DNA from: Bacillus xiapuensis
Lineage (GTDB): Bacteria; Bacillota; Bacilli; Bacillales; Domibacillaceae
DNA length: 51,183 bases
Direction of reading: 5' to 3'
Assembly (NCBI RefSeq): GCF_002797355.1
Contig: NZ_KZ454940.1
Location: forward strand, 763,022 to 814,204
The notes below the pieces were generated by a model. It ran no database searches, was not told the DNA's origin, and saw nothing but the letters and a program-made list of their open reading frames with translations. Shown piece by piece: positions 1 to 51,183 of this stretch. A program made the translations under genes and the position numbers. Within the stretch, counting starts at the first letter, position 1. The number at the start of each line of letters is the position of its first letter.

Positions 1-123
1 GCGGCGAGAGCAGCGGATTTGAACTAAGCGCCTCAAGATGCCGAGCATCATTGTGAAGGAATGGTGTTTTTTTCTAAAGGTAAAGTATTTCACGCTGGAT
101 GGATCGGTGAGTTCAAATAGATT

Positions 124-153
124 GTCATATTTTTAGAACGATTGGGCATACTA
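124..153 (+). promoter_or_regulatory. Probable sporulation-sigma promoter of csfB
   Basis: GTCATATT (124-131) and CATACTA (147-153) lie 15 bp apart. They resemble the -35 and -10 elements used by sigma-E/sigma-G class factors. The start of transcription would fall near 160, at the ribosome binding site, so the leader would be very short. csfB of B. subtilis is a sporulation gene, which fits, but the exact sigma factor is inference. The rest of 1-160 holds no gene I can recognise. Confidence 0.4.
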
Positions 154-164
154 GCATTTAGGAG

Positions 165-365
165 GTGGAGACGCTGAATAAAACAAATGAGATTCGTCAT
201 TGCATTATTTGTGAGCAAGAGAAACCAAGGGGAATCCATATAATTACGGCCTTTATTTGCTTGGAGTGTGAGCGGGAGATCGTAGGCACGGCTCCTGAGG
301 ATGAAGCGTATACCCGCATCGTGAAGAAGATGAGGAAAATCAGAAGACCATCCGTTTTTTCGTGA
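165..365 (+). CDS. csfB: CsfB/Gin anti-sigma factor
   Basis: A 66-residue zinc-finger protein matching CsfB (Gin), which in B. subtilis binds sigma-G and sigma-E to keep each active only in its proper cell and stage. Two CxxC pairs are visible (C13/C16 and C32/C35, counted from the GTG at 165), the expected zinc-binding knuckle, and the length is that of the family (about 64). The start is uncertain. GTG at 165 lies inside the AGGAGGTGG ribosome binding site (160-168), so translation may really begin at CTG 174, in frame and about 8 bases downstream of the core. In B. subtilis csfB is followed, as I recall, by xpaC-yaaN; here a decarboxylase gene follows directly. Confidence 0.85.
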   Translation: METLNKTNEIRHCIICEQEKPRGIHIITAFICLECEREIVGTAPEDEAYTRIVKKMRKIRRPSVFS

Positions 366-415
366 GTGATTCTATGTTAGGCTAGTAGAAAAGTATAGTA
401 AAGGCAGGCTCTCAA

Positions 416-1855
416 GTGAATCAAAATCGTATACCTATTATGGAAGCACTGTGGCATTATAGAAACCAGGAGCCCCTGTCTTTTCATGTTCCTGGTCATA
501 AAAACGGGCAGGTGCAGATACCGGGGCTTCCTGAGGAATTTCTGAAGCTGCTCCAATATGACTTGACTGAGATTTCAGGGCTGGATGATTTTCATTCACC
601 TGAAGGCTGTATATTGGAGGCGCAGGAGCTATTAATAGAATTGTATAAAACGAGAAAAAGTTATTTTCTTGTCAATGGAAGCACAGTGGGCAATTTAGTG
701 ATGATTCTTGCTGTATGTAAGGAAGGAGATACTGTATTTGTGCAGCGCAATTGTCATAAGTCCATATTGAATGCTTTAAAGTTGGCCAACGTGCATCCGG
801 TATTTTTAGAGCCGGATTATGACAGCCGCTTCCAGGCAGCGGGCGGGGTTCATATCGAAACTGTGCGTCAAGCATATAAACTGTATTCTTCTGTGCGGGC
901 ACTGATCATCACTTATCCGAATTATTATGGAATGGCTCCTCCGCTTAAGGAAATGATCCAAATGGCTAAAGCTAATGGCTCGCTTGTTTTAGTAGATGAA
1001 GCGCACGGACCGCATTTTGTTTTAGATGATCCTATTCCCCCGAGCTCTTTGGAATGGGGAGCCGATATTGTAGTGCAATCAGCTCACAAAATGCTGCCGG
1101 CGATGACAATGGGCTCTTATTTACATGTGCATTCAAAAGAAATTTCGTTAGAACCGCTTGAATTTTATTTGCAGGCTCTGCAGTCCAGCAGCCCTTCTTA
1201 TCCGATTATGGCCTCGTTAGATGCGGCTCGCGCCTATGTAGCTAATATGACCAAGGAAGACATCGCTCATACCGTGCGCACACGAACAGCAATAGCGGAG
1301 CATTTTCAGGTTAAAGGGGTTGAAACCTTGCAGCCGGAAGACCCGTTGAAACTAGTGCTTCGCAAGCAGGGATACTCGGGGTATGAATTGCAGCAGCAAT
1401 TAGAAGCTGCCGGCATATTTACAGAGCTGGCGGACCCTTCTCAAGTACTATGCACGCTGCCTTTGCTGCAAAAAGCGGACAAGAATGCATTCAGTCAGCA
1501 TGCTGCAAGCAAAATAAGCGCTTTAGATTTGCCTTTTAAAACGCCTAATGGTCTTATAGACCGGGCGATGCAAGAGTCGTCCGCAAAGAAAATCTCGACA
1601 TTAGCCCTTTCTTACCGGGAACAAGATCTATTTCCAAGGAAATGGATCTCTTTGGAGGGAGCAAGGGGGAAAGTGTCTGCGGAAACAGTGATACCTTATC
1701 CTCCTGGTATTCCGTTAGTGATGACGGGAGAGGCGCTCACTGAAAGGCAGCTGGACATTTTACAGAAACTCTTGGAAAATAATGTGCATATTCAAGGAGG
1801 ACGCGGGTTAAAAGAGAACAAAATCGCTGTATTTTCCAATTCAAAAAGAACGTAA
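416..1855 (+). CDS. Orn/Lys/Arg decarboxylase family protein (YaaO-like)
   Basis: A PLP-dependent fold-type I decarboxylase of the ornithine/lysine/arginine family, 479 residues, matching YaaO beside tmk in B. subtilis. The N-terminal part carries the family signature SFHVPGHKNG. VDEAHG is the aspartate segment that contacts the PLP ring nitrogen, and SAHK at 222-225 gives the Schiff-base lysine K225. The C-terminal domain is the usual substrate-specificity region. The substrate cannot be read from sequence; arginine or lysine decarboxylation for polyamine or cadaverine synthesis is likely from the family. The start is GTG at 416 with a weak purine-rich ribosome binding site. tmk follows after a 58-bp gap and may be cotranscribed. 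Confidence 0.85.
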   Translation: MNQNRIPIMEALWHYRNQEPLSFHVPGHKNGQVQIPGLPEEFLKLLQYDLTEISGLDDFHSPEGCILEAQELLIELYKTRKSYFLVNGSTVGNLVMILAVCKEGDTVFVQRNCHKSILNALKLANVHPVFLEPDYDSRFQAAGGVHIETVRQAYKLYSSVRALIITYPNYYGMAPPLKEMIQMAKANGSLVLVDEAHGPHFVLDDPIPPSSLEWGADIVVQSAHKMLPAMTMGSYLHVHSKEISLEPLEFYLQALQSSSPSYPIMASLDAARAYVANMTKEDIAHTVRTRTAIAEHFQVKGVETLQPEDPLKLVLRKQGYSGYELQQQLEAAGIFTELADPSQVLCTLPLLQKADKNAFSQHAASKISALDLPFKTPNGLIDRAMQESSAKKISTLALSYREQDLFPRKWISLEGARGKVSAETVIPYPPGIPLVMTGEALTERQLDILQKLLENNVHIQGGRGLKENKIAVFSNSKRT

Positions 1856-1913
1856 GATACATAATAAGAACAGCTTGAATCAAACGGAAGCAAGGCGGTA
1901 TGGAGGTTAAGAG

Positions 1914-2979
<1,066 letters not shown>

Positions 2980-2994
2980 CAGGGGACATTTTAT

Positions 2995-3435
2995 ATGAAA
3001 ATTAATAAAGATATACATGTAAATATCGATAAACCGCGGAATGACCACAGGATGGAACAGGCGGGCAAATCAAAATTTGCTCACTTTGTTCAGCAGCAAG
3101 GCCAGCAGCTGAAAACGGATCAGATCCAGCGTCTGCTGGCAGATATTGAAGGAGCGGGAGAACGGCTGGCTCGATCCCGCACCTTTCAAGACTTGGCTAA
3201 ATACAAAACACTTATCCGCCGCTTTATCCGAGAAACGGTTGAATTCGGTATGAGCTTGAAAAATTCTCATACGTGGGACCAATTTGGCGAAGGCCGCAAA
3301 CTGAAAATTGTCGAAACCATCGATGAGAAGCTGATCGAGTTAACGGAGGAAGTAATGAGCAAAGATAAGGAAGCCGTTGATTTGCTCGGGAAAATCGGTG
3401 AAATTAAAGGGTTGCTCATCAATTTATACACATAG
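2995..3435 (+). CDS. yaaR: YaaR family protein (DUF327)
   Basis: A 146-residue protein of the YaaR/DUF327 family, always found between darA and holB in the Bacillus group. It is rich in charged residues and predicted mostly helical, with no signal peptide or membrane segment. The C-terminal half (VDLLGKIGEIKGLLINLYT) is the conserved part. No biochemical function is established that I know of, and position alone does not define one. The start is ATG 2995 with a short ribosome binding site (aggggac). holB follows after 6 bp. Confidence 0.85.
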   Translation: MKINKDIHVNIDKPRNDHRMEQAGKSKFAHFVQQQGQQLKTDQIQRLLADIEGAGERLARSRTFQDLAKYKTLIRRFIRETVEFGMSLKNSHTWDQFGEGRKLKIVETIDEKLIELTEEVMSKDKEAVDLLGKIGEIKGLLINLYT

Positions 3436-3441
3436 GCAGGG

Positions 3442-4449
3442 ATGAAGATGTCCGAGGTATGGAGAGAACTAAATGAACGGCAGCCTGTCGTGCTCCGAAT
3501 GCTGTCCAACAGCTTGGCAAAGGAGCGAGTTGCCCACGCTTATATTTTCGAGGGCGACCCCGGCACAGGTAAAAGGCAAGCGGCAGCTCTGTTTGCCCAA
3601 AGCTTGCTCTGTGAAGAAGAAGGAATAGCACCATGCGGGGTATGCCACCGCTGCCGGCGAATCGAGAGCGGCAATCACCCGGATGTTCATTATATTGAGC
3701 CTGATGGCTTGTCCATTAAAAAGCATCAGATTGCTTTTCTTCAGCAAGAATTCAGCAAGACGGCGGTTGAAGCCAGCCGCAAAATTTATATTATTCAGCA
3801 TGCTGATAAGATGACAGCCAGCGCAGCTAACAGCTTGCTGAAGTTTCTGGAGGAACCTCAATCCGATACCGTGGCCATGCTGCTGACGGAGCAGGTTCAG
3901 CGGATGCTCCCAACGATCATTTCCAGATGCCAGGTTCTAACGTTTCGTCCTTTGCCCTATAATCAGCTTAAAAATAAGCTGATGGAAGAAGACGTCTCCC
4001 TCCCGATGGCCTCACTGGCGGCCAAGCTGACGAATCATTTTCAGGAAGCACTTGAACTCTGTCATGAAGAGTGGTTTGCACAGTCACGCAAAATAGTGTT
4101 AAAATTATATGAAGTTCTTCAGAGAGACTCATTGGAAGCAATGGTCAAACTGCAGGAGGACTTTAACGGGCATTTTAAAGATAAACAACAAGTGAACCAA
4201 GCGCTAGATTTGCTGCTGCTGCTTTTCAAAGATATATTATCGTTGCAGATGGGAAAAGAGACCGATCTTGCTTATCCTGATCAGCTTGCTCTGCTCAAAA
4301 ACATGGCTCTGCAATCTTCTGCCGCCAGAATAACAGAGCAAATGACAGCCATTTTAGAAGCGAAACGTAAGCTTGATGCCAATATGAATCCGCAGCTGTT
4401 AATGGAACAGCTTGTGTTGAAATTACAGGGGGGAGCATCCTTTGTATGA
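3442..4449 (+). CDS. holB: DNA polymerase III subunit delta prime
   Basis: The delta-prime stator subunit of the clamp loader (with tau/gamma and delta), which opens and loads the beta clamp. It has 335 residues. The AAA+ domain carries a P-loop-like GDPGTGKRQ with K44 followed by R45 where active ATPases have T or S, as expected of a subunit that need not hydrolyse ATP. A zinc module uses C57, C65, C68 and C71. The SRC motif (IISRCQVL), which supplies the arginine finger to a neighbour, is present. The start is ATG 3442 (ATG 3448 possible). The stop codon overlaps the first bases of ricT. Confidence 0.94.
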   Translation: MKMSEVWRELNERQPVVLRMLSNSLAKERVAHAYIFEGDPGTGKRQAAALFAQSLLCEEEGIAPCGVCHRCRRIESGNHPDVHYIEPDGLSIKKHQIAFLQQEFSKTAVEASRKIYIIQHADKMTASAANSLLKFLEEPQSDTVAMLLTEQVQRMLPTIISRCQVLTFRPLPYNQLKNKLMEEDVSLPMASLAAKLTNHFQEALELCHEEWFAQSRKIVLKLYEVLQRDSLEAMVKLQEDFNGHFKDKQQVNQALDLLLLLFKDILSLQMGKETDLAYPDQLALLKNMALQSSAARITEQMTAILEAKRKLDANMNPQLLMEQLVLKLQGGASFV

Positions 4450-5269
4450 TGTAGTAGGAGTGCGCTTTAAAAAAGCGGGCAAAATATATTACTTTGATCC
4501 AGTGGAACTGCAGATCAAAAAGAACGACCATGTGATCGTTGAAACGGTCCGAGGCGTAGAGCATGGACAGGTTGTTGTCGGTCCGAAGAAAGTGGAAGAG
4601 AATGATATCGTTCTCCCGTTGAAAAAGGTCATTCGCATCGCCGACCAAAAAGACCACTTGATTGTGGAAGAAAATAAAGCAGCGGCGGAAGAAGCCTTTG
4701 GCATCTGCTGCCATAAAATTGAAGAACATCATTTGGAAATGAAGCTAGTGGACGTTGAATATACATTTGATCGCAATAAAGTGATCTTTTATTTTACAGC
4801 TGACGGGCGAGTGGACTTTCGGGAACTGGTAAAAGATTTAGCAGCTATTTTCCGGACAAGAATTGAGCTGCGCCAAATCGGTGTACGCGACGAAGCGAAG
4901 ATGCTTGGGGGAATTGGTCCATGCGGCAGGATGCTGTGCTGTTCCACGTTTTTAGGTGACTTTGAACCAGTTTCCATTAAAATGGCCAAGGATCAGAATC
5001 TTTCATTAAACCCCACAAAAATTTCAGGCTTATGCGGCCGGTTAATGTGCTGCTTGAAGTATGAGAATGATGAATATGAAGCGGCTAAGAAAATTCTTCC
5101 CGATGTCGGTGAAAAAGTCAATACCCCTCAAGGCCCTGGTAAAGTGGTGGGGTTAAATATTTTAGAGAGAGTTCTTCAAGTGGAAGTGTTCGAACATGCG
5201 CGAGTGCTAGAATATTCAGTGGAAGAGATTTCGAAAGAAGATGCCATTTCAGCACAAGCCACAGAGTAA
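4442..5269 (+). CDS. ricT: RicT (YaaT), RNase Y specificity factor
   Basis: The stage 0 sporulation protein YaaT/RicT. With RicA and RicF it forms an Fe-S complex that steers RNase Y cleavage and promotes phosphorelay, competence and biofilm functions. The protein has 275 residues and is near-identical to the B. subtilis one over its core. Cysteines C161, C166, C167 and C198, C203, C204, in paired CGRMLCC and CGRLMCC motifs, are the metal-cluster ligands of the PSP1 domain. The start is TTG 4442 after a GGGGGGAG ribosome binding site, and it overlaps the holB end by 8 bases, so the two are translationally coupled. Confidence 0.95.
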   Translation: MYDVVGVRFKKAGKIYYFDPVELQIKKNDHVIVETVRGVEHGQVVVGPKKVEENDIVLPLKKVIRIADQKDHLIVEENKAAAEEAFGICCHKIEEHHLEMKLVDVEYTFDRNKVIFYFTADGRVDFRELVKDLAAIFRTRIELRQIGVRDEAKMLGGIGPCGRMLCCSTFLGDFEPVSIKMAKDQNLSLNPTKISGLCGRLMCCLKYENDEYEAAKKILPDVGEKVNTPQGPGKVVGLNILERVLQVEVFEHARVLEYSVEEISKEDAISAQATE

Positions 5270-5282
5270 TGGGGTGGAATGA

Positions 5283-5651
5283 TTGGATAAAAAAGAATTC
5301 TTCGATTCAGTCAGCGATATGGAACTGCAAATTGGCCAGTTGTATAAGCAGCTTGGGGACTTGAAACAAGGCCTAGCAAAAATGATGGAAGAAAACCACT
5401 CATTAAAGCTAGAAAACGAAAACTTGCGGCGAAGGATGGAAGAGTTGGAGTTTTCCCGGGAAGTAGCTAGACGGCAAACTGCTGGAAACAACATTGGTCC
5501 AAGTCCTGCCAAGCTGGTGGATGTCGGGGAAGGATATGACAACCTAGCTAGGCTGTATCAAGAAGGCTTTCATATTTGCAATGTTCATTTCGGCAGTCCG
5601 CGTAAGGACGAAGATTGCTTGTTTTGTTTATCGTTTTTAAATAAAAAATAA
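5283..5651 (+). CDS. yabA: Replication initiation control protein YabA
   Basis: A negative regulator of replication initiation that binds DnaA and the DnaN clamp and prevents over-initiation. It has 122 residues. The N-terminal half (about 5-60) is a leucine-zipper coiled coil that mediates tetramerisation. The C-terminal zinc knuckle uses H97, C99, C112 and C115, all present. The start is TTG 5283 with GGGGTGG upstream, 13 bp after ricT, so it is the last gene of the darA-yabA group. A Noc-binding-site-like palindrome lies inside the gene at 5451-5464. Confidence 0.94.
5451..5464. promoter_or_regulatory. Candidate Noc-binding site
   Basis: TTTTCCCGGGAAGT matches the B. subtilis Noc consensus ATTTCCCGGGAAAT at 12 of 14 positions, with an intact CCCGGG core. 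It lies inside yabA. Noc coats DNA at such sites and blocks division over the nucleoid. Assignment is by motif only. Confidence 0.35.
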
Positions 5652-6002
5652 GAAATCGTTTTGGCGAGGCTGTCCTGTAGGCCAGTGCTTGGAGCTTTTC
5701 AATTTGTTCTCTGGCAAAGCTGCCGGAGAAAGGAGGTTGGAAGTCAAGCCTGTCTTTGGGACAGCCTCTATTTTAATCCCGCAGTCATCAGCAGTACGCC
5801 CCCGATCAGAAGAAGCGAAGACTCGCAAATGGGGGAGAAAGCGGCTGCTGGTTGTTGAAGTTTCACTTTAGGATCTGTTCAAGGAGGCAGCCGCTGCCTG
5901 GCAGTGCGTTAAACTGTGCCGATCCTAGGGGAAGGCCCCGGCATGAAAGATGGATGGGGTCTGTTTCATGTGGGAGGATGACAAAATTGGAGGAAACAGA
6001 GA
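5652..6002. other. Gene-free yabA-yabB gap with two RNA-like foldbacks and a faint repeat
   Basis: This 351-bp stretch has no convincing gene. It holds a long foldback: GAGGCTGTCC (5666-5675) pairs perfectly with GGACAGCCTC (5759-5768), with an inner TCTCtGGC/GCCgGAGA hairpin, followed by a short T-rich run. A second structure has AGGATC (5870-5875) pairing with GATCCT (5921-5926), enclosing GGCAGccgCTGCC and a second arm. Between them, about 5836-5873 faintly resembles the end of the dispersed repeat described at 17245. The long foldback may terminate the darA-yabA operon. Confidence 0.6.
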
Positions 6003-6749
6003 ATGGTGAACTTGAAAGGTGATGAACGACTCGATTATTTACTAGCGGAAGAAAGGAGGATCATTCAAAGCCCATCTGTGTTTGCTTTTTCATTAGATGC
6101 TGTGCTCCTTGCCCGCTTTGCGTCTCTTCCGCTTAAAAAGGGATCTATTATTGATTTATGCTCGGGAAACGGCGTGATTCCCCTTTTAATGAGCGCGCGC
6201 ACGAAGGTTGCGATTACTGGCGTTGAAATACAGGAACGCTTATATGATATGGCTATCCGCAGCATTGAGTACAACCGCTTGCAGCATCAGATTTCTATGG
6301 TGCATGGTGACTTGAAGGATGCTCCTCAATTATTGGGATATGAAAAGCATGCGCTGGTTACGTGCAACCCTCCTTATTTTTTAACGCCATCCGATAAAGA
6401 ATTAAACAGAAACGAACATTTATCCATCGCTCGCCATGAAATATGCTGTACGTTAGAGGATTGTGTTCGTTCAAGCAGCCAGCTGTTAAAGCAGGGAGGC
6501 AAAGCCGCTTTTGTTCACCGTCCGGGCAGGCTGCTTGATTTAGTGACGCTGATGAGAGAGTACCGCCTTGAACCGAAGCGGCTTCGCTTTGTTTACCCGA
6601 AGCAAGGCAAAGAAGCTAACACCATTTTAATTGAGGCTATAAAGGATGGAGCACCGGATCTGAAAGTCCTGCCGCCATTGTATGTATACGATGATCAAGA
6701 TGAGTATACAAGCGAAGTGAGAGAGATATTATATGGCAGCGGGCAGTAA
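6003..6749 (+). CDS. yabB: tRNA adenine-N6 methyltransferase-like protein (YabB)
   Basis: A SAM-dependent methyltransferase of the TrmN6 family, 248 residues. The SAM-binding motif is [13 protein letters not shown], and the catalytic NPPY motif for N6 amino-group methylation starts at N122. E. coli TrmN6 methylates A37 of tRNA-Val; whether this protein has the same target is inference. The start is ATG 6003 with GGAGG ten bases upstream. It overlaps yazA by 17 bases and forms an RNA-modification operon with yazA and rsmI. Confidence 0.9.
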
Positions 6750-7029
6750 GCATTTCTTTTATGTAGTGGAGTGCCGAGATGGTTCCTTTTACGCCGGGTA
6801 TACCACAAATGTAGAAAAGAGGATTCAGACGCATAATGCCGGAAAAGGAGCGAAATACACAAGGGGGCGCGGACCGGTCCGGCTGGTTCATGCGGAGATG
6901 TTTTCCACGGTTCAGGAAGCGATGCAGGCTGAATATGCCTTTAAGCAGCTGACTAGAAAGAAGAAGCTGGAGTATTTACAAAAGGAGGGGCGATGCAGTG
7001 ATAGCCAAACAAAAAAGTTATTTAAATGA
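6733..7029 (+). CDS. yazA: GIY-YIG domain protein YazA
   Basis: A 98-residue stand-alone GIY-YIG nuclease-fold protein (UPF0213/YhbQ type). The fold's hallmark segments are visible as [16 protein letters not shown] near residues 8-23, followed by the conserved arginine and the [14 protein letters not shown] helix. Its role is not established; E. coli YhbQ relatives have DNA nuclease activity. The start ATG 6733 lies inside the end of yabB, and its own end overlaps rsmI by 32 bases, so all three are tightly coupled. Confidence 0.9.
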
Positions 7030-7879
7030 GGGAAAGGGCGCCTTATATTTGGTGCCCACGCCGATCGGCAACCTTGAGGATATGACGTTCCGGGCGATTC
7101 GCATCATGAAGGAAGCGGATGTCATTGCGGCGGAGGATACAAGAAACACGAAGAAGCTCTGTCACTATTTTGACATTTCGACACCGTTGGTCAGCTACCA
7201 TGAACATAACAAGGAAACGAGTGGCAGGCAGTTGCTGGAGCAGATCAGCAGAGGAGAAATAGTAGCGCTTGTGAGCGATGCCGGCATGCCTTCGATTTCT
7301 GATCCTGGTTATGAGCTGGTGTCCTCAGCAATAAAAAGGGGTATTTCGGTCATTCCGCTTCCGGGAGCCAATGCGGCGCTGACCGCGCTGATTGCCTCGG
7401 GACTTGCGCCGCAGCCGTTTTACTTTTACGGCTTTTTAAGCCGCAGCAAAAAAGAAAAGAAAAACGAGCTGGTTCAATTGAATGCGAGCCGGGATACGTT
7501 TATTTTGTACGAATCTCCCCATCGGCTCAAGGAGACGCTGGCTGCGATGGCAGAAGTATTAGGAGAAACGCGGAGAATGGTTTTATGCCGCGAGCTGACA
7601 AAGAAATTTGAAGAATTTCTGCGGGGAACAGTAGGGGAGGCGCTTGCTTGGTCGAAAGAGGGGGAGATCAAGGGCGAGTTTTGTTTAATCATCGAAGGCA
7701 ATGAAGAGGAACAAGCAGTGGAAGAACAGCCATGGTGGACATCCTTATCCGTCATCGAGCATGTGAATTATTACATCAATGAACAGTCGCTTTCTTCAAA
7801 AGAAGCCATCAAGCAAACGGCCAAGGATCGAAAAACTGGGAAAAGAGAGATCTATCAGGCGTATCATGTCGAATCGTAA
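6998..7879 (+). CDS. rsmI: 16S rRNA (cytidine-2'-O)-methyltransferase RsmI
   Basis: Methylates the 2'-O of C1402 in the 16S rRNA decoding centre. It has 293 residues in the tetrapyrrole-methylase fold. Visible landmarks are YLVPTPIGNLEDMT near the N-terminus, EDTRNTKKL, SDAGMPSISDPG (SAM loop) and PGANAALTALIASG. The GTG start at 6998 follows AAAGGAGGGG and lies within the yazA end. It is the last gene of the operon; a bidirectional terminator at 7914-7951 separates it from the convergent abrB. Confidence 0.95.
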   Translation: MIAKQKSYLNEGKGALYLVPTPIGNLEDMTFRAIRIMKEADVIAAEDTRNTKKLCHYFDISTPLVSYHEHNKETSGRQLLEQISRGEIVALVSDAGMPSISDPGYELVSSAIKRGISVIPLPGANAALTALIASGLAPQPFYFYGFLSRSKKEKKNELVQLNASRDTFILYESPHRLKETLAAMAEVLGETRRMVLCRELTKKFEEFLRGTVGEALAWSKEGEIKGEFCLIIEGNEEEQAVEEQPWWTSLSVIEHVNYYINEQSLSSKEAIKQTAKDRKTGKREIYQAYHVES

Positions 7880-7913
7880 TGCGTTTAAAGCGTTTCCCGA
7901 TTGTTTTCTTCAT

Positions 7914-7951
7914 AAAAAGCAGGCTGTCTCATCAAGAGACAGCCTGCTTTA
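7914..7951. terminator. Bidirectional terminator between rsmI and abrB
   Basis: AAAGCAGGCTGTCTC pairs perfectly with GAGACAGCCTGCTTT around a 5-base loop. A-runs and T-runs on either side allow it to work on both strands for the convergent rsmI and abrB genes. Confidence 0.9.
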
Positions 7952-7961
7952 GTCTGAATGA

Positions 7962-8237
7962 TTATTTAAAAGACTCTTGGATTTCTTTGATTAATTGCTC
8001 GGCCCCTTCACGGCTTAGAATTAATTTACCGCCGGCAAGCTTCACGTTGTCATCAGACACCTCACCAGTGATTTGGCATGTCATGCTTGGCTTGTATTTC
8101 TTTAAAATGATTTTGTCGTCGTCCACATAAATCTCCAATGCATCCTTCTCAGCAATTCCTAGAGTGCGGCGAAGTTCGATCGGGATCACGACCCGTCCTA
8201 GCTCGTCGACTTTACGTACAATTCCTGTTGATTTCAT
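7962..8237 (-). CDS. abrB: Transition state regulator AbrB
   Basis: A global transition-state regulator that represses post-exponential genes during growth. The 91-residue protein has the swapped-hairpin AbrB DNA-binding domain (residues 1-53), near identical to B. subtilis with TGIVRKVDELGRVVIPIELR, and a C-terminal multimerisation domain including the cysteine in TCQITGEVS. It is the only protein gene on the minus strand here. The ATG (8237-8235) has a GAGGAG ribosome binding site. Its promoter and Spo0A boxes lie at 8294-8358, so derepression at sporulation onset is expected. SpoVT at 26743 shares the N-terminal domain. Confidence 0.97.
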   Translation of the reverse strand: MKSTGIVRKVDELGRVVIPIELRRTLGIAEKDALEIYVDDDKIILKKYKPSMTCQITGEVSDDNVKLAGGKLILSREGAEQLIKEIQESFK

Positions 8238-8293
8238 AATTATCGTTCTCCTCTCAAAATAAGTATTTAGAAAAAAAGCAGTCTGAAAACTTT

Positions 8294-8310
8294 ATCGTCA
8301 ATTTTCGACA
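8294..8310 (-). promoter_or_regulatory. Tandem Spo0A (0A) boxes downstream of the abrB promoter
   Basis: On the minus strand TGTCGAA (8304-8310) and TGACGAT (8294-8300) match the 0A-box core and lie about 20-40 bp downstream of the abrB -10. In B. subtilis two 0A boxes at the same place let Spo0A-P repress abrB, and the arrangement is the same here. Confidence 0.75.
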
Positions 8311-8329
8311 TTTTTTTATTTATGCCTAT

Positions 8330-8358
8330 ATCATACCAACGTTTCCTGTGATCGTCAA
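8330..8358 (-). promoter_or_regulatory. Sigma-A promoter of abrB
   Basis: On the minus strand, TTGACG (complement of 8353-8358) and TATGAT (complement of 8330-8335) are 17 bp apart. The start of transcription would be near 8323, just upstream of the 0A boxes. Confidence 0.8.
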
Positions 8359-8360
8359 CA

Positions 8361-10715
<2,355 letters not shown>

Positions 10716-10729
10716 CGACAAAGTTTAAA

Positions 10730-10789
10730 AAACATAGATTGTTTCACGTGGAACAGCCTGTTTCACGTGAGCTTCTATGTTTTTATTTT
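10730..10789 (+). terminator. metS terminator with parS in its loop
   Basis: AAACATAGA (10730-10738) pairs with TCTATGTTT (10774-10782), followed by a T-rich run. The loop is unusually large because it contains the parS palindrome and a second, partial one, which can themselves fold into nested CACGTG hairpins. Confidence 0.75.
10740..10755. promoter_or_regulatory. parS: parS chromosome-partition site
   Basis: TGTTTCACGTGGAACA is the exact reverse complement of the B. subtilis Spo0J/ParB site TGTTCCACGTGAAACA (16 of 16). ParB loads here as a CTP-dependent clamp and recruits SMC. An origin-proximal site beside metS fits the position of one of the B. subtilis parS sites, as I recall. A second copy at 10759-10774 (TGTTTCACGTGAGCTT) matches only 12 of 16. 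Confidence 0.92.
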
Positions 10790-10807
10790 CGGAAAGGATG
10801 ACGAGAA

Positions 10808-11578
10808 ATGTTGTTTGATACCCATGTTCATTTAAATGCTGAGCAATATCAGGAGGATCTTGAAGAAGTAATCTGCAGAGCCCAATCTGCCGGTGTAACG
10901 CATATGATTGTTGTAGGCTTTGACCGCCCTACGATCAAGAAGGCGATTGAGCTTGCGGAGGCATATGACTTTTTATATGCTAGCGTCGGCTGGCACCCAG
11001 TTGATGCGATTGATATGACAGCGGATGATTTAGCGTGGATCGAAGAGCTGGCAGAGCATCCGAAAGTCGTCGCTTTAGGAGAGATGGGGCTTGACTATCA
11101 TTGGGATAAATCGCCGAAAGATGTGCAGAAGCAAGTGTTTCGTGAGCAAATCCGCTTAGCCAAAAAAGTGAAGCTGCCCATCATCATCCATAATCGGGAA
11201 GCCACTCAAGATATTGTCGATATCTTGAAGGAAGAAGGAGCCGATCAAGTGGGCGGCATTATGCACTGCTTCAGCGGCAGTGTGGAAACCGCCCGTGAAT
11301 GCATTGAGATGAATTTCTATATTTCACTAGGCGGTCCAGTGACTTTCAAAAATGCGAAGAAGCCAAAGGAAGTCGCGGCAGATATTCCGTTAGAGAAATT
11401 GCTGATCGAAACTGACTGTCCTTATTTAACGCCGCATCCTTATCGGGGGACACGCAATGAGCCGGCATACGTGAAATTAGTTGCAGAGCAAATTGCTGAA
11501 ATAAAAGGAACTTCCTATGAGGAAGTGGCGAAGGCTACTAAAAAAAATGCCTTCAAATTGTTTAATATTGAATCATAG
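10808..11578 (+). CDS. tatD: TatD family metal-dependent DNase
   Basis: A TIM-barrel hydrolase of the TatD/YcfH family (YabD in B. subtilis), 256 residues. The metal ligands are visible: H6 and H8 in DTHVHLN, the glutamate in LGEMGLDYHW, the histidines in IIIHNRE and GIMHCFSG, and the aspartate in ETDCPYLTP. Family members show 3'-5' DNA exonuclease or D-aminoacyl-tRNA deacylase-like activities; the physiological role here is not certain. The start is ATG 10808. rnmV starts 10 bp downstream; in B. subtilis yabE lies between the two. Confidence 0.93.
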   Translation: MLFDTHVHLNAEQYQEDLEEVICRAQSAGVTHMIVVGFDRPTIKKAIELAEAYDFLYASVGWHPVDAIDMTADDLAWIEELAEHPKVVALGEMGLDYHWDKSPKDVQKQVFREQIRLAKKVKLPIIIHNREATQDIVDILKEEGADQVGGIMHCFSGSVETARECIEMNFYISLGGPVTFKNAKKPKEVAADIPLEKLLIETDCPYLTPHPYRGTRNEPAYVKLVAEQIAEIKGTSYEEVAKATKKNAFKLFNIES

Positions 11579-11588
11579 GAGACATAAA

Positions 11589-13018
<1,430 letters not shown>

Positions 13019-13031
13019 GGCTTATCTGTCA

Positions 13032-13068
13032 AATAGCCCGATTCCTGCAACTAGCGGATCGGGCTATT
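13032..13068 (+). terminator. Hairpin after ksgA
   Basis: AATAGCCCGAT (13032-13042) pairs perfectly with ATCGGGCTATT (13058-13068). There is no T-run after it, so it may act as a 3' end stabiliser or a weak terminator. Confidence 0.65.
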
Positions 13069-13158
13069 AGCGCGCAAATCCAATGGTTCTGCACTCCAAT
13101 TCTATCTTGGATTTTCACATTTCAATGGCGTCTTCGTCCCCATGCCTTAAGAATAAAG

Positions 13159-13212
13159 CGAATCTTCAAACAGCGGGAGATTTTCTTTCATTCCCTGCTG
13201 TTTGTTCGCTGA
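13159..13212 (-). repeat. Dispersed structured repeat, partial inverted copy (copy D)
   Basis: Read on the minus strand, this carries the 3' part of the repeat seen at 17245, 18305 and 27443. It has an AACAGCAGGGA / TCCCGCTGTT stem around an ATGAAAGAAA-type loop, followed by TTTGAAGATTCGCTTTATT. The middle hairpins are shortened or lost. The rest of the 286-bp ksgA-yabG gap holds only the ksgA hairpin and a sigma-K-like -10. Confidence 0.65.
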
Positions 13213-13275
13213 ACGCAGCCCCCGTATGCCGGATAAACTTTCTGCCTAGCTGAAGGGCCAATGTGCCGGCTTTTG

Positions 13276-13284
13276 CATAGAATA
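13276..13284 (+). promoter_or_regulatory. Sigma-K-like -10 of yabG
   Basis: CATAGAATA fits the sigma-K -10 consensus CATAnnnTA and lies about 20 bases before the yabG start. B. subtilis yabG is transcribed by sigma-K in the mother cell. The -35 is not clear. Confidence 0.45.
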
Positions 13285-13304
13285 GGGGGAATCGTAAAAA
13301 AACA

Positions 13305-14198
13305 ATGGGGATGATTGATTTGGCCATTCGTATTAATTCTATTGTCAGCCGTCCTTCATACGGAAATGATATGTTGTTTCGGGTAACGGATATTCAGGAG
13401 ACGGGGGAAGGAAAGCAAGCTATCCTATATGGAGAAGACTATCGCTTAATTGCCGATGCGCCGCTATCCGACTTAATTGAGGTGGATTCGGATCAGCATA
13501 AGCGGATCAGCCGGGACACGAGACGCCGCGAAGAACAGTCGCTGCATTTATTTCGCCAGGAGCTGGAGCTGATTAAAGAGAGACAGGAATATCGGGCGAC
13601 CAGCTGCTACCGGGTTGAGAATGACGTCTTCCAAATTCCCGGGAGAGTGCTGCATATGGATGGTGACCCCAATTACTTAAAGAAATGTCTTTCGGCTTAT
13701 GAAACGATTGGTCTCCCGGTTTATGGCATCCATTGTCATGAGACCGAAATGCCTGATAAGGTTTCGAATCTAATTGATCAATACCGGCCGGATATCTTAG
13801 TGATTACCGGCCATGATTCCTACTCTAAAGCGAAAGGAAACAAGTCTGATATTGAAGCATACCGCCATTCCAAGTACTTTGCACAAGCCGTTAGAACCGC
13901 CCGGAAGAAAATCCCTCATTTAGATCAGCTCGTTATTTTTTCAGGTGCATGTCAGTCCCATTTTGAATCGATGATCCGGGCGGGGGCCAATTTTGCCAGC
14001 TCTCCCTTTCGAGTAAATATTCACGCCCTAGATCCCGTGTATATCTCGGCGAAAATCGGTTTTACTCCTTTCAACGAGCTGATTAATGTAAGGGAAGTTC
14101 TTCGCAATACATTAACCGGTGACAAAGGATTGGGCGGCATTGAAACAAGAGGGCTGCTGCGCCTGGGGATGCCGTTTCACCATTCGGAGGAAGAGTGA
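13305..14198 (+). CDS. yabG: Sporulation-specific protease YabG
   Basis: A coat-associated protease (peptidase family U57) that trims spore coat proteins such as SafA and SpoIVA late in sporulation. It has 297 residues, the usual length. Conserved segments are YGIHCHE, RPDILVITGHDSYSK, YRHSKYF and LVIFSGACQSHFESMIRAGANFASSP, which hold the candidate catalytic His and Cys. The start is ATG 13305 (ATG 13311 also possible) with GGGGGAA upstream. A sigma-K-like promoter lies just before it and a terminator follows at 14256. Confidence 0.93.
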   Translation: MGMIDLAIRINSIVSRPSYGNDMLFRVTDIQETGEGKQAILYGEDYRLIADAPLSDLIEVDSDQHKRISRDTRRREEQSLHLFRQELELIKERQEYRATSCYRVENDVFQIPGRVLHMDGDPNYLKKCLSAYETIGLPVYGIHCHETEMPDKVSNLIDQYRPDILVITGHDSYSKAKGNKSDIEAYRHSKYFAQAVRTARKKIPHLDQLVIFSGACQSHFESMIRAGANFASSPFRVNIHALDPVYISAKIGFTPFNELINVREVLRNTLTGDKGLGGIETRGLLRLGMPFHHSEEE

Positions 14199-14578
14199 TT
14201 GTTCTCTTATGGACGCTGGAATTCCTTCGAGCATTTTCGTACCCGCTGCTTTTGCAGCAGACTGCTCTGCAGGCCTGCTTTCGTTTTTTTCGCCACATCG
14301 GTAAGCATGAGGCGGGAGAACGCGTAAGATTTAGCGCGGCAGGCGGATTCCTGTTCTCCTTTTCTCGCTTATGGGCGGCAAATGCTCAAGCTTTGAAGAG
14401 GGAACCTTCTTTTGGTCAAAACAGATAAAATGGTCTGTCCCGAAGCGGGTCAGACTCCTTTGCTATGCAGCCGCTTTAGAGGGGGCTAAGACCATAAAAA
14501 GTTTCTGTCATGATTATGAGAAAATTGGGCACGCTAAGTGTATGGTGAAAAAAGCAGGAATTTGTAATGCAAAAAGCA
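14199..14578. other. yabG-veg gap: terminator and a possible three-way RNA structure
   Basis: No gene is supported here. After the yabG terminator, GTCTGtCCCG (14433-14442) pairs with CGGGtCAGAC (14446-14455). Alternatively, ATGGTCT (about 14430) can pair with AGACCAT (about 14489), enclosing CCCGaagCGGG and AGCC/GGCT arms. Two sigma-A promoters for veg follow from 14579. The reading frame that extends veg upstream to 14371 is not translated, judging by the veg ribosome binding site. Confidence 0.5.
14256..14290 (+). terminator. yabG terminator
   Basis: AGCAG/CTGCT and TGC/GCA form a short imperfect stem (14256-14279), followed by TTCGTTTTTTT. Confidence 0.6.
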
Positions 14579-14608
14579 TTGACAAAAAGGGCGGTTGGTT
14601 GATAAAAT
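14579..14608 (+). promoter_or_regulatory. Upstream sigma-A promoter of veg
   Basis: TTGACA (14579-14584) and TAAAAT (14603-14608) are 18 bp apart. This is the first of two tandem promoters. Confidence 0.75.
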
Positions 14609-14619
14609 TATTTGTTTAT

Positions 14620-14648
14620 TTGACGGCCGCAGAAAACTGTGCTATAAT
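14620..14648 (+). promoter_or_regulatory. Main sigma-A promoter of veg
   Basis: TTGACG (14620-14625) and TATAAT (14643-14648) are 17 bp apart, with an AT-rich upstream tract. The veg promoter of B. subtilis is among the strongest known vegetative promoters, and its quality is kept here. Confidence 0.9.
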
Positions 14649-14670
14649 TGAAATAGTGAGGTGGAAGCGG

Positions 14671-14925
14671 ATGCCAAAAACATTAGCCGACATTAAAAGA
14701 TCTCTTGATTCTAATTTAGGGAAAAGACTGTTGCTAAAAGCAAACGGAGGACGCCGAAAGACCATTGAACGCTCCGGTGTATTAGCTGAAACCTATCAGG
14801 CAGTTTTTGTCGTTGAATTGGATCAGGATGAGAACGCGTTCGAAAGAGTTTCTTATAGTTATGCGGATGTACTTACAGAGACAGTGGAATTAACCTTTGA
14901 AGATGCAGCAGGAAATGCAGTCTAA
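14671..14925 (+). CDS. veg: Veg protein
   Basis: An 84-residue protein near identical to B. subtilis Veg over residues 1-75 ([36 protein letters not shown]). Veg is very abundant in growing cells and stimulates biofilm matrix gene expression, apparently by counteracting SinR; the molecular mechanism is not settled. The start is ATG 14671 with GAGGTGG six bases upstream. It has tandem sigma-A promoters and a weak T-rich hairpin after it (about 14930-14961). Confidence 0.95.
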
Positions 14926-15034
14926 GCTGGCAGTAGACGTTATGTTTGCTGCTTTTTTGTTTTCCATCATTTCCTGCTCATCATCGTTTGCTGTTTGGAT
15001 ATGCTATACATAAGGCGGCAAAAGGAGGAGAACA

Positions 15035-15211
15035 ATGGGCAGAAGACGAGGAATCATGTCTGACCAATTGAAAGAAGAGCTTGCGAAAGAGTTAGGGTTT
15101 TATGATACGGTTCAACGAGAAGGATGGGGTGGAATTACGACCCGTGACGCCGGAAACATGGTCAAGAGAGCAATTGAACTAGCAGAAAACCAGCTTGCTA
15201 ACAAACGCTAG
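15035..15211 (+). CDS. sspF: Alpha/beta-type small acid-soluble spore protein SspF
   Basis: A 58-residue protein starting [16 protein letters not shown] and containing [28 protein letters not shown], which matches SspF. The alpha/beta SASP hallmark pairs are present: the GPR-cleavage-like helix and the G-x-x-x-x-R-D-A-G-x-M-V-K/R segment. In spores these proteins coat DNA and protect it. The start is ATG 15035 with AAAGGAGGAG upstream. Expression in the forespore under sigma-G is expected from B. subtilis; I could not define that promoter. A strong terminator follows at 15244. Confidence 0.95.
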
Positions 15212-15243
15212 CGCTTTTTACAACTTCTAAATCATAAGCCGCC

Positions 15244-15291
15244 CGGGGTGTCTCAGACGTCGAGGTTCGACGCTGAAGGCACCCTTTTTTA
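15244..15291 (+). terminator. sspF terminator
   Basis: GGGTG/CACCC, CTCAG/CTGA and GTCGA/TCGAC form one long, nearly continuous stem, followed by TTTTTT. Confidence 0.9.
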
Positions 15292-15450
15292 TGCAGATGG
15301 ATTCATTCCTTGGAATAAGCTGATCCTGATGTTTGCGCCTCTACTTTTCAGCAACAAAAAGAAATGTTAAAATACCATATTCGCAAATCGAGAAAAGCTT
15401 TATGTTAAAATAAGACAAAATGTTATGTGCACAAAAGTAGGTGGCCAATT

Positions 15451-16320
15451 GTGAAATTAATGATGAAAGCACCAGCAAAAATCAACTTAACACTGGATGT
15501 GTTGTATAAACGCGAGGATGGATATCATGAGGTGGAGATGATCATGACAACAGTAGATCTGGCCGATCGGATTGAGCTGGAGCCGCTAAGAACGGATGAG
15601 ATCCGAATTATCTCTCATAACCGCTTTGTGCCGGATGACAGCCGAAATCTAGCTTATCAGGCGGCGAGGCTGCTGAAGGAAAGGTATCATATCCGCTCCG
15701 GTGTAGCGATCAGCATTGAAAAGCTGATCCCTGTGGCGGCTGGCTTGGCGGGGGGAAGCAGTGACGCAGCAGCTGCCCTAAAGGGATTAAACCAGCTCTG
15801 GGGGCTTGGATTAAGTTTGGATGAACTAGCCAAGCTGGGGGCGGAAATAGGCTCGGATGTTTCTTTTTGCGTATATGGGGGAACAGCACTTGCTAAAGGG
15901 CGCGGAGAACAAATTCAGCGGCTTCCGGCTCCGCCGAATTGCTGGGTCGTTCTGGCGAAGCCGACCATTGGCGTATCGACAGCAGAAGTTTATAAAAACT
16001 TGAAGCTTGAGAGGCTGAAGCATCCGGACACTGCAGCGATGAAACAGGCGATTGAGACACAGAATTATGAGAGCATGTGCGCTCACATTGGAAATGTTCT
16101 GGAATCTGTTACTTTAAAGCTTCATCCGGAAGTGGCGCAAATTAAAGAGCAGATGGAGCGGTTTGGCGCTGATGCAGTATTGATGAGCGGAAGTGGTCCG
16201 ACCGTATTTGGACTGATTCAGCATGATTCGAGAATGCATCGCGTATATAACGGTTTGAGGGGCTTCTGCGATCAAGTTTATGCGGTAAGATTGTTAGGGG
16301 ATGGAAATCCTGTTGCTTGA
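15451..16320 (+). CDS. ispE: 4-diphosphocytidyl-2-C-methyl-D-erythritol kinase IspE
   Basis: Fourth step of the MEP pathway: phosphorylates CDP-ME on the 2-hydroxyl, feeding isoprenoids for quinones and undecaprenyl phosphate. It has 289 residues in the GHMP kinase fold. The N-terminal [11 protein letters not shown]-binding [15 protein letters not shown] and C-terminal [11 protein letters not shown] motifs are intact. The chosen start is GTG 15451 with AGGTGG upstream; ATG 15460 or 15463 are alternatives that fit homologues nearly as well. The last codons overlap the -35 of the purR promoter. Confidence 0.96.
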
Positions 16321-16341
16321 AGCCGTATGTTAAGATATATT
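16313..16341 (+). promoter_or_regulatory. Sigma-A promoter of purR
   Basis: TTGCTT (16313-16318) and TATATT (16336-16341) are 17 bp apart. The -35 overlaps the ispE stop codon. Transcription would start near 16348, right at the PurBox. Confidence 0.7.
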
Positions 16342-16349
16342 TAAAATTA

Positions 16350-16362
16350 AATATTCGGTTTT
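16350..16362 (-). promoter_or_regulatory. PurBox for purR autoregulation
   Basis: On the minus strand AAAACCGAATATT matches the PurBox consensus AWWWCCGAACWWT at 12 of 13 positions. It sits directly downstream of the purR -10. A much weaker opposite half (gaagCCGtatgtt) lies at 16319-16331, with 18 bp between the boxes, near the spacing of paired PurBoxes. Confidence 0.65.
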
Positions 16363-16387
16363 ACTCCTTAGGAGGGTAGAGGGTAAC

Positions 16388-17209
16388 ATGAAGTTCCGTC
16401 GAAGTGAACGCTTAATTGATATAACTCATTATTTATTGGAACATCCGAGGCAGCTCGTTCCGCTGACATTTTTTTCTGAACGTTACGGTTCGGCCAAGTC
16501 CTCCATCAGTGAAGACTTAGCTATTGTGAAAGAAACGTTTGAACAGCGCGGGATCGGAACGCTGCAAACCATTCCCGGAGCAGCGGGTGGGGTCAAATTC
16601 TTCTCAAAGGTTGGAGAGGAAGAGGCCCGATCATTTATTGCTCATCTTTGTGAACAAATAGAAAATCCGGAGCGTCTGCTTCCCGGCGGCTATTTGTATA
16701 TGATGGATTTGCTGGGGGATCCCCGGGTGATTCATCAAGTCGGAAAATTGCTGGCTTCTGTTTATGCCGGCATGGAGATTGATGCCATTATGACAGTGGC
16801 AACGAAAGGCATTCCAATTGCCCATGCTATGGCAGCCCATTTGAACGTTCCGGTCGTGGTGGTCCGCCGAGACAGTAAAGTGACAGAAGGGCCGACAGTG
16901 AGCATTAACTATGTATCAGGCTCAACGAAGAGAATTCAAACGATGGTCCTCGCAAAGCGGTCCTTACAAGAGGGATCAAAGGTACTGCTCGTGGACGACT
17001 TTATGAAAGCCGGGGGCACGGTGAACGGAATGATGAGCCTGTTGAAAGAATTTAATGCAACAGTAGCGGGCATCGCTGTGCTGGTGGAAGCGGAGCATGA
17101 TGAAGAACGGCTTGTGGACGATTATATTTCACTGGTTAAGCTGAAAAATGTCAATGTTAAAGAGCGCGCAATATCTGTGGTAGAAGGCAATTATTTATCG
17201 CGCCTATAA
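16388..17209 (+). CDS. purR: Purine operon repressor PurR
   Basis: Represses purine synthesis and transport genes; ppGpp and PRPP compete to set its DNA affinity. The protein has 273 residues. A winged helix-turn-helix occupies about residues 1-74 (RSERLIDITHYLLEHPRQLVPL), then a type I phosphoribosyltransferase domain with the PRPP loop VLLVDDFMKAGGTVNGM. ATG 16388 has a GGAGGG ribosome binding site. It is followed by ridA, as in B. subtilis, but with a repeat copy inserted between. The PurBox over its own start site implies autorepression. Confidence 0.97.
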   Translation: MKFRRSERLIDITHYLLEHPRQLVPLTFFSERYGSAKSSISEDLAIVKETFEQRGIGTLQTIPGAAGGVKFFSKVGEEEARSFIAHLCEQIENPERLLPGGYLYMMDLLGDPRVIHQVGKLLASVYAGMEIDAIMTVATKGIPIAHAMAAHLNVPVVVVRRDSKVTEGPTVSINYVSGSTKRIQTMVLAKRSLQEGSKVLLVDDFMKAGGTVNGMMSLLKEFNATVAGIAVLVEAEHDEERLVDDYISLVKLKNVNVKERAISVVEGNYLSRL

Positions 17210-17244
17210 GGCGGTTTAAGGCTCTCTCTTCAGGAATGAGGAAA

Positions 17245-17362
17245 GATGCCCGATTCGTTCGGATCTGCACGATGCGGGTGATAAAGGCGCTATGATGGCA
17301 GCTTTTGTCCTTCTTGTCAGCAGGGGATGACTATCCCCTGCTGTTTGAAAATTCATTTTATC
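17245..17362 (+). repeat. Dispersed structured repeat, copy A
   Basis: Homologous to 18305-18428 and 27443-27557. Hairpins in order: CCGA/TCGG, CTGC-ACGAT-GCGG, GATAAAGGCGCT/AGCTTTTGTC, and a perfect 11-bp CAGCAGGGGAT (17318-17328) / ATCCCCTGCTG (17333-17343), then TTTGAAAATTCATTTTATC. The last hairpin probably also ends purR transcripts. Confidence 0.85.
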
Positions 17363-17396
17363 AAGAGTGTTTGATTATTCATAAGGAGAGATGGCT

Positions 17397-17771
17397 ATGA
17401 GAACAGTATCGACTGAAAAAGCACCAGCTGCAATTGGACCGTATTCGCAGGGGGTTCTAGTCAATAATTTGTTTTTCAGCTCCGGTCAAATCCCATTAAC
17501 AGCTGAAGGAGTATTGGAATCAGGAGGCATTCCTGCTCAAACGCACCAAGTGTTCAAAAATTTAGAAGCCGTGCTCAGCGAAGCGGGGGCTTCGTTTGAA
17601 ACGGTCATTAAAACGACAGTATTTTTGACTGATATGGAGGACTTTGCTGCTGTAAATGAAGTATACAGCCAGTATTTTGCTGACCATAAGCCTGCCCGTT
17701 CCTGCGTAGAGGTGGCCAGGCTGCCAAAGGATGCAAAAGTAGAAATAGAAGTCATCGCACTCGTGAAATAA
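17397..17771 (+). CDS. ridA: RidA family 2-iminobutanoate/2-iminopropanoate deaminase (YabJ)
   Basis: Hydrolyses reactive enamine/imine intermediates released by PLP dehydratases, protecting PLP enzymes. It has 124 residues from ATG 17397, the length of the family. The substrate-binding arginine lies in [15 protein letters not shown], and GPYSQG near residue 15 is the N-terminal signature. ATG 17391 is in frame but too close to AAGGAG (17383-17388), so 17397 is preferred. In B. subtilis yabJ is cotranscribed with purR and spoVG; here a terminator follows at 17759. Confidence 0.93.
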
Positions 17772-17788
17772 CCACGAGTGTATTTTTT
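17759..17788 (+). terminator. ridA terminator
   Basis: ACTCGTG (17759-17765) and CACGAGT (17773-17779) pair around the stop codon, followed by a T-run. Confidence 0.85.
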
Positions 17789-17828
17789 TGGAATAAAACA
17801 GAAATATTTCAAATTTTTTTAATCAAAA

Positions 17829-17858
17829 GCAGGAATATTATAAATATTATTGAATAAG
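17829..17858 (+). promoter_or_regulatory. Sigma-H promoter of spoVG
   Basis: GCAGGAATA and TTGAATAAG fit the sigma-H elements (RnAGGAwWW and RnnGAATWW) and resemble the B. subtilis spoVG promoter (AGCAGGA...GGAATTG). The flanks are very AT-rich, as expected of an AbrB-repressed promoter. Confidence 0.75.
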
Positions 17859-17899
17859 TAGTTAGGCTTTATATCTAGGGGGAAAGGGTGATAACAAGA

Positions 17900-18193
17900 A
17901 TGGAAGTAACTGATGTGAGATTAAGACGTGTAAACACGGATGGCCGAATGAGAGCAATTGCTTCAATTACATTAGATAATGAGTTTGTGATTCATGATAT
18001 TCGCGTAATTGACGGCAATAACGGGCTGTTCGTCGCAATGCCAAGCAAGCGGACACCGGACGGCGAATTCCGGGACATTGCTCATCCAATTAACTCCAAC
18101 ACACGCGGTAAAGTCCAAGATGCTGTTTTAGCAGAATATCACCGCTTAGGAGAATTGGAAGAAGTGGAACTAGAAGAAGCGGGGGCTTCTTAA
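17900..18193 (+). CDS. spoVG: SpoVG
   Basis: A 97-residue DNA/RNA-binding regulator that affects asymmetric septation and sporulation in Bacillus and virulence genes in Staphylococcus. It is near identical to B. subtilis ([45 protein letters not shown]), with an acidic C-terminal tail. The start is ATG 17900; an upstream in-frame GTG at 17888 lies in the ribosome binding site AAAGGGTGA. It has its own sigma-H promoter and a terminator. Confidence 0.97.
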
Positions 18194-18207
18194 TAATCAA
18201 TTGCATC

Positions 18208-18239
18208 AAGAGCCTACTTCCAAGGTAGGGCTCTTTTTC
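18208..18239 (+). terminator. spoVG terminator
   Basis: AAGAGCC pairs with GGCTCTT with an inner TAC/GTA, followed by a T-run. Confidence 0.88.
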
Positions 18240-18293
18240 TATTTTCAGCGCTTTTATAGCGTGCATGACGGATGCGCAGCTGCTTCCATTAAT

Positions 18294-18428
18294 CCCGCAT
18301 ACAAGATTGTCCGATTCGTTCGGGCCTGCACGATGCGGGTGACAAAGGTGCTGCGATGGCGGCCTTTGTTCATCTTTTCAACAGCGGGAATGAAAGAAAG
18401 CTTCCGCTGTTTGCAGGCTTGCTTTATC
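18294..18428 (+). repeat. Dispersed structured repeat, copy B
   Basis: The core begins at 18305. An outer stem CCCGCAT (18294-18300) / ATGCGGG (18333-18339) encloses CCGA/TCGG. Then ACAAAGG (18342-18348) pairs with CCTTTGT (18363-18369), and AACAGCGGGAA (18380-18390) with TTCCGCTGTT (18402-18411) around TGAAAGAAAG. The outer stem is replaced by a different but still paired sequence in copy C. Confidence 0.85.
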
Positions 18429-18494
18429 CCTTTTGGCCCCTTTCGGCCGGCTGTTCTTAACCCTTGACAAAAAAATGTCACTTTTTTCAGCGCC

Positions 18495-18523
18495 TTGAAA
18501 TGCAGGCCTTTTTAAGATATATT
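18495..18523 (+). promoter_or_regulatory. Sigma-A promoter of glmU-prs
   Basis: TTGAAA (18495-18500) and TATATT (18518-18523) are 17 bp apart, about 35 bp before the glmU ATG. Confidence 0.75.
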
Positions 18524-18557
18524 CAATATGGAATAAAAGGCTATAGGGGGACCCCAA

Positions 18558-19931
18558 ATGACAAATATTTTTGCTGTCATTCTCGCTGCAGGCAAAGGCA
18601 CTCGAATGAAGTCTAAGCTATACAAAGTGCTCCACCCTGTTTGTGGAAAACCGATGGTAGAACATGTAATTGATCAAATTTCTGATTTACATACAAAAAA
18701 AATTGTCACAATTGTTGGCCATGGAGCGGATGAAGTGAAAGGCTACCTTGGCGAAAAGAGTGTATTTGCTTTACAGGAAGAGCAGCTCGGAACCGCTCAT
18801 GCTGTGATGCAGGCGGAAGAAATTCTCGGAAGCGAACACGGCTGTACTCTCGTTGTGTGCGGTGACACTCCGCTGATTAAATCGGAAACTATGGAAGCGC
18901 TTGTAAATTATCATCAAAAGCAAAACGCAAAAGCAACCATTTTAACTGGTTACACGGATGCCCCGGACGGTTACGGAAGAATTATCCGAAACGAAGACGG
19001 CATGGTAGAGCGGATCGTGGAGCATAAAGATGCAACCGCTGAGGAACGAAAGGTCAAAGAAATTAACACCGGTACGTATTGCTTTGACAATCGCTCGCTG
19101 TTTGAAGCGCTGAAGAAAGTATCCAATGACAATTCACAGGGCGAGTATTACTTGCCGGATGTGATTGAAATATTAAAAAGCGCTGGAGAAATTGTTGCGG
19201 CTTATCAAACGGAAGACTTCAGTGAAACGCTTGGCGTCAATGACCGGGTTGCTTTAAGCCAAGCGGAAGCGATTATGCAAAAGCGTATAAACCGCAAGCA
19301 TATGCAAGACGGTGTCACGCTTATCAGCCCGCAAAATACGTATATCGGTTCAGATGTAAGCATCGGCGCTGATACGGTAATTTATCCGGGCACTATTATT
19401 TCCGGCCACACGGTGATTGGAAGGGATTGTGAAATTGGCCCGAACAGCGAGATCAGCAATTGCCGGATTGGTGATCGCACGAAGGTTCGGCAATCGGTTG
19501 CCGCCGACAGCGAGATTGGCTCAGGTGTCAACATCGGGCCATTTGCTCATATTCGTCCGGCATCAGAGATCCATGATGAAGTGAAAGTCGGCAACTTTGT
19601 AGAGATTAAGAAGTCCGTTTTCGGAAAAGGCAGCAAAGCTTCCCACTTGAGCTATATTGGCGATGCGGAAGTGGGAGCGAATGTCAATATCGGCTGCGGC
19701 TCCATCACGGTTAACTATGATGGAAAGAACAAGCATTTAACAAAGATCGAAGACGATGTGTTCATTGGCTGCAACTCTAATCTTGTGGCCCCTGTGACTG
19801 TCGGAAAAGGAGCTTATGTTGCAGCCGGGTCAACCATTACGGACGACGTTCCAGGCGAAGCTCTATCGATTGCCCGTTCCCGTCAAGTAAATAAAGAAAA
19901 CTACGTCCAAAAATTAAATTTTAATAAATAA
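18558..19931 (+). CDS. glmU: Bifunctional GlmU
   Basis: Makes UDP-GlcNAc in two steps: acetylation of glucosamine-1-P, then uridylyl transfer. It supplies peptidoglycan and teichoic acid synthesis. It has 457 residues. The N-terminal pyrophosphorylase domain has [19 protein letters not shown] at residues 9-27. The C-terminal half is a left-handed beta helix of hexapeptide repeats, with the acetyl-CoA region near GNFVEIKKS and [11 protein letters not shown] 18558 has AGGGGGA upstream. prs follows with only 14 bp between, so UDP-GlcNAc and PRPP synthesis are co-expressed. Confidence 0.98.
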
Positions 19932-19945
19932 TGCGGAGGTCCAAC

Positions 19946-20905
19946 ATGTGTAACCAGTATTTAGATCCAAGCTTGAAAATTTTTGCTCTTAATTCCAACA
20001 TGGCTCTTGCTAAGGAGATAGCAGAATCGATTGGTGTGGAATTAGGTCAATGCTCTGTGAAACGTTTTAGTGACGGAGAGATTCAAATCAACATCGAAGA
20101 AAGCATTCGCGGCTGCGACGTCTATGTCATCCAATCCACTAGTGCGCCGGTCAATGATAATTTAATGGAAACATTGATTATGATTGATGCGTTAAAACGA
20201 GCATCTGCCAAAACGATTAACATTGTTCTCCCGTACTATGGTTATGCACGTCAGGACCGTAAAGCCCGTGCGCGTGAACCGATTACCGCCAAGCTAGTCG
20301 CCAACTTGTTTGAAACAGCTGGTGCTACTCGCGTCATCACTCTGGATCTGCATGCTCCGCAAATCCAAGGATTCTTTGATATTCCTATTGACCATTTAAT
20401 GGGCGTGCCGATTTTAGCGGATTATTTTAAGAAAAAAGGTTTCAAAGGCGAAGACATTGTGATCGTCTCTCCTGATCATGGCGGAGTGACACGTGCCAGA
20501 AAAATGGCCGATCGTTTAAAAGCGCCAATCGCCATTATTGATAAACGCCGCCCGCGGCCTAATGTGGCAGAGGTAATGAATATTGTCGGAAATATTGACG
20601 GAAAGATTGCGATTCTAGTTGATGATATTATTGACACGGCAGGGACCATTACATTAGCGGCAAATGCATTGGTAGAGAATGGGGCGAAAGAGGTCTATGC
20701 AAGTTGTACGCATCCCGTGCTATCCGGACCTGCGATCGAACGCATTCAAAACTCCAATATTAAAGAGCTTGTGATCACAAACTCTATCGCTTTACCGGAA
20801 GAAAAGAAAACAGATAAAATCGTCGAACTTTCAGTTGCTTCCCTCATTGGAGAAGCGATAATTCGCGTGCATGAAGAGCAATCCGTAAGCACGTTATTCG
20901 ATTAA
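19946..20905 (+). CDS. prs: Ribose-phosphate pyrophosphokinase
   Basis: Makes PRPP from ribose-5-phosphate and ATP, for purines, pyrimidines, NAD, histidine and tryptophan. It has 319 residues, class [17 protein letters not shown], the flexible-loop [10 protein letters not shown] and the PRPP loop [11 protein letters not shown] are intact. The start is ATG 19946 after GCGGAGG; the in-frame ATG 19931 overlaps the glmU stop and lies upstream of the ribosome binding site. Its product is the effector sensed by PurR in this window. Confidence 0.98.
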
Positions 20906-20973
20906 TGGAGAGCCTAAATGCAAGGTGACCGGGAACAATCCGAAAAATAGAATCGCTGCTTGCACATAAAAAC

Positions 20974-21018
20974 ACACCGAAGAATGCAGATTTCCCGTCA
21001 TTCTTCGGTGTTTTATTT
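20974..21018 (+). terminator. prs terminator
   Basis: ACACCGAAGAATG pairs perfectly with CATTCTTCGGTGT, followed by TTTATTTT. Confidence 0.92.
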
Positions 21019-21206
21019 TGGCGGATTTCATCTGTTTACTTATTTTTTAAGAAGAAAAGCGGAATTGATCCGATTTTTAAAGTCTGCTTGAAACACATTT
21101 GCGGGTGGAAAGAGGACGAGTGAGGAGGAGAGCGGATGTTCATCAAGCAGCATGTCCGGAACAGCTTCTTTTCGCAAGAGGACTTGAAAGAATTTCTGTT
21201 TATTAG

Positions 21207-21232
21207 GTTTAATGGCTGAAAGCTTAGGGAAT
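21207..21232 (+). promoter_or_regulatory. Sigma-B promoter of ctc
   Basis: GTTTAA (21207-21212), 14 bp, then GGGAAT (21227-21232) matches the general-stress sigma-B consensus GTTTAA-N12-14-GGGWAT. ctc was the prototype sigma-B gene in B. subtilis, so the stress control is conserved. Confidence 0.85.
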
Positions 21233-21297
21233 AGATAAGTTAAGGCATTGGAAAGATAGAATAATTAGATCACTACATAGGAGGGTGAGTTACTCTA

Positions 21298-21903
21298 ATG
21301 AGTACTTTACTTGAAGTGAAAAAAAGAGAAAATTTCCAAGGATCAGGCTTAACGAAGCTTCGCGAGGAAGGCTATTTCCCTGCGATTGTGTATGGGAAAG
21401 GAAAAGAAAATGATGCCGTTTATGTCAATGAAGGGGACTTTTTCAAGGTGATAAAAGAAGTTGGCCGCAACGGAGTGATTTCTTTAAATGTCGGCGGCAC
21501 ATCTTATAATGTGGTTTTGCAAGATTATCAGCAAGATCCGATCAAAAACCACATCGTTCATGCGGACTTTCTGGCAGTCGATTTATCTTCTGAAATGACA
21601 GCGAATGTTCGAGTGGAATTAGAAGGGGAAGCGGCTGGTGCAAAAGAAGGCGGCGTTGTTCAACAGCCGTTGTATGAATTAGCTGTTACAGCGAAGGTCA
21701 GTGAATTTCCAGAACGCATCTTAGTGAATATCAGCGAATTGAAAATCGGAGAGACCATCACGGTAGGAGATATTCGCAAACAATATTCATTCACAATTGC
21801 CCATGAAGACGAAGAAGCCATTGTTTCGGTATTGCCGCCGGCTGTAGAGAAGGATACAAAGGAAGAAACAGCAACAGAAGAAGCAGCTGAAACAGCAGAA
21901 TAA
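21298..21903 (+). CDS. ctc: General stress protein Ctc / ribosomal protein bL25
   Basis: A 5S rRNA-binding ribosomal protein of the bL25/TL5/Ctc family, 201 residues. The N-terminal bL25 domain (to about residue 92) contains LREEGYFPAIVYGKG and is followed by the Ctc-type beta domain, then an acidic, low-complexity tail (about 185-201). It associates with ribosomes under stress. ATG 21298 has GGAGGGTGAG upstream. The sigma-B promoter and strong terminator (21927-22004) make it a single-gene unit. Confidence 0.95.
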   Translation: MSTLLEVKKRENFQGSGLTKLREEGYFPAIVYGKGKENDAVYVNEGDFFKVIKEVGRNGVISLNVGGTSYNVVLQDYQQDPIKNHIVHADFLAVDLSSEMTANVRVELEGEAAGAKEGGVVQQPLYELAVTAKVSEFPERILVNISELKIGETITVGDIRKQYSFTIAHEDEEAIVSVLPPAVEKDTKEETATEEAAETAE

Positions 21904-21926
21904 ATGATAAGCGTTAGATTGCTTAC

Positions 21927-22004
21927 AGGATTAGCTTCCGCCTATTTGCTGGAGGATGTCATCATCCAAAAGGATTGGGCTGGCGGAAGCTAATCCTTTT
22001 TTTT
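21927..22004 (+). terminator. ctc terminator with long loop
   Basis: AGGATTAGCTTCCGCC pairs perfectly (16 bp) with GGCGGAAGCTAATCCT, followed by TTTTTTTT. The loop is about 38 bases and includes a GGATGtcaTCATCC-like inner hairpin. Confidence 0.92.
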
Positions 22005-22116
22005 GTTAGAAAGAGTAAATCAGCAGATTTAAAAGTATAATTTCGCGGCTATGTACGTTATACTTGAGATAACTGCGTGCATTTAGTGAGTTTAGAAGGA
22101 ATTTGAGGTGCAGAAG

Positions 22117-22677
22117 ATGAAGTTAATAGTAGGCCTTGGAAACCCTGGAGCTGCCTACGCAGGTACAAGGCATAATATTGGATTCGATGTTATTGATGAG
22201 CTGGCGGAACGTTATCAAGTGCAGCTGACGGAAGCAAAGCATAAAGGAGTTTACACCATCATTCGCAAAGGCTCAGAGAAAGCGATTATTCTTAAGCCTC
22301 TCACATATATGAATCTGTCTGGAGAAAGCATTGGTCAAGTGATGCGCTATTATGATCTAACAGCGGAGGATTTGCTCGTGATTTACGATGACCTGGATTT
22401 GCCTGTAGGGAAAATCCGGCTGCGTCAAAAAGGCAGCGCTGGAGGGCATAATGGAATCAAGTCCACTATTGCCCACGTTGGAACGCAAAACTTTAAAAGG
22501 ATTCGCATCGGAATTGACCGTCCGACAGGAATGATGAAGGTGCCCGATTATGTGCTTGGCCGCTTTACAGCAGAAGAGCGGGCCGTGATGAAAGAAGCCG
22601 TAGCCGCGAGTGCGGATGCAGCGGAAGCATGGCTCGATCAGCCGTTTTTAGAAGTAATGAATCGCTTCAATAAATAG
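22117..22677 (+). CDS. pth: Peptidyl-tRNA hydrolase (SpoVC)
   Basis: Recycles tRNA from peptidyl-tRNA dropped by ribosomes; essential, and known as SpoVC because a mutation blocks sporulation. It has 186 residues. N9, H19 (in GTRHN) and the aspartate of YDDLDLP form the active centre, and GSAGGHNGIKS is intact. The start is ATG 22117; the in-frame GTG 22108 is part of the GAGGTG ribosome binding site. fin and mfd follow, the same order as in B. subtilis. Confidence 0.96.
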   Translation: MKLIVGLGNPGAAYAGTRHNIGFDVIDELAERYQVQLTEAKHKGVYTIIRKGSEKAIILKPLTYMNLSGESIGQVMRYYDLTAEDLLVIYDDLDLPVGKIRLRQKGSAGGHNGIKSTIAHVGTQNFKRIRIGIDRPTGMMKVPDYVLGRFTAEERAVMKEAVAASADAAEAWLDQPFLEVMNRFNK

Positions 22678-22751
22678 AATGAATAATGATCTTCCTTCAT
22701 GGCTATACTAATGATGACAATAGAAGAAGTTGGCAGCGAAGGAGGAAGAAG

Positions 22752-22982
22752 ATGCCTATTCATTACATTTGCCGCCATTGCAGAACAACGGTTGGGAGCT
22801 TGAATCAATCGGTTATATCAGCTAAACAGTTAGGGATTCATGCACTGACGGATCAGGAAAGAACCGATATGGTTCATTATGATCAAGACGGCAGCATAAC
22901 GATAACGACAATATGTGAAGATTGCCAGGAGCTTCTTGAGAGAAATCCTGAATTTCATCAATATGATTATCTGATACATTAA
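22752..22982 (+). CDS. fin: Anti-sigma-F factor Fin
   Basis: A 76-residue zinc-binding protein (YabK) that inhibits sigma-F and speeds the switch to sigma-G in the forespore. CRHC near residue 7-10 and CEDC near residue 56-59 form the zinc-ribbon ligands, and the length equals the B. subtilis protein. The start is ATG 22752 with GGAGGAAG upstream; an in-frame extension to 22686 has no ribosome binding site. Together with CsfB at 165, the window encodes two anti-sigma proteins acting on sequential sporulation sigma factors. Confidence 0.92.
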   Translation: MPIHYICRHCRTTVGSLNQSVISAKQLGIHALTDQERTDMVHYDQDGSITITTICEDCQELLERNPEFHQYDYLIH

Positions 22983-22986
22983 AGTA

Positions 22987-23014
22987 GCTTTGGATAGCGA
23001 TCCAAAGCATTTTT
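22987..23014 (+). terminator. fin terminator
   Basis: GCTTTGGAT pairs perfectly with ATCCAAAGC around a 4-base loop, followed by TTTTT. Confidence 0.9.
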
Positions 23015-23108
23015 CTGTTTCATTACTGACAGATTTTGATGGAGCAAAGGGAAGCTTTTGCTTTGGGAGGATAGAAGCATCTGTCCGTTATAGGGGGAGG
23101 AACAACGC

Positions 23109-26100
23109 GTGAAGAGCTTACAAAATATATTTTTGCAAAATAATGATATTCAATCCATTTTACAAGGGCTGTCAGCTGGAATGAAGGAGCAGCTGGCTTC
23201 AGGGCTGTCAGGTTCTGCGCGGGCTTTGTTTATTGCAGCTGCTTACCAGCAAACGAATAAGCCGATTTTAGTCGTCACGTATAATTTGTTGCAAGCGCAA
23301 AAATTGCATGATGACTTGCTGCAGTTTATCGACGAGCAAGAAGTGTATTTGTATGCTGCTGATGAACTGATTGCAGCCGAGATCAGCATTGCCAGTCCGG
23401 AATTGCGGGCGCAGCGAATTGAAGTATTAAATCACATCGTCAATGTAGGCAGAGGCGTATACATTGTGCCGGTTTCAGGAATCCGGAAACTATTGCCGCC
23501 GAAACGAGATTGGCAAGCTTTGCAAAGGACATTGGCTGTCGGAGAAGAAGTGGATCATGATGAAATGATTCGTACATTGATTGCGATGGGCTACCAGCGG
23601 GCGGATATGGTTTATGCTCCAGGTGAATTTAGCGTGCGCGGGGGCATTATCGATATTTATCCGCTCACCATAAATGATCCCATCCGCATCGAATTATTTG
23701 ATACAGAAGTGGATTCCATCCGCACCTTCTCCATTGAAAATCAGCGTTCACTGGAGAATCAGTCTTCCATTAGCATAGGTCCTGTGTCAGAAACGCCGCA
23801 TCATCCGGCACATTTAGTGCGGCTCGCCCAGCGGCTGGAAAATGCCTTGGAGGATACGTTAAAGAAAGTGAAAAATGAAAAATCGCGGGAGTTGTTAGAA
23901 AAGAATATCAATTCCGAAATTGAACGACTCAAGCAAGGAACCGCGATAGAAGGAATTGCAAAGTATGCGGAAATGATGTATGAGCAGCCGATGAGCCTTG
24001 CGGATTACTTGCCGGAGAATGGATTGGTGTTTTTTGATGAAATCAGCCGCATCCGGGAGATGAACGATTCGCTTGAGCAAGAGGAAGCGGAATGGTATAC
24101 GTCTCTTCTTGAAGAAGGAAAAGTTGTCCATGACACGAAGCTGTCCTACACTTTCAGCGAGGTCATCACACATATAAGACAGCCAATTATTTATCTTGCT
24201 TTATTTTTACGCAAGATTGCCCATACCCATCCGGAGAACATCGTGAACTTCTCATGCCGGCCGATGCAAAATTTTCACGGACAAATGAACGTGCTGCAGA
24301 CGGAAGTAGAGCGATGGAAAAAGCTTGGCATGACCGTTGTATTTCTCGGAGAAACGAAAGAGCGTCTTAAGAAAATAGGAAGAACTCTGCAAGATTACGA
24401 GATTGAAGCGGCAATTGCTCCTGAAAGTAATCAAATTTCCGAGCGGGCTATCCAAATTGCAGAAGGTTCGTTAACAGCAGGTTTTGAATTTCCGGCGCTG
24501 AAGCTGGCCGTTATTACAGAACAGGAGCTGTTCAATAAAAAAACGAAGAGAAGCAAGAGCCGGCAAAAGCTATCGAACGCTGAACGGATTAAGAGTTATT
24601 CAGAGCTTAAGCCCGGTGATTATGTCGTTCATGTCAATCATGGAATTGGAAAGTACTTGGGGATTGAAACACTGGAAATCAAAGGTGTGCACAAAGACTA
24701 TTTAAATATCAAGTACCAAGGAACCGATCATTTGTATGTTCCAGTTGAACAGATTGAGCTCGTTCAGAAATATGTAGGTTCAGAAGGAAAGGAACCGAAA
24801 ATTTATAAGCTTGGCGGCAGTGAATGGAAACGGGTGAAGAACAAGGTCCAGTCATCCGTTCAAGATATTGCTGATGATTTGATTAAGCTTTATGCGGAGC
24901 GGGAGGCAGCAAAGGGGTATGCTTATTCGCCGGACGGAGATATGCAGCGTGAGTTTGAGATGTCCTTTCCTTATGAAGAAACGGAAGACCAGCTTCGTTC
25001 CATACAGGAAATTAAATATGATATGGAGAAGGAGCGGCCGATGGATCGTCTTTTATGCGGGGATGTCGGCTATGGAAAAACCGAGGTTGCGATTCGGGCT
25101 GCTTTCAAAGCGATCACAGACGGCAAGCAAGTGGCCTTTCTTGTTCCGACTACGATTCTTGCCCAGCAGCATTATGAAACGCTGAAGGAGCGATTTCGTG
25201 ATTTTCCCATAACGGTCGGATTGCTGAGCCGTTTCCGTTCCCGGAAGCAGCAAACCGAAACGCTGAAAGGGCTAAAAAGCGGTACAGTAGACATCGTAGT
25301 CGGCACACATCGGCTGCTGTCCAAAGACGTTCAATATCATGATCTGGGTCTGCTCATCGTTGATGAAGAGCAGCGCTTCGGCGTGACGCATAAAGAAAAA
25401 ATAAAAAAGCTAAAAACAAATGTCGACGTCCTCACCTTGACGGCTACACCGATTCCCCGCACGCTTCATATGTCGATGCTCGGCGTGCGAGACTTGTCGG
25501 TCATTGAAACACCGCCGGAGAATCGTTTTCCTGTGCAAACTTACGTGGTCGAGCATAATCCGGCTTTGGTCAGAGAGGCGATTGAGCGGGAGCTGGCCCG
25601 GGACGGACAAGTTTTTTATCTATATAATCGCGTGGAAGATATTGAGCGCAAAGCTGACGAAATCTCCATGCTAGTGCCGGATGCTAGAGTGACCTATGCG
25701 CATGGCCAGATGACTGAACGAGAGCTGGAAAGCGTCATTTTAAGCTTTTTAGAAGGAGAATCAGACGTATTAGTGACGACAACAATCATCGAGACCGGTG
25801 TGGACATCCCTAATGTGAACACGCTGATTGTTCATGACGCGGATCGGATGGGGCTATCCCAGCTGTATCAAATCCGTGGCCGCGTCGGCCGTTCCAACCG
25901 TGTGGCTTATGCTTACTTTATGTACAGAAAAGATAAAGTCCTTTCAGAAACGGCGGAGAAGCGTCTGCAAGCTATTAAAGAATTCACAGAGCTTGGGTCA
26001 GGGTTTAAAATTGCGATGCGCGACTTATCCATCCGCGGAGCCGGTAACCTGCTCGGTGCGCAGCAGCACGGATTTATCGACTCTGTCGGCTTTGACCTGT

Positions 26101-26624
26101 ATTCGCAGATGCTGAAGGAAGCGGTCGAGCAAAGACGCGGAAATGTCCAGAAAGAGAAGGCCGCACCATTCGAAGTGGAAGTGTCTATCGATGCATATAT
26201 TCCGGATGCATACATTAAAGACAGTCAGCAAAAAATCGAAATGTACAAGCGTTTCCGCAGCGTTGAGACATTAGAAGAGGTAAGTGAGCTGCAGGAGGAA
26301 ATGATCGACCGCTTTGGCGAATATCCTCGTGAAGTGGAGAGCCTCTTTAAAGTAGCGGAAATGAAGGTGTACGCGACAGCTGTTCAGCTAGAGAAAATCA
26401 AGCAGGACAAGGACCAAGTATTCATTTTGATGACACCAGAAGGAACACAGCGGATGGATGGATCCAAGGTGTTTGAACTATGCAGCAAGCATGGGCGGGC
26501 TGTCGGTCTCGGAATGGAAAATAACCAATTGAAAATTTCCATTGATATAAAAAGAATGGAAGCGGATGCGTGGTTTGCTATTGCTTATGACATTATAAAA
26601 AATCTGGAGCATGCTAGAAAATAA
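23109..26624 (+). CDS. mfd: Transcription-repair coupling factor Mfd
   Basis: A DNA translocase that removes RNA polymerase stalled at lesions and recruits UvrA. It has 1171 residues. Domains in order: UvrB-like N-terminal region (1 to about 350), RNA polymerase interaction domain ([20 protein letters not shown] near 500), RecG-like helicase lobes with GDVGYGKT (K657), the DEEQ box DEEQRFG and the motif VI RGRVGRS, then the C-terminal TRCF autoinhibitory domain. GTG start at 23109 with GGGGGAGG upstream. Confidence 0.98.
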
Positions 26625-26742
26625 CGTTCAAAATGCATAGAACTTCCCGTATGAAGGATAATAACAATAATGCGACAGAGATAACGAAGACATCGTTTAT
26701 TCGCTGTCAAATAATCATCTGATGAAAGTGAGGCAACATAAG

Positions 26743-27279
26743 ATGAAGGCAACTGGTATTGTTCGTCGAATTGATGATTTAGGGCGGGTGGTGATTCCAA
26801 AGGAAATCCGCCGCACATTGCGAATACGGGAAGGAGACCCTCTGGAAATTTTCGTGGACCGCGATGGGGAAGTTATTTTAAAGAAATACTCGCCGATTAG
26901 TGAACTGGGTGATTTCGCTCAGGAATATGCAGAGGCTTTATTTGATAGCTTAGGCAGCTCTGTGCTGATTTGCGACCGCGATGCAATTATTGCATCTGCA
27001 GGAGTATCGAAAAAGGAGTACATTAATAAAAGTGTAGGGCAATTAATTGAAACAGCCATGGAAGACCGTCAGCCCGCGCTGAATAATCCGCAAGGGCAGG
27101 TTTCGCTGGTCGATGGGCGCGAAGAGCAAGTCCAATCATACGCGCTGGCGCCCATCATTGCCAACGGGGACCCTATCGGATTAGTGTTACTGTTTTCCGC
27201 TGATCGAACGCTGAGTGAAATTGAGAAAAAATTAGCCGAAACGGCAGCAGCATTTCTGGCTAAACAAATGGAGCACTAG
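26743..27279 (+). CDS. spoVT: Stage V sporulation regulator SpoVT
   Basis: A forespore regulator that tunes sigma-G genes. It has 178 residues: an AbrB-like swapped-hairpin DNA-binding domain (1-55, identical to B. subtilis over most of its length) and a GAF domain (56-178) whose ligand is unknown. The start is ATG 26743 with GTGAGG upstream; the in-frame ATG 26722 gives a 7-residue extension not seen in relatives. A terminator follows at 27291. Confidence 0.97.
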   Translation: MKATGIVRRIDDLGRVVIPKEIRRTLRIREGDPLEIFVDRDGEVILKKYSPISELGDFAQEYAEALFDSLGSSVLICDRDAIIASAGVSKKEYINKSVGQLIETAMEDRQPALNNPQGQVSLVDGREEQVQSYALAPIIANGDPIGLVLLFSADRTLSEIEKKLAETAAAFLAKQMEH

Positions 27280-27290
27280 CATAAAAGACG

Positions 27291-27318
27291 GGAAGCGGCA
27301 AAGGCTGCTTCCTTTTTT
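27291..27318 (+). terminator. spoVT terminator
   Basis: GGAAGCgGC pairs with GCTGCTTCC (one mismatch or bulge), followed by TTTTTT. Confidence 0.85.
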
Positions 27319-27405
27319 CGTGCAAATCCTTTACATTTGTAGTAGCTTGTTTTATCCCGCGTGCAAGAGGACGTAAGCCTCTCCCTCTGCGAGAATGGAG
27401 GCGGA

Positions 27406-27557
27406 GAAGCAAAAGTCAAAGCGGGTGAGAACACGGCACCTGCATGCCCGACTCGTTCGGGCCTGCGCGACGCAGGTGACAAAGGCGCTGCGGCAGTCTT
27501 TGTTTTTTTATCAGCGGGGATGAAAGAAAGCACCGGCTGTTTGAAGGTTTACTTTAT
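27406..27557 (+). repeat. Dispersed structured repeat, copy C
   Basis: The longest copy. CACCTGC (27437-27443) pairs with GCAGGTG (27472-27478), enclosing GCCCGA/TCGGGC. ACAAAG (27479-27484) pairs with CTTTGT (27498-27503), followed by a T-run. Then CAGCGGGG-ATGAAAGAAAGCA-CCGGCTG and TTTGAAGGTTTACTTTAT follow. The 5' module (CAAAAGTCAAAGCG, from about 27409) is also seen in decayed copies near the tRNA genes. Confidence 0.85.
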
Positions 27558-27579
27558 AAGAAGGGCAAGGTGATGCAAG

Positions 27580-29181
27580 GTGCCAAAGGCGGATCAGGCG
27601 TCTTTCATGCGCGGAGCCGTCATCTTAACCATGGCCGCTGTCATTGTTAAAATTTTAAGCGCTGTGTACCGGGTGCCCTTTCAGAATATAGTTGGTGACG
27701 TTGGTTTCTATATTTATCAGCAAGTGTATCCTTTATACGGCATGGCAGTGGCCTTATCCACTTATGGATTTCCCGTCATTATTTCTAAATTAATTGCAGA
27801 GCATGAAGGAAACGATTGGTATATACAGAGACTGGTTCGATTGTCCTTTATCATTACCAGTGCAATCGGCGCCGGATTGTTTGCCGCTATTTATTGGGGA
27901 GCCAGCTCGATTGCGGGGCTAATGGGTGATCCTTCTCTTGCACCGCTGATTCAGATAACCGCCTTTTCTTATCTGCTGATGCCTTTATTAACGGTGTGGA
28001 GAGGAACTTTTCAGGGAAAAGGAAATATGGTTCCGACGGCTGTTTCACAAACTGTTGAGCAATCCGTGCGCGTAGGAGCGATTTTGCTGTGCTCTTTCCT
28101 CATCATTGAAATGGGATATTCTCTCTATGGAGCGGGTGCTGCCGCGTTTGCAGGCTCGCTGGCAGGCAGCGTGGCCGGAGCCATTGTTTTATACGTATGC
28201 ATGCGCAAAAGGCACGCCAAATTAACGGTTGGATCACGAGTGAGAGCGCCTCTGCACAAGAAGGAGGCGCGAATCCTTTTAGTGCAAGGAGCGGCGATCT
28301 GTATCTCGAGTATGACACTCGTGCTGCTGCAGCTGGTTGATTCATTGAATCTGTATAGCGGACTTATACAAGCGGGGGCAGATGAGCTGGCGGCTAAAAC
28401 GGCTAAAGGAGTGTACGATCGCGGCCAGCCGCTTGTGCAGCTGGGAACGGTGGCGGCTGCTTCGCTGGCACTGACACTTGTTCCGCTCGTAACGTCGGCT
28501 CATCGAAAGGGAAAGAAGCTTGAATTGAGAAGGGCGGTCCGCCTGGCTTTAAAAGTCAGCTTCACGTTGGGGTTGGCGGCGGCTGTCGGTCTAATCAATA
28601 TCATGGATGCTGTTAACGTCATGCTATTCGAAAGCAGTGAAGGTTCCGCTGTGCTTTCCGTTTTTTGTTTCTCAATTTTGTTCAGCTCGATCATCCTGAC
28701 TTTATCGGGCATACTTCAAGGGCTGGATAAAGAATTTCTTCCAGTCTTTGCCGCTGCGGCAGCCGTGATGGGCAAGTATATCGGAAATGTTGTCCTCGTT
28801 CCCCTCTATGGAACAGCCGGTGCCTCCTTTTCAACAATGATCGCTCTCGGGGGAGCGGCCGTTATGCTGATCATCAGCATCCGCACTTGCTTGAACATCC
28901 GGCTGATCGACTGGATGTTTATAGGGAGGGCGACAGTTGCCGTTGCCTGTATGACGGCTGTGCTGCAGCTGTGGCGGCGTGGAGCCGAACACTTTCTCTT
29001 TAGCGGGGAGGGGAGCCGGGCACAGATGACGGTCATAGCTGTCAGCAGTGTCGTCATAGGAGCCAGTGTTTTTATTTGCGCCCTGCTAAAAGCGGGGTTA
29101 TTTACAAATGAAGAGCTGCGGCAAATTCCACTTGGAGACAAGCTGCAGCAAATCAAGGATAAAATCAGTAAAAAAAAATAG
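27580..29181 (+). CDS. yabM: Polysaccharide/lipid flippase family protein YabM
   Basis: A 533-residue integral membrane protein of the SpoVB/MurJ-like oligosaccharidyl-lipid flippase family (MVF/PST superfamily), with about 14 predicted membrane helices and a short basic C-terminus (DKLQQIKDKISKKK). FPVIISKLIAEHE near the second helix is typical. The substrate is unknown; paralogues flip lipid II or export polysaccharide. The start is GTG 27580 with AAGGTGAT upstream. The repeat copy C ends about 20 bp before it, so its leader may contain that structure. Confidence 0.9.
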   Translation: MPKADQASFMRGAVILTMAAVIVKILSAVYRVPFQNIVGDVGFYIYQQVYPLYGMAVALSTYGFPVIISKLIAEHEGNDWYIQRLVRLSFIITSAIGAGLFAAIYWGASSIAGLMGDPSLAPLIQITAFSYLLMPLLTVWRGTFQGKGNMVPTAVSQTVEQSVRVGAILLCSFLIIEMGYSLYGAGAAAFAGSLAGSVAGAIVLYVCMRKRHAKLTVGSRVRAPLHKKEARILLVQGAAICISSMTLVLLQLVDSLNLYSGLIQAGADELAAKTAKGVYDRGQPLVQLGTVAAASLALTLVPLVTSAHRKGKKLELRRAVRLALKVSFTLGLAAAVGLINIMDAVNVMLFESSEGSAVLSVFCFSILFSSIILTLSGILQGLDKEFLPVFAAAAAVMGKYIGNVVLVPLYGTAGASFSTMIALGGAAVMLIISIRTCLNIRLIDWMFIGRATVAVACMTAVLQLWRRGAEHFLFSGEGSRAQMTVIAVSSVVIGASVFICALLKAGLFTNEELRQIPLGDKLQQIKDKISKKK

Positions 29182-29193
29182 TCAGGAAAGAGT

Positions 29194-30666
29194 GTGAAGC
29201 AGATGACTCATTCGATTACAATCGTCGGTCTTGGAGCGGGAGAGCTCGATCAGCTGCCTTTAGGTATCTATAAGCTGCTGAAGCAGGCTGGCCGAATCTA
29301 TGCTCGAACGGTTGAGCATCCGGCTGTGACGGAACTTCGTGAGGAAGGCGTTCAGTTTATCAGCTTAGACCATATTTACGAAAAGCATGATCAGTTTGCA
29401 GAGGTCTATGAAGAGATCGCGGATGAGCTGGAAGCAGCGGCTGCGGCAGAGAAGCAAGTTGTTTATGCGGTGCCCGGTCATCCTATTATTGCAGAAAAAA
29501 CGGTGCAGATTTTAATAGACAGAGGAGTATCTTCTGAATTGGAGGTAAGGATTGCCGGAGGCCACAGCTTTTTGGATTCCTTGCTGACAGCGGTAGAAAT
29601 AGACCCGATTGACGGTTTTCAATTTCTGGACGGGACAGCCTTAATGAAAGAGGACATCAACATTTTTCAGCATTTGATCATCGCTCAAGTATACGATTCA
29701 TTCGTTGCTTCGGAAGTAAAGCTGACGCTGATGGAAAAATATCCAGATGAACATGCAGTGTATATGGTAACAGCGGCAGGCAGCGCGGCGCAAACGGTCA
29801 AGAAAGTACCGCTATATGAGCTTGATCATCAAGTTGAACTGAACAATTTAACTTCTCTATATGTGCCGCCAATTAAGCAGGAAGAGCATACATACCGTGA
29901 GTTCAGTGTATTGCGGCAAATCATTGCCAAGCTGCGCTCGCCGCAGGGTTGCCCGTGGGACCGCGAGCAAACGCATGAATCACTGAAAAAGTATCTAATT
30001 GAAGAATCGTATGAGCTGCTTGATGCCATTGACCGGCAAAATGATGAAGATATAGTTGAAGAGCTGGGAGATGTGCTTTTGCAAGTGCTGCTGCACGCTC
30101 AAATCGGTGAAGATGAAGGGATGTTTTCAATAGAGGATGTCGTGGCGTCACTAGCCGAGAAAATGGTGCGCCGCCACCCCCACGTATTCGGTGAGACGGA
30201 TGTCCGCAGCGCCCAAGAAGTGATGGCAAACTGGCAAGCGATTAAGCAACAGGAAAAAGGGGAAAAGGACCATTTTCACCTGGATGAGGTCGAGAAGGGG
30301 CTGCCGGCCTTGCTTCGTGCGTATGAGTTGCAAAGGAAAGCGGCGAAAGCGGGATTTGATTGGGATGAAGCGCAAGGCGCAATTCATAAGGCTGAGGAAG
30401 AATGGCAGGAGTTTCTCGCGGAAGTGACAAGCGGGAATAGCAACCGGCAGCTTGAAGAGTTCGGAGATGTCTTATTTTCATTCGTCAATGTAGCCCGGTT
30501 TTATTCCATTCATCCAGAGGAGGCTTTGGCTAAAGCAAATGAAAAATTCTGCCGCCGTTTTTCTCACGTTGAGAAGCGAGTAAAAGCCAGCGGAAGAGCT
30601 TTTCAGGAGTTTACATTAAGTGAGCTGGACGCCTTTTGGGAAGAGGCGAAAAAAACAGAACGGTAA
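29194..30666 (+). CDS. yabN: YabN: tetrapyrrole-methylase-like and MazG fusion
   Basis: A 490-residue fusion. Residues 1 to about 225 have the SAM-dependent tetrapyrrole-methylase fold ([36 protein letters not shown]). Residues 245-490 form two MazG-like NTP pyrophosphohydrolase repeats, with [19 protein letters not shown] and [14 protein letters not shown] holding the metal-binding EExxE/ExxD pattern. The MazG half likely cleans aberrant NTPs; the methylase half's role is unknown. GTG start 29194 with AGGAAAG (ATG 29203 possible). It lies 12 bp after yabM and 14 bp before rqcP. Confidence 0.93.
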
Positions 30667-30680
30667 AAGGAGAAGAGCAG

Positions 30681-30950
30681 ATGAGTACAATGAGACTGGA
30701 CAAGTTTTTAAAAGTATCAAGAATTATCAAAAGAAGAACATTGGCCAAGGAAGTCGCCGATCAGGGAAGAATCACGATCAACGGCATTGCCGCCAAGGCA
30801 AGCTCCAATGTGAAGGTAGGGGATGAGCTGTCCATTCGTTTAGGGCAGCGCCTGCTTACTGTTCGCGTGGAGCGATTGCAAGAAACAACTAAGAAGGAGG
30901 AAGCGGCGGGAATGTACCAGCTGCTGAAGGAAGAAAGAGTTAACGAATAA
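30681..30950 (+). CDS. rqcP: Ribosome quality control factor RqcP
   Basis: An S4-domain RNA-binding protein of 89 residues (YabO, Hsp15-like). With RqcH it drives alanine tailing on stalled 50S-peptidyl-tRNA complexes by holding the P-site tRNA. The S4 motif spans residues 5-65 ([40 protein letters not shown]). The start is ATG 30681 with AAAGGAG upstream; upstream in-frame codons belong to the yabN end. A sigma-E-like promoter lies just downstream for yabP. Confidence 0.95.
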
Positions 30951-30984
30951 TCGAAGGGTTTTATGAAGAATTTATCCTCTTCCC

Positions 30985-31014
30985 CACATAGTTTGATTCT
31001 TCTCTGCATACATT
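30985..31014 (+). promoter_or_regulatory. Probable sigma-E promoter of yabP-yabQ
   Basis: CATACATT (31007-31014) matches the sigma-E -10. ACATAG about 15 bp upstream is a weak -35. yabP and yabQ are mother-cell genes in B. subtilis, which supports the call. Confidence 0.5.
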
Positions 31015-31062
31015 TAGTGGCAAAGCTTGTACTTTGTACGAATGAGATGAGGGGGAGAAGAA

Positions 31063-31362
31063 ATGACGCAATTATATGATTCTGCTGATAAAGGTACGGC
31101 CGCGGAACATGATGTGGTCATGCGGGGAAGAAGGGTAATGGAAATCACAGGTGTGAAGCAAGTAGAGAGCTTTGACAGTGAAGAATTTTTGCTGCTGACG
31201 GTCATGGGAACCCTCACAGTGAAAGGGCAGAATTTGCAAATGAAAAACTTGGATGTCGATAAAGGGCTGGTTGCGATCAAAGGACGGATCTTCAGTTTTG
31301 ACTATTCGGATCACCCGTCAGGCGAAAAATCCAAAGGTCTATTCAATAAACTGTTCAAATGA
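31063..31362 (+). CDS. yabP: Spore protein YabP
   Basis: A 99-residue sporulation protein of the YabP/YqfC family, required with YabQ for proper cortex formation in the mother cell. The conserved core is the RRVMEITGVKQVESFDSEEFLLLT segment with a short beta-rich fold. There is no signal peptide. ATG 31063 has GGGGGAG upstream. The stop codon overlaps the yabQ start (ATGA), so they are translated together. Confidence 0.92.
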   Translation: MTQLYDSADKGTAAEHDVVMRGRRVMEITGVKQVESFDSEEFLLLTVMGTLTVKGQNLQMKNLDVDKGLVAIKGRIFSFDYSDHPSGEKSKGLFNKLFK

Positions 31363-31970
31363 CTCTATCCGTACAGTTTGACACTTTGCTATCCATGATC
31401 GTCATGGGGATTCTTTTTGGAGCGCTGCTCGATACATACCAGCGCTTTTTAAACAGGCCGGTCCGTTCTCGCTGGATTGCTTTTATTTGTGATGTGATTT
31501 TCTGGTGCGCTTATGGCGGTCTCTTATTTTATTGTTTATATGCAATTAATTATGGTGAGGTCCGCTTTTATATATTCCTGGCTGTATTTTGCGGATTTTC
31601 CGCCTATCAAGCGCTCTTTAAATCGATTTACGTAAAGGTGCTTAACGGCCTTATCCTACTATTCATCCGTCTCTTTCAGCTGATCCGCAAGAGCATAGCC
31701 CTGCTTGTGGTTATGCCTATTGCCGTGATGTTGAGATGGATAATCGCCCTCATTCGGATGATCGGTAAAAGCCTTTTGTCCCTTGTCAAAGCAGGTCTTC
31801 GGCTATTATTATTTATAGTAAAGGTCGCGTGCTCGCCTATCCTGCTTATTTGGCGCATGCTTCCCAGTAAGCTGAGAAGGCCGGCAGACCGCTTGCGGAA
31901 AAAGGCAGCAGGAGTTTTCTTAATTGTCAAGAATAAGATAGTCAATACAGCAAATCGTTGGAAAAAATAA
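31359..31970 (+). CDS. yabQ: Spore cortex membrane protein YabQ
   Basis: A 203-residue membrane protein needed for spore cortex formation, targeted to the forespore outer membrane from the mother cell. About 4-5 hydrophobic helices fall at roughly 9-29, 40-62, 66-88 and 108-160, with a basic C-terminal tail. It begins within the yabP stop (ATGA) and ends 16 bp before divIC. Confidence 0.9.
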   Translation: MTLSVQFDTLLSMIVMGILFGALLDTYQRFLNRPVRSRWIAFICDVIFWCAYGGLLFYCLYAINYGEVRFYIFLAVFCGFSAYQALFKSIYVKVLNGLILLFIRLFQLIRKSIALLVVMPIAVMLRWIIALIRMIGKSLLSLVKAGLRLLLFIVKVACSPILLIWRMLPSKLRRPADRLRKKAAGVFLIVKNKIVNTANRWKK

Positions 31971-31986
31971 GCCGGGAGGAAGAGAG

Positions 31987-32385
31987 ATGAGCGGATTAAA
32001 CAAAGAAAAAGTCACAGCGCTGAAAAATGCATTCGTATTTAGCAGGGAGAAGCAGGAACGTTTTCTCGCAAGGCATCGAACAAAGCTGTTTAGAAGATTA
32101 GCAGCATTCGCGATTCTAGCTTCCATTATTGTAGGGCTTCTAGGGTCCACCCTCTATTCTCAAAACGCTCATTTGGAAGAAAAGAAGCAGCAAAAAGAGC
32201 AGGCGCTTGCTTCTTTGAGTGACTTGAAAAAGCAGCAGAAGCAATACGAAGAAGAATTGAAGAAGCTCAATAATGACGAATACATTGCGGAGCTGGCCAG
32301 AAAGAATTATTTCTTTTCAGACAAAGGTGAGGTTATTTTCAATATTCCGGAATCAGATAAGAAGGTTAGAGAGCCAAAAGAATAA
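31987..32385 (+). CDS. divIC: Cell division protein DivIC
   Basis: A bitopic septum protein of the FtsB-like family that forms a complex with FtsL and DivIB in the divisome and is needed for both vegetative and sporulation septa. It has 132 residues: a basic cytoplasmic segment (1-36), one membrane helix (about 37-57) and an extracellular leucine/lysine-rich coiled coil (about 60-95), ending in the conserved NDEYIAELARKNYFFSDKGEVIF region. ATG 31987 has GGGAGGAAG upstream. Confidence 0.95.
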   Translation: MSGLNKEKVTALKNAFVFSREKQERFLARHRTKLFRRLAAFAILASIIVGLLGSTLYSQNAHLEEKKQQKEQALASLSDLKKQQKQYEEELKKLNNDEYIAELARKNYFFSDKGEVIFNIPESDKKVREPKE

Positions 32386-32396
32386 CGGAGGCTGTA

Positions 32397-32424
32397 TTGA
32401 CACCTTTTTTTTACGTAATATAAT
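32397..32424 (+). promoter_or_regulatory. Sigma-A promoter of yabR
   Basis: TTGACA (32397-32402) and TATAAT (32419-32424) are both consensus hexamers, 16 bp apart. Confidence 0.85.
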
Positions 32425-32467
32425 ATAAGGTAAAGCTTGATCATTTCTAAGGAGGAAAAATTTTTTT

Positions 32468-32905
32468 ATGTCAATCGAAGTAGGCAGCAAGTTACAAGGT
32501 AAAGTGACAGGCATCACTAAATTCGGAGCGTTTGTTGAACTGCCAGGTGGCTCAACTGGACTAGTACACATTAGTGAAGTGGCGGATAATTATGTGAAAG
32601 ACATCAATGATCATTTAAAAGTCGGCGATGAGGTAGAAGTGAAAGTTATTAATGTAGAAAATGATGGAAAGATCGGATTATCCATTCGTAAAGCGAAAGA
32701 GCAGCCGCAGCAACAGCAGTCCTATCGCTCCCGTTCTAGAAATAATGATTACCGCTCTAAAGGGCCGAGAGGAAATCATGCTTCTCCAAAAGAAAACTTT
32801 GAACAGAAAATGGCTCGTTTTCTGAAGGATAGTGAGGAACGTCTGTCATCTCTTAAGCGTCAAACGGAGTCACGACGCGGAGGGAGAGGAGCAAAGCGCG
32901 GTTAA
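32468..32905 (+). CDS. yabR: S1-domain RNA-binding protein YabR
   Basis: A 145-residue single S1 (OB-fold) domain protein like general stress protein 13. The S1 fold spans residues 3-75 ([35 protein letters not shown]). The C-terminal 70 residues are low-complexity and basic (Q- and RS-rich, [10 protein letters not shown] end), suited to RNA contact. It probably binds ribosomes or RNA; the precise role is unknown. ATG 32468 has AAGGAGG upstream and a strong promoter of its own. Confidence 0.92.
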
Positions 32906-32963
32906 TTGCTGCCTATTTAATATAATCATAAGCTGATTTGCAAGCGGCTTCCAATTGGAACAG

Positions 32964-33013
32964 CAGCTGTCTGTAAAAGATTGTTTCTTTATCTTTTGCA
33001 GGCAGCTTTTTTG
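32964..33013 (+). terminator. yabR terminator
   Basis: AGCTGtCTGTAAAAGA pairs with TCTTTTGCAGgCAGCT, followed by TTTTTT. Confidence 0.9.
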
Positions 33014-33107
33014 GTGAATCATGAATGATCTTTGAAAGGCCACCTGCTCATATCTTACGCTGAAGATCAATAAGAGAGGAAGCAGCCGCCCCTTTCAAGA
33101 TAGGAAA

Positions 33108-33225
33108 ATCAAAAGCCAAAGCGAAAGAGCGCGGCCGCCAGTTTGGGCCAGCCATGATGCAGGTTGCAATCTTTTCATCAGAGATGAAACAAACCTCCGC
33201 TGCCTGCCAGTTCACTTTACATAAA
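33108..33225 (+). repeat. Dispersed structured repeat, decayed copy (copy E)
   Basis: Shares AAAATCAAAAGCCAAAGCG with the 5' module of copy C, then CATGATGCAGGTTGC, ATCAGAGATGAAACAAAC and CCAGTTCACTTTA with its 3' parts, but lacks the middle hairpin. Confidence 0.55.
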
Positions 33226-33275
33226 AAAACCAGATGGCTGAGGATCACTTGGATCCTTTTCATCTGGTTTTTTTG
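33223..33275 (-). terminator. Terminator of the tRNA pair
   Basis: AAACCAGATG and CATCTGGTTT pair with an inner GGATC/GATCC, flanked by A- and T-runs. On the minus strand it lies directly after tRNA-Glu. Confidence 0.88.
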
Positions 33276-33281
33276 CGCCGA

Positions 33282-33353
33282 TGACCCGTACGGGATTCGA
33301 ACCCGTGTTACCGCCGTGAAAGGGCGGTGTCTTAACCACTTGACCAACGGGCC
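33282..33353 (-). tRNA. tRNA-Glu (anticodon TTC)
   Basis: A 72-base cloverleaf on the minus strand. Acceptor stem GGCCCGT/ACGGGTC, D-arm with GGTCAAGTGGTTAAGAC, anticodon loop CTTTCAC, and T-arm ACGGGTTCGAATCCCGT. The terminal CCA is not encoded. It lies downstream of tRNA-Met in one transcript. Confidence 0.97.
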
Positions 33354-33430
33354 TTGTTGAATATGTCAATAGAAGGTGCTTTTGCTTTGGCTGTTTGAAG
33401 GATCAATAGTAAAGCAACCCGTTTTTCGGA

Positions 33431-33504
33431 TAGCGGCGGAGGGGATCGAACCCACGACCTCACGGGTATGAACCGTACGCTCTAGCCAGCTGAGCTACGC
33501 CGCC
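33431..33504 (-). tRNA. tRNA-Met, elongator (anticodon CAT)
   Basis: A 74-base cloverleaf on the minus strand. Acceptor stem GGCGGCG/CGCCGCT with a G-U first pair, D-arm AGCTCAGCTGGCTAGAGC, anticodon loop TTCATAC and T-arm GTGGGTTCGATCCCC. It lacks the initiator's unpaired first base, so it is the elongator type (an Ile2 isoacceptor cannot be fully excluded). CCA is not encoded. Confidence 0.93.
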
Positions 33505-33793
33505 GAATCAACAAAATGAAGCACAAGAAATATAATACGTCACGGGATAAATAAATGTCAACCTCTTTTTTAAAAAAAGTTTGTCTCCCCTGATGGCAAT
33601 GCCCCGTTTGCCATTAACTCGCACATAAGCCGCTGTATGACTCCGCCTTCAAGGATGAAGAAGGGAATCAAAAGCTTAAGTGTAAGGGTGCGTCAGCCAG
33701 GATGGAGGATGCAACAGTGTGGGATGCGAGATTCCTTCCTTGTTTAAACCTTCATTTTATTGTCGAACGTTTTTTGGAACGAGCCCACTCTTT
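33505..33793. other. tRNA-spoIIE gap: tRNA promoter and decayed repeat
   Basis: After the tRNA promoter this holds a perfect 7-bp ATGGCAA/TTGCCAT hairpin (about 33594-33615), a decayed repeat copy (about 33665-33762; AATCAAAAGC, then CAACAGTGTGGGATG and TTTAAACCTTCATTTTAT), and an upstream 0A-box-like TTGTCGAA at 33760-33767. No gene is seen. Confidence 0.55.
33532..33561 (-). promoter_or_regulatory. Sigma-A promoter of the tRNA pair
   Basis: On the minus strand, TTGACA (complement of 33556-33561) and TATTAT (complement of 33532-33537) are 18 bp apart, about 30 bp upstream of tRNA-Met. Confidence 0.8.
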
Positions 33794-33826
33794 TTGACAA
33801 AGTTTGAACAAAAGCTCCGTTATAAT
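33793..33826 (+). promoter_or_regulatory. Spo0A-activated promoter of spoIIE
   Basis: TTGACA (33794-33799) and TATAAT (33821-33826) are exact hexamers separated by 21 bp. That spacing is the hallmark of the Spo0A-P-dependent spoIIE and spoIIG promoters of B. subtilis. On the minus strand TTTGTCAAA (33793-33801) is a 0A box overlapping the -35, and another core TGTCGAA lies at 33761-33767. Confidence 0.9.
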
Positions 33827-33859
33827 GATCAGCAAAGATTACGAATAGGAGTGTGAACA

Positions 33860-36355
33860 ATGGAGAGAGTGGAAAGAAACTTGGTGGAGCCTGGAAATCA
33901 CGTAGATTTAGAGGAAACAAAATTAGAAGTGTTCAAGGGGTTGAAAAGCTTTTCTTTGCAGCTGCAGTCGTGGATGCTGGAAAAAGGTTTTATCTTATTG
34001 CTAATTGGTTTTCTTTTGGGGCGCGCGTTGATCCTTTCGCATATCACTCCCTTCGCCCTGCCATTCTTTGCTGCTGTCTTTATGCTGAGGAGAGAGTGCG
34101 CCCCGCTTGCATTAGTTGGCCTGTTGGCAGGATCTTTGACTTTATCCATTGAACAGATCAGCTATTCCTTTTGTACGGTAGCGGTCTTTCTGCTTTCTTA
34201 CCGGCTGTTAAAGAAATTTCACAAGGAGGATGCCGTATCCTTGCCTTTTTATGTCTTCTTTACCGTCCTCGGTGTGAAGCTGAGCTTCGCTTATGTGCTG
34301 AATGATCAGCTTATAAGCGGATATGATGTTTTAATATCGGCCATTGAATCTTCACTGGCTTTCATTTTGACACTTATATTTATGCAGGCTATTCCGTTTT
34401 TATCACTAAATAAGCGGCTGAAAACATTAAAAATAGAAGAAATTGTAAGTTTGATCATTATGCTGGCTTCGATCACCTCGGGAACGATCGGCTGGTCGGT
34501 GTACGGCCTTTCCATTGAACATGTTTTTTCAAGGTATTTAGTGCTGATTTTCTCCTTCGTTTCTGGTGCGGCTGTGGGCTCGACTGTCGGAGTTGTAACC
34601 GGTTTGATCTTTAGCTTAGCCAGCGTGTCCAGCTTTTTTCAGATGAGCTTGCTGGCTTTTGCCGGGCTGCTCGGCGGGCTCCTAAAAGAATGGAGGAGGG
34701 CGGGAGCTGCAGCGGGCTTGCTGACGGCTACGCTGCTTGCGGGAATGTACAGCGAAAGCGGTACTCCCCTTGCTCTATCGCTGTACGAATCATTAGCCGC
34801 CATCGCTTTATTATTTTTAACCCCTAAAGCCATCACAGACCAATTGGCGAAGCTCATTCCAGGCACATCCGAGCATTCACAGGAACAGCAGCAATACTTA
34901 AGGAAAATGAGAGATGTAACAGCCAACAGAGTCGAACAGTTTTCGGAAGTGTTCCACGCGCTGTCGAAAAGTTTTTCCCAATATAATATAGATATTCTGG
35001 ATGACTGCGAGGAGCGAGAGCTTGATATCTTCTTAAGTCATGTAACAGAAAAGACCTGTCAAACCTGCTTTAAAAAAGAGCATTGCTGGGCGCAAAACTT
35101 TCAGCAGACGTATCATTTAATGAGCGATGTGCTATATGAGCTCGATGAAGGACAAGAAACTTTATCGCAGAAGCTTTCGAAAGAGCTGGACAAGCATTGC
35201 TTCCGGGCGAAGCGAGTAGAGGAAGCGATTCAGCAGCAATTAACCTATTATCAAGCGAATCAAAAGCTGAAAAAACAAGTGTATGACAGCAGGAAGCTAG
35301 TGGCTGAACAGCTGCGCGGCGTATCGGAGGTGATGAGCGACTTTGCTGAAGAAATTCAGCGAGAGCGGGAAAATCACCACCAGCAAGAAGAGCAAATATT
35401 GGAGGCGATTGAATCGTTTGGGATGGAGATTGAACAAATTGATATATATAGTTTACAAAAGAGCAACGTCGATATTGAAATGATTATTCCATATGCGAGC
35501 AGTCAGCACGGAGAATGCCATAAGCTGCTCGCTCCGATGCTATCGGATATTTTAGGTGACAATGTCATCGTGCATAAAGAGGAATGTGAAGGCGGCCCGG
35601 CCGGCGTTTGCCAGGTGGTGTTTCGCTCAGCTAAGGCCTTCACTGTCGAAACGGGTGCGGCTCATGCAGCGAAAGGCGGAGGGCTGGTTTCTGGTGACAG
35701 CTATTCCACAATTGAATTAGGGGCCGGGAAATACGCAGTAGCCATCAGTGACGGAATGGGCAATGGCGAGCGGGCTCATCATGAAAGCCATGAAACCTTG
35801 CGCCTGCTGCAGCAAATTTTAAAATCCGGCATTGAGGAAACCGTTGCTATTAAATCGGTGAACTCCATTTTGCAATTAAGAACAACGGATGAAATCTTCT
35901 CCACACTGGACTTGGTGATTATTGATTTGCAGGATGCGATGGCTAATTTTCTAAAGGTAGGCTCTACGCCTAGCTTTATTAAAAGGGGCAGCAAAATTAT
36001 CAAAGTAGAGGCGAGTAATTTGCCCATTGGCATTCTGCAAGAATTTGAGGTGGATGTCGTTAGTGAACAACTGAAATCAGGCGATTTAGTCATCATGATG
36101 AGTGATGGCGTGTTTGAAGGACCAAGAAATGTGGAGAACAACGATTTATGGATGAAAAGGAAAATATCGGAATTAGAAACGGATGACCCGCAAATGATAG
36201 CCGATCTCCTGATGGAGGAAGTGATTCGGACGAGAGCTGGAGAAATTGAAGATGATATGACGGTAGTGGTGGCAAAGGTAGAGCATAACCTGCCAAAGTG
36301 GGCCTCCATACCGGTGCATGTCAGGAATTCTAAAACCAAAAAGAAAATTTCCTGA
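33860..36355 (+). CDS. spoIIE: Stage II sporulation protein E, serine phosphatase
   Basis: A PP2C phosphatase that dephosphorylates SpoIIAA to activate sigma-F in the forespore, and helps polar septation through FtsZ. It has 831 residues. About ten membrane helices fall in residues 40-330; a central FtsZ-binding/oligomerisation region with CQTCFKKEHCW near 395 follows; the PP2C domain covers about 590-820. Metal-binding aspartates D631 (ISDGMGNGERA) and D749 (MMSDGVFEG) are present. ATG 33860 has AGGAGTG upstream. Spo0A-type promoter above. Confidence 0.98.
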   Translation: MERVERNLVEPGNHVDLEETKLEVFKGLKSFSLQLQSWMLEKGFILLLIGFLLGRALILSHITPFALPFFAAVFMLRRECAPLALVGLLAGSLTLSIEQISYSFCTVAVFLLSYRLLKKFHKEDAVSLPFYVFFTVLGVKLSFAYVLNDQLISGYDVLISAIESSLAFILTLIFMQAIPFLSLNKRLKTLKIEEIVSLIIMLASITSGTIGWSVYGLSIEHVFSRYLVLIFSFVSGAAVGSTVGVVTGLIFSLASVSSFFQMSLLAFAGLLGGLLKEWRRAGAAAGLLTATLLAGMYSESGTPLALSLYESLAAIALLFLTPKAITDQLAKLIPGTSEHSQEQQQYLRKMRDVTANRVEQFSEVFHALSKSFSQYNIDILDDCEERELDIFLSHVTEKTCQTCFKKEHCWAQNFQQTYHLMSDVLYELDEGQETLSQKLSKELDKHCFRAKRVEEAIQQQLTYYQANQKLKKQVYDSRKLVAEQLRGVSEVMSDFAEEIQRERENHHQQEEQILEAIESFGMEIEQIDIYSLQKSNVDIEMIIPYASSQHGECHKLLAPMLSDILGDNVIVHKEECEGGPAGVCQVVFRSAKAFTVETGAAHAAKGGGLVSGDSYSTIELGAGKYAVAISDGMGNGERAHHESHETLRLLQQILKSGIEETVAIKSVNSILQLRTTDEIFSTLDLVIIDLQDAMANFLKVGSTPSFIKRGSKIIKVEASNLPIGILQEFEVDVVSEQLKSGDLVIMMSDGVFEGPRNVENNDLWMKRKISELETDDPQMIADLLMEEVIRTRAGEIEDDMTVVVAKVEHNLPKWASIPVHVRNSKTKKKIS

Positions 36356-36439
36356 CAGTCGTAAGGCATGAGGTTAAGGTATATTTTCCTTTCGTTTTGG
36401 CGAGGATGGAGCTAACGCTAAAAGATGGAGGGGAACTAA

Positions 36440-37174
36440 ATGAAAACAGGTACCATCAAGCAAATCTTGTTGCTGACAGACGGCTGCTCCAACCATGGTG
36501 AAGATCCGGTGGCAATGGCTACTTTAGCTGCTGAACAAGGAATCACGGTGAATGTGATCGGCATTATCGGCAACGAGACTGCTCATTCGCGCGGACTGCA
36601 TGAAATTGATCAGATTGCCTTATCGGGAGGCGGCATCAGCCAGGCGGTCTATGCCTCTCAGCTGTCCCAAACGGTTCAAATGGTGACTAGGCAGGCGATG
36701 ACCCAAACTCTCCAGGGAGTGGTCAATCAACAATTGAAGCAAATATTCAGCAGCGACACCGCTCTGGAATCCCTGCCGCCAGAAAAGAGGGGAGAGGTGA
36801 TGGAAGTCGTTGATGAATTAGGAGAGACTGCTAATTTAGAAGTGCTGATTTTGGTGGACATGAGCGCCAGCATGACAGAAAAGCTGCCTACAGTGAAAGA
36901 AGCGCTCCTGGATCTTTCCCTAAGCATGAACGCCCGCATGGGAAAAAATCTATTTTCTTTATATATATTTCCCGGGAAAAAGAAAGAGGTCGAACAGCTT
37001 TTAGGGTGGACGCCTAAGCTGGATTCAATGACCTCCTTATTTTCCAAGCTTTCGCCGGGCGGCTTAACCCCGACGGGACCGGCCATTCGTGAAGCCATTT
37101 CCCAATTTATGAAAAAAAGTCATATTGAAGGCAGGCTGCCTTATGATGATGAATACATCGAAAGATCCATTTAA
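36440..37174 (+). CDS. yabS: VWA-like domain protein YabS
   Basis: A 244-residue von Willebrand factor A-like protein found between spoIIE and yabT in the Bacillus group; no function is established that I know of. LLLTDGCSNHGEDP (T13-G15) resembles the fourth strand TDG motif, and DMSAS (D140) resembles the MIDAS start DxSxS, but these occur in the reverse of the usual VWA order. ATG 36440 has GGAGGGG upstream. Its end overlaps the yabT start by 32 bases. The palindrome at 36967 lies inside it. Confidence 0.88.
   Translation: MKTGTIKQILLLTDGCSNHGEDPVAMATLAAEQGITVNVIGIIGNETAHSRGLHEIDQIALSGGGISQAVYASQLSQTVQMVTRQAMTQTLQGVVNQQLKQIFSSDTALESLPPEKRGEVMEVVDELGETANLEVLILVDMSASMTEKLPTVKEALLDLSLSMNARMGKNLFSLYIFPGKKKEVEQLLGWTPKLDSMTSLFSKLSPGGLTPTGPAIREAISQFMKKSHIEGRLPYDDEYIERSI
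36967..36980. promoter_or_regulatory. Candidate Noc-binding site
   Basis: ATTTCCCGGGAAAA matches the Noc consensus ATTTCCCGGGAAAT at 13 of 14 positions. It lies within yabS. One site in this window would fit the roughly 70 sites known genome-wide in B. subtilis. Confidence 0.55.
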
Positions 37175-38108
37175 CATAGGGCGGGGCACAGTCATTCGCG
37201 GGAAGTGGCACCAGAATGTTTATATTGTCGAACGGAAGTTAGGAAGCGGAGCAACAGGAGAGGTTTACTTAGTCAAAACGAAAGAAGGCTCAGCCGCTTT
37301 AAAGCTCAGCAGGCAATTATCACTGACATCTGAAATGAACGTGCTGAAGGCGTTTGATAAGGTCCAGGGGTCTTCCCTCGGGCCTTCTTTGTTAGATGCT
37401 GACGATTGGGAGCAGAATGGGAAAGTCCTGTCCTTTTATGCGATGGAATTCATACAGGGGCCAACGCTATCGGCTTTTATTGAGCGCAGGGGAACTGCTT
37501 GGATTGGGATTCTGCTGTTGCAGCTGCTTGAAAATTTGCACGCCCTCCATCATCAAGGCTGGATATTCGGTGATATTAAACCAGATAATTTAATCGTATC
37601 CGGCCCGCCTTTTCGGATCCGCTGCATAGATGTAGGGGGTACAACTAAGCATGGGAGAGCGGTGAAAGAGTATACCGAGTTTTTTGACAGAGGTTACTGG
37701 GGCGGTGGATCCAGAAAGGCGGACCCGGCTTATGATTTGTTTGCCTCGGCCATGGTGGCTGTTAATCTTGTATACCCAAGAAGATTTGCAAGAGATGAAA
37801 GCGGCGTAAATCAGCTGATTGTACGCATTAAGCAAAAGCAAGAACTGTTGCAATACAGCCATGTGCTGATTAAAGCTGTACAAGGACAGTATCCAACTGC
37901 ACTCGCCATGCGCAGAGAGCTGATGGAAGCATTGACCCCGAATACATCGGTAGAAAAACGGGTAAAAACAAATGAAAAGGAAAGCCGGATGAGGCGAACC
38001 GCCCACAAGAAGAGAAGGAAGCATAATAGCTTTTTAAAATCGGCTGTGGTGATTCTAGCCATTACTGCCTTGTATATCCTGTATATTTTGGCTGAATTGC
38101 TCGTTTGA
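37143..38108 (+). CDS. yabT: Serine/threonine protein kinase YabT
   Basis: A Hanks-type kinase; in B. subtilis YabT is DNA-activated, works during sporulation and phosphorylates RecA and AbrB. It has 321 residues from ATG 37143. Glycine loop GSGATGEVY, ATP lysine K57 (AALKLS), catalytic D144 (GDIKPDN, without the usual HR before it) and metal D163 (DVGG in place of DFG). A basic region (about 280-300) precedes one C-terminal membrane helix (about 297-320). The start is within the yabS end; the ribosome binding site AAGGCAGG favours 37143 over TTG 37125. Confidence 0.92.
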   Translation: MMMNTSKDPFNIGRGTVIRGKWHQNVYIVERKLGSGATGEVYLVKTKEGSAALKLSRQLSLTSEMNVLKAFDKVQGSSLGPSLLDADDWEQNGKVLSFYAMEFIQGPTLSAFIERRGTAWIGILLLQLLENLHALHHQGWIFGDIKPDNLIVSGPPFRIRCIDVGGTTKHGRAVKEYTEFFDRGYWGGGSRKADPAYDLFASAMVAVNLVYPRRFARDESGVNQLIVRIKQKQELLQYSHVLIKAVQGQYPTALAMRRELMEALTPNTSVEKRVKTNEKESRMRRTAHKKRRKHNSFLKSAVVILAITALYILYILAELLV

Positions 38109-38184
38109 CCAATTTCTTTTGTTTTTCATTAAAAGAAAGTGTTACTATAGTCATTATAAGAATAAAGATCGGGAAGAGGCTTAT

Positions 38185-39555
38185 ATGCAAGAATTTGAAA
38201 AGCAAGTTGAACGATTTATTGAACATCATCAATTAATTCGACCAGGCGATCGGATTGCGGTTGGGGTTTCCGGGGGGCCGGATTCACTGGCGCTGCTTTC
38301 TTACTTAGCAAAAAAGCGCGAAGCTTTCGGCATTGAAATCTTCGCTCTTCATCTTGATCATATGTTTAGGGGAGAAGAATCGTATGCGGAATTGAAGTTT
38401 GTTGAAAACTTTTGCCAATTAAGAGAAATTCCCTTCATGGCCGATCGGATAGATGTCCGCAAACTAATAGAATCCTCCTCCATGGGGCTTCAAGAAGCAG
38501 CTCGCCATGTCCGGTACCACTTTTATGAGCGGGGGATGGCCGAGTTTTCCGCCAATAAGCTGGCGTTAGCCCATCACGGAGACGATCAGGTTGAAACCAT
38601 CTTGATGCAGTTAACAAAGGGAGCCGGAAGAAGGATCGGAATTCCGGTGCGCAGATCGTTTGCCAATCAGGAAATGATTCGGCCGCTGCTTTCTGTCAAT
38701 AAAGAAATGATTGAGCAGTATTGCGTGCAGGAAAAACTTGATCCTCGCAGAGATCCCAGCAATGAGAAGATGGACTACATGCGAAACCGTTTCCGGCATC
38801 ATCTTCTTCCTTTTTTAAAGAAAGAAAATCCAAGGGTGCATGAACATTTTCAGCGATTCAGTGAAGAACAGGCGGAAGATGAACAGCTGTTACGTGAATG
38901 GACAGCTGAGAGCATGCAGCATGTGTGGGAAAAGAATGGAAGCGGGGCCAAATTAAAGGTTCGGGCGTTTTTAGAAGTGCCTTTGCCTTTACAAAGAAGA
39001 GGGATTCATCTAATATTAAACTATCTTTACAAAGGTAAAATAGCGTATTCCTTCATACATATTCAGCAGATTTTACAGCTGTTAAAGGAAGATCAACCTT
39101 CTGGAAGTCTGAATCTTCCTCACGGATTGCAGGTTCACCGTGAGTATAATGAATGTTTTTTCAGCTTTGAGATGAACGTAAGGAAGGACTATGTATTTAC
39201 ATTAGACGTCGGGGAACGGGTCGATTGGCCGTTCGGCGGCTCGTTTTTTTTGACAGATGAGCTGCCTGTGCCTGCTGGGGGTGCCGATTGTCTGCGGCTG
39301 GATCAGCAATCCGTCAAGCTGCCTTTATATGTGCGAACCAGAAGCGCGGGAGACAGGATCTCATTAAAGGGCATGAACGGAACGAAAAAGCTAAAACGCC
39401 TGTTTATCGATGAGAAAATCCCGCGCATAAAGCGGGATCAATGGCCGGTCATTGCGGACAGCAGCGGTAAAGTCCTGTGGGTACCCGGACTCAGGAAGTC
39501 CAAGTATGATCGGGCCGACGCCGGCAATTATTTCACTTTAATTTACAATAAGTAA
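38185..39555 (+). CDS. tilS: tRNA(Ile)-lysidine synthase TilS
   Basis: Attaches lysine to C34 of the CAT-anticodon tRNA-Ile so that it reads AUA; essential. It has 456 residues. The PP-loop SGGPDS is at 29-34, with LHLDHMFRGEES and LALAHHGDDQVET completing the ATP site, then the TilS middle domain and the C-terminal domain (VRTRSAGDRISLKG...). The start is ATG 38185 with GGGAAGAGG upstream; in-frame codons upstream lie in the yabT-tilS gap. hpt and ftsH follow, as in all Bacillus relatives. Confidence 0.97.
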   Translation: MQEFEKQVERFIEHHQLIRPGDRIAVGVSGGPDSLALLSYLAKKREAFGIEIFALHLDHMFRGEESYAELKFVENFCQLREIPFMADRIDVRKLIESSSMGLQEAARHVRYHFYERGMAEFSANKLALAHHGDDQVETILMQLTKGAGRRIGIPVRRSFANQEMIRPLLSVNKEMIEQYCVQEKLDPRRDPSNEKMDYMRNRFRHHLLPFLKKENPRVHEHFQRFSEEQAEDEQLLREWTAESMQHVWEKNGSGAKLKVRAFLEVPLPLQRRGIHLILNYLYKGKIAYSFIHIQQILQLLKEDQPSGSLNLPHGLQVHREYNECFFSFEMNVRKDYVFTLDVGERVDWPFGGSFFLTDELPVPAGGADCLRLDQQSVKLPLYVRTRSAGDRISLKGMNGTKKLKRLFIDEKIPRIKRDQWPVIADSSGKVLWVPGLRKSKYDRADAGNYFTLIYNK

Positions 39556-39579
39556 CCATCTTCTAGGAGGCTAACAAAA

Positions 39580-40137
39580 TTGTTGAATCAGGATATTGAA
39601 AAAATACTGATTTCTGAAGACGAAATTCAGGAAAAGATTAAAGAGCTGGGCAGCCAGCTGACGGAAGAGTACAAAGACAAATTCCCCCTTGTTATCGGCG
39701 TGCTGAAGGGAGCCATGCCTTTCATGTCCGACCTGATTAAACGGATGGACACCTATTTGGAAATGGACTTTATGGATGTTTCCAGCTATGGCCGCTCCAC
39801 CACTTCTTCCGGTGAAGTGAAAATTGTGAAAGATCTTGATACTTCCGTAGAAGGAAGAGACATTCTTATTATAGAAGACATCATCGACAGCGGCTTAACG
39901 CTGAGCTATTTAGTGGAGCTTTTCCGCTACAGAAAAGCTAAATCCATTAAAATTGTGACGCTTTTAGATAAACCGACAGGACGCAAAGCTAAGATTGCGG
40001 CTGATTTGGTAGGCTTTAAAGTACCTGATGCGTTCGTCGTCGGCTACGGTCTCGATTTTGCTGAGAAATACCGCAATCTTCCATACATTGGTGTGCTGAA
40101 GCCGGAAGTTTACAAAAAAACGGACGAGCAATCATAA
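39580..40137 (+). CDS. hpt: Hypoxanthine-guanine phosphoribosyltransferase
   Basis: Salvages hypoxanthine and guanine with PRPP to form IMP and GMP; in B. subtilis it also interacts with FtsH/TilS-linked regulation and is a target of ppGpp. It has 185 residues. PRPP loop [16 protein letters not shown] and the flexible loop [15 protein letters not shown] are intact. The start is TTG (39580 or the next TTG 39583) with TAGGAGG upstream. It links to prs and purR in this window through PRPP. Confidence 0.97.
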
Positions 40138-40181
40138 GGCTGAGCTGCCTAAATGGAGATGCTGGACGTCATGCCTAACAG

Positions 40182-40211
40182 TTGTAATGCCAAGTTTTTC
40201 TATGATAGTAT
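40182..40211 (+). promoter_or_regulatory. Possible promoter of ftsH
   Basis: TTGTAA (40182-40187) and TAGTAT (40206-40211) are 18 bp apart, 37 bp before the ftsH ATG. Both hexamers are imperfect. Confidence 0.35.
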
Positions 40212-40248
40212 TGAGTACAGTATTTTTTACCGTGGGAGGAGGTAAGGG

Positions 40249-42237
40249 ATGAATCGGATATTTCGATATACCATATTTTATTTATTAGTATTTCTTGTGA
40301 TTATTGGTGTTGTGAGCTATTTAAACAACGGTAATCAGCCAAATAAAAATATAACGTATAATGAATTTATTTCCATTCTGGAGAAGGATGAAGTCGCTTC
40401 ATTTTCCATGCAGCCTGAAAGAGGTGTGTTTGAAGTTCGCGGCCAGCTGAAGGGCGCGGGCAAAGACGAGTATTTCCTTGCTTACGTGATGAACAGTGAG
40501 TCCATGATGGACCGGGTGGATAAAGCTGCTAAAAGCGCGAAAGTAGAAGTGCTTCCTGCTAAAGAAACGAGCGGATGGGTCTCTTTCTTTACAACGATCA
40601 TTCCGTTTTTAATCATCTTCTTGCTGTTCTTCTTCTTGCTGAACCAAGCGCAAGGCGGAGGCAGCCGAGTGATGAACTTCGGCAAAAGCAAAGCGCGTTT
40701 ATATAATGATGAGAAGAAGAAAGTGCGCTTTAAAGATGTAGCTGGCGCAGATGAAGAAAAGCAGGAGCTTGTTGAGGTTGTGGAATTCTTAAAGGATCCC
40801 CGCAAGTTTTCAGAGCTTGGGGCCAGAATCCCTAAGGGCGTGCTGCTGGTAGGACCTCCAGGTACAGGTAAAACCTTGCTTGCGAGAGCCGCTGCTGGGG
40901 AAGCGGGTGTACCGTTCTTTTCGATCAGCGGTTCAGATTTCGTAGAGATGTTTGTCGGAGTCGGGGCCTCCCGGGTTCGAGATTTATTTGAAAACGCGAA
41001 GAAGAATGCTCCCTGCATGATCTTTATCGATGAAATCGATGCGGTAGGCCGCCAGCGCGGAGCCGGTCTTGGCGGAGGACACGATGAGCGCGAGCAAACT
41101 TTGAATCAGCTGCTTGTTGAGATGGATGGATTTAGCGCGAATGAGGGCATTATCATCATCGCGGCGACTAACCGTCCGGATATTCTAGACCCTGCTTTGC
41201 TGCGGCCGGGCCGTTTTGACCGCCAGATTACGGTGGACCGTCCGGATGTTACAGGCCGTGAAGCTGTTCTGCGCGTACATGCCCGCAATAAACCGCTTGA
41301 TGAATCGGTGGATTTAAAAGCGATTGCGGCCAGAACACCTGGATTTTCAGGAGCGGATCTGGAAAACTTATTAAATGAAGCTGCCCTTGTTGCCGCCCGC
41401 CGCGACAAGAAGAAGGTAGATATGCGTGATATTGATGAAGCGACAGATCGCGTCATTGCCGGACCTGCTAAGAAGAGCCGGGTCATTTCTCAAAAAGAAA
41501 GAAAGATTGTGGCTTTCCACGAAGCGGGACATACAGTGATCGGTTTAGTGCTTGATGAAGCTGAAATGGTGCATAAAGTCACGATCGTTCCCCGCGGGCA
41601 AGCTGGCGGATATGCGGTGATGCTTCCGAAAGAAGATCGCTATTTCATGACAAAGCCAGAATTGCTTGATAAGATTACCGGCTTGCTTGGCGGACGCGTA
41701 GCGGAAGATATTATTTTCGGTGAAGTATCCACCGGTGCCCACAATGACTTCCAACGCGCAACGGGCATTGCCCGCCGCATGGTCACGGAGTTTGGAATGA
41801 GCGATAAGCTCGGTCCGCTTCAATTTGGCCAAAGTTCAGGCGGTCAAGTGTTCCTTGGCCGAGACTTTAATAATGAACAGAATTATTCAGATGCGATTGC
41901 TTATGAAATCGATCTTGAAATTCAGCACATTATTAAAAACTGTTACGAACGAGCAAAAGAAATTTTAACAGAGAATCGCGATAAGCTTGAAATTATCGCT
42001 AATACTCTTCTCGAAGTGGAAACCTTAGATGCGGAACAAATTAAACATCTAATCGATCACGGCAGTTTGCCTGAACGCAGCTATGCTGAAGATAAAAATG
42101 AGAAGACCGTTCAGGGTGATCAAGTCAAAGTGAACGTTCAGAAGAAGGAGGAGTCTGTTCGGGCGGAAGACGCGAAAGAGCCTGAAGACAGAGACAGCTC
42201 TTCTTCTGTGAATAAAGGTGAAGAACCGAAAAGCTAA
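40249..42237 (+). CDS. ftsH: ATP-dependent zinc metalloprotease FtsH
   Basis: A membrane-bound AAA+ protease that degrades misassembled membrane proteins and regulators such as Spo0E and SpoVM. It has 662 residues. Membrane helices at about 5-25 and 108-128 flank an extracytoplasmic domain. Walker A GPPGTGKT is at 202-209, Walker [10 protein letters not shown] follows, the second region of homology [19 protein letters not shown] is complete, zinc ligands H424 and H428 (HEAGH) and D500 are present. The tail (about 620-662) is acidic and disordered. ATG 40249 with GGGAGGAGG upstream. Confidence 0.98.
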
Positions 42238-42245
42238 TCCCAGAA

Positions 42246-42280
42246 AGGCACCGATATTCTTTTGTCGGTGTCTTTTTTTC
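42246..42280 (+). terminator. ftsH terminator
   Basis: GGCACCGA pairs with TCGGTGTC (one G-U pair), followed by TTTTTTTC. Confidence 0.88.
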
Positions 42281-42381
42281 TTTTATAAAAGCCTGGAAGA
42301 AGTGCAATAATGCGGTTGAGGGCTTTCTGTGATATGATGAAGGGCAGCAATTAAAAAGTATATGTAGGTGTGGTGAGAACG

Positions 42382-43149
42382 TTGATATTTGTGTTGGATG
42401 TAGGGAATACCAATACTGTATTAGGTGTATACGAAAACGAAAATTTAAAATACCACTGGCGTATGGAAACGAACCGCAATAAAACGGAAGATGAATACGG
42501 GATGATCATCAAGAGCTTATTTCAGCATGTAGGCCTTGCTTTGTCGCAAATTGACGGCATGATTATTTCTTCTGTTGTCCCGCCTATTATGTTTTCTTTG
42601 GAGAAAATGTGTCAAAAATATTTTCATATAAAGCCTCTTATAGTTGGGCCGGGCATCAAGACAGGACTGAATATTAAATATGAAAACCCGCGCGAAGTCG
42701 GGGCGGATCGCATTGTCAATGCGGTTGCAGGCATTCATGAATACGGGAGCCCCCTGATTATCGTTGATTTTGGCACGGCAACGACCTACTGTTATATCGA
42801 TGAAGGCGGCCATTATATGGGAGGGGCGATTGCGCCGGGCATCAATATTTCAACCGAAGCGCTATATTCCAGAGCGGCGAAGCTCCCAAGGATTGAAATT
42901 GTCCGGCCGGATCATATCGTCGGCAAGAATACGGTAGCGGCGATGCAAGCAGGTATTCTATACGGCTATGTCGGACAAGTAGACGGCATTGTCAGCCGCA
43001 TGAAAGCTCAGAGCAAAAAGCAACCCACGGTGATTGCTACAGGGGGGCTGGCTCCGCTGATTGCTGAAGAAACGAGCAGCATTGATGTCGTAGATCCTTT
43101 TCTGACATTAAAGGGATTATGTCTGATTTATAAACGAAACATGAGATAG
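42382..43149 (+). CDS. coaX: Type III pantothenate kinase CoaX
   Basis: First step of coenzyme A synthesis, the type III enzyme unrelated to CoaA and insensitive to CoA feedback. It has 255 residues from TTG 42382. [10 protein letters not shown] (phosphate-binding), [11 protein letters not shown] and DFGTATTY (second phosphate motif) are intact, as is GGAIAPGI. An in-frame GTG at 42370 lies in the GGTGTGGTGAG ribosome binding site and is not used. hslO and cysK follow, the standard neighbourhood. Confidence 0.95.
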
Positions 43150-43163
43150 AAAGGAGCCTTCTG

Positions 43164-44045
43164 ATGAGCGATTATTTAGTGAAAGCTATAGCCTTTGAAG
43201 GGCAAGTTCGCGCGTATGCGGCCCGCACAACGGAAACAGTGGGAGAAGCGCAAAGAAAGCATTATACGTGGCCGACGGCTTCTGCAGCACTGGGCCGTAC
43301 AATGACGGCCGGTGTCATGATGGGAGCTATGAGTAAGGGCGAGGAGAAAATCACGATTAAAATACAAGGCGGCGGACCGATCGGCGCTATTTTAGTTGAT
43401 GTCAACGCAAACGGGGAGGTTCGCGGATACGTCACCAATCCGCAAACCCATTTTGATCTGAATCAGCAAGGAAAGCTGGATGTTCGCCGGGCAGTAGGAA
43501 CAGACGGGACGCTGACGGTAGTGAAGGATGTAGGTCTCAAAGATCATTTTAGCGGGCAGACGCCGATCGTATCCGGTGAAATTGCAGAAGACTTCACATA
43601 CTATTTTGCTGTGTCTGAGCAAGTGCCATCTTCTGTCGGAACAGGAGTGCTTGTGAACCCTGACAACACGATTCTGGCAGCCGGAGGATTTATTATTCAA
43701 ATCATGCCGGGTGCGGAAGAGGAAACGATTGAGCAAATTGAACAAAGAGTGACGAATATGACGCCGATCTCCAAGCTGATCGAACAAGGCTTAACTCCCG
43801 AAGAGATTTTGTTTTACATTTTAGGAAAGGAAAATGTCAAGCTGCTGGATACTGTGCCCGTTCGCTTTCAATGTAATTGCTCCAAGGAGAGATTCGGCCG
43901 CGCGATCACAGGTCTTGGCAAAGAAGAAATCGCGGCCATGATTGCCGAAGACGGCCAAGCGGAAGCCCAGTGTCACTTCTGTAATGAAAAGTACGTATTT
44001 ACTAAGTGCGAGTTGCAGAAGATGAAAGACGAAGCGAAATCTTAA
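43164..44045 (+). CDS. hslO: Redox-regulated chaperone Hsp33
   Basis: A holdase chaperone activated by oxidation and unfolding. It has 293 residues. The C-terminal redox switch CNCSKERF and CHFC supplies the four zinc cysteines; oxidation to disulfides releases zinc and exposes the substrate surface. The N-terminal chaperone domain includes [20 protein letters not shown] and [16 protein letters not shown] 43164 has AAAGGAG upstream and lies 14 bp after coaX. Confidence 0.97.
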
Positions 44046-44065
44046 AAAATTAAATCGTCGGCAAG

Positions 44066-44102
44066 AAAACCTGTTAAGGCAACGGCTTTGCAGGTTTTTT
44101 TA
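44066..44102 (+). terminator. hslO terminator
   Basis: AAAACCTG pairs with CAGGTTTT, with an AGG/GGC-poor inner loop, followed by TTTT. Confidence 0.85.
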
Positions 44103-44138
44103 ACAAGCAGCTAGAAAAGAATTATATGAGTAAATAGA

Positions 44139-44196
44139 TTGACATTTCGCAAAATAAATGGTAAATTCTATATAACCAATAAAAATACTCGGTATT
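44139..44196 (+). promoter_or_regulatory. cysK promoter and possible CymR operator
   Basis: TTGACA (44139-44144) and TAAATT (44162-44167) are 17 bp apart. Immediately downstream ATAACC (44172-44177) and GGTATT (44191-44196) form an imperfect inverted repeat over the transcription start. cysK of B. subtilis makes the corepressor complex for CymR; an operator here is plausible but not certain. Confidence 0.6.
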
Positions 44197-44211
44197 AAGG
44201 TGGGGAAAATA

Positions 44212-45135
44212 ATGCGTATAGCAAATTCAGTAGCTGAATTAGTCGGTGAAACACCGATCGTTAAGTTAAACAGAACCGTGGATGAAAACAGTGCAGACAT
44301 ATATTTGAAGCTTGAATATATGAATCCTGGAAGCAGTGTGAAGGACAGAATTGCTTTGGCGATGATTGAAGCAGCAGAGAAACAAGGCGGTTTGCAAGAA
44401 GGCGGAACGATCATTGAACCTACAAGTGGAAATACAGGTATCGGCCTAGCGATGATTGCTGCAGCCAAAGGGTACCGCGCCATTCTGGTCATGCCTGATA
44501 CGATGAGCATGGAGCGCCGCAACCTGCTTCGCGCTTATGGAGCGGAGCTTGTGCTTACCCCAGGTTCTGAAGGGATGGGGGGAGCCATTCGCAAAGCAAA
44601 AGAGCTTGCGGATGAGCACGGCTATTTTATGCCGCAGCAATTTGAAAATGAAGCCAACCCGGAAATTCACCGGCTGACAACAGGAAAAGAAATCGCAGAA
44701 CAAATGGATCAGCTGGATGCATTTATTGCTGGAATCGGAACAGGCGGAACGATTACGGGTGCCGGACAGGTGCTGAAAGAGAAATTTAAAGATATTAAAA
44801 TCTATGCGGTTGAACCAGCAGGATCACCCGTGCTGTCCGGAGGAAAACCTGGCCCTCATAAGATTCAAGGAATCGGTGCCGGCTTTGTTCCTAAAGTATT
44901 AGACACAGACATTTATGATGAAATCATTCGAATAGAGAATGAAGAGGCGTTTGAAACTGCCCGTCAAGTAGCCAGAGAAGAGGGAATTCTTGGCGGTATT
45001 TCTTCAGGGGCTGCCATTGCCGCTGCTCGCCAAATAGCCGCTAAGCTTGGAAAAGGCAAAAAAGTACTGGCAATCATTCCAAGTAATGGAGAACGTTATT
45101 TAAGTACACCGCTCTATCAATTTAATGACAAATAA
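44212..45135 (+). CDS. cysK: Cysteine synthase A (O-acetylserine sulfhydrylase)
   Basis: Converts O-acetylserine and sulfide to cysteine with PLP; also moonlights as CymR's signalling partner in B. subtilis. It has 307 residues from ATG 44212. PLP lysine K44 (NPGSSVKDR), the sulfate/substrate loop [10 protein letters not shown], the PLP-phosphate loop [10 protein letters not shown] and the C-terminal SSGAAI are intact. The in-frame GTG 44200 lies in the AAGGTGGGG ribosome binding site. It is a single-gene unit, with terminator at 45152. Confidence 0.97.
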
Positions 45136-45151
45136 TGTATAAAGGCAAAAG

Positions 45152-45181
45152 AGCAGGCTGCTTGTGCGGCCTGCTTTTTTA
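45152..45181 (+). terminator. cysK terminator
   Basis: AGCAGGC pairs perfectly with GCCTGCT around a 10-base loop, followed by TTTTT. Confidence 0.9.
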
Positions 45182-45222
45182 TTATTGATCGCAAGTCTTC
45201 TATTTCATCCGCTCTGCTTTTG

Positions 45223-45251
45223 TTCAGTTGAGTATGTTCTCGTGGTAAAAT
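45223..45251 (+). promoter_or_regulatory. Promoter of the folP-folB-folK-yazB-dusB group
   Basis: TTCAGT (45223-45228) and TAAAAT (45246-45251) are 17 bp apart, 34 bp before the folP ATG. Since pabB-pabA-pabC are absent here, the fol genes need this promoter of their own. Confidence 0.5.
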
Positions 45252-45285
45252 GAGAAGAGGCTGAGAAGCGAGAGGAGTTTTTTGG

Positions 45286-46101
45286 ATGAAAGTACAGGCA
45301 GGATCACATCTTTTAGACTTTGATAAAAAAACGCATATTATGGGGATCTTAAATGCAACCCCTGATTCTTTTTCAGATGGCGGCTTATTCTATGACGAGA
45401 AGAAAGCCGTCGATCATGCCAAGGAGATGGCGGAAACGGGTGCCGATATTATCGATATTGGAGGGGAGTCGACTCGCCCTGGACATACCCCTCTTTCCCT
45501 TAACGATGAATTGAAAAGAGTATTGCCGATAATTAAAGAAGTGGCATCCCAAGTCAATAAGCCAATATCGGTCGATACGTACAAAGCAGAAACAGCCAGA
45601 CAGTCTCTAGAGGCAGGTGCTCATATCATCAATGATATTTGGGGAGCGAAAAAAGACCCAGAAATTGCAGCTGTTGCGGCGGAGTACAACGCTCCGATTA
45701 TTTTAATGCACAACCGCGAGGATATGAATTACCAAGCTTTCGTTCGCGATGTCTTAATGGACTTATATGATAGCATTAATCTCGCGGTGAAGGCGGGGGT
45801 GCAGGAAGACCAAATAATTCTCGATCCGGGAATAGGATTTGCCAAGACAATGGAGCAAAATCTAGACATGATACGCCAGCTGGATAAGATTGCGGCTCTT
45901 GGCTTTCCGGTGCTTTTAGGTCCTTCGCGCAAGAGGGTGATCGGCCATGTTCTTAATCTTCCTGTAGAAGAAAGAATGGAAGGGACCGGGGCTGCATGCT
46001 GCTATGGTATAGAAAAGGGATGCGCCATCTTGCGTGTGCACGATGTCAAACCTATTAGCCGCATGGCGCGAATGACGGATGTATTGATGGGGAAGGGGTG
46101 A
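45286..46101 (+). CDS. folP: Dihydropteroate synthase
   Basis: Joins 6-hydroxymethyl-dihydropterin diphosphate with p-aminobenzoate to give dihydropteroate; the sulfonamide target (sul). It has 271 residues in a TIM barrel. MGILNATPDSFSDGG, DIGGESTRPGHTPLS and the C-terminal GPSRKRVIG are intact. ATG 45286 has GAGGAG upstream. The end abuts folB (5 bp gap). The p-aminobenzoate genes that precede it in B. subtilis are not in this window. Confidence 0.97.
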   Translation: MKVQAGSHLLDFDKKTHIMGILNATPDSFSDGGLFYDEKKAVDHAKEMAETGADIIDIGGESTRPGHTPLSLNDELKRVLPIIKEVASQVNKPISVDTYKAETARQSLEAGAHIINDIWGAKKDPEIAAVAAEYNAPIILMHNREDMNYQAFVRDVLMDLYDSINLAVKAGVQEDQIILDPGIGFAKTMEQNLDMIRQLDKIAALGFPVLLGPSRKRVIGHVLNLPVEERMEGTGAACCYGIEKGCAILRVHDVKPISRMARMTDVLMGKG

Positions 46102-46106
46102 GGTGC

Positions 46107-46466
46107 ATGGATAAGATTTATATGACTGGCATGGAGTTTTATGGATATCATGGAGTTTTTCCCGAAGAAACCAAGCTTGGACAGCGTTTTCGCGTCGATG
46201 TGATAGTAGAATTGCCGCTTAAGAAAGCGGGAGAGACAGATGAATTGCAGTACTCTGTGAACTACGCAGAGGTTTTTCAAGTGTGTAAAGAAGTTGCAGA
46301 GGGAGAGCCTTGTAAGCTGGTTGAAGCAGTTGCTGAGAAGATTGCAGCCTCTCTTTTGGAGACGTTTTTATCTGTTCATGCTTGCACGGTGAAAGTGATT
46401 AAACCGGACCCGCCTATCCCTGGCCATTATCAACATGTCGCAGTTGAAATAACACGAACGAGATAG
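46107..46466 (+). CDS. folB: Dihydroneopterin aldolase
   Basis: Converts dihydroneopterin to 6-hydroxymethyl-dihydropterin and glycolaldehyde. It has 119 residues. The active-site segment GMEFYGYHGVFPEE and the C-terminal lysine in VIKPDPPIPGHY are present. The start is ATG 46107; the in-frame GTG 46098 lies in the GGGGTGAGG ribosome binding site. folK follows after 8 bp. Confidence 0.97.
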   Translation: MDKIYMTGMEFYGYHGVFPEETKLGQRFRVDVIVELPLKKAGETDELQYSVNYAEVFQVCKEVAEGEPCKLVEAVAEKIAASLLETFLSVHACTVKVIKPDPPIPGHYQHVAVEITRTR

Positions 46467-46474
46467 AAGGATGA

Positions 46475-47005
46475 ATGATGAAAAATACAGCATACTTGTC
46501 ATTGGGAACCAATCTTGGCGATCGGTTATCCAATTTACACTCCGCTCTGTCCGCTATTGAGATGGAGAAAGGAATAAAAATAGAAAAGGTTTCATCCGTC
46601 TATGAAACGGATCCAGTCGGCTACACGAATCAGGCCCCGTTTTTGAATATGACGATCAGAATACAGACGTCATTATCCCCGGAAGAACTGTTAAATCGAT
46701 GTCTTTCTATTGAACGAAAGCTGGGAAGAATAAGGGAATTCAAATGGGGGCCAAGAATAATAGACCTTGACATTTTAGTATATAATCAAGACAATATTAA
46801 ATCAGAGAAACTAATCATTCCGCACCCGAGAATGCACGAACGAGCTTTCGTGCTTATTCCATTATTAGAGATAGATCCAACATTTTGCTTTCCAGGAACG
46901 CGCATACTGCTTAAAGAAAGAGTAAAAAGCATTCAAGGAAAAGAAGGTGTACGGTTATGGAAACCGATCAATGGGGACGGCGCATTCGAGCTTTTAGAAA
47001 ACTGA
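46475..47005 (+). CDS. folK: HPPK (2-amino-4-hydroxy-6-hydroxymethyldihydropteridine pyrophosphokinase)
   Basis: Pyrophosphorylates the pterin for FolP. It has 176 residues (ATG 46475, or 46478). The HPPK motifs ETDPVGYTNQAPFLN and KWGPRIIDLDILVY, with the two metal aspartates, are intact, as is IPHPRMHERAFVL. The last 16 codons overlap the yazB start in another frame. Confidence 0.95.
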   Translation: MMKNTAYLSLGTNLGDRLSNLHSALSAIEMEKGIKIEKVSSVYETDPVGYTNQAPFLNMTIRIQTSLSPEELLNRCLSIERKLGRIREFKWGPRIIDLDILVYNQDNIKSEKLIIPHPRMHERAFVLIPLLEIDPTFCFPGTRILLKERVKSIQGKEGVRLWKPINGDGAFELLEN

Positions 47006-47178
47006 AGGGCTATACCCAGGAGCGGCTGGCTCAGAAATTGGGGCTATCCATTTCGGTGCTGGGGGACATCGAACGAGGGTACCGCCCGCTTTCGAAAGAG
47101 CTTATGCAGCAAATTGCTGATGAGCTTCAGATTCAAGCGGATGAGCTTCGCCCGCCAAAGAATAAAGTAGAAAGGTGA
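46957..47178 (+). CDS. yazB: XRE-family HTH protein YazB
   Basis: A 73-residue protein that is almost entirely one helix-turn-helix of the Cro/C1/XRE type: RIRAFRKLKGYTQERLAQKLGLSISVLGDIERGYRPLS with the recognition helix near residues 26-38. Targets are unknown. It is conserved between folK and dusB in the Bacillus group. ATG 46957 with AAGAAGGTG upstream lies inside folK (49-base overlap), so it depends on translation through folK. It ends 6 bp before dusB. Confidence 0.88.
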   Translation: METDQWGRRIRAFRKLKGYTQERLAQKLGLSISVLGDIERGYRPLSKELMQQIADELQIQADELRPPKNKVER

Positions 47179-47184
47179 TTATAT

Positions 47185-49706
<2,522 letters not shown>

Positions 49707-49708
49707 AG

Positions 49709-49748
49709 CAATCAACAAAGGGCGCTGATCAGCGCCCTTTGTTGATTG
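49709..49748 (+). terminator. 20-bp perfect palindrome after lysS
   Basis: CAATCAACAAAGGGCGCTGA pairs with its exact complement over 40 bases with no loop. There is no T-run after it, though the last bases of the arm are T-rich. It probably ends lysS mRNA on this strand. Confidence 0.75.
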
Positions 49749-49800
49749 TGAAAGGAGTTAATCGATTTACAATGAATCTATAAAAAAAGCAAAAAAATGC

Positions 49801-49829
49801 TTGCTTGCAGGGAGAAGAAGTGGTATATT
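49801..49829 (+). promoter_or_regulatory. rrn promoter P1
   Basis: TTGCTT (49801-49806) and TATATT (49824-49829) are 17 bp apart; an A/T-rich upstream tract (49780-49800) could serve as an UP element. Confidence 0.7.
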
Positions 49830-49883
49830 TATATTCGTTGCTAACAGCAGAAAGATTTAATTCAACTTAATTTAAAAAAACCA

Positions 49884-49912
49884 TTGACGACACAAAGGTT
49901 AAATGGTAAGAT
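49884..49912 (+). promoter_or_regulatory. rrn promoter P2
   Basis: TTGACG (49884-49889) and TAAGAT (49907-49912) are 17 bp apart, preceded by an A-tract. Tandem P1-P2 spacing of about 83 bp is typical for Bacillus rrn operons. The leader then has a CTTGAAAACTGAACAA boxA-like antitermination stretch (49946-49961). Confidence 0.82.
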
Positions 49913-50012
49913 AATTGAGTCGCTAAAAAATAGCAACGATATTGATCCTTGAAAACTGAACAAAATAAACGTCAACGTTAATTCAATTTATTATTATGAG
50001 CTAAGCAAACAA

Positions 50013-51183
<1,171 letters not shown>

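Follow-up and report, generated by a model that had tools for sequence, protein, structure and literature searches.

Copies of the Repeat in the Window

The window analyzed here is a 51,183-nucleotide stretch of Bacillus xiapuensis DNA containing four copies of a dispersed repeat, A–D. All four are intergenic: copy D lies between rsmA and yabG, copy A between purR and ridA, copy B between spoVG and glmU, and copy C between spoVT and a SpoVB-like gene (gene names from NCBIfam; the SpoVB-like assignment falls below its cut-off). A repeat search finds an 80-nt core common to A, B, and C, with ungapped identities to A of 83% for B and 61% for C, and an additional 53-nt 3′ block common to B and C (83%). 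Copy D matches on the reverse strand and is confirmed at the 3′ stem. The preliminary description of these repeats thus recognized a real family, far above chance as judged by genome matches and a backwards control, and placed it correctly between genes. Its extent of about 115 bp was too short.

Copy C (27351–27557, + strand) is the sole full-length copy in the window and matches positions 1–209 of the consensus query at 83% (E value 3e-54). It comprises a left TTTAT (27351–27355) followed by the element (27356–27557), which closes with a terminal TTTAT. Its middle module (27461–27504, − strand) was assigned by alignment to Rfam-called Bacillaceae-1 RNA modules of related species, Rfam itself being silent in C, and its right-end (3′) hairpin (27510–27542, + strand) corresponds to helix 7 of the consensus fold, which covaries across species. 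Copy B (18253–18427, + strand) has a left TTTAT at 18253–18257, an element that extends to 18427, degraded 5′ stems, and a diverged Bacillaceae-1 RNA module (18325–18378, − strand; 24.4 bits with a gathering score of 35, E value 0.79). Copy A (about 17215–17361, + strand) has a right TTTAT at 17357–17361 and TTTAA at 17215–17219 as its left flank, and its left-end stem is mostly lost; in our reading of the aligned copies, the 5′ stems of the family are largely missing in both A and B. Copy D (13153–13237, − strand) is a short deletion form in which a left-end stub and the right-end hairpin remain and the middle module is absent, with the left TTTAT at 13237–13233 and the right end at 13153.

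Of the window copies, C alone was folded as single-stranded DNA, giving a z score of −0.87, with 35 of 200 shuffled sequences folding equally well. Since the fold is no better than that of shuffled sequences, copy C has decayed. In the genome of the window, the family is old and probably inactive. As developed below, repeats A–D are decayed copies of a noncoding, nonautonomous mobile DNA element, here termed element E.

Copy Number and Distribution

A search of the 3.26-Mb genome of the window with copy B gives at least 40 places at an E value of 2e-8 or below (best E value 1e-72; 40 listed of 103 first-look candidates), and a total of 50 places matching some part of element E was used in what follows. 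A pattern made from 18 letters of the core has six matches in this genome and its backwards control none. With a consensus query, matches were found in 11 of 41 genomes including the window's own, and all five genomes of the genus are among these. Across the order, the consensus of a sister species (G003) matches 107 of 397 genomes, in 50 of 135 genera, at an E value of 1e-5 or below (Blast), a count that mixes element E with its passenger module; among the 77 genomes whose matches were listed, 55 contain an end of the element and 22 the module alone.

A right-end pattern allowing up to two mismatches is present in all of ten genomes picked from the 107, mostly for high candidate counts, with 126, 127, 130, 88, 15, 83, 5, 59, 48, and 73 copies, and zero matches to the backwards control in each. 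Copies therefore exceed 100 in some genomes. They are almost always intergenic: one of 45 copies in G003 and one of 60 in a second genome, G189, apparently lie within an open frame. An exact 23-base pattern at the border of element and module occurs in 24 stretches of named genomes, and a pattern of 34 fixed bases has no match in genome contigs. Ends of the element are present in Lentibacillus persicus, Lentibacillus sp. CBA3610, Sporosarcina koreensis, Bacillus sp. FJAT-42315, Bacillus sp. REN10, and Bacillaceae bacterium SAS-127, and the stretches from L. halodurans and L. populi match around the module only. Viral contigs are nearly empty of the element (one stretch each for the right-end and left-end patterns, exact matches only), phage records gave no match at an E value of 0.01 or below, and the plasmid matches listed (60 of 150 records for each of two queries) include no record from the B. 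cereus group.

Ends, Target Site, and Size Classes

The boundaries of the element were read in G003, where near-identical copies have sharp edges, TTTAT being followed directly by CCCGCATTAACGGG on the left and the copy ending in TTTCACTTTAT on the right. In the layout of a fresh copy, about 154 bp long, TTTAT precedes CCCGCAT, and TTCACTTTAT forms the right end. Inspection of aligned copies shows that these two ends, CCCGCAT and TTCACTTTAT, are not terminal inverted repeats, so that the element lacks the hallmark of a classical MITE. As in the IS200/IS605 family, with its fixed target of four or five nucleotides, the element lies directly 3′ of a constant pentamer: among copies anchored by their left end in G003, TTTAT is present on the left in 28 of 30 and on the right in 25 of the 29 for which a right end was found. 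Because the right end also carries TTTAT, a target duplication and the end of the element are indistinguishable, and a 5-bp target duplication fits equally well. An early idea that the left pentamer is variable and the right one fixed, which would exclude duplication, came from three Lentibacillus copies and some G003 copies; it was dropped when the left-end-anchored set of 30 showed near-equal conservation on both sides.

Seventy-nine of 100 listed left ends in G003 (117 in all) pair with a listed right end, and the resulting sizes are discrete: 48–50 bp (12/79), 103–106 bp (five), about 154 bp (the commonest), and about 216 bp. Sizes of 277, 340, and 341 bp occur once each, and a 673-bp "pair" consists of two separate short copies joined. 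The 49-bp form has both ends joined at a short shared ACCCCCAC, as expected of a deletion between short repeats. The middle module is carried by the 216-bp form, which is the one seen in the window. Nested copies of the element also occur, as do tandem arrangements: in five of seven pattern matches (L137, L142, L149, L157, and L355), two adjacent copies share a single TTTAT at their junction. An apparent variant left end in L121 and L122 was rejected: at the L121 locus, it is another repeat inserted in the element (L232), and L122 has the same sequence.

The Middle Module

Rfam scans of ten related-species loci gave ten matches to Bacillaceae-1 RNA (RF01690), at 62–80 bits with a gathering score of 35, in nine of the loci; L230, the one locus without a match, holds a 154-bp copy that lacks the module. 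The preliminary description had not recognized any described family and had named a match to a known RNA as evidence that would refute its proposal; the middle module in related species does belong to such a named RNA. In the window, there is no RF01690 match at the gathering score and only copy B gives the sub-threshold match noted above. A weak Rfam match to Ysr141 in the mfd region of the window was taken as chance. In neither the window nor the related loci do the element's own ends match an Rfam family. Relative to the element, the module is antisense in six of nine loci (L116, L137, L170, L172, L175, and L232), sense in two (L189 and L192), and solo in one (L195). We infer that the module is a passenger. 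We know of no report of a function for Bacillaceae-1 RNA. In its 2010 entry, it is marked "Y" for RNA and "n" for cis-regulatory (PMC2864571).

Hairpins and Covariation

A consensus fold was derived with RNAalifold from 18 copies from 14 genomes, and covariation was counted on the 17 distinct rows, likewise from 14 genomes. The fold comprises 41 pairs in seven helices. Helices 1, 2, and 7 belong to element E, helix 3 straddles the junction, and helices 4–6 belong to the module. Across the 17 rows, 91.8% of paired cells can pair, compared with 83.7% (sd 0.7) after shuffling, and double changes occur at 20 of the 41 pairs, compared with 10.0 (sd 2.0). Pairing above the shuffled level thus holds for the family. 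When the structure is tried with a slid partner, pairing reaches at most 46%, a comparison in which the fold is favored since it was derived from the same alignment. One fresh copy from the sister species, folded as single-stranded DNA, has a z score of −7.0, with none of 200 shuffled sequences folding as well.

Two stems had been singled out in the preliminary description for changes that preserve pairing. The last stem is helix 7, which covaries in the family, and the outer stem, given as CCCGCAT/ATGCGGG in B and CACCTGC/GCAGGTG in C, is absent from the consensus fold. A hairpin lies near each end of the element, as in IS200/IS605 elements, and the helices concerned, 1, 2, and 7, covary.

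In the IS200/IS605 family, the base of the hairpin is described as bearing a guide tetranucleotide (PMC7290912), and the position of a TAAC in element E recalls it. TAAC lies just 5′ of the right hairpin, at frequencies that are uneven among genomes: 22 of 27 right ends from four genomes, 33 of 67 in G189, 12 of 43 in G003, and six of 21 in the order-wide set. In the 216-bp forms, another sequence stands in its place. Near the left hairpin, TAA is found in 33 of 47 copies in G003 but in only four of 70 in G189.

Orientation Relative to the Replication Fork

Orientation was analyzed in five genomes (G189, G259, G003, G319, and that of the window; G366 and G349 were left out). In G189, 76 of 83 copies point with the fork (p about 1e-15); the replichore borders here and in G003 were drawn after the copies were seen, with the GC skew as a guide. 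In G259, 76 of 88 copies point with the fork when borders are taken from skew and 79 of 88 when they are taken from the copies themselves. For G319, the count was restricted to contig 1, which left out eight copies elsewhere, and gives 27 of 37 (p 0.008); in G003, it is 74 of the 100 copies listed of 126, in a genome whose skew beyond 1.65 Mb rests on a handful of points. In the genome of the window, no significant bias is observed (26/47, with three ambiguous), and the best-preserved copies give 13 of 18 (one ambiguous, p 0.10). The list for this genome may include module-only places, whose strand is uninformative about the element, and either this blurring or old age is a possible cause of the missing bias.

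When positive skew is taken to mark the leading strand, the strand of the element that reads from TTTAT to TTTAT lies on the lagging-strand template, in four of the five genomes and not in that of the window. The same polarity is described for IS608 and ISDra2, and IS200/IS605 elements are said to favor the lagging-strand template and to mirror the direction of replication (PMC5371812, PMC6006769). IS200/IS605 elements in Halanaerobium showed no replication-strand preference (10/22; PMC7290912).

The gene context was recorded for 60 of the 83 copies in G189, nine of these 60 being unscorable. Copies agree with the fork in 28 of 31 co-directional contexts, in 16 of 16 gaps between convergent or divergent genes, and in four of four cases where both genes oppose the fork, two of these four being near a replichore border. 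For 44 copies on one arm in G003, where the bias is weaker than in G189 when gene context is taken into account, the corresponding counts are 16 of 23 co-directional, 12 of 16 symmetric, and three of five with opposing genes.

Search for a Mobilizing Enzyme

In G003, the 100 left ends listed, of 117, include no autonomous, gene-carrying copy of the element. For 21 of them, the list gives no right end; among the 20 of these that were inspected, 19 are followed closely by a diverged right end and one is truncated, and the right end of the 21st was seen in aligned copies. In a comparison of 67 transposase loci, none lies between a left and a right end of the element. Four of the 67 (L160 and L162, both of which were read, and L333 and L338) have some element-like match at an E value below 1, which we estimate to be about what copy density would give.

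Matches to the Y1 transposase family PF01797 are present in nine of 12 element-bearing genomes, and the remaining three, G338, G349, and G319, all element-rich, have no match. The genome of the window has eight such matches. There and in G003, they resemble TnpA of IS605 elements or fragments, as judged from length and partners only. The window genome's own IS605 elements were considered as helpers and rejected: the five intact copies whose ends were read follow a TTAC and have TCAA as their last letters. Among the loci examined, no Y1 transposase gene is accompanied in the same genome by ends matching those of the element. The strong fork polarity without a visible transposase is the point of interest of the system.

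Probable Mode of Movement

The preliminary description left a choice between an RNA-level role and a small, nonautonomous element that behaves like bcr1. The sharp, TTTAT-bounded ends, the near-identical copies in the sister species, the tandem and nested copies, and the discrete sizes bear out the mobile reading, which can now be made more specific, and the RNA reading was mostly wrong. The combination of hairpins toward both ends with a constant pentamer, an orientation tied to the fork, and a lack of inverted repeats points to "peel and paste" movement in trans of the IS200/IS605 type, and it is fairly probable that element E is an IS200/IS605-like nonautonomous element mobilized in trans as single-stranded DNA. 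In such a mechanism, the top strand of the element would become single-stranded where it serves as the lagging-strand template, and a putative transposase of the Y1 (HUH) type, acting in trans, would bind its end hairpins. Cuts at both ends, each 3′ of a TTTAT, would yield a single-stranded circle, which would re-insert 3′ of another TTTAT.

A different enzyme, either a DDE transposase that generates 5-bp TTTAT duplications or a site-specific recombinase with TTTAT as its crossover core, is a less likely agent that still deserves weight. TTTAT on both sides of fresh copies and the three element-bearing genomes without a PF01797 match are compatible with it, the mobility of bcr repeats in B. 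cereus has been attributed to a recombination-like mechanism around TTTAT (PMC6542083), and replication-linked orientation is not unique to IS200/IS605, since other IS families are described as acquiring it via the beta-clamp (PMC5371812). The lack of terminal inverted repeats, the strictness of the pentanucleotide, the covarying hairpins toward both ends, and a preference for the lagging-strand template that is very strong in G189 and G259 argue against it. We also consider, tentatively, that the element might be the ends-only survivor of an order-wide single-stranded DNA transposition system whose enzyme is neither a canonical TnpA nor a RAYT, perhaps a host single-strand nuclease or ligase; in that case, the Bacillaceae-1 "RNA" might be no small RNA of the conventional kind but another mobile hairpin module, independent of element E, that occurs in either orientation in it and in other repeats.

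That the repeats are a possibly new structured RNA family, dispersed because it regulates many genes, is improbable. This proposal draws on the family-level covariation, on a middle module that is a curated RNA family, and on the reported transcription of bcr copies in two B. cereus strains (84/165 and 62/155; PMC3446304), but hairpins required for transposition should covary just as well, and the module already has a name and is most often antisense to the element. In addition, the end hairpins fit single-stranded DNA transposition, internal deletions are frequent, copies within one species are near-identical, and the full copy in the window, C, has decayed. Nor is it probable that selection on polar sequence signals, or transcription read-through, created the orientation bias in place of insertion preference: the genes at these sites mostly run with replication, as the co-directional copies of G189 illustrate, but in the same genome the copies in convergent or divergent gaps and between opposing genes follow the fork without exception, and G003 gives 12 of 16 and three of five.

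If the single-stranded mode of movement is correct for element E, an intergenic feature that is very abundant in many Bacillus-like genomes would gain a mechanism, the replication-coupled movement of a gene-less hairpin element, and Bacillaceae-1 RNA would gain a genomic explanation. The high copy number, with more than 100 substrates in some genomes, opens a search for the apparently missing transposase. The case also carries a warning that dispersed structured "RNA families" can be substrates of DNA transposition.

Comparison with Known Systems

The closest described kind of element appears to be bcr1 of the B. cereus group, compared by description rather than by sequence. The title of a 2004 paper by Okstad reportedly calls bcr1 "specific to the B. 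cereus group", whereas element E occurs in many genera. The length of bcr1 is given as 147 bp in the literature and 167 bp in a later survey (PMC2267715), and bcr repeats are described as mobile and tied to TTTAT (PMC6542083). As described in these sources, bcr1 is like element E in being short, high-copy, intergenic, structured, noncoding, mobile, and TTTAT-tied, and the element is likewise dispersed and within the range of 100–400 bp. Bcr1 has been counted among MITEs, which are said to have 15–30-bp inverted repeats (PMC3733652); the element has none, unlike MITEs, including Bcr1, as described there. Among the openly licensed papers listed by literature searches, no title or abstract opening describes element E; the main bcr papers lie outside that set, so a description elsewhere is possible.

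Bacillaceae-1 RNA (RF01690) corresponds to the middle module of the 216-bp form in related species and is only a passenger in the element. REP/REPIN sequences with RAYT are likewise hairpin repeats without genes, for which mobilization in trans by Y1 enzymes has been proposed (PMC3733652). The hairpins of element E, as judged by inspection, lack the GTAG tag, and the element is longer and two-ended. PATE, ends-only derivatives of IS200/IS605, share with it hairpin-bearing ends, noncoding character, the absence of inverted repeats, and a fixed target pentanucleotide (PMC7290912). Unlike for PATE, no parent IS with the ends of element E was found among the loci examined, and element E has far more copies and a wider spread than the one PATE-like sequence described in that source.

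Short, tandem and composite forms of E

In G003, the sister species in which fresh copies of E, the ~154-bp non-coding mobile element, are nearly identical, a derivative of 48–50 bp is common (12 of the 79 paired copies) and consists of the two outermost ends of E with nothing else kept; it may be produced by recurrent deletion or may itself be mobile. In another of the compared genomes, G366, three E right ends follow one another at a spacing of exactly 121 bp (C1:785173-785437), so that short copies of E lie there in tandem; one junction between these copies was read, in locus L355.

One G003 copy (L232:1500-1840) is interrupted by a different palindromic repeat, AGCTGCGGGCGTTAGAGGCTCGAGGTC..., which is also present in a second copy, L122; loci L121 and L232 represent a single place in G003. 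At L230, a 154-bp copy is directly adjoined by a guanidine-I riboswitch (1360-1459; 83 bits, Rfam scan). The plasmid record CP079755.1 is labelled Klebsiella grimontii, but its content suggests a mislabelled Bacillus-type plasmid: it contains a gene of the AbrB/SpoVT type as well as an E right end (221561-221624; 82% identity across 68 nt).

A module resembling Bacillaceae-1 (RF01690), the passenger of the 216-bp form, is also found outside E, at L188, L190, L194, L195, and L196 (among these five, the Rfam scan covers L195 only). As judged by eye, these modules adjoin other repeats or palindromes, and their occurrence there suggests that the module moves independently of E.

IS200/IS605 elements of the B. 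xiapuensis genome

Contigs C1 and C2 of G000, the genome containing the window, carry IS200/IS605 elements with >98% identity, including five intact frames, each of 163 aa, for the Y1 transposase, the enzyme class proposed as a helper for E. Matches to the tnpB region are interrupted or shortened in two of the five elements whose ends were read (L058 and L059), and all five are inserted 3′ of TTAC and terminate in TCAA.
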